DNA of 64,000 nt from Pseudomonas fontis (lineage in GTDB: Bacteria > Pseudomonadota > Gammaproteobacteria > Pseudomonadales > Pseudomonadaceae). The stretch is from positions 62,001 to 126,000 of the forward strand of contig NZ_JAMDGY010000024.1 in assembly GCF_028656955.1 (NCBI RefSeq), read 5' to 3'. The notes below the pieces were generated by a model. That model had not been told where the DNA came from. It ran no database searches and was given only the letters and a program-made list of their open reading frames with translations. Shown in pieces: positions 1 through 64,000 of this stretch (positions are counted from its first letter, which is position 1; each line of letters starts with the position of its first letter). The position numbers and the translations under genes are program-made.

Positions 1-98
1 TAACCCGGCAATCGTGCCATGATCCTGTGCTGACGCCAACGCGCAGCGTATCAAGGCTTGATATGAGGCATTTTTGAGTGGGAAATATGACTTTCTTG

Positions 99-137
99 TG
101 ACAGTCGATACGCGCTGTCATGGGTAACTATAGTTAC
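99..137. promoter_or_regulatory. Palindromes upstream of trxA
   Basis: Positions 124-137 (GTAACTATAGTTAC) are a perfect 14-base palindrome. Just upstream, TGACAG (99-104) and CTGTCA (115-120) form a perfect 6-base inverted repeat. Both lie 85-120 bases before the trxA ATG and could be operator sites or a palindrome overlapping a -10 element (TATAGT at 129-134). No well-spaced -35 is visible. The regulator is unknown. The first ~90 bases of the window show no gene I can name; a divergent neighbour may begin beyond the left edge. Confidence 0.4.
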
Positions 138-220
138 ACTCAATCGTTGGCGACTTCCTGTCTTCGGCGATGGCGGCTATGATGGGCGACGTTTTTTTGC
201 TTACGACCTTGGAGACTTCC

Positions 221-550
221 ATGAGCAGCGATCTTATCAAACACGTCACCGACGCTACCTTCGATGCCGAAGTCCTGAAGGCTCAAGGGCCAGTGCTGGT
301 GGACTACTGGGCCGAATGGTGTGGCCCTTGCAAAATGATCGCGCCAGTACTGGACGACATCGCAGCCACTTACCAGGGCAAACTGACCGTCGCCAAGCTG
401 AACATCGACGACAACCAGGAAACCCCGGCCAAGCATGGCGTGCGTGGCATTCCGACGTTGATGCTGTTCAAGAACGGCGTTGTCGAGGCCACCAAGGTCG
501 GCGCACTGTCCAAGTCTCAGCTGGCCGCCTTCCTGGACGCCAACATCTGA
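221..550 (+). CDS. trxA: Thioredoxin 1 (TrxA)
   Basis: Cytoplasmic thiol-disulfide reductase of 109 residues, the usual bacterial thioredoxin length. The active-site WCGPC lies at residues 33-37, with redox cysteines 34 and 37. The conserved cis-proline region (GIPTLMLF) and C-terminal helix are present. It is reduced by thioredoxin reductase and donates electrons to ribonucleotide reductase, methionine sulfoxide reductases and others. The ATG at 221 is chosen over an in-frame upstream start because it gives the family length and is preceded by a GGAG (211-214). It is followed by its own Rho-independent terminator, so it is probably monocistronic and separate from rho. Confidence 0.97.
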
Positions 551-554
551 GTCG

Positions 555-586
555 AAAAAAGCCCCGCATTCGTCGGGGCTTTTCTC
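555..586 (+). terminator. Rho-independent terminator of trxA
   Basis: Five bases after the trxA stop, AGCCCCG and CGGGGCT pair around a 7-base loop. A-rich sequence precedes the stem and a T-run follows (TTTTCTCTTTC). This is a classical intrinsic terminator, and it isolates trxA from rho. Confidence 0.93.
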
Positions 587-599
587 TTTCTGGTGACTA

Positions 600-780
600 G
601 ACGCCAGAAAAAGCAAGTGTTACATTCGGCCTCGCACTGTTTCTTTCAGTGCCCCCTGCACGCCGTCGCCGACGCACCCCAATTCGAATTAGTACGCGAT
701 CCTGTCGCCTTCTCTGCGGCGCGGCTTCATTAAGCCAGAAGCTTAATTCTCCCTTCTTACATGATTACGTCATCCCCCTT
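600..780 (+). promoter_or_regulatory. Long 5' leader of rho, pyrimidine-rich
   Basis: About 180 bases separate the trxA terminator from rho. The last ~60 are rich in C and T and end in CATCCCCCTT directly before the ATG, with no Shine-Dalgarno. Rho is known to limit its own synthesis by terminating in its leader, and an unstructured C-rich RNA is what Rho binds. That this leader serves that purpose is inference. Confidence 0.45.
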
Positions 781-2040
<1,260 letters not shown>

Positions 2041-2060
2041 GCTTTCCGCTGGACCTATTG

Positions 2061-2077
2061 GGGCTGCTGTGCAGCCC
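2061..2077. terminator. Hairpin after rho
   Basis: GGGCTGC and GCAGCCC form a perfect 7-base stem with a 3-base loop, 20 bases after the rho stop. There is no T-run, so intrinsic termination is uncertain. It may protect the 3' end or pause transcription ahead of the adjoining REP pair. Confidence 0.4.
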
Positions 2078-2141
2078 ATCGCAGGACTAGCCCGCTCCCA
2101 CAGACATTTAACCTGTGGGAGCGGGCTGGCCCCGCGATGGG
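2075..2141. repeat. REP inverted pair, rho-ubiD
   Basis: The arms 2075-2102 (CCCATCGC...GCTCCCACA) and 2114-2141 (TGTGGGAGC...GCGATGGG) face each other as a diverged REP pair. They carry a GCGGG core instead of the CCGGC core of the other copies in the window. REP pairs usually sit at mRNA 3' ends and can stabilise upstream mRNA. Confidence 0.8.
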
Positions 2142-2240
2142 TCGCGCAGCGGCCCCAAATCGTTTTTGCCTTTGGCAAAGCAGGTCCCAAGGGCGCTACA
2201 CTTTGCACCCCGACCGATACGGCCAACACGAGGCTTACGC

Positions 2241-3707
2241 ATGCAGTACCGCGACTTGCGCGACTTTATCCGCGGCCTGGAACAGCGCGGCGAACTCAAG
2301 CGCATTCAGGTCCCCATCTCGCCGGTTTTGGAAATGACCGAGATCTGCGACCGTACCCTGCGTGCCAAGGGCCCGGCGTTGCTGTTCGAAAACCCCACCG
2401 GCTATGACATCCCGGTACTGGGCAACCTGTTCGGCACCCCGGAGCGGGTGGCCATGGGCATGGGCGCCGATTCGATCGGCGAGCTGCGGGAAATCGGCAA
2501 GCTGCTGGCCTTCCTCAAGGAGCCAGAGCCGCCCAAGGGCCTGAAAGACGCTTGGTCGAAGTTGCCGATCTTCAAGAAAGTCATCGCGATGGCGCCCAAG
2601 GTGGTCAAGGACGCGCCGTGCCACGAAGTGGTCATCGAAGGCGAAGACGTCGACCTCGCGCAATTGCCGATCCAGCATTGCTGGCCGGGCGACGTGGCGC
2701 CGCTGATCACCTGGGGCCTGACGGTCACGCGCGGGCCGAACAAGGAACGCCAGAACCTAGGCATCTATCGCCAGCAGGTCATCGCTCGCAACAAGGTCAT
2801 CATGCGCTGGTTGAGCCACCGTGGCGGCGCGCTGGATTACCGTGAGTGGTGCGAGAAGCACCCTGGCCAGCCGTTCCCGGTGGCCGTGGCGCTGGGCGCA
2901 GACCCGGCGACCATCCTCGGCGCAGTGACGCCGGTGCCGGACAGCCTGTCCGAGTACGCCTTCGCCGGCCTGCTGCGTGGCAACCGTACCGAACTGGTCA
3001 AGTGCCGGGGCAGCGACCTGCAAGTGCCGGCCACCGCTGAGATCATCCTTGAAGGGGTGATCCATCCGGGCGAAATGGCCCCGGAAGGCCCGTATGGCGA
3101 CCACACCGGCTACTACAACGAAGTGGACAGCTTCCCGGTGTTCACCATCGAGCGCATCACCCACCGCACCAAGCCGATCTACCACAGCACCTACACCGGC
3201 CGGCCGCCGGATGAGCCGGCGATTCTCGGTGTGGCGCTGAACGAAGTGTTCGTGCCGATTCTGCAAAAGCAGTTCCCGGAGATCACCGATTTCTACCTGC
3301 CGCCGGAAGGGTGTTCGTACCGCATGGCGGTGGTGACCATCAAGAAGCAGTACCCGGGCCACGCCAAGCGCGTAATGCTCGGTGTGTGGTCGTTCCTGCG
3401 ACAGTTCATGTACACCAAGTTCGTTATTGTCACTGACGACGATATCAACGCCCGCGACTGGAACGACGTGATCTGGGCCATTACCACGCGCATGGACCCC
3501 AAGCGCGACACGGTGATGATCGACAACACGCCGATCGACTACCTGGACTTCGCCTCGCCGATATCCGGCCTGGGTTCGAAGATGGGCCTGGATGCGACGA
3601 ACAAGTGGCCGGGCGAAACTACCCGCGAATGGGGGCGCGTCATCGTCAAGGATGAAGCGGTCACCCGGCGTATCGATGAGCTGTGGAACGAGTTGGGAAT
3701 AGACTAA
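2241..3707 (+). CDS. ubiD: 4-hydroxy-3-polyprenylbenzoate decarboxylase UbiD
   Basis: Decarboxylates the polyprenylated 4-hydroxybenzoate intermediate of ubiquinone synthesis, using prenylated FMN made by UbiX. Its 488 residues are the normal family length. The sequence opens with the typical [10 protein letters not shown] and carries the family block [14 protein letters not shown], which includes acidic catalytic residues, and later [14 protein letters not shown]. The ATG at 2241 is chosen because the longer frame upstream runs through a REP repeat. The stop codon is followed at once by the ATG of the reductase gene, so the two are translationally linked. Confidence 0.97.
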
Positions 3708-4676
3708 ATGCAGGTAACCTTGCAGCCGTCCGGGGCCATACTGGCAGTAGAGCCCGGTGAAAGGATTCTGGATGCGGCACGTCGTCTGGGCTATGACTGC
3801 CCGCAAAGCTGTCGCAATGGCAATTGCCATGTCTGTGCGGCCTTGCTGGTTGAGGGCAGTGTTCGCCAGGAAGGCGTAGTGCGTGATCATGGCGAGCTGT
3901 TCACCTGCATCGCCGAACCGCTGGAGGACTGTATCGTGCTCTGGGATGGCGTGCTGGCCCTGGGCGAGCTGCCGGTTCGCAAGCTGGCCTGCCAGCTGAT
4001 CGAGTGCCTGGATGTCGGTGGCGATGTCTGGCGGGTGCGCTTGCGTGCGCCGGCTGGCAAGCCGCCGCGCTATCACGCGGGGCAGTATTTGATGGTCGAG
4101 CGTGACGGCGCCGACAAGGCAGCGTTCTCGCTGGCCTCGGCACCGCACGGCGGCCGCGACCTGGAACTGCATGTGTTGGCGCGGGAACCCAGCGCGCTGG
4201 ACTTCATCGCCCAATTGCAACGCAACGGCATGGCACGGGTCGAGCTGCCGTTTGGCGATACCCACCTGGCCGAGTTGCCGGAGGGCCCGCTGGTGTTGAT
4301 CGCGGCGGGCACCGGTATGGCGCAGATGCACAGCCTGATCGAGCATTGCCGGGCCAGCGGCTTCAAGTACCCGGTCCACCTGTATTGGGGCGTGCGTCGG
4401 CCGGAAGACTTCTACCAGATCGAGCATTGGGCCGAGTGGGAGCAGTTGCCCAACCTGTTCCTGCACAAGGTGGTGAGCGACCTGTGTGGCTGGGAGGGGC
4501 GTTGCGGCCTGCTGCACGAGGCGGTCTGCGAGGACCTGAGCGACCTGTCGAGCGTGCATGTGTATGCCAGCGGCTCGCCAACGATGATCTACGCCACCCT
4601 CGACGCCCTGGTCGATGCCGGCATGGACGCTCACCAGATGCGTGCCGACGTGTTTGCCTACGCACCGCGCGGCTAA
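3708..4676 (+). CDS. [2Fe-2S] ferredoxin/FNR-type reductase
   Basis: 322-residue soluble electron-transfer flavoprotein. The N-terminal plant-type ferredoxin domain has the pattern Cys35-x4-Cys40-x2-Cys43 and Cys67. It is followed by an FAD-binding domain (AFSLAS, residues ~138-145) and an NAD(P)-binding domain (LIAAGTGMAQ). Often annotated as CDP-6-deoxy-delta-3,4-glucoseen reductase, but no deoxysugar genes are nearby, so that label is doubtful. It starts directly after the ubiD stop, with no gap. It could reduce flavin or supply electrons to a partner related to UbiD/UbiX chemistry; that role is inference. No membrane segment or signal peptide is seen. Confidence 0.85.
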   Translation: MQVTLQPSGAILAVEPGERILDAARRLGYDCPQSCRNGNCHVCAALLVEGSVRQEGVVRDHGELFTCIAEPLEDCIVLWDGVLALGELPVRKLACQLIECLDVGGDVWRVRLRAPAGKPPRYHAGQYLMVERDGADKAAFSLASAPHGGRDLELHVLAREPSALDFIAQLQRNGMARVELPFGDTHLAELPEGPLVLIAAGTGMAQMHSLIEHCRASGFKYPVHLYWGVRRPEDFYQIEHWAEWEQLPNLFLHKVVSDLCGWEGRCGLLHEAVCEDLSDLSSVHVYASGSPTMIYATLDALVDAGMDAHQMRADVFAYAPRG

Positions 4677-4703
4677 CAGCGTGGTGACGTAACTTTGGCC
4701 CAA

Positions 4704-4724
4704 GGCGCGTTGCAATAACGCGCC
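4704..4724 (+). terminator. Hairpin terminating the ubiD operon (putative)
   Basis: GGCGCGTT (4704-4711) and AACGCGCC (4717-4724) form a perfect 8-base stem with a 5-base loop, 27 bases after the reductase stop. A short T-run appears only ~14 bases later. It is probably the 3' end of the ubiD operon mRNA. Confidence 0.5.
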
Positions 4725-4782
4725 GCTTCAAATAACCGTTTTATATCTCGCCGGTTATAAGTGCGCGCGAATTAATTAATGG

Positions 4783-4814
4783 TTGCCTACCTGCTGAAAA
4801 ACGCTTGCTACACT
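4783..4814 (+). promoter_or_regulatory. Candidate promoter for chaC
   Basis: An extended -10 (TGCTACACT, hexamer at 4809-4814) with a loose -35 candidate TTGCCT (4783-4788), which is spaced too far. The surrounding 4725-4780 is the most AT-rich stretch nearby. Transcription from here would leave a leader of ~150 bases before the chaC ATG at 4969. Nothing else recognisable lies in 4677-4968. Confidence 0.35.
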
Positions 4815-4968
4815 TGCAACAACGACCGTGAAAACGACGAAACTACTGTAGAAAGCGCTCCGTGGTGCTTGTTTTTACGGAGGTATCTGCCGTACGGTAA
4901 GTCGGTGTTTTTGTTTTGGCGTTAGAGTGAGTTACTTCGATAGCTCACGAGGAATTCTGGCGGCGGCT

Positions 4969-5613
4969 ATGTCGGCGATTGAATCTGCGTTAGTAAAGAT
5001 GGCGTACCCTCCAGTGCTCGACTTTGGTCAGCAATCGACCCCTGAGCAACTGCTGCATTCGGTACATCACACCATGGCCCAACATCAGGGTGGGCCTGTC
5101 TGGCTGTTTGCCTACGGCTCATTGATCTGGCGTCCGGAGTGTCACTCCAGCGAGCGTCGACGCGGGCGAGTGCACGGCTACCATCGCGGCTTGTACCTGT
5201 GGTCACACGAGCATCGCGGCACCCCCGAGTGCCCGGGCCTGGTGTTTGGCCTGGATCGTGGCGGCTCATGCAGCGGCTTCGCCTACCGCTTGCCGGAAGA
5301 ACATCTGGAAGAATCGCTGCTGGCGCTGTGGAAGCGCGAGATGCCGTACCCGGCCTACCGACCGCACTGGCTCAACTGCCGGCTTGAGGATGGCAGCAAG
5401 GTGCAGGCGCTGGGCTTCGTGCTGGAGCGCCACCTGCCGTGTTACGCCGGCAACCTGCCGGACAACCTGCTCAGTCATATCCTCGCCAGTGCCACGGGGC
5501 GCTACGGCACCACCCGCGAGTATGTCGAGCAAACCCTTGCCGCGCTGCGCAACCACGCCATGCCGGACCGCAACCTGGAGGCGCGCTACAAGCGCTGCTA
5601 CTCACAGCAATGA
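4969..5613 (+). CDS. chaC: Glutathione-specific gamma-glutamylcyclotransferase (ChaC family)
   Basis: Cytosolic enzyme that cleaves glutathione to 5-oxoproline and Cys-Gly. The 214-residue frame shows the family signature AYGSLIWRPE near residues 48-57, which forms the substrate-binding loop. The probable catalytic Glu lies in KREMPYPAY (about residue 124), and the C-terminal YVEQTLAALR helix is present. The start is uncertain: ATG 4969, ATG 4999 and GTG 4927 are all in frame, and a GAGG at 4950-4953 sits too far from ATG 4969 to decide. It stands alone, with its own upstream region. Confidence 0.88.
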   Translation: MSAIESALVKMAYPPVLDFGQQSTPEQLLHSVHHTMAQHQGGPVWLFAYGSLIWRPECHSSERRRGRVHGYHRGLYLWSHEHRGTPECPGLVFGLDRGGSCSGFAYRLPEEHLEESLLALWKREMPYPAYRPHWLNCRLEDGSKVQALGFVLERHLPCYAGNLPDNLLSHILASATGRYGTTREYVEQTLAALRNHAMPDRNLEARYKRCYSQQ

Positions 5614-5676
5614 GAATTGTTCTTGCGTGCTGAGGTATGATCGCGCCTTCTTTTCAGGGATGTGCAGGGTTCACGG

Positions 5677-6303
5677 ATGAAGCGGTTAGTGGTGGTAGGG
5701 ATGTTGTGGAGCTCGCTGGCTGGCGCGCAGGACTGGGCCGCAATGACGGCGCAAAACCCGCAGCCGGTCTACCCCAGGGAATTGTCCGCCATGGGTATCG
5801 AGGGGCAGGCCAAGGTGCAGTTTCTGGTGTGGGGGCGCGACGGCTCAGTCAGCGATGTGAAGGTGCTTTCCAGCGACCACCCACTGTTTGCTCAAGCGGC
5901 AGAAGCCGCCATCAAGCAATGGCATTACAAGCCGTGGAAGATGTCGCAGTCAGAGACCTACGGCCAGGAGCTGACCGCCCCTTTCATTTTCAAGCTGGAT
6001 GAACAGCAGCGCCTGCGCCTGATGTACGCGCAGGCCCAGGTGTTGCTGATCAATTGTGCGCAGTTTGCCGAGGAGGCGCAGGCTTACCGCCAGGCTCACG
6101 TCGGGCAACCGATGGGGCTGATGCCCACGGTGGCGCTGTCGGTGGGGATGCTGGCCAAGGGCAAGGCGCAGGAACATGCTGGCGCCAAGGCGTCGTTCGC
6201 GCAGGCCCTGCCGCAGATCGAGCAAACCTGCGCGGAAGACCCGCAGTGGAAGTATGTCGACGCCTGGCCTGGGCCGTTGCGGGCCAAGGCGCTTGGTGCC
6301 TGA
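5677..6303 (+). CDS. TonB C-terminal-domain protein, periplasmic
   Basis: 208 residues: an N-terminal signal peptide (MKRLVVVGMLWSSLAGAQ), then a TonB_C fold at about 28-110 (PVYPREL...GIEGQAKVQFLV...AAIKQWHYKPW), then a helical tail with two Cys. Genuine TonB proteins have a membrane anchor and a Pro-rich spacer. Both are missing here, so this is unlikely to energise receptors by itself. AGGG at 5667-5670 supports the ATG at 5677 over GTG 5662. A TATGAT at 5636-5641 could be its -10. No ExbB/ExbD genes are nearby. Function unknown. Confidence 0.75.
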   Translation: MKRLVVVGMLWSSLAGAQDWAAMTAQNPQPVYPRELSAMGIEGQAKVQFLVWGRDGSVSDVKVLSSDHPLFAQAAEAAIKQWHYKPWKMSQSETYGQELTAPFIFKLDEQQRLRLMYAQAQVLLINCAQFAEEAQAYRQAHVGQPMGLMPTVALSVGMLAKGKAQEHAGAKASFAQALPQIEQTCAEDPQWKYVDAWPGPLRAKALGA

Positions 6304-6332
6304 GCCTCGCCAGGTGGCCTTGCACAAACCAT

Positions 6333-6445
6333 GTAGCCGCTGCCGTCAGGCTGCGCTGGAGTCCGTCAGGGCTCCTGAGGGCTCCCCAAGGCCCCCAAGG
6401 CGGCGCCTGCTTTGCAGGCGAGCGCAGCCTTACGGCAGCGGCTAC
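6333..6445. repeat. Long inverted repeat, GTAGCCGCTGCC family, copy 1
   Basis: The outer arms GTAGCCGCTGCCGT (6333-6346) and ACGGCAGCGGCTAC (6432-6445) are perfect complements. The pairing continues inward (GGCTGCGCT with AGCGCAGCC), giving arms of ~25 bases around a GC-rich centre with smaller hairpins. It lies between two convergent genes. A second copy is at 30339-30430. It is distinct from the REP family. Confidence 0.85.
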
Positions 6446-6454
6446 AAACGCCTT

Positions 6455-7432
6455 TTACCTGGCCAATACCACCAGCTTGCCCACGGCCTTGCGCGCACCT
6501 AGCTGGGCAATGGCATCCCCTGCCTGGGCCAGTGGATAGGTCTGCGACACCAGCGGCTTCAGCTTGCCCTCGGCATACCAGGCAAACAGCTGGGTGAAGT
6601 TGGCCACGTTGTCTTGCGGCTGGCGCTGGGCAAAAGCCCCCCAGAACACCCCAAGTACCGCCGCGCCCTTGAGCAGCACCAGGTTCGCCGGCAATTCAGG
6701 GATCCGCCCACTGGCAAAACCCACCACCAGCAACCGGCCATTCCAGGCCAGCCCGCGCACGGCCTGATCAAACAGGTCACCGCCCACCGGATCGAAAATC
6801 ACGTCCACGCCCTGGCCACCGGTCAGGCGCTTGATCTCATCCTTCAGGCTGCCCTTGCTGTAGTCGATCAGCTCATCCGCGCCAGCCGCCTTGGCGACCT
6901 CAAGCTTCTCGGCACTGCTCGCCGCCGCGATCACTTTCGCACCCAGCGCCTTGCCGATTTCCACCGCCGCCAGGCCAACGCCCCCGGAGGCGCCCAGCAC
7001 CAGCAAGGTTTCCCCGGCCTTGAGCTGGCCACGCTGGGTCAGCGCATGCATCGAGGTGCCGTAGGTCATGCCGAAGGCGGCGGCCGTGGTGAAGTCCATC
7101 TGCGCAGGGATCGGCAGAAGGTTGTAGCCCGGCACCGCGACCTGTTCGGCAAAGCTGCCCCAGCCGGTCAGCGCCATCACCCGGTCACCGACCTTGAACG
7201 GCCCGGCTTTCTCGCCGACTTCGGCAATTACCCCCGCCGCCTCGCCACCTGGTGAGAACGGCATCGGCGGCTGGAACTGGTATTTGCCCTCGATGATCAG
7301 GGTGTCGGGGAAATTCACCCCAGCGGCGTGCACGTCGAGCAGCACTTCATTCTTCTTCGGGGTCGGGCTGGCGACCTCTTCGAGCACCAGATCACTGGCC
7401 GGACCATGGGCTTTGCACAACACGGCTTTCAT
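6455..7432 (-). CDS. NADPH:quinone oxidoreductase, zinc-independent MDR family
   Basis: 325-residue medium-chain reductase of the quinone oxidoreductase type, reducing quinones or enones with NADPH. The N-terminal GroES-like domain has the expected AAGVNFPDTLIIEGKY block. The Rossmann domain has the signature LGASGGVGLAAVEIGKALGA around 145-165. The catalytic-zinc Cys/His ligands of alcohol dehydrogenases are absent. The start at 7432 gives MKAVLCKAHG, the usual N-terminus; the frame extends further but through non-homologous sequence. Monocistronic, converging on the TonB-domain gene. Confidence 0.9.
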   Translation of the reverse strand: MKAVLCKAHGPASDLVLEEVASPTPKKNEVLLDVHAAGVNFPDTLIIEGKYQFQPPMPFSPGGEAAGVIAEVGEKAGPFKVGDRVMALTGWGSFAEQVAVPGYNLLPIPAQMDFTTAAAFGMTYGTSMHALTQRGQLKAGETLLVLGASGGVGLAAVEIGKALGAKVIAAASSAEKLEVAKAAGADELIDYSKGSLKDEIKRLTGGQGVDVIFDPVGGDLFDQAVRGLAWNGRLLVVGFASGRIPELPANLVLLKGAAVLGVFWGAFAQRQPQDNVANFTQLFAWYAEGKLKPLVSQTYPLAQAGDAIAQLGARKAVGKLVVLAR

Positions 7433-7588
7433 CGGGGCTATTCCTTTACGAGTGGTGGCCGATAAGTGTAGGTAAGCAAGGTCCAGGGTCAACGAGCATG
7501 GCCCGGCCTGATAGGCCGGCATAAGCCCGGGCTTGGGTTTGACCGGAGCGCTGGGTATGCTGGCGCCAACTGATTGAGGAGCGAATTC

Positions 7589-7993
7589 GTGAAAGCGTGG
7601 ATCTTGATGGTACTGGCCCTGATGCTGCCCGTGGCGGCCATGGCCGAAGAAGCCAAGGAAGGGGAACCGAAAGTCTCCTACATCACCCTGAGCCCACCCT
7701 TCGTCGGCAACTATGCCCTCGACGGTGGCCCGAAACTGCGGGTGTACAAGGCCGACGTGGCCCTGCGCGTCAACAGCGATGCCGACGCCGCCGTGGTCAA
7801 GCGCCACGAGCCGTTGATCCGCAACCAGTTGGTGGCGCTATTCACCCAGCAGTCGCTGGATGCCATGAGCAACGTCGATGCCAAGGAAAAGCTGCGTCAG
7901 GAAGCCCTGAAGCAGGTCCAGCAGGTGCTTGAAGGCGAAGAAGGCAAGCCGGTGGTCGCCGACCTGCTGTTCAACAACCTGATCGTTCAGTAA
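7589..7993 (+). CDS. FliL-like protein
   Basis: 134 residues: a signal peptide or signal anchor (MKAWILMVLALMLPVAAMA), then a periplasmic FliL-like domain (VSYITLSPPFVGNY...LRVYKADVALRV...IRNQLVALFTQQS...LFNNLIVQ). FliL associates with flagellar stators, but no flagellar gene is nearby and the long cytoplasmic N-terminus is absent. This is therefore a FliL-domain paralogue of unproven role. GTG at 7589 is chosen because GAGGAG (7576-7581) sits seven bases before it. The TAA abuts the stop codon of the convergent permease gene with no spacer. Confidence 0.82.
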   Translation: MKAWILMVLALMLPVAAMAEEAKEGEPKVSYITLSPPFVGNYALDGGPKLRVYKADVALRVNSDADAAVVKRHEPLIRNQLVALFTQQSLDAMSNVDAKEKLRQEALKQVQQVLEGEEGKPVVADLLFNNLIVQ

Positions 7994-9094
7994 TCAGGAG
8001 GTCAGGCTACGGCGGAAGCGGGCCAGGGCGATCGCAAAGAACGCCAGCCCGATTGCCGCCAAAGCCAGCAGGTCGGGCCAGACCACGCTGACGCCGGCAT
8101 CGCGGAACAGGATCGCCGCGCTCAAGCTGACGAAATGGGTGGATGGCGACAGCTGCATCACCCATTGCAGCCACTGCGGCATGCTGTCCAGTGGCGTACT
8201 GCCGCCCGAGAGCAACAGCATCGGGATGATCACCGGAATCGCCAGCAGGCCGAACTGCGGGGTCGAGCGCGCCAGGGTGGCGAGGAAGATCCCCAGCGCT
8301 GTGCTGGCGAACAGGTACAGCGCGGTCGCCGCCAGGAACAGCCCCAGCGAGCCGGCCAGCGGCACGCCGAGCAGGCCCTTGACCACCACTTCCAGCGAAA
8401 CCCAGGTGCACAGCACCACCACCAGCGCGTTGCTGGCTATTTTCGCCAGCATGATTTCCAGTGCAGTCAGTGGCAGCACCAGCAGGTGGTCGAGGGTGCC
8501 GTGTTCGCGTTCGCGCAGCAGAGCCGTGCCGGTCAGGATGATCGCCAGGATGGTGATGTTGTTGACGATCTGGATCACCGCGAGGAACCAGCCGCCCTCC
8601 AGGTTCGGGTTGAACAGCGCACGTGCGGTCAGCAGGGCCGAGCCCTGGTTGGCATAGTCGAGCAGTTCGCGCTCGAAGATCCGCCCGATATAGCCCGCGC
8701 CCATGAACGCCTGGCTCATGGCCGTGGCATCGACATTGACCTGCAGCTCGGGCGAGCGTCCGGCCAGCAGGTCGCTTTGGAAATTCGCCGGGATATTGAT
8801 CACGAAGGTATAGAGGCCACTGTCCATGGCCGCATCCAGCTGGTCATAGGGCAGCGCCACGGCGGCCTGGAATTCGGGCGGTTGCAGCGCTTCGCCGAGC
8901 TTGCGCGAAACGTGGCTGTGGTCTTCGTCGATGACCGCGACACTGGCGTTGTGTACGCCGATCACCGAGCCTGCGGCCGGCATGTAGATGGCCACGCTGA
9001 AGGCATAAAGCAGGAACAGCAGCAGCACGCTGTCGTGGCGCAGGCTGGTCAGCTCTTTCAGGCCCAGGCGCAGGGTGTGGTTGAGTCTGTGCAT
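7994..9094 (-). CDS. ABC-2 type permease (YhhJ-like)
   Basis: 366-residue inner-membrane permease. It has one N-terminal transmembrane helix (LLLFLLYAFSVAIYMPAA), a ~150-residue periplasmic domain, then five hydrophobic segments with the ABC-2 pattern LLREREHGTLDHLLVLPLT. It forms a transporter with the upstream ATPase/permease fusion, with only two bases between the genes. GCAGGAGGCC lies before the ATG. The layout HlyD - double ABC/permease - permease matches E. coli yhiI-rbbA-yhhJ. Substrate unknown, probably a drug or lipophilic compound. Confidence 0.9.
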   Translation of the reverse strand: MHRLNHTLRLGLKELTSLRHDSVLLLFLLYAFSVAIYMPAAGSVIGVHNASVAVIDEDHSHVSRKLGEALQPPEFQAAVALPYDQLDAAMDSGLYTFVINIPANFQSDLLAGRSPELQVNVDATAMSQAFMGAGYIGRIFERELLDYANQGSALLTARALFNPNLEGGWFLAVIQIVNNITILAIILTGTALLREREHGTLDHLLVLPLTALEIMLAKIASNALVVVLCTWVSLEVVVKGLLGVPLAGSLGLFLAATALYLFASTALGIFLATLARSTPQFGLLAIPVIIPMLLLSGGSTPLDSMPQWLQWVMQLSPSTHFVSLSAAILFRDAGVSVVWPDLLALAAIGLAFFAIALARFRRSLTS

Positions 9095-9096
9095 GG

Positions 9097-11856
9097 TCAG
9101 GCCTCCTGCTTCTTCAGCATGACCAGGCTCAACCCGGTGAAACCAAGGAAGAACCCCAGCAGCGCCAGGCACTGCGGCCACAGCTCACGCAGGCTCAGGG
9201 CCTTGGTGAAGGTGCCGACGGCGATGTCGAGGAAGTAGCCGGCCGGGAACAGCTGGCCCATCAGTGCTGCCGAGCCGTCCAGTGACGAGCGCGGCACGAT
9301 CAGCCCGGAGAACTGGATGGTCGGCAGGCTGGTAAGGATCATGGTGCCGAGGATCGCGGCGATCTGCGTGCGGGTGAAGGCCGAGATCAGCAGGCCCAGG
9401 CTGGTGGTTGCCAGCAGGTACAGCACACCGCCACAGGCCAGCGCGAGCGGGCTGCCCTTGAACGGCACGCCGAATAGCCAGCGGTTCATCGCCACCAGCA
9501 GCGCCAGGTTGACCAGGCTGACGGCGAGATACGGCGCTTGCTTGCCGAGCAGGAACTCCAGGCGGGTCAGCGGGGTGGCGTAGAAGTTGGTGATCGAGCC
9601 GAGTTCTTTTTCGCGCACGATGCCCAGGGCCGTGAGCATGGCCGGAATGAAGGCCAGGATCAGCGCCATCACCCCTGGGCCGATGGCGTTGACGCTGACC
9701 ACGTCCTGGTTGTAGCGAAAGCGCGTTTCCAGCTTTACCGGGGTTTGCCGGGCTTGCGCGGGGCTGCTCAGGGTTGCCAGTTGTTCGAGGTTGGCCTGGT
9801 GCACGGCTTCGACATAGTTGCGGCTGGTTTCGGCGCGAAACGGCATGCCGCCGTCGAGCCAGGCAGCCACGATGGGTTGGCGCCCGGCGTACAGGTCGCG
9901 ACCGAAGCCTGGCGGGATCTCCAGGGCCAGCTTGATTTCCGAGCGCTGCAAGCGCTGGTGCATCTGCCTGGCGTCGCGGACGGGGGCTTGTTCGGCGAAG
10001 TAGCGCGAGCCGCGAAAGGCTTCCAGGTAGGTGCGGCTTTGTGGGCTCTGGTCCTGGTCGTAGACGGCGAAGGCGAGGTTTTCCACGTCCAGCGAAATGC
10101 CGTAGCCGAAGATCACCATCATGAACAGCGCGCCGAGCAGGGCGAAGGCCAGGCGCACCTTGTCGCGCAGCAGTTCCTTGCCCTCGCGGGTGGCGACGGC
10201 GAACAGGCGTACGAAGCTGAAGCCGGTGCCTTGAGGGCGCGGATTATCCTTGTGGGAGCTGGCCTTGCCAGCGATCAGTGGCACCATCTCCGGCAAGGCT
10301 GGCTCCCACAGGGGTGGTTTAGGTTCGGCAGTACCCTGGGCCTGCTCCAGGCAGCGGACGAAGGCATCCTCCAGGGTGTCGCCTTCGAACTGGCGCTGTA
10401 GCGCCGCCGGGGTATCACAGGCCAGCACCTTCCCCGCATGCATCAGGGAAATACGGTCGCAGCGCAGCGCCTCGTTCATGAAGTGGGTGGACAGGAAGAT
10501 CGTCACCCCCTGATCCCGCGACAGCTCGATCAACAGCCGCCAGAAGTCGTCACGGGCCGCCGGGTCGACGCCGGAAGTCGGCTCGTCGAGGATCAGCACT
10601 TCCGGGCGGTGCAGCACCGCCACCGCCAGCGACAGGCGCTGGCGCAAACCCAATGGCAAGCCACCGGACTGCTGGTCGGCGATCTCGCCCAGGTCGAAAC
10701 GCTCGATCAGCTCGGCAATGCGTGGGCCGCTGTCAGCCTTGGGTAGGTCGAATAGGCGGGCATGCAACTCCAGGTTCTGGCGCACACTCAACTCGCCATA
10801 CAGCGAGAAGCTCTGTGACATGAACCCGACCCGCTTGCGCGTGGCCAGGTCCTTGGCATTCACCGGCCGGCCGAGCAGCTTGGCGCTGCCCTCTGTGGCC
10901 GGCATCAGCCCGGTCAGGACCTTCATGGTGGTGGTCTTGCCGCAGCCGTTGGAGCCCAGGAAGCCGAAAATCTCGCCACGGCCAATGGCGAAGCTGACCT
11001 TGTTCACGGCGGTGAAATCGCCGAAACGCAGGGTCAGTTCATGCGCCTCGATGGCGATCTCGCCATCACCCAGCGTACGCGGCGGGATCTGCAAGGGTTG
11101 CGCGTCATGCGTGCGATCCCCCTGGAAGTGAGTGAAGGCTTCGTCCAGCTTGCCACTGGCCGTCACGCCGGCCAGCTCATGGCTCAGCCCGGCGGCGATC
11201 AGCGTGCCGCGATCAAGCATCAGGCAGTGTTCGAACTGCTCGGCCTCTTCCATGTAGGCGGTTGCGACCAGCAGGGTCAGTTGCGGGCGTTCACCACGCA
11301 CCTGCTCGACCAACTCCCAGAAGCGCCGGCGCGACAGCGGGTCGACGCCGGTGGTGGGTTCGTCGAGGATCAGCAAGTCCGGCTCGTGGATCAGCGCACA
11401 GCACAGCCCGAGCTTCTGCTTCATGCCGCCCGACAGCTTGCCGGCCGGGCGCTCGGCGAAGCGCTCCAGGTCGGTCGCGATCAACAGCGCGTGCATGCGT
11501 TGCTCGCACTCGGCGCGCGACAGGCCGAAGAGCGTGGCGAAAAAACGGATGTTCTCGCTGATCGACAGTTCCGCGTACAGGTTGCCGCCCAGGCCCTGGG
11601 GCATGAAGGCGATACGCGGGTAGAGGCTGTTGCGGTGGCGACGCTGGCGAATCGAGCCGCCGAGCACCTCAAGCTCGCCGGCTTGCAGCTTCTTCACCCC
11701 GGCGATCAACCCGAGCAGGCTGGATTTGCCCGCGCCATCCGGGCCGATCAGCCCGCAGCGGGTGCCGGGCGGCAGTTCGAAGGCGATGTCGCGCAGGGCC
11801 TCGAGCGTGCCATAGCGGTGGCACAGCCCGCTGGCCTTCAGCGCCGGGGCGGTCAT
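9097..11856 (-). CDS. rbbA: Double ABC ATPase fused to ABC-2 permease (RbbA-like)
   Basis: 919 residues in three parts. ABC domain 1 has Walker A GPDGAGKSS at ~38-46 and signature LSGGMKQ. ABC domain 2, from ~260, has Walker A GSNGCGKTT and a degenerate signature SGGLPLGLRQR. The C-terminal ABC-2 membrane domain, ~545-919, has a large periplasmic loop and the motif VREKELGSITNFYATPL. E. coli RbbA was described as a ribosome-associated ATPase, but the fusion and neighbours fit an exporter better. The ATG overlaps the stop of the HlyD gene by four bases. Residues ~516-536, in the linker between ABC 2 and the membrane domain, are encoded by a REP pair. Confidence 0.92.
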   Translation of the reverse strand: MTAPALKASGLCHRYGTLEALRDIAFELPPGTRCGLIGPDGAGKSSLLGLIAGVKKLQAGELEVLGGSIRQRRHRNSLYPRIAFMPQGLGGNLYAELSISENIRFFATLFGLSRAECEQRMHALLIATDLERFAERPAGKLSGGMKQKLGLCCALIHEPDLLILDEPTTGVDPLSRRRFWELVEQVRGERPQLTLLVATAYMEEAEQFEHCLMLDRGTLIAAGLSHELAGVTASGKLDEAFTHFQGDRTHDAQPLQIPPRTLGDGEIAIEAHELTLRFGDFTAVNKVSFAIGRGEIFGFLGSNGCGKTTTMKVLTGLMPATEGSAKLLGRPVNAKDLATRKRVGFMSQSFSLYGELSVRQNLELHARLFDLPKADSGPRIAELIERFDLGEIADQQSGGLPLGLRQRLSLAVAVLHRPEVLILDEPTSGVDPAARDDFWRLLIELSRDQGVTIFLSTHFMNEALRCDRISLMHAGKVLACDTPAALQRQFEGDTLEDAFVRCLEQAQGTAEPKPPLWEPALPEMVPLIAGKASSHKDNPRPQGTGFSFVRLFAVATREGKELLRDKVRLAFALLGALFMMVIFGYGISLDVENLAFAVYDQDQSPQSRTYLEAFRGSRYFAEQAPVRDARQMHQRLQRSEIKLALEIPPGFGRDLYAGRQPIVAAWLDGGMPFRAETSRNYVEAVHQANLEQLATLSSPAQARQTPVKLETRFRYNQDVVSVNAIGPGVMALILAFIPAMLTALGIVREKELGSITNFYATPLTRLEFLLGKQAPYLAVSLVNLALLVAMNRWLFGVPFKGSPLALACGGVLYLLATTSLGLLISAFTRTQIAAILGTMILTSLPTIQFSGLIVPRSSLDGSAALMGQLFPAGYFLDIAVGTFTKALSLRELWPQCLALLGFFLGFTGLSLVMLKKQEA
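10251..10310. repeat. REP inverted pair inside a coding sequence
   Basis: TGTGGGAGCTGGCCTTGCCAGC (from 10251) and CGGCAAGGCTGGCTCCCACA (to 10310) form a short REP pair fully inside the RbbA-like gene. It is read in frame as residues ~516-536 (LWEPALPEMVPLIAGKASSH), with no stop or frameshift. The other REP copies here lie between genes. Confidence 0.9.
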
Positions 11857-12830
11857 TGCAGGTTGGCCGGCCAGTCCACGGGGGCCGTGCGCACATAGCC
11901 GGCGCCGGGCATGCCGGGCTTGGCCTGCGGCACCGCGCTGGGCTCACTCAGGCGCAGTTTCACGCGGAACACCAGCTTCTGCCGTTCATCACGGGTTTCC
12001 ACCTGCTTGGGGGTGAACTGCGCCTTGGCGGCGACGAACGTGACCTTGGCCGGCAGCGCCTGCTCGGGCAGGGCATCGAGCACGATGCGCGCTTCGTCGC
12101 CCACGGTCAGCTTGCCGGTGGTGGAGGCGGGCAGGTAGAGGTTCATGTACTGGTCGTTGGGGTCGATCAACAGCAACACCCGGCCACCGGCACCCAGCAC
12201 TTCGCCAGGCTCGGCCAGGCGCAGCTGGATCACGCCGTTGATTGGCGCGCGCAGGCTGCTGTCGTCGATCTCGCTGGTCAGTTGTGCCACTTGGGCTTGG
12301 GCTGCGCCAATGGCCGCCTTGATCGCGCCCAATTGCGCGCGGGAGGCGACCACGGCGGAGTTGCTGGTGTCGAAGCGTGCCTGCTGCTGGTCGAGCAGTT
12401 GCTGGCTGGCGTACTTGCGCAGGTGCAGTTCGCGCACACGCTTGAGCTCCTGGCTGGCCAGCAATTGCTCGCTCTGGCGCAGTTGCACGTTGGCCTGGGC
12501 TGCCGCGAAGTTCTCGCGGGCACGCAGCACCTCGGCTTCGGCCTGGGTGCGCTGGGCTTCGAGGGTGCGGGTGTCGATACGGGCGAGCAGTTGGCCCTGG
12601 GTGACCGTGTCACCTTCATCCACCAGCACCTCGGCGAGGCGCCCGGGGACTTTGCTGGCGATCTGCACTTCGGTGGCTTCAAGCCGGCCGTTGCCCAGGT
12701 GCAGGCCCTCGGGCAGGCGGTCATGCAGTGATTTCCAGTAGCCCAGGCCACCGGCCGCCAGCAGCAGCGCGATCAGCGCGCCAGCGAAGAGTTTGGGGGT
12801 GTGTTGGCTCATCGACATGGTGTTCAGCAT
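11853..12830 (-). CDS. HlyD-family membrane fusion protein
   Basis: 325-residue periplasmic adaptor: an N-terminal membrane anchor (LFAGALIALLLAAGGLGYW), biotinyl-lipoyl halves around residues 45-80 (ASKVPGRLAEVLVDEGDTVTQGQLLARID) and a coiled coil of ~95 residues rich in Gln and Ala. The second lipoyl half and beta-barrel (LRAPINGVIQLRLAEPGEVLGAGG) follow. It links the ABC exporter encoded downstream, whose ATG overlaps its stop (ATGA), to an outer-membrane channel encoded elsewhere. Three ATGs (12830, 12818, 12812) are possible starts and none has a clear Shine-Dalgarno. Confidence 0.9.
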   Translation of the reverse strand: MLNTMSMSQHTPKLFAGALIALLLAAGGLGYWKSLHDRLPEGLHLGNGRLEATEVQIASKVPGRLAEVLVDEGDTVTQGQLLARIDTRTLEAQRTQAEAEVLRARENFAAAQANVQLRQSEQLLASQELKRVRELHLRKYASQQLLDQQQARFDTSNSAVVASRAQLGAIKAAIGAAQAQVAQLTSEIDDSSLRAPINGVIQLRLAEPGEVLGAGGRVLLLIDPNDQYMNLYLPASTTGKLTVGDEARIVLDALPEQALPAKVTFVAAKAQFTPKQVETRDERQKLVFRVKLRLSEPSAVPQAKPGMPGAGYVRTAPVDWPANLQ

Positions 12831-12913
12831 CCAGCTGCAGTAGCGTCAGAGTGTGACGTTTCGCCGACCTTGGCGTTTTGATACGTGTCAAACGAGCGGG
12901 CATCCTACCCCGT

Positions 12914-13363
12914 TTAGCGCAGGGCGAGTACCGCCGCCCACTGCTCGGCGGTCACCGGCATCACCGACAGACGGCTACCTTTTTGCACCAGTGGCAGTTC
13001 CGCCAGCACGCTCTGCTGCTTCAGGTAGCCCAGGCCCAGCACCTTGCTGAAGGTTTCGACATGGGCCACGTCGACGGCGCTCCAGGGGTTCTTCTCGGTA
13101 CTGGCCTTGGCGTCGAAATAGTGGCTTTGCGGGTCGAGCGCAGTCGGGTCGGGGTAGGCCGCAGCGGTGATGCGGGCGATCCCGGCGATGCCCGGCTCGG
13201 GGCAGCTGGAGTGATAGAAGAAGAACGCGTCATCCACGGCCATGGCGCGGATGAAATTGCGTGCCTGATAGTTGCGTACCCCATCCCAACGGGCTTCGCC
13301 GAGTTTGGCGAGGTCCTTGATCGAGAGCTCGTCGGGTTCGGATTTCATTAGCCAATAGGCCAT
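12914..13363 (-). CDS. EVE domain protein
   Basis: 149 residues, almost entirely one EVE (PUA-like) domain starting MAYWLMKSEPDELS, with the conserved WDGVRNYQARNF and FFYHSSCPEPGIAGIA blocks. EVE domains bind modified bases in nucleic acids, and stand-alone forms resemble human THYN1. The role in bacteria is not settled. GCAGGAG precedes the ATG. It diverges from the small ORF at 13548. Confidence 0.9.
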   Translation of the reverse strand: MAYWLMKSEPDELSIKDLAKLGEARWDGVRNYQARNFIRAMAVDDAFFFYHSSCPEPGIAGIARITAAAYPDPTALDPQSHYFDAKASTEKNPWSAVDVAHVETFSKVLGLGYLKQQSVLAELPLVQKGSRLSVMPVTAEQWAAVLALR

Positions 13364-13547
13364 GGATTCAGCTCCTGCCTGGGTTCGTAATAAGCTGTTG
13401 CATGAAACCGACGGCCGGTTGGCGTCAACGTTTGCGTGATGCCGCAGGTTGTCGGAGAATGCCGGGATTTTAAGCTTGACGCTGCTGCACGGCCTATAAA
13501 AAAACCGTTGCTGTCATCGTGATCAGTTTGCCTGAGGGGGGCAATCG

Positions 13548-13691
13548 ATGAATCGCAAACCGGATTTGCTGTGGATACTGGTCTTTCTGTTCGGCATCGG
13601 CGTGGTCACCACTGGCTATGCGCAAAGCCTTTGGGAGCGCAAAGTCGACACCACCGCCTACGAACTGCCGATCACACCTGCCAAGCGTTGA
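13548..13691 (+). CDS. 47-residue single-pass membrane protein, hypothetical
   Basis: A small ORF with a strong Shine-Dalgarno (TGAGGGGGG, 13533-13541) seven bases before the ATG. The product begins MNRKPDLLW, has one hydrophobic helix (ILVFLFGIGVVTTGYA, about residues 10-25) and ends in a polar tail of ~20 residues with WERKVDTTAYELP. A positive N-terminus before the helix suggests the C-terminus faces the periplasm. No stop interrupts it and codon use matches neighbours. It converges on ygfA, with 17 bases between stops. I do not recognise a family. Confidence 0.75.
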   Translation: MNRKPDLLWILVFLFGIGVVTTGYAQSLWERKVDTTAYELPITPAKR

Positions 13692-13708
13692 GTGAAATGG
13701 CGGCCTGC

Positions 13709-14314
13709 TCAGGGCGCCAGGTACCATCCCTTGTCTGATACCGTGCCTTGCAACGGTACATCCCAACTGGCCTGCGCCAGTTGCTCGACCTTTTGGCATT
13801 CATGGGCCAACCCCAGGAGCAGGGGTTTCTTCCAGGCCTTGCGCCGGCCTTGATAGGCCAGGCTGCGGTCATAGAAGCCGCCGCCCATGCCCAAGCGCCC
13901 ACCTTCTTCGTCGAACCCCACCAGCGGCAGCAAAATCAGGTCCAGCGCCCATACCGGTCGTTGCCGGGCCAGGTTCACCCGTGGTTCCGGAATACGGAAG
14001 CGGTTGGGGCGCAGCGCTTCACCGTGCTCAAAACGCTGGAACGCCATCTTGGTCTTCGGCCAGGCGTGCAGCACTGGCAGGTAGGTGCGTTTGCCGCGGC
14101 GCTGGGCTTCACGCAGCAACAGGCGCGGGTCGATCTCGCAGTCGTTGGGCAGGTACAGGGCGATATGCCGGGCGCGGCGGAACAGTGGGTGCTGCGCCAG
14201 TTGCCGGTACAACCCCTGCGCAGCCAGACGTTGTTCGGCCGGGCTCAAGGCGCGGCGGGCGTTGCGCAGCAGGCGGCGAAGCTGGGGGCGGGTGAGCGGC
14301 GCGGTGTCGGTCAT
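13709..14314 (-). CDS. ygfA: 5-formyltetrahydrofolate cyclo-ligase
   Basis: 201 residues. It converts 5-formyl-THF to 5,10-methenyl-THF with ATP, rescuing folate trapped by side reactions of serine hydroxymethyltransferase and the glycine cleavage system. Motifs: the N-terminal basic LRRLLRNARRALSP, the substrate loop LYLPNDCEIDPRLLL and the nucleotide-binding LLPLVGFDEEGGRLGMGGGFYDR. The start at 14314 matches family length; the longer frame runs into the 6S RNA gene. It lies directly downstream of 6S RNA and may be co-transcribed with it, as is known for ssrS-ygfA in E. coli. Confidence 0.95.
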   Translation of the reverse strand: MTDTAPLTRPQLRRLLRNARRALSPAEQRLAAQGLYRQLAQHPLFRRARHIALYLPNDCEIDPRLLLREAQRRGKRTYLPVLHAWPKTKMAFQRFEHGEALRPNRFRIPEPRVNLARQRPVWALDLILLPLVGFDEEGGRLGMGGGFYDRSLAYQGRRKAWKKPLLLGLAHECQKVEQLAQASWDVPLQGTVSDKGWYLAP

Positions 14315-14399
14315 GGCACGGGCGGTCCCTGGGCGGCTGCCACGCGGGGTGGCAACTCGGGTACCCACGCGCAGGAGAAAAGGGCGTGGGCAATCAAAA

Positions 14400-14578
14400 A
14401 CAGGCTCCCCGACGAACCGCTGTCGGTGTAGCCCTTGAACCCGAAAGTTCAAGGTGGAGATTGCAGGAGGCGTTAAGGCTTTCCGTCAAGCGGACATGCA
14501 CACCGGCCCCACGTGCAACCCCCGTGGTTGTGCGTATCGGCTCAGGGACATGACCGACTGGCAAGCACTCCAGGGAGT
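14400..14578 (-). ncRNA. ssrS: 6S RNA (SsrS)
   Basis: Between zapA and ygfA, its conserved genomic position in gammaproteobacteria. Read on the minus strand, an ideal -10 (TATACT, 14590-14585) puts the 5' end at A14578. The RNA then contains CCAGTCGGTCATGTCCCTGA, the CCGATACG closing region, CGTGGGGCCGGTGTGCATGT, and AACTTTCGGGTTCAAGG near the 3' end. Long complementary arms enclose a central bubble. A T-run at 14400-14396 fits a 3' end near 14400, giving ~179 nt. 6S RNA binds the sigma-70 holoenzyme in stationary phase. Confidence 0.92.
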
Positions 14579-14584
14579 GGCGAG

Positions 14585-14590
14585 AGTATA
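14585..14590 (-). promoter_or_regulatory. -10 element of the 6S RNA promoter
   Basis: TATACT on the minus strand, seven bases before the predicted 6S start at 14578. The -35 region lies inside the last codons of zapA (stop at 14599) and is a poor match (GCAAAA at 14613-14608). Confidence 0.6.
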
Positions 14591-14598
14591 CCCGAAAC

Positions 14599-14916
14599 TC
14601 AGTTCGATTTTGCATCCGGATCGTCGGAGAGGGCCGCATCCACGCGTTCGAGTAGGTCGCGGACCTGCTCGCGGGTGGCGCCGGTACCTTGTACCTCGGG
14701 GCGTTCCTGATTGTGCAGCAGGTCGTGGGTGATGTTCAGCGCGGCCATCACGGCGATGCGGTCGGCGCCGATGACTTTGCCGCTGCTGCGGATCTCGCGC
14801 ATCTTGCCGTCCAGGTAGCGTGCGGCACTGACCAGGTTGCTGCGCTCTTCGGGCGGGCAGATGATCGAGTATTCCTTGTCGAGGATCTGAACGGTGACGC
14901 TATTGCTTGAACTCAT
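14599..14916 (-). CDS. zapA: Cell division protein ZapA
   Basis: 105-residue Z-ring-associated protein that cross-links FtsZ filaments. The N-terminal globular half has the typical VTVQILDKEYSIICPPEE and LVSAARYLDGKMREIR blocks. A C-terminal coiled coil follows (IAVMAALNITHDLL onward). Its ATG overlaps the stop of the upstream coiled-coil gene by four bases, so the two are translated as a unit. The gene's 3' end carries the 6S RNA promoter region. Confidence 0.95.
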   Translation of the reverse strand: MSSSNSVTVQILDKEYSIICPPEERSNLVSAARYLDGKMREIRSSGKVIGADRIAVMAALNITHDLLHNQERPEVQGTGATREQVRDLLERVDAALSDDPDAKSN

Positions 14917-15122
14917 GAGTCTTGCTCCAGGGCCTTGAGCCGCAAAATCATCGATTCGACCTTACGCCGCGCGACTTCGTTTTTTTCGATGAGGTGGGCG
15001 CGCTCCTCACGCCAGGATTTTTCCTGAGCTAATAGGAGTGCGTTTTGCCGTTTAAGTTGCTCGACCCGCTCAATCAGCAGTTCGAACCGGCCCATCAGCG
15101 CTTGCAGCTCGTTCTCTTGCAT
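14913..15122 (-). CDS. ZapB-like coiled-coil protein (TIGR02449 family)
   Basis: 69 residues, nearly all one coiled coil with heptad Leu/Ile (LMGRFELLIERVEQLKRQNALLLAQ...SMILRLKALEQ). The size and position immediately upstream of zapA (4-base overlap) match the small family found with zapA in pseudomonads. It resembles ZapB in kind, and a role with ZapA at the septum is inference from linkage. The start at 15122 (MQENELQ) fits family length. Confidence 0.85.
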   Translation of the reverse strand: MQENELQALMGRFELLIERVEQLKRQNALLLAQEKSWREERAHLIEKNEVARRKVESMILRLKALEQDS

Positions 15123-15277
15123 TGCTTGCCACTCGATTCGTCTGACTGGTGGTTGCCCCGGCGTTCCTTGCACCGCCTCGTCGCGAGTTGGCTGCGTCGA
15201 TGGTCTTGGCGCGCCTGCCGGTGCTAGGATACAAGGTCTTCATTCTAGACATTGCGCCGTCTGGCGCCTAGCTGCCC

Positions 15278-15832
15278 ATGCCCAATACCAATTCGCCGTA
15301 CACCGCTTTCGCCACCTTGCTGTCCAGCAACGGGCATCCTGTTTCTCCTGCAGAACTGCACGGGCTGTTGCTCGGGCGCAGCTGTGCCGGCGCCGGCTTC
15401 GATGCCGAGAGCTGGCTGGCCGATGCCAGCGAACTGCTCGAGAACGAACCTTCAGACAACGTTCGTAACGCTTTGATCGGTCTTCAAGAGATGGTCAAGG
15501 GCGAACTCACCGGCGACGATATCACTGTCGTGCTGCTGCTGCCGGGTGACGAGCTGCCACTGACCCAGCGTGCCGAAGCACTTGGCCAGTGGTGCCAGGG
15601 CTTCCTCAGCGGCTTTGGCCTGAACTCCGGTGGCCTGGTGCTGAGCGCCGAAGCCAGGGAAGTACTGGGCGATCTGGATGCCATTTCGCAGATCCAGGAC
15701 GCGCTTGAAGAATCCGACGAAGGCGAGAACGACTACATGGAAGTCATGGAGTACGTACGCATCGCGCCGTTGCTGCTGTTCACCGAGCTGACCAAGCCGG
15801 CAGCGCCTGCCGCCAAGCCTTCCTTGCACTGA
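15278..15832 (+). CDS. UPF0149 family protein (YgfB/YecA)
   Basis: 184 residues, all-helical and acidic, with the family opening [26 protein letters not shown] and the conserved [14 protein letters not shown] block around residues 105-120. E. coli YgfB sits in the same place, just upstream of pepP-ubiH-ubiI. In P. aeruginosa a YgfB homologue is linked to control of beta-lactam resistance. The ATG is 20 bases upstream of the PepP leader, so it probably heads this operon. Confidence 0.9.
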
Positions 15833-15851
15833 TGCCGAACAGGGGTTCCTC

Positions 15852-17188
<1,337 letters not shown>

Positions 17189-17192
<4 letters not shown>

Positions 17193-18388
17193 ACCGGGTC
17201 AATCTGGCGATCATTGGTGGCGGTCTGGTCGGTGCCAGCCTGGCGTTGGCCCTGCAGGCCGGGGCCAAGGCGCGTGGCTGGAAGATCCTGCTGATCGAGC
17301 CGTTCGCCCCCGGCGACAGCTTCCAGCCCAGCTACGACGCGCGCTCCTCGGCGCTGTCCTTTGGCACCCGGCAAATCTATGAACGCCTTGGCCTGTGGCA
17401 GGCGATCAGCCGCCGCGCCGAGCCGATCCGGCAGATCCAGGTGTCCGACCGTGGCCGCTTTGGCGCCACCCGCCTGGATGCGCTCCAGGAAGGCGTGCCG
17501 GCCCTGGGTTACGTGGTCGAGAACGCCTGGCTCGGGCAATGCCTGTGGCAAGGCCTGGATGCCGAGGTGGTCAGTTGGCGCTGCCCGGCCGAAGTCACCG
17601 CCATGCAGGTGCTCGAAGACGGCTACCGGCTGTCGCTGAACGATGAAACCGTTGTGGAGTGCGACCTGGCCGTGCTCGCTGATGGCGGCCGCTCCGGCCT
17701 GCGCGAGCAACTGGGCATCCATGTGCGTCAGCGGCCCTACAACCAGAGCGCGTTGATCGCCAATATCACCCCAAGCGAAGCCCATTGCGGGCAAGCCTTC
17801 GAACGCTTCACCGACGACGGCCCGATGGCCCTGCTGCCGCTGCCGGAAAACCGCTGCGCGCTGGTCTGGACCCGCGTCGGGATGGACGCCAAGCGCCTCG
17901 CCGCGCTGGATGAACGCAGCTTCCTCAGCGAGTTGCAGGACGCATTTGGCTATCGCCTGGGCGCCTTGCGCCAGGTTGGCGCGCGGCATCTCTACCCGCT
18001 GACCCTGGTCGAAGCCCAGGAGCAGGTGCGCCCGCACCTGGTGGTGCTGGGCAACGCCGCGCACAGCCTGCACCCGATTGCCGGGCAGGGCTTCAACCTG
18101 TCGCTGCGTGATGTGCAGTCGCTGGCCGATGCCTTGCTCACCGGGCCTGAGCGTCCGGGCGACTTCGCCACCTTGCAGGCGTACCTCGAACGCCAGCGGC
18201 TGGACCAGGAACTGACCGTCGGCTTCTCCGACCAGGTCACGCGGTTGTTCGGTACTTCCCAGCCGTTGCTGGCCACCGGGCGCAACCTTGGCCTGCTGGG
18301 CCTGGACCTGCTGCCGCCGGCCAAACGCTGGTTCGCCCGCCAGGCGATGGGCCTGGGCACCCGCCCGGACCTGCAAGGCAAGGCATGA
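17189..18388 (+). CDS. ubiH: 2-octaprenyl-6-methoxyphenol hydroxylase UbiH
   Basis: 399-residue FAD monooxygenase of aerobic ubiquinone synthesis. Motifs: the N-terminal dinucleotide fold IIGGGLVGASLALAL (residues ~7-21), the central DGGRSGLREQLGI and the second FAD motif GNAAHSLHPIAGQGFNLSLRD near 290. The 4-base ATGA overlap with pepP indicates one transcript. The position between pepP and ubiI supports UbiH over the paralogues UbiF and UbiI. Confidence 0.93.
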
Positions 18389-18441
18389 CCCCTTCTTTCT
18401 TTTATCAGCGGCTTCGGCCGCCCGCGAGACAGGCTTAAAGC

Positions 18442-19665
18442 ATGGAAATGCGCGCAGATCTGTTGATTGTCGGTGCCGGTATGGTCGGCAGCGCCCTGGC
18501 CCTGGCCTTGCAGCACAGTGGCCTGGAGATTCTCCTGCTCGACGGCAGCCCGATGACGGTCAAGCCGTTTGACGTCGATGCACCGTTCGAGCCGCGTGTC
18601 AGCGCCTTGTCGGCTGCCAGCCAGCGCATCCTCGAGCGCCTTGGCGCCTGGCAGGGCATGAGCGAGCGGCGCCTGAGCCCGTACTCGGACATGCATGTGT
18701 GGGACGGCAGCGGCACCGGGCAGATTCATTTTTCGGCCGCCAGCGTGCATGCCGAAGTACTCGGGCACATCGTCGAGAACCGCGTGGTGCAGGACGGCCT
18801 GCTGGAGCGCCTGCACGACAGCGAAATCGGCCTGCTGGCCAACGCCCGGCTGGAGCAGATGCGTCGCTCCGGCGATGACTGGCTGCTGACCCTGGCCGAT
18901 GGCCGCACCCTGCGTGCGCCGTTGGTGATCGCCGCCGATGGCGCGCACTCGGCGGTGCGTCGCCTGACCGGCTGCGAAACCCGCGAATGGGATTATCTGC
19001 ACCACGCCATCGTCACCAGCGTGCGCTGCGCCAAGGCGCACCAGGCTACGGCCTGGCAGCGCTTCACCGATGACGGTCCACTGGCGTTCCTGCCATTGGC
19101 CCGTGATGGCAAGCAGGAGTGGTGCTCGATTGTCTGGTCGACCACCCCGGAGCAGGCCGAGCGTCTGATGGCCTTGCCGGATGCCGAGTTCTGCGCAGCG
19201 CTGGAGCGGGCGTTTGAAGGTCGCCTGGGCGACGTACTCGAAGCCGACCCACGGGTGTGCGTACCGCTGCGTCAGCGCCACGCCAAGCGCTATGTCGCCG
19301 AGGGCCTGGCGCTGATCGGTGACGCCGCCCACACCATTCACCCGCTGGCCGGGCAGGGCGTGAACCTGGGTTTCCTCGACGCTGCGGTACTCGCCGAAGA
19401 GCTGCTGCACGCCTATGAGCGCGGCGAGCGCCTGGCCGATGTCCGCGTGCTGAGCCGCTATGAGCGTCGGCGCATGCCGCACAACCTGGCATTGATGGCC
19501 GCGATGGAAGGCTTCGAGCGGCTGTTCCAGGCCGATCCGCTGCCGCTGCGCTGGTTGCGCAACAGCGGTTTGAAATGGGTCGAGCAACTGCCGGAAGCCA
19601 AGGCGTTGTTTGTCCGCCAGGCCTTGGGCCTGAGCGGCGACCTGCCGGAATTGGCGCGGGCCTGA
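18442..19665 (+). CDS. ubiI: UbiI/VisC-type ubiquinone hydroxylase
   Basis: 407-residue FAD monooxygenase, paralogous to UbiH. FAD motifs: [16 protein letters not shown] at the N-terminus, [13 protein letters not shown] in the middle and [22 protein letters not shown] near 295-315. By position it is the VisC/UbiI gene (C5 hydroxylation of the ring), but exact ring position cannot be told from sequence. It follows ubiH by 53 bases without a recognisable terminator, so the operon probably continues. Shine-Dalgarno is weak. Confidence 0.9.
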
Positions 19666-19768
19666 GTGGCCCGCAACATCCGGTAATCCTTCCGTTCGGT
19701 GTTCGGTTGAGAAGGCAAATGGCATTCACTACCATTTGCACCTCTCTTGCATACCGAGGACCGCTATC

Positions 19769-20770
19769 ATGTTGCCCCGCAAGCACTTACTCGCCGCCCT
19801 GGCACTCACCCTGTTCGGCGGCACTGCCCAGGCAGCGGATGAGGTAGTGGTCTACTCCTCGCGTATCGACGAGCTGATCAAGCCGGTGTTCGATGCCTAC
19901 ACCGCCAAGACCGGGGTGAAGGTCAAGTTCATCACCGACAAGGAAGCGCCGCTGATGCAGCGCATCAAGGCCGAGGGCAGCAATGCCACCGCCGACCTGC
20001 TGCTCACCGTGGATGCCGGCAACCTCTGGCAGGCCGAGCAGATGGGCATCCTCCAGCCGATCAAGTCGGCGGTCATCGACGCCAATATTCCCAAGCAGTA
20101 CCGTGCCTCCTCCGGTGACTGGACCGGTTTGAGCGTACGTGCGCGGACCATCGCCTACTCCACCGAGCGGGTCAAGCCTGAAGAGCTGACCACCTACGAG
20201 GCCCTGGCCGACAAGCAGTGGGAAGGCCGCCTGTGCCTGCGCACGGCGAAGAAGGTCTACAACCAGTCGCTGACGGCCACCCTGATCGAAACCCATGGCG
20301 AGAAGAAAGCCGAAGAGATCATCAAGGGCTGGGTGAACAACCTGTCCACGGACGTGTTCTCCGATGACACCGCGCTGCTGCAGGCAATCAATGCTGGCCA
20401 GTGCGACGTGGGCGTCGTCAACACCTACTACTACGGGCGTCTGCACAAGGACAACCCAAAGCTGGCGGTCAAGCTGTTCTGGCCTAACCAGGGTGACCGT
20501 GGCGTGCACGTGAACCTCTCGGGCATCGGCCTGACCAAGCATGCCCCGCACCCTGAGGCGGCGATCAAGCTGGTCGAGTGGATGACCGGTGAAGAGGCGC
20601 AGAAGATGTTCGCCGGTATCAATCAGGAGTTCCCGGCCAACCCGAAAGTCGCGTCTTCGGAAGAAGTGGCGGCCTGGGGCAACTTCAAGGCTGACAGCAT
20701 TCCGGTGGAAATGGCCGGCAAGCGCCAGGCCGAAGCGATTCGCTTGATGGATCGGGCTGGCTGGAACTAA
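19769..20770 (+). CDS. fbpA: Iron(III) ABC transporter, periplasmic binding protein (FbpA/HitA type)
   Basis: 333 residues with a signal peptide cleaved after AQA (residue ~22). The mature protein is a two-lobed class II solute-binding protein of the ferric-binding type. Successive tyrosines Tyr220-222 in NTYYYGR are the expected iron ligands, and VVYSSR opens the mature chain. GAGGA (19756-19760) precedes the ATG; an in-frame earlier start would spoil the signal peptide. It is followed by hairpins and a REP pair before the permease gene. Confidence 0.92.
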
Positions 20771-20791
20771 GCGCAAGGCTTTATCCTTCCG

Positions 20792-20809
20792 GGGGCCCTG
20801 TCGGGCCCC
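20792..20809 (+). terminator. Hairpin after fbpA (partial terminator)
   Basis: GGGGCCC and GGGCCCC pair around TGTC, 21 bases after the fbpA stop. There is no T-run. It probably reduces read-through into fbpB or blocks 3' exonucleases, together with the REP pair next to it. Confidence 0.5.
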
Positions 20810-20885
20810 ATCGCTGGCAATGCCAGCTCCCACATTGAGGTCTCTGTGGGAGCCGGCGTTGCCGGCGATCGACCGCCTCGCGGTC
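20810..20885. repeat. REP inverted pair between fbpA and fbpB
   Basis: The arms 20810-20834 (ATCGCTGGC...CTCCCACA) and 20845-20869 (TGTGGGAGCC...CCGGCGAT) face each other. They are followed by a small perfect hairpin GACCGC-CTC-GCGGTC (20871-20885). All of it lies inside what should be one operon. Confidence 0.9.
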
Positions 20886-20913
20886 GCAACCTTGCCCATA
20901 GAGAACATCCGTT

Positions 20914-22536
20914 TTGGCCCACCCCGCCCAACGCCGCTGGTACCCCCTGGTTTACACCCTCGCTGCCCTGGTGCTGTTGCCCCTGAGCGTGTTGGTGCTG
21001 TCCTGGCAAAGCATCGACCTGCAAATCTGGTCGCACCTGCTCGACACCCAGATGACCCGGCTACTGGGCAACACCCTGACCCTGGTGCTGGGTGTCGGGG
21101 TCGGCGTCACGCTGCTGGGGGTAAGCCTGGCCTGGCTGACCAGCCTCTGCGAATTCCCCGGCCGGCGCTGGCTCGACTGGGCGCTGATGCTGCCCTTCGC
21201 CATTCCTGCCTATGTCCTGGCCTTCGTCTTCGTCGGCCTGCTGGACTTCTCCGGCCCGGTACAAACCCTGCTGCGCGAATGGTTCGGCCCCATGCGCCTG
21301 CCCCGCGTACGTTCCACCGGCGGGGTGATCACGGTGCTGGTGCTGGTGTTCTACCCCTACGTCTACCTGCTCGCGCGCAACGCCTTCCTGGCCCAGGGCA
21401 AGGGCCTGATGGAAGCCGCGCGGGCGCTTGGGCAAACTCCGCTGCAAGCGTTCTGGCGGGTGGCCTTGCCGATGGCCCGCCCGGCCATTGGCGCCGGCGT
21501 GGCGCTGGCCCTGATGGAGACCCTGGCCGACTTCGGTGCGGTCTCGGTGTTCAACTTCGATACCTTCACCACGGCCATCTACAAGACCTGGTACGGCTTC
21601 TTCAGCCTGTCCAGCGCCGCACAGCTGGCCAGCTTGCTGTTGCTGGTGGTGATGGTGCTGCTCTACGGCGAACGCCGGGCACGTGGTGCGGTACGCGGCA
21701 GCAATGAGCGACCGCGCGGCGAGGCGCTGTATCACCTGCGCGGGATCAAGGCGTTTGCCGCCAGCGGCTGGTGCCTGCTGGTGTTTGCCTGCGCCTTTGT
21801 CATCCCGATGCTGCAATTGCTCGCCTGGTGCTGGCAGCGCGGCCGTTTCGACCTGGACGAGCGCTATGTCGACCTGGTCCTGCATACCCTCTACCTGGGC
21901 AGCATGGCCGCGTTGATCACGGTGAGCGCCGCCCTGGTGCTGGCCTTCGCCCGCCGGCAGGCGCCAACGCGCGGCATTCGCGCCGGGGTCAGCCTGGCGA
22001 ATATCGGCTATGCATTGCCGGGCTCGGTGCTGGCCGTGTCGATCATGCTTGCCTTCAGCTATCTGGACCGCGAACTGGTCATCCCTGTGTCCAGCTGGTT
22101 CGGCGGCGCCGGCCGGCCATTGCTGCTGGGCAGCCTGTCGGCCTTGCTGCTGGCCTACCTGGTGCGTTTCATCGCCGTGGCCTTTGGCCCGCTGGAAAAC
22201 AGCCTGGGGCGCATCCGCCCCTCGTTGCCGGAAGCGTCGCGCAGCCTCGGGGTCGGCGGCCCACGTTTGTTTTTCAAGGTGTATCTGCCGCTCTTGGTGC
22301 CCGGTGCGCTGAGCGCCGCCTTGCTGGTGTTCGTCGACGTGCTCAAGGAAATGCCGGCGACCCTGCTGATGCGCCCGTTCGGCTGGGATACGCTGGCGGT
22401 TCGGGTGTTCGAGATGACCAGTGAAGGCGAGTGGGCGCGTGCTTCGTTGCCGGCGCTAAGCCTGGTGCTGGTCGGCCTGCTACCGGTCATCGGCCTGATA
22501 CGGCGATCGGCCCGTCACCCTGGTCAACATCGCTGA
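20914..22536 (+). CDS. fbpB: Iron(III) ABC transporter permease (FbpB/HitB type)
   Basis: 540-residue inner-membrane protein of two homologous BPD_transp_1 halves, each with about six helices. The EAA loops (LMEAARALGQTPLQAFWRVALP at ~170, and LPEASRSLGVGGPRLFFKVYLP in the second half) contact an ATPase. The only reasonable start is TTG 20914, because a TAG lies five codons upstream in frame. No ATPase gene adjoins. The same binding-protein/permease pair without ATPase occurs as hitAB in P. aeruginosa, so an ATPase encoded elsewhere must serve it. Confidence 0.9.
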   Translation: MAHPAQRRWYPLVYTLAALVLLPLSVLVLSWQSIDLQIWSHLLDTQMTRLLGNTLTLVLGVGVGVTLLGVSLAWLTSLCEFPGRRWLDWALMLPFAIPAYVLAFVFVGLLDFSGPVQTLLREWFGPMRLPRVRSTGGVITVLVLVFYPYVYLLARNAFLAQGKGLMEAARALGQTPLQAFWRVALPMARPAIGAGVALALMETLADFGAVSVFNFDTFTTAIYKTWYGFFSLSSAAQLASLLLLVVMVLLYGERRARGAVRGSNERPRGEALYHLRGIKAFAASGWCLLVFACAFVIPMLQLLAWCWQRGRFDLDERYVDLVLHTLYLGSMAALITVSAALVLAFARRQAPTRGIRAGVSLANIGYALPGSVLAVSIMLAFSYLDRELVIPVSSWFGGAGRPLLLGSLSALLLAYLVRFIAVAFGPLENSLGRIRPSLPEASRSLGVGGPRLFFKVYLPLLVPGALSAALLVFVDVLKEMPATLLMRPFGWDTLAVRVFEMTSEGEWARASLPALSLVLVGLLPVIGLIRRSARHPGQHR

Positions 22537-22561
22537 GGGTGCCAGCCTGCTCCCTTGCGGC

Positions 22562-22567
22562 TACAAT
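22562..22567 (+). promoter_or_regulatory. Candidate -10 of the gcvTHP operon
   Basis: TACAAT, 26 bases after fbpB and 90 bases before the gcvT ATG. The -35 region is poor. A small hairpin (CGGTC-GACT-GACCG, 22585-22598) follows in the predicted leader. No glycine riboswitch is seen. Confidence 0.35.
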
Positions 22568-22656
22568 GCGCGGCATTCTGCGGACGGTCGACTGACCGGG
22601 TAGCTGAAATCTGCTGCCGTAAGCCGTAGCCTGGCCACGCCCGGAAGGAGAAACCC

Positions 22657-23739
22657 ATGGGACAGCGCACGCCTATTTATGACCTGCATTTGGCGCTCGG
22701 CGCCAAGATGGTCGATTTTGGCGGTTGGGATTTGCCTTTGCATTACGGCTCGCAAGTCGAGGAGCACCATCAGGTGCGCAGCGACTGCGGGGTCTTCGAC
22801 GTTTCGCATATGACCGTCATCGACATCGCCGGTAGCCAGGCCACGCCTTGGCTGCGTCAGTTGCTGGCCAACGATGTGGCAACCCTGAGTGAAACCGGCA
22901 AGGCCCTCTACAGCACCATGCTCAACGAGCAGGGCGGAGTCATCGACGACCTGCTGGTCTATCGCACCGAAGGTGGCTATCGCCTGGTGGCCAACGCCGC
23001 AACGCGCGGCAAGGACCTGGTCTGGCTAAGAACCCGTAAGGTGGGTCACGACGTAGAGGTCATCGAGCGCGAGGAGCTGGCGATCCTTGCCATCCAGGGG
23101 CCGCATGCCCGCGAGAAGGTGGCCGAGCTGGTCAGTGCCCCGCGTGCCGAGCTGATCCGTGAGCTCAAGCCGTTCGAAGGCCGCGCCGATGGCGACTGGT
23201 TCATTGCCCGCACCGGCTATACCGGCGAAGACGGCCTGGAGATCAACCTGCCGGCCGAGCAAGCCCCGGCCTTCTTCAACGACCTGGTCGGCGCCGGCAT
23301 CGCCCCGAGCGGGCTGGGTGCGCGCGATACCCTGCGCCTGGAAGCCGGCCTGAACCTCTACGGCCAGGACATCGACGAAATGCATTCGCCACTGACCTCC
23401 AACCTGGCCGGCAAGATCGCCTGGGAGCCGGCCGAGCGCGACTTCGTCGGGCGCGCAGCGCTGGAGGCCGAACAGGCTGCCGGCGTGCAGTCGAAACTGG
23501 TCGGCCTGGTGCTGGAAGAGCGCGGTGTATTGCGCCAGCATCAAGTGGTGCGTATCGCGGAAATTGGCGAAGGGGAGATCACCAGTGGTAGTTTCTCTCC
23601 TACGCTGAGCAAATCGATTGCCCTGGCCCGCGTACCGGTGGCCACTGCTGACCGCGCCGAAGTAGAAATTCGTGGCAAGTGGTACCCGGTGCGGGTGGTC
23701 AAACCGACCTTCGTGCGCCATGGCAAGACCCTGATCTGA
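22657..23739 (+). CDS. gcvT: Glycine cleavage system T protein (aminomethyltransferase)
   Basis: 360 residues. It transfers the methylene carbon from aminomethyl-lipoyl H protein to tetrahydrofolate, releasing ammonia. Family blocks: [35 protein letters not shown] near the N-terminus, [12 protein letters not shown] and [20 protein letters not shown] in the folate-binding core. The C-terminal barrel has EERGVLR and [20 protein letters not shown] precedes the ATG. First gene of gcvT-gcvH-gcvP. Confidence 0.95.
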
Positions 23740-23784
23740 ACCTATTCCGGCGGGCCGACCGCTGACCTGTTGAGGACAATGACA

Positions 23785-24168
23785 ATGAGCAATATCCCCG
23801 CCGACCTGCGTTTCGCCGAGAGCCACGAGTGGGCCAGGCTGGAAGCCGATGGCACCGTCACCGTGGGCATCAGCGATCACGCGCAGCAAGCCCTGGGCGA
23901 CGTGGTGTTCGTCGAGCTCGCTGAAGTGGGCAAGGTATTCAGTGCTGGCGACGCCGCTGGCGTGGTCGAGTCGGTCAAGGCCGCTTCGGACATCTACTCC
24001 CCGGTCAGCGGTGAAGTGATCGCGGTGAACGAAGAGCTGGCCGACAGCCCTGAAGCGCTGAACGAAAGCCCGTACGAGAGCTGGATCTTCAAGCTCAAGC
24101 CAAGCAATCCGGCAGAGCTGGAGAATCTGCTGGACGCTGCTGGCTACAAAGCCTTCATCGGCGAGTAG
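23785..24168 (+). CDS. gcvH: Glycine cleavage system H protein
   Basis: 127-residue lipoyl carrier shuttling the aminomethyl group between P and T proteins. The lipoylated Lys is residue 65 in [14 protein letters not shown], the expected site. ATG 23785, with GAGGA eight bases before, gives the standard length; TTG 23770 is also in frame but unlikely. A strong hairpin lies between this gene and gcvP. Confidence 0.96.
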
Positions 24169-24192
24169 TTTTTCCCGCAGGATCGGCAAACC

Positions 24193-24240
24193 CTTCCTAG
24201 ACTCAATAAGCCTCGACCCCTCGAGGCTTGGTCTAGGAAG
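24193..24240 (+). promoter_or_regulatory. Long hairpin between gcvH and gcvP
   Basis: CTTCCTAGAC (24193-24202) pairs perfectly with GTCTAGGAAG (24231-24240). After an asymmetric bulge (5 and 1 bases), AAGCCTCGA (24208-24216) pairs with TCGAGGCTT (24221-24229) around a CCCC loop. That is 19 base pairs in 48 bases, ending 11 bases before the gcvP ATG, and the GGAAG next to the start is in the stem. No T-run follows, so it is not a plain terminator. It may hide the ribosome-binding site or mark an RNA-processing site. Confidence 0.7.
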
Positions 24241-24251
24241 AGAGAGCCGCT

Positions 24252-27125
24252 ATGTCCTTGTTGCCGTCCCTGAGCCAACTGTACGACCCCAACCCGTTTC
24301 TGCGCCGCCACCTCGGCCCGGACGCTGCCGAGCAGCAGTCCATGCTGGCCGCCCTGGGCGTTGCCAGCCGCAGTGAACTGATCGAACAGACCGTCCCGCC
24401 GGGTATCCGCCTGAACCGGGCGCTGGCCTTGCCGGCCGCGCTGGATGAGCAGGCCGCCCTGGCCAAGCTGCGCGGCTATGCCGAGCAGAACCAGCAGTGG
24501 ACCAGCCTGATCGGCATGGGTTACCACGCCACCCTGACGCCAACGGTGATCTTGCGCAACGTGCTGGAAAACCCGGGTTGGTACACCGCCTACACGCCGT
24601 ATCAGCCGGAGATCGCCCAAGGGCGGCTCGAAGCGTTGCTGAATTTCCAGCAGATGGTCATCGACCTGACCGGGCTGGATTTGGCCAACGCCTCGCTGCT
24701 CGATGAAGCGACAGCCGCCGCCGAAGCCATGGCGCTGGCCAAGCGCGTGGCGAAGTCGCGCAGCAATGTGTTCTTCGCGGATGAGCATTGCCACCCGCAG
24801 ACGCTCTCGGTGCTGCAGACCCGCGCCGAAGGCTTCGGCTTCGAACTGGTGATCGACTCGCTGGACAACCTCAGCCAGCATCAGGTGTTCGGTGCCTTGC
24901 TGCAGTACCCCAACACCCACGGCGGAGTTCACGACCTGAGCTTGCCGATTGCCCAGTTGCACGAGCAGCAGGCCATCGCCTGCGTGGCCGCCGATATCCT
25001 CAGCCTGGTGCTGCTGACCCCGCCGGGTGAGCAGGGCGCCGACGTGGTGCTGGGTTCGAGCCAGCGCTTTGGCGTACCGATGGGCTATGGCGGGCCGCAC
25101 GCGGCGTATTTTGCCTGCCGCGACGAGTTCAAGCGGGCGATGCCCGGGCGCATCATCGGCGTGTCCAAGGACGCCCGTGGCAACCTGGCGCTGCGCATGG
25201 CCCTGCAAACCCGCGAGCAACACATTCGCCGCGAGAAGGCCAATTCGAACATCTGCACCGCGCAGGTGCTGCTGGCCAATATCGCCGGCTTCTACGCCGT
25301 CTATCACGGGCCTGAGGGCCTGACGCGGATTGCCCAGCGGGTACACCGGCTGACCACCATCCTCGCGGCCGGCTTGCAGAGCAAGGGCCTGCGTCGGCTC
25401 AACGCGCACTTCTTCGACACCCTGACCCTTGAGGTCGGTGGCACCCAGACCGCGATCATCCAGAGCGCCGAAGCGCAGCAGATCAACCTGCGCATCCTCG
25501 GGCGCGGGCACCTGGGGGTAAGCCTCGACGAAACCAGTGACGAGAGCACGGTGCTGCGCCTGTTCGACATCTTCCTGGGCGCCGACCACGGCCTGGACAT
25601 CACCGAACTGGATGGTCAAAGCCTGCCCGCCGGGATTCCGCAAACCCTGCTGCGCCGCTCGGCATTCCTCACGCACCCGGTGTTCAACCTGCACCACAGC
25701 GAAACCGAAATGCTGCGTTACCTCAAGCAGCTGGAGAACAAGGACCTGGCGCTGAACCAGTCGATGATCCCGCTGGGCTCCTGCACCATGAAGCTCAACG
25801 CCAGCAGCGAGATGATCCCGATCACCTGGCCGGGCTTCGCCAGCCTGCACCCCTTTGTCCCGCTGGCGCAGGCCCAGGGTTACAAGGCGATGATCGAGGA
25901 GCTGGAGAGCTGGCTGTGCACGATCACCGGCTTCGATGCCATCTGCATGCAACCCAACTCGGGGGCCCAGGGCGAGTACGCCGGTTTGCTTGCGATCAGC
26001 AAATACCACCGCAGCCGCAAACAGGCGCAGCGTGACATCTGCCTGATCCCGGCTTCGGCCCATGGCACCAACCCGGCCTCGGCGCAGATGGCCGGGATGC
26101 AGGTGGTAATCGTCGAGTGCGACGAGGCCGGCAACGTCGACCTGGAGGACCTCAAGGCCAAGGCCAAGGCGGCGGGGGAGCGCCTGTCGTGCCTGATGGC
26201 GACCTATCCGTCGACCCATGGCGTGTACGAGGAGGGCATCAGCGAGATCTGCGAAGTTATCCACACGCATGGCGGCCAGGTGTACATGGACGGTGCCAAC
26301 CTCAATGCCCAGGTGGGGCTGACGCGGCCGGCGGACATTGGCGCCGATGTCTCGCACATGAATTTGCACAAGACCTTCTGCATTCCCCATGGTGGGGGCG
26401 GCCCGGGCATGGGCCCGATAGGTGTGCGTGCGCACCTGGCGCCGTTCGTGGCCAGCCACCCGGTGGTGCCGGTGCCAGGGCCCGACCCGCAGAATACGGC
26501 GGTGAGTGCGGCGCCGTGGGGCAGTGCGAGCATCTTGCCAATCAGCTGGATGTATATCGCCATGATGGGGCCGCAGCTGGCCGATGCCAGCGAGGTGGCG
26601 ATCCTTTCCGCCAACTACCTGGCGCAGCAGTTGGGCGGGGCGTTCCCGGTGCTCTATCGCGGGCGCAACGAGCGCGTGGCGCACGAGTGCATTCTGGATT
26701 TGCGGCCGTTGAAGGCGCAGACCGGGATTAGCGAGGAGGATGTGGCCAAGCGCCTGATGGACTATGGCTTCCATGCGCCGACCATGTCGTTCCCGGTGCC
26801 GGGCACCTTGATGGTGGAGCCGACCGAGAGTGAGTCGAAGGCGGAGCTGGACCGCTTTGTTCAGGCCATGTTGAGCATTCGCGCGGAGATCGCCGAGGTG
26901 CAGAAGGGCAACTGGCCGGCCGAGGACAACCCGCTCAAGCGCGCGCCGCATACCCTGGCGGATGTGCTGGGGATATGGGAGCGGCCTTACAGCATCGAAC
27001 AGGGCATTGCGCCCAGCGCGCATGCGCGCATGCACAAGTACTGGCCGGCGGTGAACCGGGTCGACAACGTGTATGGGGACCGTAATCTGTTCTGTTCGTG
27101 TGTGCCGGTGGGGGAATACCGTTAG
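24252..27125 (+). CDS. gcvP: Glycine dehydrogenase (decarboxylating), P protein
   Basis: 957-residue PLP enzyme that decarboxylates glycine and loads the aminomethyl group onto the H-protein lipoate. Full-length single-chain form, with N- and C-terminal halves of the split type fused. The PLP Lys is residue 707 in [22 protein letters not shown], and the Gly-rich loop that follows is intact. It opens [22 protein letters not shown]. Last gene of the operon; codon use shifts to plainer GC codons near the 3' end but with no break. Confidence 0.96.
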
Positions 27126-27131
27126 ATCGCT

Positions 27132-27206
27132 ATCGCTGGCAAGGCCAGCTCCCACAGCGCCACTTCAGTGCATGCATAGCCTGTGGGGGCCGGCCTTGTC
27201 GGCGAT
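27132..27206. repeat. REP inverted pair after gcvP
   Basis: The arms 27132-27156 (ATCGCTGGCAAGGCCAGCTCCCACA) and 27182-27206 (TGTGGGGGCCGGCC...GGCGAT) face each other. The pair sits between the convergent gcvP and DUF2388 genes and probably forms the 3' end of both mRNAs. Confidence 0.9.
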
Positions 27207-27210
27207 GCTG

Positions 27211-27531
27211 TCAAGGCGCCTCAGCTAGCGCATTTTTAGCCAGGATCGCATTCGCCAGCTCCATGTCGCTGGCCTGCAACCCAGGGTTGTCCGCCCGCAC
27301 CTTCTGCATCGCCGCCTCCAGGTAAGGCCCGCGAATCGCGCCTTCGCTGGCGACATAGCTGCCGGCATCATCCTGCGCCGCGACGATCAGCTTGTGGTCC
27401 TTGAAGGTCAGGTAGGTCGAGCCGGTCGTGGCGCCGGAAGAAATGACATTGCGCCAGAAACTGTCGGCCATGGCGGAACCAACAGGCAGGGACAGCAAGG
27501 CCAGGGTGGCGACTGCAAATTTGAGGCGCAT
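27211..27531 (-). CDS. DUF2388 domain secreted protein
   Basis: 106 residues with a clear signal peptide (MRLKFAVATLALLSLPVGSAMA), then a short exported domain: SFWRNVISSGATTGSTYLTFKDHKLIVAAQDDAGSYVASEG, the DUF2388 pattern. Pseudomonads usually encode several paralogues; the function is not known. Monocistronic; GGAG precedes the ATG at 27531. Confidence 0.85.
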   Translation of the reverse strand: MRLKFAVATLALLSLPVGSAMADSFWRNVISSGATTGSTYLTFKDHKLIVAAQDDAGSYVASEGAIRGPYLEAAMQKVRADNPGLQASDMELANAILAKNALAEAP

Positions 27532-27597
27532 CGGTGAAGCTCCAGGTGAGATGACAATGCCAGCTTGGATCAAATTGCCCGGATCTAGTTCCCCGCC

Positions 27598-29289
27598 TCA
27601 CGGCGCCACCCGCAACACTTCTTCCACCGTGGTCAGGCCATCCGCGACCTTCTGCGCGCCGCTCAGGCGCAGGCTGCGCATGCCCTCCCGGGCGGCCTGT
27701 TCACGCAGTGCCTGTTGATCGGTGTCGGCCTGCAGCAGCGTCTTGAGCGCCGGGCTCATGCTCAGCAGCTCATACAGCCCGGTGCGCCCGCGATACCCGG
27801 TTTGCCGGCACACGCGACAGCCCACCGCGCGATACCCCTGCATCTGCGCCTCCTTGCATGCGCTGCACAGCGTGCGCACCAGCCGCTGGGCCATCACCCC
27901 CACCAGCGTGGCGCGAATCAGGTAGTGCGCGACCCCAAGCTCCAGCAAGCGGCCGATGGCGCCGCAGGCATCGTTGGTGTGCAAGGTCGAGAGCACCAGG
28001 TGCCCGGTCAGTGCTGCCTGTATCGCCACCTGTGCGGTCTCGAGGTCGCGGATCTCACCAATCATGATCACGTCCGGGTCCTGGCGCAGCAGGGCGCGTA
28101 CCCCGTTGGCAAAGCCCAGGTCGATGCCCGGCTGCACCTGCGTCTGGTTGAACGCCGGCTCGACCATTTCGATCGGGTCTTCGAGGGTGCACAGGTTGAT
28201 CTGCGGTGTGGCCAGGTGCTTGAGCGTGGTGTACAGCGTGCTGGTCTTGCCCGAGCCGGTCGGCCCGGTGACCAGGATGATCCCGTGGGGCTGGCGCAGC
28301 ATGGCGTGCCAGCGCTCCAATTCGTCACCGTCCAGGCCCAGCTGGCGAAAGTCGCTGTGCAGCAGGCGCGGGTCGAAGATGCGCATCACCAGCTTCTCGC
28401 CGAAGGTGGTCGGCAGGGTCGACAGGCGCAACTCGACTTCATCGCCCGACGGCGCCTTGGTCTTGATCCGGCCATCCTGCGGCCGGCGTTTTTCCGCGAC
28501 GTTCATCCGCCCCAGGCTTTTCAGGCGGCTGACCACCGCCAGGGTCACCGGCGGCGGGAACTGGTAGACCTCGTGCAGCACGCCATCGATGCGCAACCGC
28601 AATCGCCCCTGGTCGCGGCGCGGTTCGATATGGATATCGCTGGCCTGCTGGTCGAAGGCGTACTGCAACAGCCAGTCGACGATGCTCACGATATGCGCGT
28701 CGTTGGCATCGGCTTCGTGGGTGTTGTTGCCCAGGTCCAGCAATTGCTCCAGGTTGCCAACCCCTTCACCTGGCGTGTCCAGGTGGCTGGCGCCGCTGAT
28801 CGAGCGGGCCAGGTGGAAGCATTCCTGGCTGAGCTGGCGGATCTGCGCGGGGCTCGCCAGCACCCGCTGGATGCGGCGCTTGAGCACCAGGCCAAGGTCG
28901 GCCTCCCAGGCCCTGACAAACGGCTGGGCACTGGCGACGGTGACGCTGTGGGCGTCCTGCGCGACGGCCAGAATGCCGTGGCGGCGAGCAAAGGCGGCAG
29001 ACATGAGCCCGGTGAGCCCGGCCAGGTCGAGGTTCAACGGGTCAATGCGCAGGTAGGGCAGGCCGGCCTGTTCGGCCAGCCATTCGCAGAGCGTGTCGAG
29101 GTCGAGCGACTGGCCGGGCCGGCGCCGGTCGTTCAGGCCGAGGGCGGCAATCTGCTCCAGGGGATGGACGCTGTCGTCGGTTGGGGCGTGGCATTGCCGG
29201 TAGTCGTCCGGGCTGATGCGCTGCTGTTCAAGCAACGTATGCAGCAACTCGCTGAGCGCCAATGGGCGGTCGGGGCTGGGGCTGGGCAT
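27598..29289 (-). CDS. GspE/PulE-family secretion ATPase, orphan
   Basis: 563-residue type II secretion/type IV pilus assembly ATPase. The N-terminal MshEN/GspE_N-like domain is followed by a catalytic domain with Walker A TGPTGSGKTSTLYTTLK (~335-350), the Asp box LEDPIE, Walker B DVIMIGEIRDLETA and the His box TGHLVLSTLHTNDA. A zinc-type tetracysteine region follows (CSAC... GCRVC). All catalytic motifs are intact. No pseudopilin, inner-membrane platform or secretin gene is adjacent, so its partner machine must be elsewhere or lost. Confidence 0.92.
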   Translation of the reverse strand: MPSPSPDRPLALSELLHTLLEQQRISPDDYRQCHAPTDDSVHPLEQIAALGLNDRRRPGQSLDLDTLCEWLAEQAGLPYLRIDPLNLDLAGLTGLMSAAFARRHGILAVAQDAHSVTVASAQPFVRAWEADLGLVLKRRIQRVLASPAQIRQLSQECFHLARSISGASHLDTPGEGVGNLEQLLDLGNNTHEADANDAHIVSIVDWLLQYAFDQQASDIHIEPRRDQGRLRLRIDGVLHEVYQFPPPVTLAVVSRLKSLGRMNVAEKRRPQDGRIKTKAPSGDEVELRLSTLPTTFGEKLVMRIFDPRLLHSDFRQLGLDGDELERWHAMLRQPHGIILVTGPTGSGKTSTLYTTLKHLATPQINLCTLEDPIEMVEPAFNQTQVQPGIDLGFANGVRALLRQDPDVIMIGEIRDLETAQVAIQAALTGHLVLSTLHTNDACGAIGRLLELGVAHYLIRATLVGVMAQRLVRTLCSACKEAQMQGYRAVGCRVCRQTGYRGRTGLYELLSMSPALKTLLQADTDQQALREQAAREGMRSLRLSGAQKVADGLTTVEEVLRVAP

Positions 29290-29379
29290 GGTGCATCCTT
29301 GCAGTCAGGCACGTGTCTGCACAGGCTAGCTGGCGTGGCGGGCAGGCGACGGCGGCAAGGATTACCGGGTTTTTCCAGA

Positions 29380-29721
29380 TCAGGCCGAACGCGCCAGGGG
29401 CCGCGTCGTTGACGTGGCGGCGAACAGATCGACTTCAGCCACGCAGATCAGGTTGCGCATTTTTTGAGCGATCACTTCGGCGCGATGCCAGCTCAGGCCA
29501 TCGATCCCCAGCTCGATGGCCAGCAGGTCATCCTGCGGCTCCATGTGCAGGCTGTGCGGGACCAGAAACTGCAGGGCAAACAGGTTGAGCACGCGGCACA
29601 GGCTGTCCGGTTCGGCCTCCACCAGCAGGCGGTAGTTGACTGGGCCGTGGGCGGCATTTGCTGCCCAGACGTCGGCACGTAACGGGGTGGCGGGGCTGTC
29701 CAGGCGTTCGAGTGCGCTCAT
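29380..29721 (-). CDS. Small ACT-like domain protein, hypothetical
   Basis: 113 residues. After a variable N-terminus of ~30, the sequence VNYRLLVEAEPDSLCRVLNLFALQFLVPHSLHMEPQDDLLAIELGIDG has the strand-helix-strand-strand pattern and PDSLCRVLNLF helix of ACT domains. It resembles the acetolactate synthase small subunit most. This rests on pattern, not on a search. ATG 29721 follows GGAG; an in-frame TTG is 12 bases upstream. It is divergent from an Lrp-family regulator, whose ligand-binding domain shares the ACT-like fold, so both may respond to amino acids. Confidence 0.6.
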   Translation of the reverse strand: MSALERLDSPATPLRADVWAANAAHGPVNYRLLVEAEPDSLCRVLNLFALQFLVPHSLHMEPQDDLLAIELGIDGLSWHRAEVIAQKMRNLICVAEVDLFAATSTTRPLARSA

Positions 29722-29780
29722 GCTGGTCTCCAAAAATGATGGAGAAATTTTTACACGTGCCGCTGGGCATTTTTTCGCTA

Positions 29781-29820
29781 TGTTCAGGCAATATGCCGAA
29801 CATTCGAATAAAACTATTCG
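29781..29820. promoter_or_regulatory. Candidate Lrp operators in the divergent promoter
   Basis: Two dyads lie between the ACT-like gene and the Lrp gene. TGTTC...GAACA (29781-29802) has a partly symmetric centre (GGCA/TGCC). CGAATA-AAAC-TATTCG (29805-29820) is a perfect 6-base repeat. Both precede the Lrp ATG by 26-66 bases and would suit autoregulation. Confidence 0.45.
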
Positions 29821-29846
29821 CCTGAGTGGCAGACAAAGGATTAATT

Positions 29847-30311
29847 ATGCAAAGCGAGCTGGATGTCTATGACCGGCGCATTCTGGCCCTGCTGCAAGAG
29901 GACGCGTCGCTGTCCAGTGCACAGGTGGCCGAACGGGTGGGGTTGTCGCAGTCGCCGTGTTGGCGGCGGATCCAGCGGCTCAAGGAGGAGGGGGTGATCC
30001 GTGGCCAGGTGACCTTGCTCGACCGCAAGAAGATCGGCCTGAACACGCAGATCTTTGCCGAAGTGAAACTCAACGCCCACGGGAGGACCAACTTCGCCGA
30101 ATTCACCGAGGCGATTCGTGAGTTTCCTGAGGTGTTGGAGTGTTATGTGCTGATGGGAGCAGTGGATTTCCTGCTGCGCATCGTCACCTCGGACATCGAA
30201 GCCTACGAGCGGTTCTTCTTCGAGAAGTTGTCGATGGTGCCGGGGATCCAGGAGGTCAACTCGATCGTGGCCTTGTCTGAAATCAAGTCCACGACGAGTT
30301 TGCCGGTTTGA
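29847..30311 (+). CDS. Lrp/AsnC-family transcriptional regulator
   Basis: 154 residues: an N-terminal winged HTH (YDRRILALLQEDASLSSAQVAERVGLSQSPCWRRIQRLKEEGVI, ~5-48) and a C-terminal RAM domain (~70-150) with the usual VLMGAVDFLLRIVTSDIEAYERFFFEKLSMVPGI. It senses an amino acid and binds DNA as an octamer-type assembly. AAAGGA precedes ATG 29847. The likely target is the divergent ACT-like gene and itself; the ligand is unknown. Confidence 0.93.
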   Translation: MQSELDVYDRRILALLQEDASLSSAQVAERVGLSQSPCWRRIQRLKEEGVIRGQVTLLDRKKIGLNTQIFAEVKLNAHGRTNFAEFTEAIREFPEVLECYVLMGAVDFLLRIVTSDIEAYERFFFEKLSMVPGIQEVNSIVALSEIKSTTSLPV

Positions 30312-30338
30312 CGCGGGCGCAGGGCGCCCTGTGCATTT

Positions 30339-30430
30339 GTAGCCGCTGCCGGCAGGCTGCGCTCGCCTGCAACGCAGGCGCCTTTTGGGGAGCCCTGCAG
30401 GCTCCAGCGCAGCCTTTGGGCAGCGGCTAC
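30339..30430. repeat. Long inverted repeat, GTAGCCGCTGCC family, copy 2
   Basis: GTAGCCGCTGCCGGCAGG... from 30339 pairs with the arm ending in CAGCGGCTAC at 30430. The inner GGCTGCGCT/AGCGCAGCC pairing is shared with the copy at 6333-6445, plus a CGCCTGC...GCAGGCG hairpin inside. It separates two convergent genes, as the first copy does. Confidence 0.85.
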
Positions 30431-30440
30431 AACACCTAAC

Positions 30441-31832
30441 TTACTTGCGCAGCAGGTGCTTCCAGCCACGGCTCTGGAACACCGCCATCACCTGATGGAT
30501 ACGCGCTTCGAGCACCTCGGTACGGACCTCGGCTTCCACTTCGTCGCTGATCGGCAGGTTGGCCAGTTCGTGCAGCTTGTTCAGCTCACCGAACAGGCGG
30601 TCCAGGTCCGGGCTCTCCAGCACTTGGCGAGCGTGGTGCAGCCAAGCCAGCAGGCGCTCGATACGCGGCAGCTGTTCAGCCAGGTCTTCCGGCTGACGAT
30701 GGTACAGCGGCAGGTTCAGCGCCTTGGCCTCATCCGCCAGCAACACGTTCAGCCAGTTGGCCAACTGGGCAGCGCCCTGACGGTCGCCGCGCTTGTTGCG
30801 CTCGACGGTCCAGCCACGGGCCAGCAACCAGCGCGAGGTGTCCAGGGAGAACTGGCCCCAGCGGGTGTCCAGCAACTCTTCGGCAAACTGCTCAGGTGCC
30901 GCACGGCGGATGTCTTCGTCGTCATTGCCGAACTGCACCAGCGGGCGCCAGTCTTCCAGCAAGGCGTCGAGGCTCGCACGCAGGGCATGGGTGGTGGTAC
31001 GCGGCGCGGCCTGGCCGAGGCTGCTGGCCAGGGCGCGCAGTTCGGCCAGGGCCTGAACCCAGTCCTGCAGCAGGCGCCAGTGGCCGTTGAAACGGTATTG
31101 CTCAGCCAGACGCTGGCTGGCACCCAGCAGCTTCCAGGCGAGGGCGGCAAACGCGTCGTCCAGCGGCATTTCGGCGTTCAGCTCGGCAGCCGGCAGGCTC
31201 AGCGCGTAGCTGTTCGGGTCGAGCAGGCGGTAACCGCGCTCGGCCTTGCTGATGTCGCAAGGGAACAGCGGCAGCTTGGCGGCCAGCTCCGCGGCCAGCT
31301 CCAGCAGGGCTTCAGGCTCGCCTTCGCGCAGTTCCAGCTCCAGCTCGCAGATCTCTTCCTTGTGCTTGCCGGCGATCACGGTGCCCAGGTCCAGGGCCGC
31401 CTCGATCACCACCTTGGCCTTGCCACGGCCCCAGGCGATTTCCGCGTATTCGCGGGTGAAATCGGTGGTGAACAGCGGCTTGATGGTCTTTTTGTCCAGC
31501 TCGGCCAGTTCGGCCGGCCAGCAGGTGTCGTCGAGCTTCTTCAGGTCGAGCTTGGCCTTGGCCAGCTCCCACTCGTGCTCGTTGCGCTGGGACAGGCCGG
31601 CAACGCTCTGGCCGCGGGTCTTGAGGGTCTGGATGACCACGTCGCCGTCACGGCGCAGGCGCAGGGCAACCTTGGCCGCCGCCAGGTCACGCTCGGGGGT
31701 ATCGAAGTACTGATTGAGCAGTTCACGCTGCTGCCAGCCGGACTTGTTGCGCTTCTTCAGCAATGGGTGGTCGCGCAGCGCGGCGAGGGTCTCGCGGCTG
31801 ACCCGCAGTTTGATTTCGGTTTCTTTGTGCAT
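30441..31832 (-). CDS. CYTH and CHAD domain protein (YgiF-like inorganic triphosphatase)
   Basis: 463 residues. The N-terminal CYTH domain opens with the metal-binding signature E-x-E-x-K (Glu4, Glu6, Lys8 in MHKETEIKL). It continues with basic tunnel residues (LRRDGDVVIQTLKTRG) and EICELELELREGEPEAL. The C-terminal CHAD domain (~220-460) is helical with conserved His/Arg, and such domains bind polyphosphate. E. coli YgiF hydrolyses inorganic triphosphate. The start at 31832 gives the CYTH motif at the very N-terminus. Confidence 0.9.
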   Translation of the reverse strand: MHKETEIKLRVSRETLAALRDHPLLKKRNKSGWQQRELLNQYFDTPERDLAAAKVALRLRRDGDVVIQTLKTRGQSVAGLSQRNEHEWELAKAKLDLKKLDDTCWPAELAELDKKTIKPLFTTDFTREYAEIAWGRGKAKVVIEAALDLGTVIAGKHKEEICELELELREGEPEALLELAAELAAKLPLFPCDISKAERGYRLLDPNSYALSLPAAELNAEMPLDDAFAALAWKLLGASQRLAEQYRFNGHWRLLQDWVQALAELRALASSLGQAAPRTTTHALRASLDALLEDWRPLVQFGNDDEDIRRAAPEQFAEELLDTRWGQFSLDTSRWLLARGWTVERNKRGDRQGAAQLANWLNVLLADEAKALNLPLYHRQPEDLAEQLPRIERLLAWLHHARQVLESPDLDRLFGELNKLHELANLPISDEVEAEVRTEVLEARIHQVMAVFQSRGWKHLLRK

Positions 31833-31959
31833 TGCTGGGTAATCCAGGCTCGGATGACAGGGAGCGTCTTGGCCGTGCAGTGTACAGGACTCGGCCGCCG
31901 ACGGTTTATTCCAGGTGCCCGATGGCCCTATGATGGGCCTCGAACCGAGGAGAACGCGC

Positions 31960-33117
31960 ATGCCGTTGCCATCGCTCAAAGACCAGTTCGCCGCCCTGAT
32001 CGCGGCGCCTTCGGTCAGTTGCACCCAACCGAGCCTGGACCAGTCCAACCGCGCGGTGATCGACCTGCTCGCCGGCTGGCTCGGCGACCTGGGCTTTGCT
32101 TGCGACATTCAGCAAGTCACCCCCGGCAAGTTCAACCTGCTCGCCAGTTTCGGCAGTGGCCCGGGCGGGCTGGTGCTGGCCGGGCACAGCGACACCGTGC
32201 CGTACGATCCGCAACTGTGGAAAACCGACCCGCTCAAGCTCACCGAGGTCGACGGGCGCTGGGTGGGCCTGGGCAGCTGCGACATGAAGGGCTTCTTCGC
32301 CCTGGTGATCGAAGCGGTGCGGCCGCTGCTCGACCAACCGTTCAAGCAGCCATTGCTGATCCTCGCCACCTGCGACGAAGAAAGCTCGATGTCCGGCGCC
32401 CGCGCCCTGGCCGAGGCCGGTCGCCCACTGGGCCGGGCAGCGGTGATCGGTGAGCCGACCCAGCTCAAGCCGATCCGCCTGCACAAGGGCGTGATGATGG
32501 AGCGCATCGACATCCTCGGGCGCAGCGGCCACTCCTCCGACCCAAGCCTGGGCCACAGCGCCCTGGAAGCCATGCACCAGGTGATGGGCGAGCTGATGGG
32601 CCTGCGCCGGCAATGGCAGCAGCAGTACAGCAACGCGCAGTTCAGCGTGCCGCAGCCGACGATGAACTTCGGCTGCATTCATGGCGGCGACAACCCCAAC
32701 CGCATCTGCGGTCAATGCGCCCTGGAGTTCGACCTGCGGCCCCTGCCGGGCATGGACCCTGAAGTCCTGCGCGCCGCCATCCGCAGCAAGCTGGCGCCGC
32801 TGGCCGAGCAGCACCAGGTGCAGATCGACTACGCGCCGCTGTTCCCCGAAGTACCGCCGTTCGAGCAAGCTGCCGACGCTGAGCTGGTGCGGGTGGCTGA
32901 ACGCCTGACCGGCCATCGCGCCGAAGCAGTAGCCTTTGGCACCGAAGCGCCTTATCTTCAGCGCCTGGGTTGCGAGACCCTGGTGCTGGGCCCGGGCGAT
33001 ATCGCCTGTGCCCACCAGCCTGGCGAGTACCTTGAAATGTCACGCTTGCAGCCTACTGTGCGTCTAGTGCGTGAACTGATCGAACATTATTGCCTCAGCC
33101 CGGTAATTGCCCGCTGA
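31960..33117 (+). CDS. argE: Acetylornithine deacetylase
   Basis: 385-residue M20-family metallohydrolase, converting N-acetylornithine to ornithine in arginine synthesis. Metal-site blocks: LAGHSDTVPYD (His76, Asp78), GLGSCDMKGFFA, the catalytic-Glu block LATCDEESS and GEPTQLKP; the C-terminal ligand lies in GPGDIACAHQPGEYL. GAGGAG precedes ATG 31960. A TATGAT at 31929-31934 may be its -10. Next to argA, as in other pseudomonads, where ArgJ recycling can make ArgE auxiliary. Confidence 0.93.
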   Translation: MPLPSLKDQFAALIAAPSVSCTQPSLDQSNRAVIDLLAGWLGDLGFACDIQQVTPGKFNLLASFGSGPGGLVLAGHSDTVPYDPQLWKTDPLKLTEVDGRWVGLGSCDMKGFFALVIEAVRPLLDQPFKQPLLILATCDEESSMSGARALAEAGRPLGRAAVIGEPTQLKPIRLHKGVMMERIDILGRSGHSSDPSLGHSALEAMHQVMGELMGLRRQWQQQYSNAQFSVPQPTMNFGCIHGGDNPNRICGQCALEFDLRPLPGMDPEVLRAAIRSKLAPLAEQHQVQIDYAPLFPEVPPFEQAADAELVRVAERLTGHRAEAVAFGTEAPYLQRLGCETLVLGPGDIACAHQPGEYLEMSRLQPTVRLVRELIEHYCLSPVIAR

Positions 33118-33135
33118 GACCATCCGTTATTTCCA

Positions 33136-33176
33136 AGAGGAGAGTGCGCGTGACGCCAAGCCTGTTCCGACGATAA
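33136..33176 (+). CDS. Possible leader peptide upstream of argA
   Basis: AGAGGAG (33136-33142) is the strongest ribosome-binding site between argE and argA. It sits seven bases before GTG 33150, which opens an 8-codon frame, (M)TPSLFRR, ending in CGA CGA TAA at 33176; GTG 33144 would add two codons (MRVTPSLFRR). The last two sense codons are arginine CGA, uncommon in this GC-rich genome. argA follows after 56 bases and has no Shine-Dalgarno of its own. An arginine-sensing or translation-coupling leader is a reasonable inference, but no clear terminator/antiterminator pair is visible. Confidence 0.4.
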
Positions 33177-33232
33177 CCCTTCGAGCGCTGTGTGCTTTTC
33201 CGTTCTTGTCCCTTTTTCTACAGGCTCTGGTT

Positions 33233-34531
33233 ATGCCCGAATACGTCAATTGGCTGCGTCACGCTTCGCCTTACATCAACGCCCACCGGGACTGCACCTT
33301 TGTGGTCATGCTCCCGGGTGATGGGGTCGATCATCCCAACTTCGGCAATATCGTCCACGACCTGGTGCTGCTGCACAGCCTCGGCGTGCGCCTGGTGCTG
33401 GTGCATGGTTCGCGCCCGCAAATCGAAAGCCGCCTGAACGCCCGTGGCCTCAGTGCCCACTATCACCACGGCCTGCGCATCACCGATGCGGCCACGCTGG
33501 AATGCGTGATCGATGCCGTCGGTCAGCTGCGCATCACGATTGAGGCCCGCCTGTCGATGGACCTTGCCGCCTCGCCGATGCAAGGCTCGCGCCTGCGCGT
33601 GGCGTCCGGCAACCTGGTCACTGCGCGGCCAATCGGGGTGGTCGAAGGGGTCGACTATCACCACACCGGCGAAGTGCGCCGGGTCGACCGCAAGGGTATC
33701 AACCGCCTGCTCGACGAGCGCTCCATCGTGCTGCTGTCGCCGCTGGGCTATTCGCCGACCGGCGAGATCTTCAACCTGGCCTGCGAAGACGTCGCTACCC
33801 GTGCAGCTATTGAGCTGGGAGCCGACAAACTGCTGTTGTTCGGCGCTGAACGCGGCCTGATCGATGCCGATGGCAAGCTAGTGCGTGAATTGCGCCCGCA
33901 GCAGGTGCCGGCGCACCTGGAGCGTCTGGGCAATGATTACCAGGGCGAGTTGCTGGATGCGGCGGCCGAGGCCTGCCGTGGCGGCGTGGCACGCAGCCAT
34001 ATCGTCAGCTATGGCGAGGACGGCGCGCTGCTGACCGAGCTGTTCACCCGTGACGGTGGCGGTACGCTGGTGGCGCAGGAGCAGTTCGAGAAGGTGCGCG
34101 AGGCGACCATCGAGGATGTGGGTGGCTTGATGGAACTGATTCGCCCATTGGAAGAGCAGGGCATCCTGGTGCGGCGTTCGCGCGAGGTGCTGGAGCGCGA
34201 GATCGAGCAGTTCAGTGTGGTCGAGCGCGACGGGATGCTGATCGCCTGTGCGGCCTTGTACCCGATTGCCGATTCCAAGGCGGGTGAGCTGGCGTGCCTG
34301 GCGGTGAACCCGGAGTATCGCCACGGCGGGCGCGGGGATGAACTGTTGGAGCGGATCGAGGTGCGGGCGCGGCAGATGGGCCTGAACACCCTGTTCGTGC
34401 TGACTACCCGTACCGCGCACTGGTTCCGCGAGCGCGGCTTTGCCCCGAGCGGGGTCGAGCGGCTGCCGGCGGCGCGGGCCTCGTTGTACAACTATCAGCG
34501 CAATTCGAAGATCTTCGAAAAAGCCCTTTAA
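33233..34531 (+). CDS. argA: N-acetylglutamate synthase
   Basis: 432 residues, the classical bifunctional-architecture ArgA. An amino-acid-kinase-like domain at ~1-285 (LVLVHGSRPQIESRL, VLLSPLGYSPTGEIFNL) binds the feedback inhibitor arginine. The C-terminal GNAT acetyltransferase domain (LACLAVNPEYRHGGRGDELLERIE) binds acetyl-CoA. It catalyses the first committed step of arginine synthesis. ATG 33233 gives the known N-terminus MPEYVNWLRHASPYINAHRD. The frame is open upstream, but that part is not ArgA-like. See the leader ORF just upstream. Confidence 0.95.
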   Translation: MPEYVNWLRHASPYINAHRDCTFVVMLPGDGVDHPNFGNIVHDLVLLHSLGVRLVLVHGSRPQIESRLNARGLSAHYHHGLRITDAATLECVIDAVGQLRITIEARLSMDLAASPMQGSRLRVASGNLVTARPIGVVEGVDYHHTGEVRRVDRKGINRLLDERSIVLLSPLGYSPTGEIFNLACEDVATRAAIELGADKLLLFGAERGLIDADGKLVRELRPQQVPAHLERLGNDYQGELLDAAAEACRGGVARSHIVSYGEDGALLTELFTRDGGGTLVAQEQFEKVREATIEDVGGLMELIRPLEEQGILVRRSREVLEREIEQFSVVERDGMLIACAALYPIADSKAGELACLAVNPEYRHGGRGDELLERIEVRARQMGLNTLFVLTTRTAHWFRERGFAPSGVERLPAARASLYNYQRNSKIFEKAL

Positions 34532-34536
34532 AAGCA

Positions 34537-34608
34537 ATCGCCGGCAAGGCCGGCTCCCACAGGGTCAGCTTTAAGCCGACTACTGTGGGAGCCGGCGTTG
34601 CCGGCGAT
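34537..34608. repeat. REP inverted pair, argA-spuI
   Basis: The arms 34537-34561 (ATCGCCGGCAAGGCCGGCTCCCACA) and 34584-34608 (TGTGGGAGCCGGCGTTGCCGGCGAT) lie between convergent argA and spuI. The ~22-base spacer with GCCGACTAC recurs in the copy at 44982-45053. Confidence 0.93.
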
Positions 34609-34626
34609 GAGGCCCTGAAGACCTGC

Positions 34627-36003
34627 TTAAACGGTATGCAGGTACCAGTTGTACTCAAGGTCGGAGATGGAGTGTTCGAACTCCTCCAGCTCACTCTCCT
34701 TGCACGCCACGAAGATGTCGATGTACTTCGGATCGATGTACTTGGCCATCACTTCGCTGTCGTCCAGCTCGCGCAGCGCATCACGCAAGTTGTTCGGCAG
34801 GCTCTGCTCGTTCTGCTCGTAGGAGTTGCCTTCGGTTGGCGCACCCGGCTCGACCTTGTTGGTCAGGCCATGGTGAACACCGGCCAGCACGGCTGCCATC
34901 AGCAGGTACGGGTTGGCATCGGCACCGGCTACGCGGTGTTCCAGGCGGACCGCGTCGGCTGTACCGGTTGGCACGCGCAGCGCGACGGTCCGGTTGTCCA
35001 GGCCCCAGCTCGGCGAGTTGGGTACGTAGAACTGCGCACCGAAGCGGCGGTACGAGTTGACGTTCGGGCAAAGGAACGCCATTGACGCTGGCAGGGTCTC
35101 GAGCACACCGCCGATCGCGTGGCGCAATGCGGCGTTCTGCTCGGGATCCTCGCTGGTGAAGATGTTGTTGCCATCTTTGTCCAGCACCGAAATGTGTACG
35201 TGCAGACCATTGCCCGCCTGGCCCGGGTACGGCTTGGCCATGAAGGTGGTGTCCATCTCATGGTCGTAGGCGATGTTCTTGATCAGGCGCTTGAGCAGTA
35301 CCGCGTAGTCGCAGGCCTTGATCGGGTCGGCCACATGGTGCAGGTTCACTTCGAACTGCGCCGGGGCGCTTTCCTTGACGATGGCATCCGCCGGGATACC
35401 CTGCTCCTTGGCACCTTCGAGCATGTCCTGGAGGCAATCGACGTATTCGTCGAGGTCGTCGATCAGGTACACCTGGGTCGACATCGGGCGTTTGCCGGAG
35501 ATCGGCGAGCGCGGTGGCTGTGGACGGCCGTTCACGTTCTCCTGGTCGATCAGGTAGAACTCCAGCTCGAACGCGGCGCAGATGGTCAGGCCCATCTCGT
35601 CGAACTTGCTCACGACCTGGCGCAGGACTTCCCGCGGGTCGGCAAAGAACGGCTCGCCTTCCAGTTCGTGCATGGTCATCAGCAGTTGCGCGGTAGGGCG
35701 CTTTTGCCAAGGTTCGTTGGACAGGGTGCCCGGGATCGGATAGCAGATCCGGTCGGCATCGCCGATGTCCAGGCCCAGGCCGGTGCTTTCGACCGTGGAG
35801 CCATTGATGTCGAGTGCGAAGAGGGAGGCCGGCAGGTTGATGCCTTTCTCGTAAACCTTGTGGAGGCTGGTGCGTTCGATGCGCTTGCCGCGCACAACAC
35901 CATTCATATCTGCAATCAGAAGGTCAACGTAGAGAACCTCAGGATGTTCCTTAAGGAACGCGTTCGCTTCGTTAAGCTGAACGGCACGCGGGGGTACCGA
36001 CAT
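34627..36003 (-). CDS. spuI: Gamma-glutamylpolyamine synthetase, SpuI type
   Basis: 458-residue glutamine-synthetase-fold ligase joining glutamate to putrescine or spermidine, the first step of the glutamylated polyamine route. GS blocks: MNGVVRGKR near the N-terminus, the metal site AAFELEFYLID, the substrate block GNGLHVHISV, MAFLCPNVNSYRRFG and a C-terminal LEHRVAGADANPYL. Divergent from the spuA remnant and spuB, matching spuI in P. aeruginosa. Sequence alone cannot fix the preferred polyamine. Confidence 0.92.
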   Translation of the reverse strand: MSVPPRAVQLNEANAFLKEHPEVLYVDLLIADMNGVVRGKRIERTSLHKVYEKGINLPASLFALDINGSTVESTGLGLDIGDADRICYPIPGTLSNEPWQKRPTAQLLMTMHELEGEPFFADPREVLRQVVSKFDEMGLTICAAFELEFYLIDQENVNGRPQPPRSPISGKRPMSTQVYLIDDLDEYVDCLQDMLEGAKEQGIPADAIVKESAPAQFEVNLHHVADPIKACDYAVLLKRLIKNIAYDHEMDTTFMAKPYPGQAGNGLHVHISVLDKDGNNIFTSEDPEQNAALRHAIGGVLETLPASMAFLCPNVNSYRRFGAQFYVPNSPSWGLDNRTVALRVPTGTADAVRLEHRVAGADANPYLLMAAVLAGVHHGLTNKVEPGAPTEGNSYEQNEQSLPNNLRDALRELDDSEVMAKYIDPKYIDIFVACKESELEEFEHSISDLEYNWYLHTV

Positions 36004-36072
36004 GATGCAACACCTTTGTTGTTAAAAATATCAATCAATGGGGGCTTGCAGGTCCAGTCAATCGGAAAGCCC

Positions 36073-36143
36073 GCCCTAAGTCAAGCAAGCCCCATGATGC
36101 CCTAAAAGGGCACTCAAGCGGCATTTTTGCTGCAATTTAGGGC
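36073..36143. promoter_or_regulatory. Repeated GCCCTAA half-sites, spuI-spuA region
   Basis: GCCCTAAG (36073-36080), GCCCTAAA (36099-36106) and its inverse TTTAGGGC (36136-36143) occur within 71 bases. The second also forms the small dyad GCCCT-AAA-AGGGC (36099-36111). The placement 70-140 bases upstream of spuI suits an operator for a polyamine regulator, which is inference. Nothing else recognisable is in 36004-36280. Confidence 0.4.
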
Positions 36144-36280
36144 GCCAACAAGGGCGTGAGCTTCCCGGCGAAGGTGATCTTGAGCGGGCCGTGTTCTATT
36201 TTTTACGGGGGTGTTGTGTAAAAAAATGAACAAGGCTAAGCTCGGCTGCAACCCACAACATCAATAATACCGGGGGTTAC

Positions 36281-36610
36281 ATGTCTCACTTGCCGATAAA
36301 CGGCGTCACCGTCTGCACCAGGCAGATCGGCCCGCTCGTGTCCCACAACCGTGGTCTGACGCAGCGCCTGGCGCATGCCCTGGCAGCCCCTGCCGCCCTG
36401 GGCGAAATAGTTGACGGTCTGACCGTCCCGCGCGTTATCGGCACTCTCCCGAATTCAGTCTTTCTTCACTATAGCGGCCTTACTGCATTGGCGGGTAGCC
36501 AACTGCCTGCTGGGCGCTCGCCTGCCTTTTGCTTTAGCGCACAGCGCCATCCAGAATGTCAGCGACGGTCTACTGCGGACCTCCTGGCCACATTGGGCAG
36601 CACACACTGA
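36281..36610 (+). pseudogene. spuA: Remnant of spuA (gamma-glutamyl-GABA hydrolase, PuuD-type amidotransferase)
   Basis: An open 109-codon frame with a GGGGG ribosome-binding site just before the ATG, lying where spuA sits in P. aeruginosa. The N-terminus MSHLPINGVTVCTRQIG matches the start of SpuA/PuuD proteins. DGL...GTLPNSVFLHYSG (residues 46-66) resembles the LDG...GSPSNV.P..Y.G block. The end PAFCFSAQRHPECQ (81-94) resembles PFALGVQWHPEW with the class I amidotransferase His-x-Glu. The ~140 residues between them, including the nucleophile Cys elbow, are missing (normal length ~255). It looks like an internal deletion with drift. A catalytically dead but expressed short protein cannot be excluded. 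Confidence 0.55.
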
Positions 36611-36672
36611 CGCTACGGCGTCAAAGCGCCCGGCTCACCTGCGAGACGGGTCATTTACCTCCTGAGGTATTT

Positions 36673-38031
36673 ATGAGTAACAACCTCGACCAGCTCACCG
36701 ATTGGTTGAAAGAGCACAAGATCACTGAAGTCGAATGCCTGATCAGTGACCTCACCGGGATTACCCGCGGCAAGATCTCGCCGACCAACAAGTTCATTGC
36801 CGAAAAAGGCATGCGCCTGCCCGAGAGCGTCCTGCTGCAGACGGTCACCGGCGACTACGTCGATGACGACATCTATTACGAGCTGCTCGACCCGGCCGAC
36901 ATCGACATGATCTGCCGCCCCGACGAGAACGCGGTGTTTCTCGTGCCCTGGGCCATCGAGCCGACCGCCCAGGTGATCCACGACACCTACGACAAGCAGG
37001 GCAACCCGGTCGAACTGTCGCCACGCAACGTGCTCAAGAAGGTTCTCAAGCTCTATGCCGACAAGGGCTGGCAGCCAATCGTGGCGCCGGAGATGGAGTT
37101 CTACCTGACCAAGCGCTGCGAAGACCCGGACTTCCCGCTGCAGCCGCCTATCGGCCGCTCTGGCCGTCCGGAAACCGGCCGCCAGTCGTTCTCCATTGAA
37201 GCGGCCAACGAATTCGACCCGCTGTTCGAAGACGTCTACGACTGGTGCGAGCTGCAAAACCTCGACCTCGACACGCTGATCCACGAGGACGGCACCGCGC
37301 AGATGGAAATCAACTTCCGTCATGGCAACGCGCTGTCGCTGGCCGACCAGATCCTGGTGTTCAAACGCACCATGCGCGAGGCCGCGCTCAAGCACAACGT
37401 CGCCGCCACCTTCATGGCCAAGCCGATGACCGGCGAGCCGGGCAGTGCGATGCACCTGCACCAGAGCATCATCGACGTGCACACCGGGAAGAACATCTTC
37501 TCCAACGAAGACGGCAGCATGAGCCAGCTGTTCCTCAACCACGTCGGCGGCCTGCAGAAGTTCATCCCGGTGGTGCTGCCGCTGTTTGCCCCGAACGTGA
37601 ACTCGTTCCGCCGCTTCCTGCCCGACACCTCGGCGCCGGTTAACGTCGAGTGGGGCGAAGAGAACCGCACCGTGGGCCTGCGCGTACCGGATGCCGGCCC
37701 GCAGAACCGCCGCGTCGAGAACCGCCTGCCGGGCGCCGATGCCAACCCGTACCTGGCCATCGCCGCCAGCCTGCTGTGTGGCTATATCGGCATGGTCGAA
37801 GGCATCGAGCCGAGCGCACCAGTGGTCGGTCGTGGTTATGAGCGGCGCAACCTACGCTTGCCGCTGACCATCGAGGACGCCTTGGAGCGCATGGAAAACT
37901 GCGCCGCGCTGGAACCGTACCTGGGCAAGAAATTCATTGCCGGCTACGTCGCCACCAAGCGTGCCGAACACGAAAACTTCAAACGCGTAATCAGCTCCTG
38001 GGAACGTGAGTTCCTGCTGTTCGCGGTCTGA
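36673..38031 (+). CDS. spuB: Gamma-glutamylpolyamine synthetase, SpuB type
   Basis: 452-residue glutamine-synthetase-fold enzyme, paralogous to SpuI. Typical blocks: ECLISDLTGITRGKI at ~20-34, the metal site APEMEFYL, GSAMHLHQSI, VVLPLFAPNVNSFRRFLP and VENRLPGADANPYLAIAASL. The substrate block lacks the ammonium-site features of true glutamine synthetases, consistent with amine ligation. GAGG at 36664-36667 supports ATG 36673; the frame extends upstream over the spuA remnant but is not homologous there. Followed by spuC after 47 bases. Confidence 0.92.
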   Translation: MSNNLDQLTDWLKEHKITEVECLISDLTGITRGKISPTNKFIAEKGMRLPESVLLQTVTGDYVDDDIYYELLDPADIDMICRPDENAVFLVPWAIEPTAQVIHDTYDKQGNPVELSPRNVLKKVLKLYADKGWQPIVAPEMEFYLTKRCEDPDFPLQPPIGRSGRPETGRQSFSIEAANEFDPLFEDVYDWCELQNLDLDTLIHEDGTAQMEINFRHGNALSLADQILVFKRTMREAALKHNVAATFMAKPMTGEPGSAMHLHQSIIDVHTGKNIFSNEDGSMSQLFLNHVGGLQKFIPVVLPLFAPNVNSFRRFLPDTSAPVNVEWGEENRTVGLRVPDAGPQNRRVENRLPGADANPYLAIAASLLCGYIGMVEGIEPSAPVVGRGYERRNLRLPLTIEDALERMENCAALEPYLGKKFIAGYVATKRAEHENFKRVISSWEREFLLFAV

Positions 38032-38078
38032 CAACCCCTGGGCCGCTGGAGCGCGGCCGCCAGTCAATGGAGAAGCAC

Positions 38079-39437
38079 ATGAGCGTCAAAAACCCGCAAA
38101 CCCGCGAGTGGCAAGACCTGAGTCGTGATCATCACCTGGCGCCGTTCAGCGACTACAAGCAGCTGACGGAAAAAGGCCCGCGGATCATCACCAAGGCCCA
38201 GGGCGTGCACCTGTGGGACAGCGAGGGCAACAAGATTCTCGACGGCATGGCCGGCCTGTGGTGCGTGGCGGTCGGCTACGGCCGTGAGGAACTGGTGCAA
38301 GCGGCGGCGACGCAGATGCGCGAGCTGCCGTACTACAACCTGTTCTTCCAGACGGCCCACCCGCCGGCGCTGGAACTGGCCAAGGCGGTCTCCGATGTGG
38401 CCCCCGAAGGCATGAGCCATGTATTCTTCACCGGCTCCGGCTCCGAAGGCAACGACACCATCCTGCGCATGGTTCGCCACTACTGGGCGATCAAGGGCCA
38501 GCCGAACAAGCAGGTGATCATCAGCCGGCTCAACGGCTACCACGGTTCCACCGTGGCCGGCGCTGCCCTGGGCGGCATGAGCGGCATGCATGCGCAGAGC
38601 GGCACGCTCCCGGGCATCGTGCACATCCCGCAGCCGTACTGGTTCGGTGAAGGCGGCGACATGCCCGAGGCCGAGTTCGGCGTCTGGGCGGCCGAACAGC
38701 TGGAGAAGAAAATCCTCGAAGTCGGCGAAGACAACGTCGCCGCCTTTATTGCCGAGCCTATCCAGGGCGCGGGCGGGGTGATCATTCCACCAGAGACCTA
38801 CTGGCCGAAGATCAAGGAGATCCTCGCCAAGTACGACATCCTGTTCATTGCCGATGAAGTGATCTGCGGCTTTGGCCGTACCGGCGAGTGGTTCGGTTCG
38901 GACTACTACGACCTCAAGCCGGACCTGATGACCATCGCCAAGGGCCTGACCTCCGGTTACATCCCCATGGGCGGTGTGATCGTCCGTGACGAAGTCGCGC
39001 GCGTGGTCAGCGAAGGCGGCGACTTCAACCATGGCTTTACCTACTCGGGTCACCCGGTGGCTGCCGCTGTTGGCCTGGAAAACCTGCGGATCCTGCGCGA
39101 TGAGAAAATTATCGAGCGTGTTCGCGAAGAAACGGCACCGTACTTGCAAAAGCGTCTGCGTGAGTTGAACGATCACCCGTTGGTGGGTCAGGTTCGCGGC
39201 CTGGGCATGCTCGGCGCCATCGAGCTGGTCAAGGACAAGGCCACCCGCACGCGGTACGAAGGCCAGGGCGCGGGCATGATCTGCCGCCAGCACTGCTTCG
39301 ACAACGGCCTGATCATGCGCGCCGTAGGCGACACCATGATCATTGCACCGCCGCTGGTGATCAGTAAGGCAGAGATCGACGAGCTGGTGGAAAAGGCCCG
39401 CAAGTGCCTGGACCTGACCCTCGAAGCACTGAAATGA
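38079..39437 (+). CDS. spuC: Polyamine:pyruvate aminotransferase SpuC
   Basis: 452-residue class III PLP aminotransferase converting putrescine (and related amines) plus pyruvate to 4-aminobutanal and alanine. The PLP Lys is residue 288 in MTIAKGLTSGYIPMGG, and the preceding DEVICGFGRTGEWFG supplies the cofactor Asp. The N-terminal half has LWCVAVGYGREEL and GSGSEGNDTILRMV. TGGAG (38068-38072) supports ATG 38079 over the in-frame ATG 38067. Directly downstream of spuB. Confidence 0.95.
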   Translation: MSVKNPQTREWQDLSRDHHLAPFSDYKQLTEKGPRIITKAQGVHLWDSEGNKILDGMAGLWCVAVGYGREELVQAAATQMRELPYYNLFFQTAHPPALELAKAVSDVAPEGMSHVFFTGSGSEGNDTILRMVRHYWAIKGQPNKQVIISRLNGYHGSTVAGAALGGMSGMHAQSGTLPGIVHIPQPYWFGEGGDMPEAEFGVWAAEQLEKKILEVGEDNVAAFIAEPIQGAGGVIIPPETYWPKIKEILAKYDILFIADEVICGFGRTGEWFGSDYYDLKPDLMTIAKGLTSGYIPMGGVIVRDEVARVVSEGGDFNHGFTYSGHPVAAAVGLENLRILRDEKIIERVREETAPYLQKRLRELNDHPLVGQVRGLGMLGAIELVKDKATRTRYEGQGAGMICRQHCFDNGLIMRAVGDTMIIAPPLVISKAEIDELVEKARKCLDLTLEALK

Positions 39438-39520
39438 CCAGGTGCTAGGCTGAGCGTTGGCTTTGGCACGATTCACGGCTGCTCTGCGGTTGAAAGAGCG
39501 CCTTGGATCTTGCCAGACTA

Positions 39521-39537
39521 GCGACTGTTTCAGTCGC
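39521..39537 (+). other. Hairpin between spuC and spuD
   Basis: GCGACTG-TTT-CAGTCGC is a perfect 7-base stem with a 3-base loop, 69 bases before the spuD ATG. No T-run follows. It may be the 5' end of a processed spuD mRNA or a pause site. The rest of 39438-39605 shows no clear promoter. Confidence 0.4.
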
Positions 39538-39605
39538 CCAGCGCTTGCGCCGAAAGAGCCGGCCGCTGAACAGATGGCTTAATAAAAAATTCTGGAGCAT
39601 TACGC

Positions 39606-40703
39606 ATGATGAAAATGGGCAAGACGCTGTTGGCTGTGTCCCTGGCGGGGCTGGTAGCCGGTACTGTTCACGCGGATGACAAGGTGCTGCACGTCTACAA
39701 CTGGTCCGACTACATCGCCCCGGAGACCGTGGCCAAGTTCGAGAAGCAGTCCGGCATCAAGGTCGTCTACGATGTCTTCGACAGCAACGAGACCCTGGAA
39801 GCCAAGCTGCTGGCCGGCAAGTCGGGCTACGACGTGGTCGTGCCGTCCAACAACTTCCTGGCCAAGCAGATCAAGGCCGACGTCTACCAGAAGCTCGACA
39901 AGTCCAAGCTGCCCAACTGGAAGAACCTCGACACTGACCTGCTCAAGGCCGTTGGCGATGCCAGCGACAAGGGCAACGAACACGCCTTCCCGTACATGTG
40001 GGGCTCCATCGGCATCGGCTACAACCCGGAGAAGGTCAAGGCTGCCCTTGGCGTCGACAAGATCGACTCTTGGGACATCGTGTTCAAGCCAGAGAACATG
40101 GAAAAGCTGAAAAGCTGCGGTGTGAGCTTCCTCGACGCACCGACCGAGATGATCCCGGCCGCACTGCACTACCTGGGCTACCCGACCGACTCCACCGACA
40201 AGAAGCAGCTGGCTGAAGCCGAAGCGCTGTTCCTCAAGGTGCGCCCGTCGATCGCCTACTTCCACTCCTCCAAGTACATCTCGGACATGGCCAACGGCAA
40301 CATCTGCGTAGCCGTTGGCTACTCGGGTGACCTGGAGCAGTCCAAGGCGCGTGCGCACGAGGCCGGTGACAAGGTCAAAGTGGAGTACATCATTCCAAAA
40401 GAAGGTGCCGGTACTTTCTACGACATGGTCGCCATTCCCAAGGATGCCGGCAACGTCGAGGGCGCCTACAAGTTCATGGACTTCCTGATGCAGCCGGAGA
40501 TCATGGCCGAGATCACCAACGCCGTGCGCTTCCCGAACGGCAACGCGGCGGCTACTCCGCTGGTGGACAAGGAAATCTCCGGCGACCCAAGCATCTACCC
40601 GCCGGCTGACGTCAAAGCCAAGCTGTACGCGATCAGCGACTTGCCGGCTGCGGCACAGCGCGTGCTGACGCGCAGCTGGACCAAGATCAAGTCGGGCAAG
40701 TAA
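39606..40703 (+). CDS. spuD: Polyamine ABC transporter, periplasmic binding protein 1 (SpuD-like)
   Basis: 365 residues with a signal peptide (to VHA, ~23) and the PotF/SpuD fold. Ligand-site residues known from PotF are recognisable: YNWSDY (31-36), VPSNNF, and the GYSGD turn with Tyr239 in place of the PotF Trp and Asp242 conserved. It ends in the family signature [11 protein letters not shown]. Putrescine or spermidine preference cannot be assigned with certainty. TGGAGC precedes ATG 39606 (a second ATG follows immediately). Flanked by hairpins on both sides. Confidence 0.92.
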
Positions 40704-40713
40704 GCCAGGCTGA

Positions 40714-40769
40714 CCCCTCGGATGCTGCGAAAGCAGCGTCCGAGAGGGCTTGAAGGGCAAATTTTTTTT
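40714..40769 (+). terminator. Attenuator-like hairpin after spuD
   Basis: CCCTCGGATGCTGC and GCAGCGTCCGAGAGGG form a long, slightly imperfect stem closed by a GAAA tetraloop (40715-40748). An 8-base T-run follows at 40762-40769, 13 bases from the stem. The delayed T-run suggests partial termination, leaving spuD more abundant than spuE and the transporter genes. Confidence 0.6.
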
Positions 40770-40854
40770 GCGGCATTGGTGTATCGAAGGTAAGTTGCGC
40801 GCCGGTTTGGTTATCCGGCAGGTATTTCTGCCGTATGACATGGGCACTTTGTAG

Positions 40855-41961
<1,107 letters not shown>

Positions 41962-42021
41962 ATATCCAGGGCTCGTCACGGCAGGGGCGGGCTGCAAAAA
42001 ATCTTGTTGGGAGTTCCACAA

Positions 42022-43164
42022 ATGGCAGTTGCCTCCGGTGCCTATAAGAAAGCCCTCGAGGGCGACCAGCAACCTAAACAGGTGCTGGTCAAAATCGACC
42101 GGGTCACAAAAAAATTCGACGAAACCGTCGCCGTGGAGGACGTCTCCCTGGAAATCAAGAAGGGCGAGATATTCGCCCTGCTTGGCGGCTCTGGTTCGGG
42201 TAAATCCACCCTGCTGCGCATGTTGGCCGGTTTTGAAAGGCCAACCGAGGGTCGCATCTTCCTCGATGGTGTAGACATCACCGATATGCCGCCCTATGAG
42301 CGGCCGATCAACATGATGTTCCAGTCCTATGCGCTGTTCCCGCACATGACCGTGGCGCAGAACATCGCCTTCGGCCTGCAGCAGGACAAGCTGCCCAAGG
42401 CCGAGATCGACGCCCGTGTGGCCGAGATGCTCAAGCTGGTGCAGATGACCCAGTACGGCAAGCGCAAGCCGCACCAGCTCTCTGGTGGCCAGCGTCAGCG
42501 TGTGGCCCTGGCCCGTTCGCTGGCCAAGAAGCCGAAGCTGCTGCTGCTCGACGAGCCGATGGGTGCACTGGACAAGAAACTGCGTTCACAGATGCAACTG
42601 GAGCTGGTCGAGATCATCGAGCGGGTCGGCGTGACCTGCGTGATGGTGACCCACGACCAGGAAGAGGCCATGACCATGGCCCAGCGCATCGCGATCATGC
42701 ACCTGGGCTGGATCGCCCAGATCGGCAGCCCGATCGACATCTACGAAACCCCGGTTAGCCGCCTGGTGTGCGAGTTCATCGGCAACGTCAACCTGTTCGA
42801 CGGTGAAGTGGTCGACGACGCCGAAGGCTACGCGAAGATCGCCAGCCCCGAGCTTGAGCGCAACATCTACGTCGGCCACGGTGTGACCACGTCGGTGGAA
42901 GACAAGCGCATCACCTACGCACTGCGCCCGGAAAAACTGCTGGTGACCACCGAGCAGCCGACCTGCGAGTACAACTGGTCGCGCGGCAAGGTCCACGATA
43001 TCGCCTACCTGGGTGGCCACTCGGTGTTCTACGTCGAGCTGCCTGGCGGCAAGATCGTGCAATCGTTCGTGGCCAACGCCGAGCGCCAGGGCACCCGTCC
43101 GACCTGGGACGACCAGGTCTACGTGTGGTGGGAAGATGACAGCGGTGTGGTACTGCGGTCATGA
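42022..43164 (+). CDS. spuF: Polyamine ABC transporter ATPase (SpuF/PotA type)
   Basis: 380-residue ATPase energising polyamine import. Walker A GGSGSGKST, Q-loop MMFQSYALFPHMTV, signature LSGGQRQRVALARSLAKKPKLLLLDEPMGALD and switch His (VTHDQEEAM) are intact. The C-terminal ~110 residues form the TOBE regulatory domain typical of PotA/PotG. ATG 42022 follows TGGGAG at a normal distance. Its TGA overlaps the next ATG by four bases. Confidence 0.95.
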   Translation: MAVASGAYKKALEGDQQPKQVLVKIDRVTKKFDETVAVEDVSLEIKKGEIFALLGGSGSGKSTLLRMLAGFERPTEGRIFLDGVDITDMPPYERPINMMFQSYALFPHMTVAQNIAFGLQQDKLPKAEIDARVAEMLKLVQMTQYGKRKPHQLSGGQRQRVALARSLAKKPKLLLLDEPMGALDKKLRSQMQLELVEIIERVGVTCVMVTHDQEEAMTMAQRIAIMHLGWIAQIGSPIDIYETPVSRLVCEFIGNVNLFDGEVVDDAEGYAKIASPELERNIYVGHGVTTSVEDKRITYALRPEKLLVTTEQPTCEYNWSRGKVHDIAYLGGHSVFYVELPGGKIVQSFVANAERQGTRPTWDDQVYVWWEDDSGVVLRS

Positions 43165-44081
43165 ACATGCGCAAGCTCAAGCGAGCGCTCAATCGAATAA
43201 CACCTGAAGGCCGCCATCTGGTCATTGGCGTGCCGTTCATCTGGCTGTTCCTGTTCTTCATGCTGCCGTTCTTCATCGTCCTGAAGATCAGCTTTGCCGA
43301 AGCGGACGTGGCCATCCCGCCGTACACCGAGATCTACACCTACGTCGAAGACAAGGTGCAGCTGGTCCTCAACCTGGCCAACTACGGGCTGCTGACCCAG
43401 GACGAGTTGTACATCTCGGCCTACCTCGGCTCCCTGAAGATGGCGTTCTTCAGCACCATCCTGTGCCTGCTGATCGGCTTCCCGATGGCCTATGCCATCG
43501 CCAACGCACGCAAGGACATTCAAACCGTGCTGTTGCTGCTGATCATGATGCCGACCTGGACGGCGATCCTGATCCGCGTGTATGCCTGGATGGGCATCCT
43601 CAGCAACAACGGGCTGCTCAACGCCTTCCTGATGTGGCTGGGGCTGATCGATCAGCCGCTGCAGATCCTCAACACCAACCTGGCGGTGTACATCGGCGTG
43701 GTCTATTCGTACCTGCCGTTCATGATCCTGCCGCTGTTCGCCAACCTGGTGAAACATGACCAGGCCTTGCTTGAGGCGGCATCGGACCTCGGTTCGAGCA
43801 CCTTCAACAGCTTCTGGAAAATCACCGTGCCGCTGGCCAAGAACGGCATCATTGCCGGCTGCATGCTGGTGTTCATCCCGGTAGTGGGTGAGTTCGTGAT
43901 TCCTGAGCTGCTCGGCGGCCCGGAAACCCTGATGATCGGTAAAGTGTTGTGGCAGGAGTTCTTCAACAACCGCGACTGGCCGGTGGCGTCTGCCCTGGCG
44001 GTAGTGATGCTGGCGATCCTGATCGTGCCGATTCTGCTCTTCAACCGTAGTCAGGCCAAAGAGATGGAGGGCAGGGTATGA
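43161..44081 (+). CDS. spuG: Polyamine ABC transporter permease 1 (SpuG/PotH type)
   Basis: 306-residue inner-membrane permease with about six helices and a periplasmic loop after helix 1. The ATPase-contact EAA loop is HDQALLEAASDLGSSTFNSFWKITVPLAKNGI. It couples to the ATPase encoded just upstream (4-base overlap) and pairs with the next permease (again 4-base overlap). A second in-frame ATG lies two codons on. Confidence 0.95.
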   Translation: MNMRKLKRALNRITPEGRHLVIGVPFIWLFLFFMLPFFIVLKISFAEADVAIPPYTEIYTYVEDKVQLVLNLANYGLLTQDELYISAYLGSLKMAFFSTILCLLIGFPMAYAIANARKDIQTVLLLLIMMPTWTAILIRVYAWMGILSNNGLLNAFLMWLGLIDQPLQILNTNLAVYIGVVYSYLPFMILPLFANLVKHDQALLEAASDLGSSTFNSFWKITVPLAKNGIIAGCMLVFIPVVGEFVIPELLGGPETLMIGKVLWQEFFNNRDWPVASALAVVMLAILIVPILLFNRSQAKEMEGRV

Positions 44082-44968
44082 AGCGTTTCAGTTTCTCCAA
44101 ACTGATGTTGATACTGGGCTTGCTGTTCATCTACCTGCCCATGCTGATCCTGGTGATCTACTCGTTCAACGCCTCCAAGCTGGTGACGGTGTGGGGCGGC
44201 TGGTCGGTGAAGTGGTACGTCGGCCTGCTCGACAACACGCAACTGATGGGCTCGGTGATGCGCTCGCTGGAAATCGCCTGCTACACCGCGATTGCCGCCG
44301 TGGCGCTGGGTACCCTGGCAGCCTTCGTGCTGACCCGGGTTACCCGCTTCAAGGGTCGCACGCTGTTCGGTGGCCTGGTCACCGCGCCGCTGGTAATGCC
44401 TGAGGTGATCACCGGTCTGTCGCTGTTGCTGCTGTTCGTGGCGATGGCGCAGATGATCGGCTGGCCGCAGGAGCGTGGCATTGTCACCATCTGGATCGCG
44501 CACACGACGTTCTGTGCGGCCTATGTGGCGGTGGTGGTGTCGGCGCGTCTGCGTGAGCTGGACCTGTCGATCGAGGAAGCGGCGATGGACCTGGGCGCGC
44601 GGCCGTGGAAGGTGTTCTTCCTGATCACCATCCCGATGATTGCGCCTTCGCTGGCGGCGGGCGGCATGATGTCGTTCGCGCTGTCGCTGGACGACCTGGT
44701 ACTGGCGAGCTTCGTTTCGGGCCCGGGTTCGACCACCTTGCCGATGGAAGTGTTCTCGGCGGTGCGTCTGGGCGTGAAGCCTGAGATCAACGCAGTGGCG
44801 AGCTTGATCCTGCTCAGTGTGTCGATCGTGACCTTCCTGGTCTGGTACTTCACCCGTCGGGCGGAAGAGCGTCGCAAGCGTGCGATCCAGCAGGCTATCG
44901 AAGAGAGCGCGGCAGACTCGTGGAAGCAACCGGACGCGCGTCGCGCACCGGCGGCTGTCTCGGCCTGA
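44078..44968 (+). CDS. spuH: Polyamine ABC transporter permease 2 (SpuH/PotI type)
   Basis: 296-residue permease, opening with a hydrophobic helix (LMLILGLLFIYLPMLILVIYSF) and carrying the EAA loop LDLSIEEAAMDLGARPWKVFFLITIPMIAPSL and SFALSLDDLVLASFVSGPGSTTLP. It completes the transporter. The C-terminal tail is hydrophilic and Arg/Ala-rich. Last gene of the cluster, ended by a REP pair. Confidence 0.95.
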   Translation: MKRFSFSKLMLILGLLFIYLPMLILVIYSFNASKLVTVWGGWSVKWYVGLLDNTQLMGSVMRSLEIACYTAIAAVALGTLAAFVLTRVTRFKGRTLFGGLVTAPLVMPEVITGLSLLLLFVAMAQMIGWPQERGIVTIWIAHTTFCAAYVAVVVSARLRELDLSIEEAAMDLGARPWKVFFLITIPMIAPSLAAGGMMSFALSLDDLVLASFVSGPGSTTLPMEVFSAVRLGVKPEINAVASLILLSVSIVTFLVWYFTRRAEERRKRAIQQAIEESAADSWKQPDARRAPAAVSA

Positions 44969-44981
44969 TCTGACAGGTCCC

Positions 44982-45053
44982 ATCGCCGGCAAGGCCGGCT
45001 CCCACAGGTTCAGCATCACGCCGACTACTGTGGGAGCCGGCCTTGCCGGCGAT
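44982..45053. repeat. REP inverted pair, spuH-hacB
   Basis: The arms 44982-45006 and 45029-45053 are perfect copies of ATCGCCGGCAAGG...CTCCCACA and its inverse. The spacer GTTCAGCATCACGCCGACTAC resembles that of the pair at 34537. Lies between convergent genes. Confidence 0.93.
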
Positions 45054-45058
45054 TGGGC

Positions 45059-47431
45059 TCAAGGCACCAAACGCAACGTCCCCTCCGTTTCCCCAGCCAG
45101 CCCCATCAGCGCCCGCTGGTATTTCCCCTCGATGTAATCCTGTGCCTGATCGCGATAATGCCGATCAAACAGCACCCCGCTTTGCCCCACCGGATTGATG
45201 CTCAACGCCGTGCCGGCATCGGCAAAGTCGATCAAGCGTCGCGTCGACGGCCCGTAGGTCATCGCCCACGGCGCGGGCCCGATCTTCGCCGAGAGATTGT
45301 TCGGCACCTCGTGGCTACCTGGCGCAGCAAACGGCCCGACGTTGAAAAGCAGGTTCAGCGGCTTCTGCATGCCCAGCGGATGGCCGTGGGTCAGTGTGTG
45401 GGCCTTGCCCCATTGCCAGCCGGCGCTGTCCGAACCCAAGGTTTCGCGCAAGTGGGCCAGGGTCTTGGTCCATGCCCGTTTCACCGTCGAGGCCCGCGTG
45501 CCGTGCTCGTTGCTGCCTTGCACGTCCCACCATGGCGAGTGTTCATCGGCCGCCAGGCGCGGCAGGGCGGCGTCCAGTATCCGCGTCGAGAGCAGCGTTT
45601 CGAACCAGGCATCACCCAGCTCGTCATGCATGGCGGCCCGCGCAAATTCATAGAGGAACTGGCTGAACAGCGTGGCGCTCACCGAGTCCACTGGGTAATC
45701 ACCGCGCCAGGCCGCCAGTTGCTCGACCAACTCGCGCTCCTGCGGGTCGCTGACCACTTCGCGCAGTACCGAGAGCAACGGCCCCAGCGTACGCGGGCCA
45801 TAGTCGGTCGCCGTGCCCAGTTGCAGTGCCTGGCTGTTCTGCAGATCCCATTTGACGGATGCATCCGCCAGTTGCCGGTTCAGTTGCTGGCCGCGATCAG
45901 CCAGGTTGTAGTAGCCGGGAATCGCCATCCCGGTCGGCGACACCGGCTGGAAGTTGGCCGAGACGATATAGCCGCTGGCCGGGTTCTCCTGTTGCGGGTT
46001 GGCGCTGAACGGGTAGAAGCCGAGTTTGTCGGCCTGCGCGGTGCTGCCGTCGAGGATGAACGCCGGGTTCACCCCGGCCGGGCGGATCGGCAACTGCGCC
46101 GCTGCCCACCAGCCGATATCGCCACGGGCATTGGCCCACACCAGGTTGAGCCCCGGGGCCTGGATCTTGGTGGCGGCGCTGCGCATCTTGTCCAGGGTGT
46201 CGGCGCGGTTGACCTCGTAGAAGCCTTCGAGAATCGGGTTGTAGGTTTCGAGGAACGCCCACCACATGGCAATCGGCGTGCTGCCGGCCTCCTTGCCCAG
46301 CGCCGTGTTGACGATTGGCCCGTGGGAGGAGCGGCGCAGGGTGATGGTCACCGGGTCTTCACCCTTGACCTTGATCTGCTGCTGGCTGCGTTCCAGGGTC
46401 TGCCATTGGCCGTTGATCTTCACCTGCTCGGGGTTGTCCGGGTTGACTTGCTCGGCGATCAGGTCGACGTCGTCGTTCTGGAACATGGTCAGGCTCCAGC
46501 CGAAGTCGCGGTTGTGCCCCAGCGACGCAAACGGGTTCAGCGCCTGGTGATAGCCGTACAGGTTGAAGCCCGGCGCCGACAGTTCGGCCTCGTACCACAC
46601 CGCCGGGACCGAAAAGCGGATATGCGGGTCGCCTGCCAGCAACGGCTTGCCGCTGCGTGTGCGGCTGCCGCTGACGGCCCAGGCGTTGCTGCCCTCGAAC
46701 TGCGACAGGCCGGCATCGCTCAATGCCTGCTCGCTGACCCTGGCCAGCTGGCCGAGGGTTTTCCAGTCGGCCTCGGCCAGGCGCGGCGGCGATTGCACGA
46801 CGCCTTGCGGGTGCCAGTCCAGATCAAAGATCTTCAGGTAATCGGCGCCATGCTGATCGCGGATATAGGTCAGCAGCGGTTCGGTACGGAACGCGGCGGC
46901 AAAGCTGTAGGCCATGAAGCCGGCGATGCTCAGGGTGTCCTGGGCGGTGAAGGGCCGTGGCTGGATGCCCAGCACGTCGAACTCCATGGGTTTGGCGTGG
47001 CTGTCCTGCCAGGCATTCACGCCCTCCAGATAGGCTTGCAGGGCCAGCCAGGCGGGGGACTGTTTATCTTGCCGGGCGACATACAGCTCGGCCTGCTCGC
47101 CGATGCGCAGGCTGCGGAACAAGGTGTCGGTTTCGACCAGCTTGGGGCCGAGCACTTCGGCCAGTTCGCCCTTGGCCAGGCGCCGCGAGATTTCCATCTG
47201 GAACAAGCGGTCCTGGGCCTGCACGTAACCCAGCGCGCGGTACAGGTCGAGCTCGTTCTGCGCTTGCAGGTGCGGTACGCCGCGCTGGTCGTAGCGCACG
47301 CTGACCGGCGCCTTGAGCTTGGCCAGGAGCACTTCGCCGTCGCGTTGTGGCTGCTTGCCCTGCACATACCAGTAACCGCCGCCGACCAGTGCGGCAATGG
47401 CAACAGCGAGAAGGGTGAGGCTGCGTTTCAT
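45059..47431 (-). CDS. hacB: Penicillin-acylase-family N-terminal nucleophile hydrolase (HacB-type AHL acylase)
   Basis: 790-residue precursor: a signal anchor at 5-23, an alpha-subunit part, and autocleavage before Ser248 in EGSNAWAV, the catalytic N-terminal Ser of the beta subunit. Further family blocks include LGHNRDFGWSLTMFQNDDVD and NFQPVSPTGMAIPGYY. In P. aeruginosa the gene in this place, next to spuH, is hacB (PA0305), an acyl-homoserine lactone acylase. By synteny this is its orthologue, so quorum-signal degradation is plausible but not shown. AAGGAG precedes the ATG. Confidence 0.88.
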   Translation of the reverse strand: MKRSLTLLAVAIAALVGGGYWYVQGKQPQRDGEVLLAKLKAPVSVRYDQRGVPHLQAQNELDLYRALGYVQAQDRLFQMEISRRLAKGELAEVLGPKLVETDTLFRSLRIGEQAELYVARQDKQSPAWLALQAYLEGVNAWQDSHAKPMEFDVLGIQPRPFTAQDTLSIAGFMAYSFAAAFRTEPLLTYIRDQHGADYLKIFDLDWHPQGVVQSPPRLAEADWKTLGQLARVSEQALSDAGLSQFEGSNAWAVSGSRTRSGKPLLAGDPHIRFSVPAVWYEAELSAPGFNLYGYHQALNPFASLGHNRDFGWSLTMFQNDDVDLIAEQVNPDNPEQVKINGQWQTLERSQQQIKVKGEDPVTITLRRSSHGPIVNTALGKEAGSTPIAMWWAFLETYNPILEGFYEVNRADTLDKMRSAATKIQAPGLNLVWANARGDIGWWAAAQLPIRPAGVNPAFILDGSTAQADKLGFYPFSANPQQENPASGYIVSANFQPVSPTGMAIPGYYNLADRGQQLNRQLADASVKWDLQNSQALQLGTATDYGPRTLGPLLSVLREVVSDPQERELVEQLAAWRGDYPVDSVSATLFSQFLYEFARAAMHDELGDAWFETLLSTRILDAALPRLAADEHSPWWDVQGSNEHGTRASTVKRAWTKTLAHLRETLGSDSAGWQWGKAHTLTHGHPLGMQKPLNLLFNVGPFAAPGSHEVPNNLSAKIGPAPWAMTYGPSTRRLIDFADAGTALSINPVGQSGVLFDRHYRDQAQDYIEGKYQRALMGLAGETEGTLRLVP

Positions 47432-47502
47432 CGAGACTCCTTGTTCTTCGGGGTGGGTCGTGCGGCGTATCGGTGCAGCTCAGAGGATAGACGTTGCAGC
47501 CG

Positions 47503-48072
47503 TTAGCCGTTCCAGGGGCAGTAGCAGCCTACGGCCATGGTCTGGGTGACATTGACCGGGCGGCCCTGGTGCAGGGCCTGCAGGATCGGCTCGATGAAGC
47601 TGTTGCTGGCGTTGCAGGTGGCGCCTTCGCTGTAGGGGCCGAAATAGGCGAGGGTGCCGTTGCGGTCCCAGATGGCCACGGCGGGGCTGGCGGGCAGGTG
47701 TTCGGCGCCGGGCAGCGCGGCCAGCGGCTTCAGGGCACTGAGGCTGGCCGGGAGCTGGCCGTGGCTGCCGGGCTTTTGCACGACATAGAACTCGACGCCT
47801 TGCGCGGCGTACTGGGCGATCAGTTCGGCCAGGTGTTGCTGGTTGCCGACGTTGCACGGGCAGGCCGGGTCCCAGAAGTGCACCAGGCGGATTGCGCCGG
47901 GGCCGGCGAGGCTGTCTGGCAGGCGCAGGGCATTGCCGCTGAACAACGCGGTCTGGTTGTCGAAGGGGCGCAGGTAGCGGCTCTGGAAGTTGTCGTAGGC
48001 CAACCACAGGCCGGCGGCGCAGAGCAGCAGGGCGAGGGTGGTGAGCAGGTTTTTTCCAGCAGGGCGGGGCAT
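47503..48072 (-). CDS. Thioredoxin-fold membrane-anchored protein (DUF6436-like)
   Basis: 189 residues: an N-terminal helix (LLTTLALLLCAAGLWLAY), then a periplasmic thioredoxin-like domain. Its active-site position reads HFWDPACPCNVGNQ, with Cys71 and Cys73 separated by one residue instead of two. A second close pair, Cys183/Cys185, sits in the C-terminal GCYCPWNG. It lies upstream of hacB on the same strand, 71 bases away. Possibly an envelope thiol or metal-binding protein; the function is unknown. Confidence 0.7.
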   Translation of the reverse strand: MPRPAGKNLLTTLALLLCAAGLWLAYDNFQSRYLRPFDNQTALFSGNALRLPDSLAGPGAIRLVHFWDPACPCNVGNQQHLAELIAQYAAQGVEFYVVQKPGSHGQLPASLSALKPLAALPGAEHLPASPAVAIWDRNGTLAYFGPYSEGATCNASNSFIEPILQALHQGRPVNVTQTMAVGCYCPWNG

Positions 48073-48095
48073 CTGGGTGTCCGATGTGGATTATC

Positions 48096-48200
48096 TGTGG
48101 GAGCCGGCCTTGCCGGCGATGGGGCCAGTGCAGGCGGCAAACGGTAGTGGTCGGAGCACGGCGGCCTTGCCGCCGATCGCCGGCAAGGCCGGCTCCCACA
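48096..48200. repeat. REP inverted pair, wide spacing
   Basis: The arms 48096-48120 (TGTGGGAGCC...GCGAT) and 48176-48200 (ATCGCCGG...CCCACA) are 55 bases apart. The spacer includes CGGCGGCCTTGCCGCCG, a further palindrome. It sits in the divergent region before the hydrolase gene at 48307, so here REP copies lie in a 5' region. Confidence 0.9.
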
Positions 48201-48306
48201 GTGAAGGTTGCAGGGGCCTTGGCATTAAAAAGGCATCCAGCTTGCCACGCCCTCGCCGACAGATGAATATCACAGGTCAATCCTTTGCTTTGCCGGATAC
48301 TCGTTT

Positions 48307-49233
48307 ATGCCTGTGACATTCCATCCCGACGCCCTGCGCGCCAGCCTCAAGCCGCTGTCGGTGCGCCAGCCACTGTCGGCCGAGGCACAGGCCTACCAGC
48401 GCTTCTACGGCCTGGAACAACCGCACACGCGCTGGCTGGGCCGCCTGGATACCGCAGGTTTCGAACTGGTCGGGCAGGTCTGGCTGCCCGCCGAGCCGGT
48501 GGGCACCCTGGTCCTGCTGCACGGCTTCTACGACCACATGGGCCTGTACCGCCACGCCATCGAATGGGCGCTCAAGCGCAACCTGGCGGTCATCGCCTGC
48601 GACCTGCCCGGCCACGGCCTATCCAGCGGCCCGCGTGCAAGCATCAAGAGCTTCGCCATCTATCAACAGGTACTCGATGCCTTGTTCGCGCAGGCCCGCG
48701 CCCTGCAGCTGCCGCAGCCCTGGCACCTGTTCGGGCAGAGTACCGGCGGCGCCATCGCCATCGACCACCTGCTCAACCACGGTGCCAACAGCCCGATCCA
48801 GGGCGAAGTCATCCTGCTCGCGCCGCTGGTGCGGCCGCGTTCCTGGCGTTGGTCGAAATTCAGCTATCGGGTGCTGCGCCACTTTGTGCAGGGCATCGAA
48901 CGACGCTTCAGCGAGAACACCAACGACCCGACCTTCCTGCCGTTCCTGCAGGCCGACCCGCTGCAACCCCGGCGCCTGCCGACGGCCTGGGTGGGGGCGT
49001 TGGTGGATTGGGTCAAGCGCATCGAAGCGGCACCCGACAGCCCGCGCCGCCCGCTGATCATTCAGGGGCAGGCGGACATGACCGTGGACTGGCCGCACAA
49101 CCTGCAGGTGCTCAAGGAAAAGTTCGCGGCGCCGCAGATCCTCCTGTTGCCGGAGGCGCGGCATCACCTGGCCAATGAATTGCCGGCGATCCGTCAGCGC
49201 TACTTCGATTTCATCGAGCAGCGCCTGGGCTGA
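48307..49233 (+). CDS. Alpha/beta hydrolase (lysophospholipase/monoacylglycerol lipase type)
   Basis: 308 residues with the serine-hydrolase fold: oxyanion loop LLHGFYDHMG (~70-79), CDLPGHGLSSGPR, and nucleophile elbow GQSTGG with Ser145. The acid and His follow in IIQGQADMTVDW and EARHHLANE. No signal peptide, so probably cytosolic. The closest types are PldB/monoacylglycerol lipases; the natural substrate is not known. The Shine-Dalgarno is weak. Confidence 0.85.
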   Translation: MPVTFHPDALRASLKPLSVRQPLSAEAQAYQRFYGLEQPHTRWLGRLDTAGFELVGQVWLPAEPVGTLVLLHGFYDHMGLYRHAIEWALKRNLAVIACDLPGHGLSSGPRASIKSFAIYQQVLDALFAQARALQLPQPWHLFGQSTGGAIAIDHLLNHGANSPIQGEVILLAPLVRPRSWRWSKFSYRVLRHFVQGIERRFSENTNDPTFLPFLQADPLQPRRLPTAWVGALVDWVKRIEAAPDSPRRPLIIQGQADMTVDWPHNLQVLKEKFAAPQILLLPEARHHLANELPAIRQRYFDFIEQRLG

Positions 49234-49983
49234 TCACTTGAGCTCCGAGCTGCTCATGCCCACTGCCAGGCCCGCACGGATCGCCGCCAGGGCGGCAGCG
49301 TAGTAGGCCTTGCCTTCGCTGGACTCGGCGAAGGTGGCGAAGGCTTCGAGCTCGTCATCGGACAGGTCGCGGTAGACGTACAACAGGGTGTTGTTGAGGT
49401 CGGCACCGATCTGCTGCATCAGGCGCTGGCGCTGCCCGTCGAGCATGCCTTGGGCCTGGCCACCGCCGAGCAGGCCGGGGATCATCTGGCTGAGGCTGTC
49501 AGCCGCCACGCCGGCAATCGCCAGGCTCACTTCAGCGCCGGCTTCACGCGCCGGCAGGGCCTGGGCCAGGTGGCCGATGACCAGCAGGCGGTTGTCGCTG
49601 ACCTGCATTTTTGGCAGGCCCTTGGCGTTCTTGGCCAGTTGGTCGCGACGCGTGGCGAGCAGTTCGGCGGCAACGATCTTGCGCCCCAGCGGCGACTGGA
49701 AGAACGTCAGCGCAGGCGCCGGGTCATTCAGCTTGGCGCGCAACTGCGCCTCGGCGCGTTGGTCGACGGCCTTGGGCTCGAAACGCTGGTTGCTGTTGTT
49801 CACCAGGGCCTGGAAAACCGCAGGCGGCAGGCTGCTGCGATAGCGCTGTTGGGCGGCATCGAGGGCGTCGGTAAAGTGGGCGCGCTGGTCGGGCCAGCCG
49901 GCGACCTTGTACAGTTGGTCGTGAGTGTCTGCCCAGACAGGCGTGGTGCAGATCAACATCAACAGAAAAAACAAACGGCGCAT
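49234..49983 (-). CDS. DUF2059 domain exported protein
   Basis: 249 residues with a signal peptide (MRRLFFLLMLICTTPVWA). The helical C-terminal part (QQIGADLNNTLLYVYRDLSDDELEAFATFAESSEGKAYYAAALAAI) is the DUF2059 pattern. Function unknown. The stop codon abuts that of the convergent hydrolase (48307-49233) with no gap. Confidence 0.82.
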   Translation of the reverse strand: MRRLFFLLMLICTTPVWADTHDQLYKVAGWPDQRAHFTDALDAAQQRYRSSLPPAVFQALVNNSNQRFEPKAVDQRAEAQLRAKLNDPAPALTFFQSPLGRKIVAAELLATRRDQLAKNAKGLPKMQVSDNRLLVIGHLAQALPAREAGAEVSLAIAGVAADSLSQMIPGLLGGGQAQGMLDGQRQRLMQQIGADLNNTLLYVYRDLSDDELEAFATFAESSEGKAYYAAALAAIRAGLAVGMSSSELK

Positions 49984-50105
49984 TCCGGACTCCTGTCGGC
50001 AGGCCGCTATTGTCTTGACCTGGCAGGGCTTTGTCGAGACGCCATTGCATACTCTCGGCCAAGTGGCGCTGTCGGACGCTCACGCAGACGGATACTATGC
50101 GCGCC

Positions 50106-50729
50106 ATGCACATGACCTCTGATCACCCCTTGCTGTTGCGCATCGTCGACGACCTGGCCACCCATGGCTGGTCGCAGCAGCCTGTTTTCCTCCCGGCACC
50201 GCTCAGCGCGGCGCTCGCGGCCGAGTGCCGCAAACGCGCTGCCGAAGGCGAGCTGACCCCGGCAGGCGTGGGCCGTGGCACCGCGCAGGAAGTGCGCGAA
50301 GGCATCCGTGGCGACCATATTCGCTGGCTGGAAGCGGGCGAATCAGAGCCTTGCGACCAGTATCTGGCGCTGATGGACAGCCTGCGTGAAGCGCTCAATC
50401 GGGACCTGTTCCTGGGCCTTGAAGATTTCGAGTGCCATTTTGCGCTGTACCCGCCAGGGGCGTTCTATCGCAAGCACCTGGATCGCTTCCGCGACAGTGA
50501 TCGGCGCATGGTTTCGGCGGTGATCTACCTCAATGAAGACTGGCTGGCGGACGATGGCGGCCAATTGCGCATGAGCCTGAAAACCGGTGTGGAGCATGAC
50601 GTGCAACCGACCAGCGGTTGCCTGGTGGTGTTCCTCTCGGGCGAGGTACCGCATGAAGTGCTGCCGGCCACCCGCGAGCGCTTGTCGCTCACCGGCTGGT
50701 TCCGCCGGCGTGGCAACGAGCCGTTCTGA
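50106..50729 (+). CDS. 2-oxoglutarate/Fe(II)-dependent oxygenase (prolyl 4-hydroxylase type)
   Basis: 207 residues. The Fe(II) facial triad is visible as His and Asp in YRKHLDRFRD and His in GEVPHEVLPATRERLSLTGWF, with the 2OG-binding Arg in the same strand. Related bacterial enzymes hydroxylate proline in elongation factor Tu or ribosomal protein; that substrate is inference. The start is uncertain: ATG 50097, 50106 and 50112 are in frame and none has a Shine-Dalgarno. TACTAT at 50093-50098 would start transcription near 50106, suggesting a leaderless mRNA. Confidence 0.85.
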   Translation: MHMTSDHPLLLRIVDDLATHGWSQQPVFLPAPLSAALAAECRKRAAEGELTPAGVGRGTAQEVREGIRGDHIRWLEAGESEPCDQYLALMDSLREALNRDLFLGLEDFECHFALYPPGAFYRKHLDRFRDSDRRMVSAVIYLNEDWLADDGGQLRMSLKTGVEHDVQPTSGCLVVFLSGEVPHEVLPATRERLSLTGWFRRRGNEPF

Positions 50730-50730
50730 G

Positions 50731-51219
50731 ATGCACAAGGTACTGGTGAGCGCCTGCCTGCTCGGCCAGCCGGTGCGCTATGACGGCCGCGCCAGTGGCC
50801 ACCCGGATACGCTGCAAGCCTGGCAGGCGCAGGGGCGCGTGGTGCCGCTCTGCCCGGAGGTGGCGGGCGGCTTGCCGACGCCACGCCCGCCTGCGGAGAT
50901 CCCCGGTGGTCAGGGCCGCGCGGTGCTGGACGGGGATGCCCGGGTGGTGACGGTGGCGGGCGAGGATGTCAGTGCGCAATTTGTGGCTGGGGCGCAGATC
51001 GCGCTGGCGTTGGTCCGCCGCCATGGCATTCGCATTGCGGTGCTCAAGTCCGGTAGCCCCTCGTGCGGCAATCAGCAAACCTACGATGGCACCTTCAGCG
51101 GCACCAAGGTGGCTGGCGAAGGCGTCACCACGGCGCTGCTGCGCGGTGATGGCGTGCTGGTGTTCAGCGAGCTGGAGCTGGAGGCGGCCGCGCAAGCGCT
51201 GGCTGCCCTCGACGCCTAG
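50731..51219 (+). CDS. DUF523 family protein (TudS-type thiouracil desulfidase)
   Basis: 162 residues. Three conserved cysteines, Cys9 (VSACLLG), Cys41 (PLCPEV) and Cys112 (GSPSCG), match the [4Fe-4S] ligands described for TudS, which removes sulfur from thiouracil. The remainder (YDG, GTF.G..GEGVT) fits DUF523. It begins one base after the oxygenase stop, so they form an operon. Its TAG overlaps the stop of the convergent binding-protein gene in a shared CTAG (51216-51219). Confidence 0.85.
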   Translation: MHKVLVSACLLGQPVRYDGRASGHPDTLQAWQAQGRVVPLCPEVAGGLPTPRPPAEIPGGQGRAVLDGDARVVTVAGEDVSAQFVAGAQIALALVRRHGIRIAVLKSGSPSCGNQQTYDGTFSGTKVAGEGVTTALLRGDGVLVFSELELEAAAQALAALDA

Positions 51220-51725
51220 GGCTTGGCTGCCTGGCTCGCGTCTGCGCTGAGCCATTTCTGCGTCATTGCGGCCAGCCGGCCGTCTGCCTTGATACGCTCC
51301 AGCGCGTTGTCCACGGCACTTTGGAAGGCCGGGTTGCCTTTCGGGAACGCAATGGCCAGGTTCACCGGAGCTTTGCCGATTGTCGCCTGTTGGCTGTAAG
51401 GCTCGCTGAAGTCCAGGCGCTCCTTGAGGGCCGGCGTGGCCACCAGCTGATCCAGGGCAATGTCGAATTTGCCGTCCACCACGTCTTGCAGCAGGTCGTC
51501 TTCGACGACGACGAACTCGGCCCTGACATCCAGTTCCCTGGCCAACTCCTGGCCCAGTTCAATCTCGAAACCCGCGGGCTTTTCAGCGTCCATGAAGTTG
51601 TACTGCGGCGTGTTGGCCTCAACGGCAATACGCAGTTCGCCACGGTCGTTAACGTCGTCGATCAGCTCGGCCTGTGCCCCTTGGCAGAACAGTGCGGTGA
51701 GTAGTAATCCAATGGTGAAACGCAT
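51216..51725 (-). CDS. Shortened periplasmic solute-binding protein (SBP_bac_3 type)
   Basis: 169 residues with a signal peptide (to GAQA, ~19). Lobe 1 of an amino-acid binding protein follows (RGELRIAVEANTPQYNFMDAEKPAGFEIELGQELARELDV...FDIALDQLVATPALKERLDFSEPY). It then passes directly to the C-terminal FPKGNPAFQSAVDNALERIKADGRLAAMTQKWL. The family is normally ~250 residues, so ~75 residues of lobe 2 are missing without any frameshift. No transporter genes adjoin. It may be a stand-alone sensor-like or degenerate protein. Confidence 0.8.
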   Translation of the reverse strand: MRFTIGLLLTALFCQGAQAELIDDVNDRGELRIAVEANTPQYNFMDAEKPAGFEIELGQELARELDVRAEFVVVEDDLLQDVVDGKFDIALDQLVATPALKERLDFSEPYSQQATIGKAPVNLAIAFPKGNPAFQSAVDNALERIKADGRLAAMTQKWLSADASQAAKP

Positions 51726-51954
51726 CTAAGCCCCTTGGTTCTATTGGCAATTAACAAGACTTCGCCGTGACTTTCTGCTGATGCCACGGTCGAACGCCAC
51801 TTAGGACCACAGTAGTCGAAGGATGTTTAGCGGCGCGGCAAGTTTTTTCTGTCGGCTCGTTCAAACATGTTTTGGCGCAATTGATCTATGGTAATGGACG
51901 GTCGTCGTTCGTATTAATGGCGACGCTGATTGAAGTAAATCACAGGAGAAGTGA

Positions 51955-52428
51955 ATGAAAAGCCTATTTTCGCGTGCTGCCGTTGCCGGTCTGTTGATGG
52001 GGGTGTCCGCGCTGGCCGCCGCTGAAGGGCTCACCAGCCAACAACCGCCCAAGGATGCCAAGGTCTTCATCGTTTCCCCGGCCGATGGCGCGACGGTCGA
52101 CAAGACCTTCACCGTCAAGTTCGGTATCGAGGGCATGGAGCTCAAACCTGCGGGTGATCAAACCCCGCACACCGGTCACCACCATTTGCTGGTGGATGTC
52201 GACAAGGAGCCGGCCGCTGACCAGGTGCTGCCGACCAGCCTGATGCCGGAAGCCGGCCAGGCGCTGCCCGCTGGGCCGCAGGTGCTGCATTTCGGCAAGG
52301 CGCAGACTGAAACCAGCCTGACCCTGACCCCGGGCAAGCACACCCTGCAACTGGTGCTGGGCGACAAGTTCCATGTGCCGTTCAAGCCAACTGTGGAATC
52401 GAAGAAGATCACCGTTACCGTCAAGTAA
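51955..52428 (+). CDS. DUF4399 domain exported protein
   Basis: 157 residues with a signal peptide (MKSLFSRAAVAGLLMGVSALAAA). The mature domain contains VFIVSPADGATVDKTFTVKFGIEGMELKPAG and a His-rich HTGHHHLLVD, then LTPGKHTLQLVLGDKFHVPF, the DUF4399 pattern. The HTGHHH stretch suggests metal binding, which is inference. CAGGAGAAG precedes the ATG. The 229 bases upstream hold no other gene. Confidence 0.88.
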   Translation: MKSLFSRAAVAGLLMGVSALAAAEGLTSQQPPKDAKVFIVSPADGATVDKTFTVKFGIEGMELKPAGDQTPHTGHHHLLVDVDKEPAADQVLPTSLMPEAGQALPAGPQVLHFGKAQTETSLTLTPGKHTLQLVLGDKFHVPFKPTVESKKITVTVK

Positions 52429-52450
52429 CGACTGCTGACTGCTTTGTGGT

Positions 52451-52527
52451 TGTGGGAGCCGGCCTTGCCGGCGATGGCTTTCTCACGGTTAGTGAGGGCC
52501 TCATCGCCGGCAAGGCCGGCTCCCACA
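52451..52527. repeat. REP inverted pair before serA 3' end
   Basis: The arms 52451-52475 (TGTGGGAGCCGG...GCGAT) and 52503-52527 (ATCGCCGG...CCCACA) flank a spacer that has its own small dyad (CTCAC...GTGAG). Between convergent DUF4399 and serA genes. Confidence 0.93.
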
Positions 52528-52544
52528 CATTTTGCGCGTAAAAC

Positions 52545-53774
52545 TTAGAACAACACGCGGGAACGGATAGTGCCCTTGATGTGTTGCAGTTTTTCTTGCG
52601 CCAGGTCCGAGTACTCGGCATCAACGTCGATCACCACGTAACCGACTTTCTCGTTGGTCTGCAGGAACTGACCGGAGATGTTGATCGCGTTTTCGGCAAA
52701 CACTTTGTTGATTTCGCTGAGCACGCCCGGAATGTTTTCGTGGATGTGCAGCAGACGGTGCTTGCCCGGGTGCGCCGGCAGGGCCACTTCAGGGAAGTTG
52801 ACCGAAGACACCGAGGTACCGTTGTCGCTGTACTTGACCAGCTTCTCGGCCACTTCCAGGCCAATGTTGGCCTGCGCTTCGGCGGTGGAACCACCGATGT
52901 GCGGGGTCAGGATCACGTTGTCCAGGCCACGCAGCGGGCTTTCGAATTCTTCGTCGTTCGAGCGCGGCTCGACCGGGAATACATCGATGGCAGCGCCGAT
53001 CAGGTGCTTGTCCTTGATCGCAGCAGCGAGGTGGTCCAGCTCGACCACGGTGCCGCGTGCAGCGTTGATCAGGATGCCGCCCTTCTTGATGGCACGGATT
53101 TCCTTCTCGCCCATCATCCACTGGGTGGCGGCGGTTTCCGGCACGTGCAGCGAAACGATGTCGGACATCGCCAACAGGTCGTGCAGTTTACCTACCTGGG
53201 TGGCGTTACCCAGCGGCAGCTTGGTGATGGTGTCGTAGAAGAACACCTGCATGCCCAGGCCTTCGGCCAGCACCGACAGCTGCGTACCGATCGAGCCGTA
53301 GCCGACGATACCGAGCTTCTTGCCACGGATCTCGAAGGAGTTGGCCGCGCTCTTGATCCAGCCACCACGGTGACAGGAAGCGTTTTTCTCAGGGATGCCA
53401 CGCAGCAGCAGGATGGCCTCGGCCAGCACCAGCTCGGCGACGGAGCGGGTGTTGGAGTACGGCGCGTTGAACACGGCGATGCCACGCTCGCGCGCTGCGC
53501 TCAGGTCAACCTGGTTGGTACCGATGCAGAAACAGCCGACAGCAACCAGTTTCTTGGCGCAGTCGAATACTTCTTCAGTCAGTTGGGTGCGCGAGCGGAT
53601 GCCGATGAAGTGAGCGTCGGCGATCTTTTCCTTCAAGTCGGCGTCCGGCAGGGACCCGGTGAGGTACTCGATGTTGGTGTACCCGGCGGCCTTGAGGACG
53701 TCCACGGCGGATTGGTGGACGCCTTCGAGGAGAAGGAACTTGATCTTGCTCTTATCGAGAGAAGTCTTGCTCAT
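52545..53774 (-). CDS. serA: D-3-phosphoglycerate dehydrogenase
   Basis: 409 residues, first enzyme of serine synthesis, NAD-dependent. NAD fold IVGYGSIGTQLSVLAEGLGM (~155-175); catalytic Arg/Glu/His in the blocks INAARGTVVELD and LTPHIGGSTAEAQ. A C-terminal ACT domain (~335-409) is the site of serine feedback in this class. Such SerA enzymes also reduce 2-oxoglutarate to D-2-hydroxyglutarate, which fits the divergent neighbour. Confidence 0.96.
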   Translation of the reverse strand: MSKTSLDKSKIKFLLLEGVHQSAVDVLKAAGYTNIEYLTGSLPDADLKEKIADAHFIGIRSRTQLTEEVFDCAKKLVAVGCFCIGTNQVDLSAARERGIAVFNAPYSNTRSVAELVLAEAILLLRGIPEKNASCHRGGWIKSAANSFEIRGKKLGIVGYGSIGTQLSVLAEGLGMQVFFYDTITKLPLGNATQVGKLHDLLAMSDIVSLHVPETAATQWMMGEKEIRAIKKGGILINAARGTVVELDHLAAAIKDKHLIGAAIDVFPVEPRSNDEEFESPLRGLDNVILTPHIGGSTAEAQANIGLEVAEKLVKYSDNGTSVSSVNFPEVALPAHPGKHRLLHIHENIPGVLSEINKVFAENAINISGQFLQTNEKVGYVVIDVDAEYSDLAQEKLQHIKGTIRSRVLF

Positions 53775-53858
53775 CTGCGTAAACCTGTGTCCCGGAGAAA
53801 AAATGGCAGGGAAGTGAAGCTGCCGCAGGATCGGCCCAAAGCTCGATCAGCGGGGGCG

Positions 53859-53870
53859 TATGCTAGCATA
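53859..53870. promoter_or_regulatory. Symmetric -10 element between serA and the FAD dehydrogenase
   Basis: TATGCTAGCATA is a perfect 12-base palindrome that gives a TATGCT hexamer on each strand. Transcripts would start near 53858 (minus, serA, leader ~84) and 53871 (plus, leader ~76). No good -35 is seen on either side. Confidence 0.4.
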
Positions 53871-53946
53871 GGCACCCCTTGATTCGCCCATCCCTGGGAC
53901 GTGAAGTGTGCTCAGGGTGACTATGAATTGTTCGAGAGTTCTGTCG

Positions 53947-55344
53947 ATGACCCAGTCTGTGTTGATTGATGAGCTGATGACCCTGGTCGAGCCCGGCAAG
54001 GTACTGACCGACGCCGCGTCCCTTGAAGCCTACGGCAAGGACTGGACCAAACACTTCGCGCCGGCCCCCACGGCGATCGTCTTCCCCAAGAGCATCGAAC
54101 AGGTCCAGGCCATCGTGCGCTGGGCCAACCAGCACAAGGTTGCCCTGGTGCCGTCTGGCGGGCGCACCGGGCTGTCGGCAGCGGCGGTCGCGGCCAATGG
54201 CGAAGTGGTGGTGTCATTCGACTACATGAACCAGATTCTGGCGTTCAATGAGTTCGACCGCACGGCGGTGTGTCAGCCCGGCGTGGTCACCGAGCAATTG
54301 CAGAATTTTGCCGAAGACCAGGGGTTGTACTACCCAGTGGACTTCGCGTCGGCCGGTTCCAGCCAGATTGGCGGCAATATCGGCACCAATGCCGGCGGGA
54401 TCAAGGTCATTCGCTACGGCATGACCCGCAACTGGGTCGCCGGCATCAAGGTGGTGACCGGCAAGGGCGACCTGCTCGAGCTGAACAAGGACCTGATCAA
54501 GAACGCCACCGGCTACGACCTGCGCCAGCTGTTCATCGGCGCCGAAGGCACGCTGGGCTTCGTGGTCGAGGCGACCATGCGCCTGGACCGCGCGCCAAAC
54601 AACCTCACCGCGATGGTGCTGGGCACGCCGGACTTCGACTCGATCATGCCGGTGCTGCACGCTTTTCGCGACAAGCTCGACCTGACCGCCTTCGAATTCT
54701 TCTCTGACAAGGCCCTGGCCAAGATCATGGGCCGTGGCGATGTGCCGGCGCCGTTCGAAACAGATTGCCCGTTCTACGTGCTGCTGGAGTTCGAAGCCAG
54801 CAACGAAGAGGTGGCCAATGATGCCCTGGCGACCTTCGAGCACTGCGTGGAGCAGGGCTGGGTGCTGGATGGCGTGATGAGCCAGAGCCAAACCCAGTTG
54901 CAGAACCTCTGGAAGCTGCGCGAGTACATCTCCGAAACCATCGCCCACTGGACCCCGTACAAGAACGACATCTCGGTGACCGTGTCGAAAGTGCCGGCCT
55001 TCCTCAAGGATATCGACGCCATCGTCGCCGATAACTACCCGGACTTCGAAGTGGTCTGGTATGGCCATATCGGTGATGGCAACCTCCACCTGAATATCCT
55101 CAAGCCGGACAACCTGGGCAAGGACGAGTTCTTTGCCAAGTGCGCTACCGTGAACAAGTGGGTGTTCGAAACCGTCGAGAAGTACAACGGCTCGATCTCG
55201 GCCGAGCATGGTGTGGGCATGACCAAGCGTGATTACCTGGGTTACAGCCGCTCGCCGGTTGAAATCGAATACATGAAAGCGGTGAAGGCCGCGTTCGACC
55301 CGAACGGGATCATGAACCCGGGCAAGATCTTCGCCGTCGAATAA
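53947..55344 (+). CDS. D-2-hydroxyglutarate dehydrogenase, FAD-linked (GlcD family)
   Basis: 465 residues of the vanillyl-alcohol-oxidase type. The FAD-binding domain has VPSGGRTGLSAAAVA (~75-90), GSSQIGGNIGTNAGGIKVIRYG and LIKNATGYDLRQLFIGAEGTLG. The C-terminal metal-site blocks are WYGHIGDGNLHLN and SAEHGVGMTKRDYL. The location divergent from serA matches the P. stutzeri arrangement where D2HGDH removes D-2-hydroxyglutarate made by SerA and passes electrons to an electron-transfer flavoprotein. Annotated glycolate oxidase GlcD in some genomes. ATG 53947 gives the expected length. Confidence 0.9.
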   Translation: MTQSVLIDELMTLVEPGKVLTDAASLEAYGKDWTKHFAPAPTAIVFPKSIEQVQAIVRWANQHKVALVPSGGRTGLSAAAVAANGEVVVSFDYMNQILAFNEFDRTAVCQPGVVTEQLQNFAEDQGLYYPVDFASAGSSQIGGNIGTNAGGIKVIRYGMTRNWVAGIKVVTGKGDLLELNKDLIKNATGYDLRQLFIGAEGTLGFVVEATMRLDRAPNNLTAMVLGTPDFDSIMPVLHAFRDKLDLTAFEFFSDKALAKIMGRGDVPAPFETDCPFYVLLEFEASNEEVANDALATFEHCVEQGWVLDGVMSQSQTQLQNLWKLREYISETIAHWTPYKNDISVTVSKVPAFLKDIDAIVADNYPDFEVVWYGHIGDGNLHLNILKPDNLGKDEFFAKCATVNKWVFETVEKYNGSISAEHGVGMTKRDYLGYSRSPVEIEYMKAVKAAFDPNGIMNPGKIFAVE

Positions 55345-55385
55345 AGCCAAGAAACGTAGAGCGTTCAACACGTCAGGAGTCGGTA

Positions 55386-56051
55386 ATGAGCTATCAGCAC
55401 CAGTATGTAGACGGCACGCGCATCCATTTTGCCCTGGGCAAGGTGGTGTGCATCGGGCGCAACTACGCCGAGCATGCCAAAGAGCTGGACAACCCGATCC
55501 CTTCCGAACCGTTGCTGTTCATCAAGCCGGGCAGTTGCGTGGTACCGCTGGCCGGTGGCTTCAAGATCCCGACCGAGCGGGGCTCAGTGCATTACGAGGC
55601 GGAAATCGCCGTGCTGCTGGGCAAGTCGTTGTCGCCCAAGCCCAGCGAAGAAGAAGTGCTGGATGCGATTTCCGGTTTCGCCCCGGCGCTGGACCTGACC
55701 CTGCGCGACCTGCAAGGGCAACTCAAGGAAAAAGGCCTGCCGTGGGAGCGCGCCAAGTGCTTCGATGGCGCCTGCGTGCTGCCGCCATTCGTCCCGGTCA
55801 GTGCCTTTGAAGACCTGGCCGATATCGGTATCCGCCTGACCATCAATGGTGAGGTTCGCCAGGACGGCAACAGCGCCTTGATGCTCAACCCCATCGTGCC
55901 GATGATCCAGCACATGGCCTCGCAATTCTCGTTGCAGGCCGGTGACGTGATCCTCACTGGCACCCCGGCCGGGGTCGGGCCGTTCAACGTCGGTGATGAG
56001 CTGGTGCTGGAGCTGCCGGGCGTCAGCCGCTTCGAAAGCCGCGTGTTGTAA
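55386..56051 (+). CDS. Fumarylacetoacetate hydrolase family protein (FAHD1-like)
   Basis: 221 residues of the FAH catalytic domain: VVCIGRNYAEHAKELDNPIPSEPLLFIKPG near the N-terminus, the metal site HYEAEIAVLLGK and GDVILTGTPAGVGP near the C-terminus. The family includes acylpyruvate hydrolases and oxaloacetate decarboxylases, and the size matches FAHD1/YcgM. It follows the FAD dehydrogenase by 41 bases, so the two are probably co-transcribed. The substrate is unproven. Confidence 0.9.
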   Translation: MSYQHQYVDGTRIHFALGKVVCIGRNYAEHAKELDNPIPSEPLLFIKPGSCVVPLAGGFKIPTERGSVHYEAEIAVLLGKSLSPKPSEEEVLDAISGFAPALDLTLRDLQGQLKEKGLPWERAKCFDGACVLPPFVPVSAFEDLADIGIRLTINGEVRQDGNSALMLNPIVPMIQHMASQFSLQAGDVILTGTPAGVGPFNVGDELVLELPGVSRFESRVL

Positions 56052-56213
56052 AGGTGTCCGGCAGTCATGCGTGCCTGCCGGATACGTATCTCCTTGGAAT
56101 TTGGTCGGATTTCTCAGTTTTTTCACAATTGATCCGGATAATGCGTCCGCATCTCTTTATGTGAATGTGCCGGTTGTGTGCTATTCACTGGTGAAAAACA
56201 GCAGGAATATGCC

Positions 56214-57143
56214 ATGGCCACCCCCCTCCCATCAGACGCCAAGCCGTCTGCACCCAAGCGCCCCGTCTTGCGTCGCTGGTCGACCTGGCTCGCCGCCGCG
56301 GTCGTGATTGGCTATGGCGTATCGGTTGCCATGCACTGGGATGACCGTGGCCTGCTGTGGGTGAAGGAGCGCTTTCTGAGCCAGACCGAGCAGCGCGAGA
56401 GCATCTGGCTGCCAGCCTATGAAGTCGACATCGATGCCAAGCCCCTGACGGGCATGGAGAAGGATGAGGCTTCGGATCTGTCCTATAACCCGATCACCAA
56501 GACCCTGTTTGCAGTCATGGGCAAGCACCCGTTCCTGGCCGAGCTGACCCTGGACGGCGATGTGCTGCGCAAGCTGCCGCTCAATGGCTGGAGCAACCCT
56601 GAAGGCGTCGCGGTGTTGGCCGATGGGCGCATCGCGATTGTCGATGAACGCGACCACTCGCTAGTGATCGTCAGCGTCGACAAGGACACCCAGGCGCTGA
56701 ACATCGCCGACTTCCCGAGCTACGACCTAGGCCCGTCCGAAGACCAGAACAAGGCGTTCGAAGCCATTGCCTGGGACCCGCTGCGCCAGCGCCTGCTTCT
56801 CGGCGAAGAGCGCCCGCCGGCGCTGTTCAGCTGGAGCACGGATGGCCGCTCGGCGCTCACTGGTGAAAAACAGCCATTGCCAAGCGACGAACTGGACCTG
56901 CGTAACCTGTCGGCACTGGGCATCGACCCGCGCACCGGGCACATGCTGGTGCTGTCGGCCGATTCCAACATGCTCCTGGAAATCAACGAGCAGGGTGAGC
57001 AGGTCAGCTTCATGTCGCTGCAGGGCGGCTTCAACGGCCTGAAAAAACGCATCCCGCGTGCCGAAGGCGTAGCCATGGACGACCAGGGCACGCTGTACAT
57101 CGTCAGCGAGCCAAACCTGTTCTACCGCTTCAAGAAGCCCTGA
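56214..57143 (+). CDS. SdiA-regulated domain membrane-anchored protein, copy 1
   Basis: 309 residues: a Pro-rich cytoplasmic N-terminus (~17), one membrane helix (WLAAAVVIGYGVSVAMHW), then a periplasmic beta-propeller-like SdiA-regulated domain with repeated blades (ASDLSYNPITKTLFAV, NPEGVAVLADGRIAIVDER, LSALGIDPRTGHMLVLS, EGVAMDDQGTLYIVSEPNLFYRF). CAGGA supports ATG 56214. The next gene is a paralogue with the same plan. Function unknown. Confidence 0.82.
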   Translation: MATPLPSDAKPSAPKRPVLRRWSTWLAAAVVIGYGVSVAMHWDDRGLLWVKERFLSQTEQRESIWLPAYEVDIDAKPLTGMEKDEASDLSYNPITKTLFAVMGKHPFLAELTLDGDVLRKLPLNGWSNPEGVAVLADGRIAIVDERDHSLVIVSVDKDTQALNIADFPSYDLGPSEDQNKAFEAIAWDPLRQRLLLGEERPPALFSWSTDGRSALTGEKQPLPSDELDLRNLSALGIDPRTGHMLVLSADSNMLLEINEQGEQVSFMSLQGGFNGLKKRIPRAEGVAMDDQGTLYIVSEPNLFYRFKKP

Positions 57144-57224
57144 TACCGTTCGGCGTAGTGGCATTAAGCTTCACTTCAGTTGCGTATGCTTAGATGCAGA
57201 CTGGTCCCCGTTGAGTCTCATCAA

Positions 57225-58127
57225 ATGCGCCGCTACGTCCGCCTCCCCCTGATTGCCCTGATCGTCAGTTTGCTGGCTGTGCTCCTGTTGGGGTTGGCGG
57301 GGCAACACTATCGCCTGTTCGAGCGCGGCTGGTTCAACTTCAAGACTTACATGCAGCCGGCCGAAGACGGCATTGGCCTGAATCATTATCGTGCGGTCAT
57401 CGAAGCCCAGCCGATAGAAGGGCTCGCGGCCGATATCTCTGCGCTGACCTACGACCCGGACCGCAAGACCCTGTTCACCGTGACCAACAAGAGCCCCGAG
57501 CTGATCGAGCTGTCGCTCGATGGGCGCATTCTGCGCCGGGTGCCGCTGACCGGGTTTGGGGATCCGGAGGCGGTCGAGTACATCAGCCATGGCAGTTATG
57601 TGATCACCGATGAGCGTCAGCAGCGGTTGATCCGTGTGCGCCTGAACGATGACACCTTGTTTCTTGATGCCAAGGATGCCGAGCAGCTGTCTCTGGGCAT
57701 TGGCCTCAATGGCAACAAGGGTTTCGAGGGGTTGGCCTATGACGCGGCGGGCAAGCGCCTGTTCGTCGCCAAGGAGCGCGACCCGATGCTGATCTACGAG
57801 GTGCAGGGCTTCCCCCATGACGACCCGCAGCAGCCGTATGCGGTGCATGTGGTGCAGAACCGCAAGCGTGATGCGCGCTTGTTTGTACGGGATTTGTCGA
57901 GTTTGCAGTTCGATGAGCGCAGCGGGCATTTGCTGGCGTTGTCGGATGAGTCGCAGTTGGTGCTGGAGCTGGACGTGAAGGGCAAGCCGCTGAGCAGCCT
58001 GTCGCTGCGCAAGGGGTTCCAGGGGCTGAGCAAGAGTGTGCCGCAGGCGGAAGGGATTGCGATGGATGATGCCGGTGTGCTGTATGTGGTGAGTGAGCCG
58101 AACCTGTTTTATGTGTTCAAACGTTAG
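57225..58127 (+). CDS. SdiA-regulated domain membrane-anchored protein, copy 2
   Basis: 300 residues, with a basic N-terminus (MRRYVRLP), a helix LIALIVSLLAVLLLGLAG and the same propeller domain. It ends EGIAMDDAGVLYVVSEPNLFYVFKR, nearly the same end as copy 1, so the pair arose by tandem duplication. Upstream in-frame starts (ATG 57186, TTG 57180) exist; no strong Shine-Dalgarno decides. The stop is followed at once by a truncated REP arm. Confidence 0.8.
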   Translation: MRRYVRLPLIALIVSLLAVLLLGLAGQHYRLFERGWFNFKTYMQPAEDGIGLNHYRAVIEAQPIEGLAADISALTYDPDRKTLFTVTNKSPELIELSLDGRILRRVPLTGFGDPEAVEYISHGSYVITDERQQRLIRVRLNDDTLFLDAKDAEQLSLGIGLNGNKGFEGLAYDAAGKRLFVAKERDPMLIYEVQGFPHDDPQQPYAVHVVQNRKRDARLFVRDLSSLQFDERSGHLLALSDESQLVLELDVKGKPLSSLSLRKGFQGLSKSVPQAEGIAMDDAGVLYVVSEPNLFYVFKR

Positions 58128-58189
58128 GGCCGGCTCCCACAGAGTCAATGTTGCTGCTGAAACCTGTGGGAGCTGGCCTTGCCAGCGAT
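58128..58189. repeat. REP pair with truncated first arm
   Basis: The first arm keeps only GGCCGGCTCCCACA (58128-58141), starting directly at the base after the preceding stop codon. The second, TGTGGGAGCTGGCCTTGCCAGCGAT (58165-58189), is complete. Lies between convergent genes. Confidence 0.85.
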
Positions 58190-58214
58190 GGGCCGCACAG
58201 CGGCCCCAAAGGCC

Positions 58215-58886
58215 TTAAGCCTTGAGCGTCTTCACACCCTCAGCCGTGCCCAGCAGCAGCAAGTCCGCCGGACGCGCGGCAAACAGCCCATTGGTTACCA
58301 CGCCGACGATTGCATTGATCTGCGCTTCCAGCTCCACCGGGTTGCTGATCTGCAGGTTGAACACATCCAGGATGATGTTGCCGTTGTCGGTCAGCACACC
58401 TTCGCGGTACACCGGGTCGCCGCCCAGTTTCACCAGTTGGCGCGCCACGTGGCTGCGCGCCATCGGGATCACTTCGACCGGCAGCGGGAATGCGCCCAGC
58501 ACCGGCACCAGCTTGCTGCCGTCGGCGATGCAGATGAAGGTCTTGGCCACGGCCGCGACGATCTTCTCGCGGGTCAGGGCCGCGCCGCCGCCCTTGATCA
58601 GGTTCAGGTGCTCATCGCTTTCATCAGCGCCGTCTACATAGAACTCCAGGTCGCTGACGGTGTTCAGCTCATACACCGGAATACCGTGGCCTTTTAGGCG
58701 CGCGGCGGTGGCTTCGGAGCTGGCAACGGCGCCGTCGAAGGCGGTCTTGTGCTCGGCCAGGGCGTCGATGAAGCAGTTGGCAGTCGAGCCGGTGCCGACG
58801 CCGACGACGCTCTTGGCGTCCAGCTTGGGCAGAATGAAGTCGACCGCTGCCTGGGCGACGGCTTGTTTGAGTTGGTCCTGGGTCAT
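58215..58886 (-). CDS. rpiA: Ribose-5-phosphate isomerase A
   Basis: 223 residues. Interconverts ribose-5-phosphate and ribulose-5-phosphate in the pentose phosphate pathway. Conserved blocks: [15 protein letters not shown] (~27-41), the catalytic region [26 protein letters not shown] (catalytic Asp and Glu) and the C-terminal [18 protein letters not shown]. The start at 58886 gives family length; a longer frame runs across the divergent ilvA promoter. Confidence 0.96.
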
Positions 58887-58925
58887 GCGGGCTCCGAAGC
58901 GGGGAGGAGTATCGTGAAGGCGCGT

Positions 58926-58931
58926 AGTATA
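58926..58931 (-). promoter_or_regulatory. -10 of the rpiA promoter
   Basis: TATACT on the minus strand, placing transcription start near 58919 and leaving a leader of ~33 bases before rpiA. The -35 is weak. The ilvA promoter must lie in 58930-59010; TAGACT (58980-58985) is a candidate -10. Confidence 0.45.
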
Positions 58932-59022
58932 GCGGCTAAAACCGCAGACTTGCTGTGGTCGCCCGACAGGGCGCTGGGGTAGACTCCAAGGCCCCGCCCA
59001 GCCGCCCAGTGATGCGTTCCCG

Positions 59023-60537
59023 ATGCTCGAACAGTACGTCAAGAAGATCCTCACCTCGCGCGTTTACGACATCGCCGTGGAAACCCCGCTGCAACCTGCC
59101 GGCCAACTAAGCAAGCGCCTGAACAACCACGTGCTGCTCAAGCGTGAAGACCTGCAACCGGTGTTCTCCTTCAAGATTCGCGGCGCGTACAACAAGATGG
59201 CGCAGCTGAGCGCCGAGGAACTGGCCCGTGGCGTGGTTACCGCATCGGCCGGCAACCATGCCCAGGGTGTAGCCCTGGCAGCGCGGGAACTGGGGATCAA
59301 GGCAACCATCGTGATGCCCAAGACCACCCCGGAAATCAAGATCGAAGGCGTGCGTTCGCGCGGCGGCAAAGTCGTCCTGCATGGCGACTCGTTCCCCGAG
59401 GCGCTGGCATATTCGCTCAAGCTGGTCGACGAAAAGGGCTTCGTCTATATCCACCCCTATGATGACCCGCACACCATCGCCGGGCAGGGCACCGTGGCGA
59501 TGGAAATCCTCCGTCAGCACCCCGGCCAACTGGACGCGATCTTCGTGCCGGTCGGTGGCGGCGGGCTGATCGCCGGCATCGCCGCCTACGTCAAATACCT
59601 GCGTCCGGACGTCAAGGTGATCGGCGTCGAGCCGGATGACTCCAACTGCCTGCAAGCGGCCATGGCCGCCGGCGAGCGCGTGGTGCTGGCGCAGGTCGGG
59701 CTGTTTGCCGATGGCGTGGCGGTGGCGCAGATCGGCCAGCACACCTTCGATATCTGCAAGGACTACGTCGACGAGGTGATCACCGTCAGCACTGACGAGA
59801 TCTGCGCGGCGATCAAGGACATCTACGACGACACCCGCTCGATCACCGAGCCGGCCGGCGCGCTGGGCGTGGCCGGGATCAAGAAGTACGTCGAGTTGCG
59901 CGGCGTCAGCGGCCAGACCCTGGTGGCCATCGATTCGGGCGCCAACGTCAACTTCGACCGCCTGCGCCATGTGGCCGAGCGCGCCGAGCTGGGCGAAGGG
60001 CGCGAAGCGATCATCGCCGTGACCATCCCCGAGCGGCCGGGCAGCTTCAAGGCCTTCTGCGAGGCCATCGGCAAGCGCCAGATCACCGAATTCAACTACC
60101 GCTACCACGCCGATGGCGAGGCGCACATCTTCGTCGGCGTGCAGACCCATCCCGAGACCGACCCGCGCAGCGCGCTGGTGCAGCACCTCAGCGAGCAGGG
60201 CTTCCCGGTGCTCGACCTGACCGACAACGAACTGGCCAAGCTGCATATCCGCCACATGGTCGGCGGCCATGCGGCGCGGGTCAGTGACGAGCTGGTGCTG
60301 CGCTTCGAGTTCCCCGAGCGGCCGGGGGCTTTGTTCAACTTCCTCAACAAGCTGGGCGGGCGCTGGAACATCTCGATGTTCCACTACCGCAACCATGGTG
60401 CGGCCGACGGTCGCGTGGTGGCGGGCTTGCAGGTGCCGGATGATGAGCGCCATCTGGTACCGGATGCGCTGGCGAAAATCGGCTACCCGTATTGGGACGA
60501 AACCGACAACCCGGCGTACCGGCTATTCCTGGGCTGA
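59023..60537 (+). CDS. ilvA: Threonine ammonia-lyase, biosynthetic (IlvA)
   Basis: 504-residue PLP enzyme making 2-oxobutanoate from threonine, the first step toward isoleucine. The PLP Lys is residue 51 in [12 protein letters not shown]; the Gly-rich phosphate loop is [12 protein letters not shown]. Two C-terminal ACT-like repeats ([20 protein letters not shown] and [20 protein letters not shown]) mark the long, isoleucine-feedback-regulated form rather than the catabolic TdcB. Divergent from rpiA. Confidence 0.96.
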
Positions 60538-60577
60538 ACGGCTACGCTGAGAACGAACGCCTGAGGATAACAACGAC

Positions 60578-61006
60578 ATGGAATTGCTGACCACCCTGAA
60601 AACCGTGCACGTGCTGGCGACGGTGTTGCTGCTGGGCAGCGCACTGGGCCTGGCGATCTGGACCTGGCTGGCGCGGCGCAAGGGCGATGCCACGGCGCAC
60701 ACGCGGCTGATGAAGCGGCCGCTGGTGTTTGTCTGGCTGTTGATGGGCATCTGCCTGCTGAGCATGCCGTTCAGCGGCTGGTGGCTGGTGCACCTGATCG
60801 GCTGGCCACTGGGGCAGACCTGGGTGCTGGGTTCCAGCATCCTTTATACCCTGGGGGCTTTTTGCTGGTTCTGGCTGCTGGCGCGGGTCAATCGCCTGCG
60901 CACCGCGCCGACGCTGGGCAACCCGAAGTTCACCCTGGCGTTGGCGCTGTTCAGCGGGGTGTGCTTTATCGCGATTGCCGGCTTGATGGGTGCCAAACCG
61001 GTGTGA
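60578..61006 (+). CDS. DUF2269 integral membrane protein
   Basis: 142 residues with four predicted transmembrane helices (VHVLATVLLLGSALGLAIW, LVFVWLLMGICLLSMPFSGWWLV, VLGSSILYTLGAFCWFWLL, FTLALALFSGVCFIAIAGLMG). The His in the first helix (TLKTVHVLATVLLLG) is typical of the DUF2269 family. GAGGATAAC precedes the ATG. Function unknown. 40 bases after ilvA, possibly co-transcribed. Confidence 0.85.
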   Translation: MELLTTLKTVHVLATVLLLGSALGLAIWTWLARRKGDATAHTRLMKRPLVFVWLLMGICLLSMPFSGWWLVHLIGWPLGQTWVLGSSILYTLGAFCWFWLLARVNRLRTAPTLGNPKFTLALALFSGVCFIAIAGLMGAKPV

Positions 61007-61008
61007 CG

Positions 61009-61072
61009 TGGGCTCCCGCAGAGACACCGGGATCAACCCCGATCTCCTGTGGGAGCCGGCCTTGCCGGCGAT
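61009..61072. repeat. REP pair with degenerate first arm
   Basis: The first arm is reduced to TGGGCTCCCGCA (61009-61020). The second, TGTGGGAGCCGGCCTTGCCGGCGAT (61048-61072), is complete. Between convergent DUF2269 and HAD genes, adjoining a stop codon as in the copy at 58128. Confidence 0.85.
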
Positions 61073-61083
61073 AGGCCAACACC

Positions 61084-61740
61084 TCAATCGCGCAGGCTGA
61101 TCACCGGCCAGCCGCGTTTCTCGGCTTCGGCGCGCAGGTTCGGGTCCGGGTCGACCGCCACCGGGTTGGCCACCTGCTCCAGCAGCGGCAGGTCATTCAT
61201 CGAGTCGCTATAGAAGAAGCTGCCTTCCAGGTTGAAGCCGTTCTCTTCCAGCCAACGGTTCAGGCGCGTCACCTTGCCTTCACGGAAGCACGGTATATCG
61301 GTACTGCGCCCGGTATAACGGCCATCCACCAGCTCACACTCGGTCGCCAGCAGGGTTTCGACGTCCAGGCGCTTGGCAATCGGTGCGGTGATGAAGCGGT
61401 TGGTCGCGGTGATGATCACCAGCTTGTCGCCAGCATCACGATGCTGCTTCAACAGGGTCAGGGCCTTGGGCAGGATGATCGGCTCGACGCAGTCGCGCAT
61501 GAACTCGCGATGCCATTCGTCGAGTTGGGCCATCTCGGTGCTGGCGAGGATCTCCAGGCTGAAGTTCAGGTAGGCCGCCAGGTCCAGCTTGCCGGCCAGG
61601 TAATCCTGATAGAACGCGTCATTGCGGTTCTGGTACTCGACCGGGTCGAGGATGCCGCGGGCACACAGGTAGTCGCCCCAGGCATGGTCGCTGTCGCCGC
61701 CGAGGAGGGTATTGTCCAGATCGAATAAAGCCAGGCGCAT
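61084..61740 (-). CDS. HAD-IB family phosphatase (SerB-like)
   Basis: 218 residues. HAD motif I is [13 protein letters not shown] at the N-terminus, motif [10 protein letters not shown], motif III the Lys in KVTRLNRWL, and motif [13 protein letters not shown]. This is the class I (IB) layout of phosphoserine phosphatases and histidinol-phosphate phosphatases. Its substrate cannot be told from sequence; the neighbouring amino-acid genes do not decide it. ATG 61740 puts motif I at the extreme N-terminus; MRVTS, five codons upstream, is an alternative start. Confidence 0.88.
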
Positions 61741-61880
61741 TGAAGTCACTCGCATAACATCTGAAAAGGCCCACAGAATACGGACTTTTAACATCGGTGC
61801 ACATAAGGTCGGCCGGCGCGTTGCTGGCGTTGCAAGCTTTGTGGAACAATGCGACGACATGCGTTTGCGAGGTTGCTGCC

Positions 61881-62360
61881 GTGATCGACCCCGATGGTTT
61901 TCGCCCCAATGTCGGGATCATTCTGACGAATGATGCCGGGCAGGTGCTATGGGCTCGGCGTATCAACCAGGATGCCTGGCAATTTCCCCAGGGCGGAATC
62001 AACCCCGAGGAAACGCCAGAAGACGCCCTGTATCGCGAGCTGAACGAAGAAGTAGGCCTGGAGCGGCAGGATGTTGAAATTCTTGCCTGCACCCGTGGCT
62101 GGTTGCGTTATCGTTTACCCCAACGTCTGGTCCGTACCCACAGCCAACCGCTGTGCATCGGCCAGAAACAGAAGTGGTTCCTGCTGCGCCTGGTCTCCAA
62201 CGAGCAGCGGGTGCGCATGGACCTGACCGGCAAACCGGAGTTCGACGGCTGGCGCTGGGTCAGCTATTGGTATCCGCTGGGCCAGGTGGTGACATTCAAG
62301 CGCGAGGTTTACCGCCGCGCTCTCAAAGAGCTTGCCCCGCGCCTGCTGGCGCGCGACTGA
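61881..62360 (+). CDS. rppH: RNA 5'-pyrophosphohydrolase
   Basis: 159 residues. Removes pyrophosphate from mRNA 5' ends and so starts RNase E-dependent decay. The Nudix box [23 protein letters not shown] is complete (GX5EX7REUXEEXGU). Start GTG 61881 gives the conserved [15 protein letters not shown]; a GAGG lies about nine bases upstream. Followed by ptsP after 22 bases, the usual order in gammaproteobacteria. Confidence 0.95.
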
Positions 62361-62382
62361 CGACGGAGTTCGACCCCGAGCC

Positions 62383-64000
62383 ATGCTCAATACGCTGCGC
62401 AAGATCGTCCAGGAAGTTAACTCCGCCAAGGATCTCAAGACGGCGTTGGGGATCATTGTCTTGCGCGTCAAAGAGGCCATGGGCAGCCAGGTCTGTTCGG
62501 TCTACCTGCTCGACCCGGAAAGCAACCGCTTCGTATTGATGGCCACCGAGGGCCTGAACAAGCGCTCCATCGGCAAGGTCAGCATGGCGCCCAACGAAGG
62601 CCTGGTCGGCCTGGTGGGCACCCGGGAAGAGCCGCTGAACCTGGAACACGCCGCCGACCACCCGCGCTACCGCTACTTTGCCGAAACCGGCGAGGAGCGT
62701 TTCGCCTCCTTCCTCGGCGCCCCGATCATTCACCACCGCCGCGTCGTCGGCGTGTTGGTCATCCAGCAAAAAGAACGTCGGCAGTTCGACGAAGGCGAAG
62801 AAGCCTTCCTGGTCACCATGAGTGCGCAGCTGGCCGGGGTTATCGCCCATGCCGAGGCCACCGGCTCGATTCGCGGCCTGGGCCGCCAGGGCAAGGGCAT
62901 CCAGGAAGCCAAGTTCGTCGGTGTACCGGGCTCGCCGGGCGCTGCGGTGGGCAAGGCGGTGGTCATGCTGCCGCCGGCCGACCTGGACGTGGTGCCGGAC
63001 AAGACCATCAGCGATGTCGACGCCGAGCTGCAACTGTTCAATACCGCTTTGGAAGGGGTGCGCAGCGACATGCGCACCTTGTCGGACAAGCTGGCCACGC
63101 AACTGCGCCCGGAAGAGCGCGCACTGTTCGACGTGTACCTGATGATGCTCGACGACGCTGCCCTGGGCGGTGAAGTGGCCGAGGTGATCAAGACCGGCCA
63201 GTGGGCCCAGGGTGCCTTGCGCCAGGTGGTCGGCGAGCACGTCAACCGTTTTGAACTGATGGACGACGCCTACCTGCGCGAGCGTGCTTCCGACGTCAAG
63301 GACCTCGGCCGGCGTCTGCTGGCCTACCTGCAGGAAGAGCGTCAGCAGTCCCTGGTCTACCCCGACAACACCATCCTGATCAGCGAAGAGCTGACCCCGG
63401 CCATGCTCGGCGAAGTGCCGGAAGGCAAACTGGTGGGGCTGGTCTCGGTACTCGGTTCGGGCAACTCGCACGTCGCGATCCTGGCTCGCGCCATGGGCAT
63501 CCCGACGGTGATGGGCCTGGTCGACCTGCCGTACTCGAAGGTCGACGGCATCGGCATGATCGTCGATGGCTACAAGGGCGAGGTCTACACCAACCCCAGC
63601 GACGTGTTGTGCAAGCAGTACGCCGAGGTGGTCGAAGAGGAGCGCCAACTGGCCCAGGGCCTCGATGCGCTGCGCGAGCTGCCGTGCATTACCCCGGACG
63701 GCCACCGCATGCCGTTGTGGGTGAACACCGGCCTGCTGGCCGATGTGGCGCGTGCGCAGCAGCGCGGCGCCGAGGGTGTCGGCCTGTACCGCACCGAAGT
63801 CCCGTTCATGATCAACCAACGCTTCCCGAGCGAGAAGGAGCAGTTGGCGATCTACCGCGAGCAGTTGGCGGCGTTCCATCCCTTGCCGGTGACCATGCGC
63901 AGCCTGGACATCGGTGGCGACAAGTCCTTGTCGTACTTTCCGATCAAGGAAGACAACCCGTTCCTCGGCTGGCGCGGTATCCGCGTGACCCTCGACCACC
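62383..64000 (+). CDS. ptsP: Phosphoenolpyruvate-protein phosphotransferase PtsP (EI-Ntr), 5' part
   Basis: First enzyme of the nitrogen phosphotransferase system, passing phosphate from PEP to NPr (PtsO) and EIIA-Ntr (PtsN). The window holds 539 codons of an enzyme normally ~759 residues, and the frame is open to the right edge. An N-terminal GAF domain (~15-155: VCSVYLLDPESNRFVLMATEGL, NEGLVGLVG) senses nitrogen state. The EI domain follows, with phospho-His363 in GSGNSHVAILARAMGIPTVMG, and the PEP-binding barrel begins (LYRTEVPFMI, RSLDIGGDKSL). No break is seen. Confidence 0.96.
   Translation, partial: MLNTLRKIVQEVNSAKDLKTALGIIVLRVKEAMGSQVCSVYLLDPESNRFVLMATEGLNKRSIGKVSMAPNEGLVGLVGTREEPLNLEHAADHPRYRYFAETGEERFASFLGAPIIHHRRVVGVLVIQQKERRQFDEGEEAFLVTMSAQLAGVIAHAEATGSIRGLGRQGKGIQEAKFVGVPGSPGAAVGKAVVMLPPADLDVVPDKTISDVDAELQLFNTALEGVRSDMRTLSDKLATQLRPEERALFDVYLMMLDDAALGGEVAEVIKTGQWAQGALRQVVGEHVNRFELMDDAYLRERASDVKDLGRRLLAYLQEERQQSLVYPDNTILISEELTPAMLGEVPEGKLVGLVSVLGSGNSHVAILARAMGIPTVMGLVDLPYSKVDGIGMIVDGYKGEVYTNPSDVLCKQYAEVVEEERQLAQGLDALRELPCITPDGHRMPLWVNTGLLADVARAQQRGAEGVGLYRTEVPFMINQRFPSEKEQLAIYREQLAAFHPLPVTMRSLDIGGDKSLSYFPIKEDNPFLGWRGIRVTLDH

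What the first reader, a model, noticed from the sequence alone, without database searches (positions are those of the whole stretch)
33136..33232. Short ORF ending in tandem Arg codons ahead of argA
The best ribosome-binding site between argE and argA (AGAGGAG) serves an 8- to 10-codon ORF whose last two codons are CGA CGA before TAA. argA itself starts 56 bases on without a Shine-Dalgarno. Arginine is the end product and feedback inhibitor of ArgA, and CGA is uncommon in this genome, so ribosome stalling at these codons could tie argA expression to Arg-tRNA supply. I see no clear alternative hairpins, so coupling or reinitiation is as likely as attenuation.
Basis: partly seen in the sequence, partly recalled or inferred. 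Interest (0 to 1): 0.55.

Follow-up and report, generated by a model that had tools for sequence, protein, structure and literature searches.

The report
Tandem-CGA mini-ORF leader before argA
Just ahead of argA, the gene for the first enzyme of arginine synthesis, these bacteria carry a tiny reading frame of 4 to 8 codons that ends in two slow arginine codons, and it is kept so strictly that it very probably acts as an arginine gauge for argA.

Summary
An 8-codon ORF (33150-33176, GTG ACG CCA AGC CTG TTC CGA CGA TAA) with a strong Shine-Dalgarno lies between argE and argA. All 173 genus-labelled loci I read (159 distinct upstream sequences) carry such a mini-ORF with CGA CGA. A strict pattern occurs in 157 of 199 genus genomes; the other 42 have divergent versions. 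A scan of 29 divergent family leaders that did not presuppose CGACGA gave it in 17; the next dicodon scored 3. Length, peptide, stop codon and spacing vary; the CGA pair does not. In 11 loci argE itself ends in CGA CGA TGA. The only tRNA found that can read CGA has anticodon ACG. Folding suggests that the mini-ORF region hides argA's weak ribosome-binding site and that a ribosome paused at CGA CGA frees it (22 divergent leaders: p=6e-4 against shuffles, 1e-4 against swapped sites); a simpler duplex test was null. Best explanation: a translational attenuator reading Arg-tRNA supply. Translation, pausing and arginine response are inferred. My searches found no description. New variant of a known kind.

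The parts
31915..33117 (+). argE (acetylornithine deacetylase; name recalled from its sequence; first possible start taken), upstream neighbour; TGA at 33115-33117. In 11 related loci the orthologue's own C-terminus carries CGA CGA TGA
33136..33142 (+). Shine-Dalgarno AGAGGAG of the mini-ORF
   Evidence: -10.7 kcal/mol with anti-SD; stronger than argA's in 146 of 146 leaders
33150..33176 (+). leader mini-ORF GTG ACG CCA AGC CTG TTC CGA CGA TAA
33168..33173 (+). tandem CGA CGA codons, present in all 173 genus-labelled loci; proposed pause site
33149..33154 (+). CGTGAC (around the mini-ORF start), predicted to pair with argA's start GTTATG
33159..33165 (+). AGCCTGT, predicted anti-ribosome-binding-site arm (codons 4-6), within the assumed footprint of a ribosome paused at CGA CGA
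33177..33219 (+). pyrimidine-rich spacer with a predicted inner hairpin; no intrinsic terminator found
33220..33226 (+). ACAGGCT, weak argA Shine-Dalgarno region and partner of 33159-33165
33230..33235 (+). GTTATG with the argA start codon, partner of 33149-33154
33233..34531 (+). argA (N-acetylglutamate synthase; name recalled from its sequence)

Best explanation
A leader mini-ORF working as an arginine-sensing translational attenuator of argA. Ribosomes load at the strong site (33136) and translate the short frame. When charged tRNA-Arg with anticodon ACG (inosine at the wobble position) is scarce they dwell at CGA CGA, cover 33159-33165 and 33149-33154, and so free argA's weak ribosome-binding and start region (33220-33235): ArgA is made. 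When it is plentiful they finish quickly, the mini-ORF segment pairs with the argA start region and ArgA synthesis falls. Shown by sequence: the conserved mini-ORF, the fixed CGA identity, the single CGA-reading tRNA among those found, the relative SD strengths, and (statistically) a pairing fitted to its own argA site. Inferred: that the mini-ORF is translated, that ribosomes pause there, that pausing raises argA translation, and that arginine sets it.
For: SD-start-CGA CGA-stop in 173 of 173 genus-labelled loci; CGACGA top in a dicodon scan that did not presuppose it, 17 of 29 divergent leaders against 3 for the next. Strict pattern once each in 157 of 199 genus genomes, no reversed-pattern control hits. 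Only the two CGA codons are invariant among 22 divergent leaders (a set chosen to contain CGACGA), while ORF length (4-8 codons), peptide and stop (TAA 110, TGA 30, TAG 10 of 150) vary. Pair retained at the end of argE in 11 loci from 10 genomes. CGA read only by tRNA-Arg ACG among tRNAs at 65 places. In the Salmonella his leader CGA was read more slowly than CGU and CGC (passages of PMC4046918). Masking a paused ribosome opens the argA site, mean accessibility 0.38 to 0.56, against 0.37 for control masks, 150 related leaders; opening exceeds shuffles (Wilcoxon p=6e-4) and swapped sites (p=1.2e-4) in 22 divergent leaders. In five of six separately folded groups the consensus clearly pairs the leader with the argA site.
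Against: A plain duplex test over 150 leaders was null: cross-pairing as good as native in 44% of comparisons, median shuffle z -0.34. Singly, only 6 of 22 leaders beat shuffles at p<=0.1 for pairing. Loci L142-L145 and L151 alter the GCCTGT arm while argA keeps ACAGGC, so the arm is weakened without compensation. Two-sided pair changes were seen only in g9 (6 pairs, partly from one outlier row) and g6 (3 pairs, 5 sequences); none in g12, putida-, window- or fluorescens-type groups. In Salmonella speF orf34, CGCCGC sensed arginine as well as CGACGA (section 9 of PMC6386406), so arginine sensing alone does not explain the fixed CGA. The element was not found in nine sampled genera of the family or in 25 order-level loci. 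No transcript, ribosome-profiling or expression data.
Confidence: 0.6

Rival explanations
1. Rho-dependent attenuation: the mini-ORF is the sensor, but the paused ribosome shields a C-rich Rho site in the spacer instead of (or as well as) opening the argA ribosome-binding site, as translation of orf34 counteracts Rho at speF.
For: Spacer is pyrimidine-rich and C exceeds G (0.34 C, 0.22 G, 0.31 T, 0.13 A over 217 loci); no intrinsic terminator; precedent in the abstract of PMC6386406.
Against: No control for the composition was run and no Rho site is identified; it does not by itself explain the stall-dependent opening of the argA site.
Confidence: 0.2
2. Constitutive translational opener or reinitiation: a strong site loads ribosomes that melt the argA region or reinitiate, and the slow CGA pair only lengthens ribosome dwell; argA output is set but not arginine-regulated.
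For: Strong versus weak Shine-Dalgarno; Arg-Arg pairs with CGA gave high de-attenuation in the his leader (passages of PMC4046918).
Against: Stop-to-ATG distance varies from 52 to 131 nt, 169 in two loci, with no frame preference, unlike tight reinitiation; another slow codon pair should have served equally, yet the pair is always arginine, before an arginine gene.
Confidence: 0.17
3. The conserved bases are a DNA or RNA protein-binding site (for example ArgR), and the ORF is incidental.
For: Strong base-level conservation; ArgR is a known arginine regulator in Pseudomonas (passages of PMC10963909); 29 of 150 leaders have an ARG-box match with 1 or 2 mismatches.
Against: ARG box TGTCGCN6GNAA: 0 of 150 leaders match exactly and 121 have 3 or more mismatches; in the window such matches are no more common than in shuffles (224 against 222) and none with up to 2 mismatches lies in 33107-33232. 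An SD and an in-frame start and stop accompany the bases in 173 of 173 genus-labelled loci, with TAA, TGA and TAG exchanged and ORF length changing by whole codons.
Confidence: 0.02
4. Conserved N-terminal extension of ArgA read through the region.
For: The argA frame is open upstream in the window and in the listed genus genomes to varying lengths (474 aa here).
Against: The mini-ORF lies in all three frames relative to argA (42, 26 and 47 of 115 matches in 111 loci), so no fixed extension spans it.
Confidence: 0.01

Closest known systems
speF leader orf34 (Salmonella and other gamma-proteobacteria, PF10940)
   Same: Upstream ORF with two consecutive Arg codons that sense arginine; its translation helps unfold a structure sequestering the downstream ribosome-binding site (abstract and section 9 of PMC6386406).
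   Different: Longer ORF, Arg pair internal at codons 12-13, gene is a polyamine gene; codon choice is free (CGCCGC works). Here 4-8 codons, pair at or one codon from the stop, CGA kept in every carrier, gene is argA.
Amino-acid biosynthetic leader peptides (his, trp; transcription attenuation; recalled)
   Same: Short ORF with tandem codons for the pathway's end product just upstream of the biosynthetic gene.
   Different: No intrinsic terminator found; proposed output is translational; far shorter; synonymous codon identity fixed.
ermC-type translational attenuators (mechanism recalled; mentioned in a passage of PMC2965389)
   Same: Strong leader site, sequestered downstream ribosome-binding site, stall frees it.
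   Different: Stall there depends on drug and nascent peptide (recalled); here on codons, the peptide being unconserved.
E. coli argA tandem CGG codons (simulation, PMC10325894)
   Same: Tandem slow Arg codons in argA mRNA proposed to sense Arg-tRNA (passages).
   Different: Inside the argA coding region (positions 153 and 154), predicted positive feedback.

Membership tests
Ribosome-mediated leader-peptide attenuators of amino-acid biosynthesis | Translatable short ORF with SD upstream of the biosynthetic gene | tested here: met
   translation itself not shown
Ribosome-mediated leader-peptide attenuators of amino-acid biosynthesis | Tandem codons for the pathway end product | tested here: met
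   CGA CGA in 173 of 173 genus-labelled loci
Ribosome-mediated leader-peptide attenuators of amino-acid biosynthesis | Terminator/antiterminator pair (transcription attenuation subtype) | tested here: not met
   no terminator-like site in 32800-33400 by a simple consensus scan of the window only
Ribosome-mediated leader-peptide attenuators of amino-acid biosynthesis | Expression responds to the amino acid through the leader | not testable with these tools
   needs reporters or ribosome profiling
Translational attenuators (ermC-like) | Downstream ribosome-binding site sequestered by the leader region | tested here: inconclusive
   supported on 22 divergent leaders and in group folds; null in the simple duplex test
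Translational attenuators (ermC-like) | Stalled ribosome covers the sequestering arm | tested here: met
   computed only, with an assumed 30-nt footprint
speF orf34 / PF10940 | Conserved HIRRT*HIMM core | tested here: not met
   mini-ORFs of 4-8 codons such as MTPSLFRR set against the core quoted, by reading; no profile search run
ArgR-controlled promoters (ARG box) | TGTCGCN6GNAA half-site | tested here: not met
   tandem arrangement not tested
Curated RNA families (Rfam 15) | Match to any of 4227 models | tested here: not met
   0 matches at E<=1 in window 32600-33800

The most novel reading that the evidence does not exclude
A peptide-independent kinetic sensor in which codon identity itself is the conserved element: a pair of CGA codons, readable only by the inosine-bearing tRNA-Arg, at the end of a translated frame (a 4-8 codon mini-ORF, or in some species argE itself) times ribosome residence and so reports charging of one tRNA-Arg isoacceptor to argA. 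The end of one arginine enzyme's gene would then double as the sensor for the next.
Probability: 0.45. Interest if true: 0.78.

Novelty: new variant of a known kind. Interest (0 to 1): 0.64.

Why it matters
In Pseudomonas arginine control is ascribed to the AraC-type regulator ArgR, and the P. alloputida ArgR transcriptome paper I searched does not name argA in its main text (supplements not seen). A conserved leader would supply a control of the committed step. Invariance of one synonymous codon pair across otherwise dissimilar leaders makes codon-specific decoding speed as a regulatory signal directly testable with two-codon swaps, and the species whose argE carries the pair are a natural test of whether the free peptide matters.

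Tried and rejected
ArgA N-terminal extension: rejected, frame relation free. ArgR site: rejected. Intrinsic terminator: none in the window stretch. Known RNA family: none. Second copies elsewhere: a looser pattern gives 14 hits in the own genome against 5 for the reversed control; in frame are only the argA leader and one weak TTG case at C20:14353, not followed up. The first pairing test (RNAduplex of 32- and 33-nt stretches) was null; I think this is because both arms are shared across most of the genus, and I then used divergent representatives with shuffles and site swaps, so the supportive tests were chosen after a null one. My first search for argE-fused cases used a faulty expression and reported none; corrected. 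Loci L252-L255 repeat genomes already read and L252, L253 and L255 were first counted in the window's genus; relabelled. In one search the window figures for SD energy and spacer were taken one base off; one search gives the corrected energies.

Not done: tree-based counting of changes, composition control for the Rho idea, leaders of other arg genes, structure prediction (no protein question).

Full report
What is there. Between argE (TGA 33115-33117) and argA (ATG 33233) lies AGAGGAG (33136-33142) followed by GTG ACG CCA AGC CTG TTC CGA CGA TAA (33150-33176). An in-frame GTG at 33144 would add two codons; leaders of the same type share the start at 33150. The mini-ORF's Shine-Dalgarno is far stronger than argA's (-10.7 against -2.5 kcal/mol; stronger in 146 of 146 distinct leaders, means -8.2 and -3.1, with the caveat that mini-ORF starts were picked partly for having an SD). 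In 54 predicted window ORFs (19,303 codons) CGA is 134 of 1470 Arg codons and CGA-CGA 1 of 156 Arg-Arg pairs. Of 84 SD-preceded mini-ORFs in the window this is the only one ending in CGA CGA.

Conservation in the genus. ArgA is found in 199 of 199 genus genomes. A strict pattern (GGAG, 3-9 nt, GTG, three codons, CTG, one codon, CGA CGA, TRA) occurs in 157 of 199, one hit each in the per-genome table, with no reversed-pattern hits. In 33 of the 157 I read the hit just upstream of argA directly, and for 13 more the listed coordinates put it 54-72 nt upstream; the other 111 I did not compare one by one. For the 42 genomes without the strict pattern I fetched the argA upstream region: 42 of 42 have a divergent mini-ORF with CGA CGA. 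In all, 173 of 173 genus-labelled loci carry one; they hold 159 distinct upstream sequences, and 80 of them are the named records, which I counted to the genus without checking (most are titled Pseudomonas, one Pantoea sp. and one Gammaproteobacteria bacterium). Examples: ATG TTG CGA CGA CGC TAG, GTG AAG CTG CCC CAA CTG CGA CGA TAA, ATG CCA TTG CGA CGA CGA TAA. Named carriers among L032-L111 include P. vranovensis, P. putida, P. entomophila, P. fluorescens, P. brassicacearum, P. marginalis, P. viridiflava and P. mosselii.

Conservation beyond the genus. In other genera of the family (numbered, unnamed), by loci read: g9 13 of 13 (L252 and L253 are repeats), g12 15 of 15, g4 2 of 2, g2 2 of 2, g6 5 of 5, g8 1 of 1, g14 1 of 1, g16 1 of 2, g13 2 of 3; none in g17 (4), g15 (10, plus repeat L255), g11 (2), g10 (6), g19 (1), g18 (3), g5 (6), g3 (1), g7 (2). 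In g13 the third locus, L220, keeps CGA CGA but not the nearby stop. These come from 100 of the 148 family genomes; the rest were not read. At order level I read 25 loci from outside the family, of 109 such genomes with a match; none shows CGACGA, though in several the start position was set a few codons late.

A control that does not presuppose CGACGA: I clustered 255 upstream regions at 66% identity into 29 representatives and counted every dicodon at the end of every SD-preceded mini-ORF. CGACGA came first with 17 of 29 (11 of 11 in the genus, 6 of 18 elsewhere); the next scored 3, and most of the top eight overlap CGACGA itself. Among 22 divergent leaders that have the element (chosen by it) only those six bases are invariant; the codon after them in 150 leaders is a stop (106), CGA (30), CGC (12) or AGC (2).

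What the variation excludes. The mini-ORF is in all three frames relative to argA, so it is neither an ArgA extension nor a fixed-frame frameshift donor. Peptide length, sequence and stop codon vary, so the free peptide is unlikely to be the conserved function. In 11 loci (10 genomes; L131 and L158 are the same one) the argE stop is gone and ArgE itself ends ...VQRR or ...VLRR with CGA CGA TGA. They look like one clade, but I built no tree, and an internal GTG with GGAG ahead of it remains, so a separate start is still possible there. The ARG box consensus quoted in PMC10963909 (passages) does not fit.

Why CGA. The own genome's tRNA-Arg genes found by ARAGORN at the 65 Rfam tRNA places have anticodons ACG, CCG, CCT and TCT, no TCG (tRNA-Ile GAT and tRNA-Ala TGC were also missing, so a few tRNAs are probably lost in the draft assembly). 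CGA would then be read by the ACG tRNA, whose wobble base is inosine (established knowledge). In the Salmonella his leader, CGU and CGC were translated faster than CGA, and Arg-Arg pairs with CGA showed high de-attenuation (passages of PMC4046918). In Salmonella speF orf34 two consecutive Arg codons sense arginine, but CGACGA and CGCCGC did so alike (PMC6386406, abstract and section 9). So arginine sensing explains 'Arg Arg' but not 'CGA CGA'; long dwell even at moderate charging is my inference for the second.

How it may act. The window fold (117 nt, -32.1 kcal/mol, z -1.29, not exceptional overall) pairs CGTGAC (33149-33154) with GTTATG (33230-33235) and AGCCTGT (33159-33165) with ACAGGCT (33220-33226), hiding argA's start and weak Shine-Dalgarno. 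With a 30-nt ribosome masked over the CGA pair this pairing is lost. Over 150 related leaders the mask raises mean accessibility of the argA site from 0.38 to 0.56; masks elsewhere in the spacer leave it at 0.37. In 22 divergent leaders the opening exceeds that of leaders whose first 34 nt are shuffled (0.16 against 0.076, p=6e-4), as does the pairing (p=0.03); against chimeras with other species' argA sites the values are p=1.2e-4 and p=0.008. Separately folded groups g9, g12, putida-type, window-type and fluorescens-type each pair the leader with the argA site, with different partners (g9 uses bases ahead of its ATG, the window type codons 4-6); the sixth group, g6 with 5 sequences, does so only weakly. 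Results against: the first duplex test was null; singly only 6 of 22 leaders beat shuffles for pairing at p<=0.1; L142-L145 and L151 alter the arm without a matching change; two-sided changes occur only in g9 and g6 and are partly due to an outlier.

Literature. Seven searches of open PubMed Central text and passage look-ups in PMC2965389, PMC8632094 and PMC8297930 showed no description of an argA leader ORF in Pseudomonas; one search looked for CGA stalling. I saw listings, abstracts and passages, and one whole section, not whole papers; no supplements, and subscription journals are mostly not in the library. PMC10325894 (passages) predicts by simulation that tandem CGG codons inside E. coli argA sense Arg-tRNA.

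Verdict. That the mini-ORF with its CGA pair is real and under strong selection: about 0.97. That it senses Arg-tRNA supply for argA: about 0.75. That the output is mainly translational through the argA ribosome-binding site: about 0.6. It works like a leader-peptide attenuator; it does not show the orf34 core and no terminator of classical transcription attenuators was found.

Noticed in passing
L131, L138, L148, L149, L158, L168-L171, L246, L247 (end of argE): argE stop lost so that ArgE ends ...VQRR or ...VLRR with CGA CGA TGA: the leader's codons fused onto the upstream enzyme.
   Followed up: partly
L220 (genus g13), just upstream of argA: CGA CGA retained after TTG AAA CAG, but the reading frame runs on past it, unlike the other carriers.
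   Followed up: no
fluorescens-type leaders, e.g. L017, L021, about 30 nt upstream of the mini-ORF SD: A recurrent TATAAATTGCC or TATAAATCGCC near the argE stop looks like a possible -10 box; the scan of the window itself found no promoter.
   Followed up: no
G303:C1:2024974-2026268: argA matched as two overlapping fragments in different frames: a broken or mis-sequenced argA in one family genome.
   Followed up: no
G000:C20:14353-14400 (-): Only other in-frame TTG TTT CGA CGA TGA after GGAG in the own genome's pattern hits; probably chance.
   Followed up: no
window 30441-32108 (-) and 31915-33117 (+): The long minus-strand ORF and argE overlap by 194 bases when the first possible starts are taken, probably over-extended starts.
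   Followed up: no
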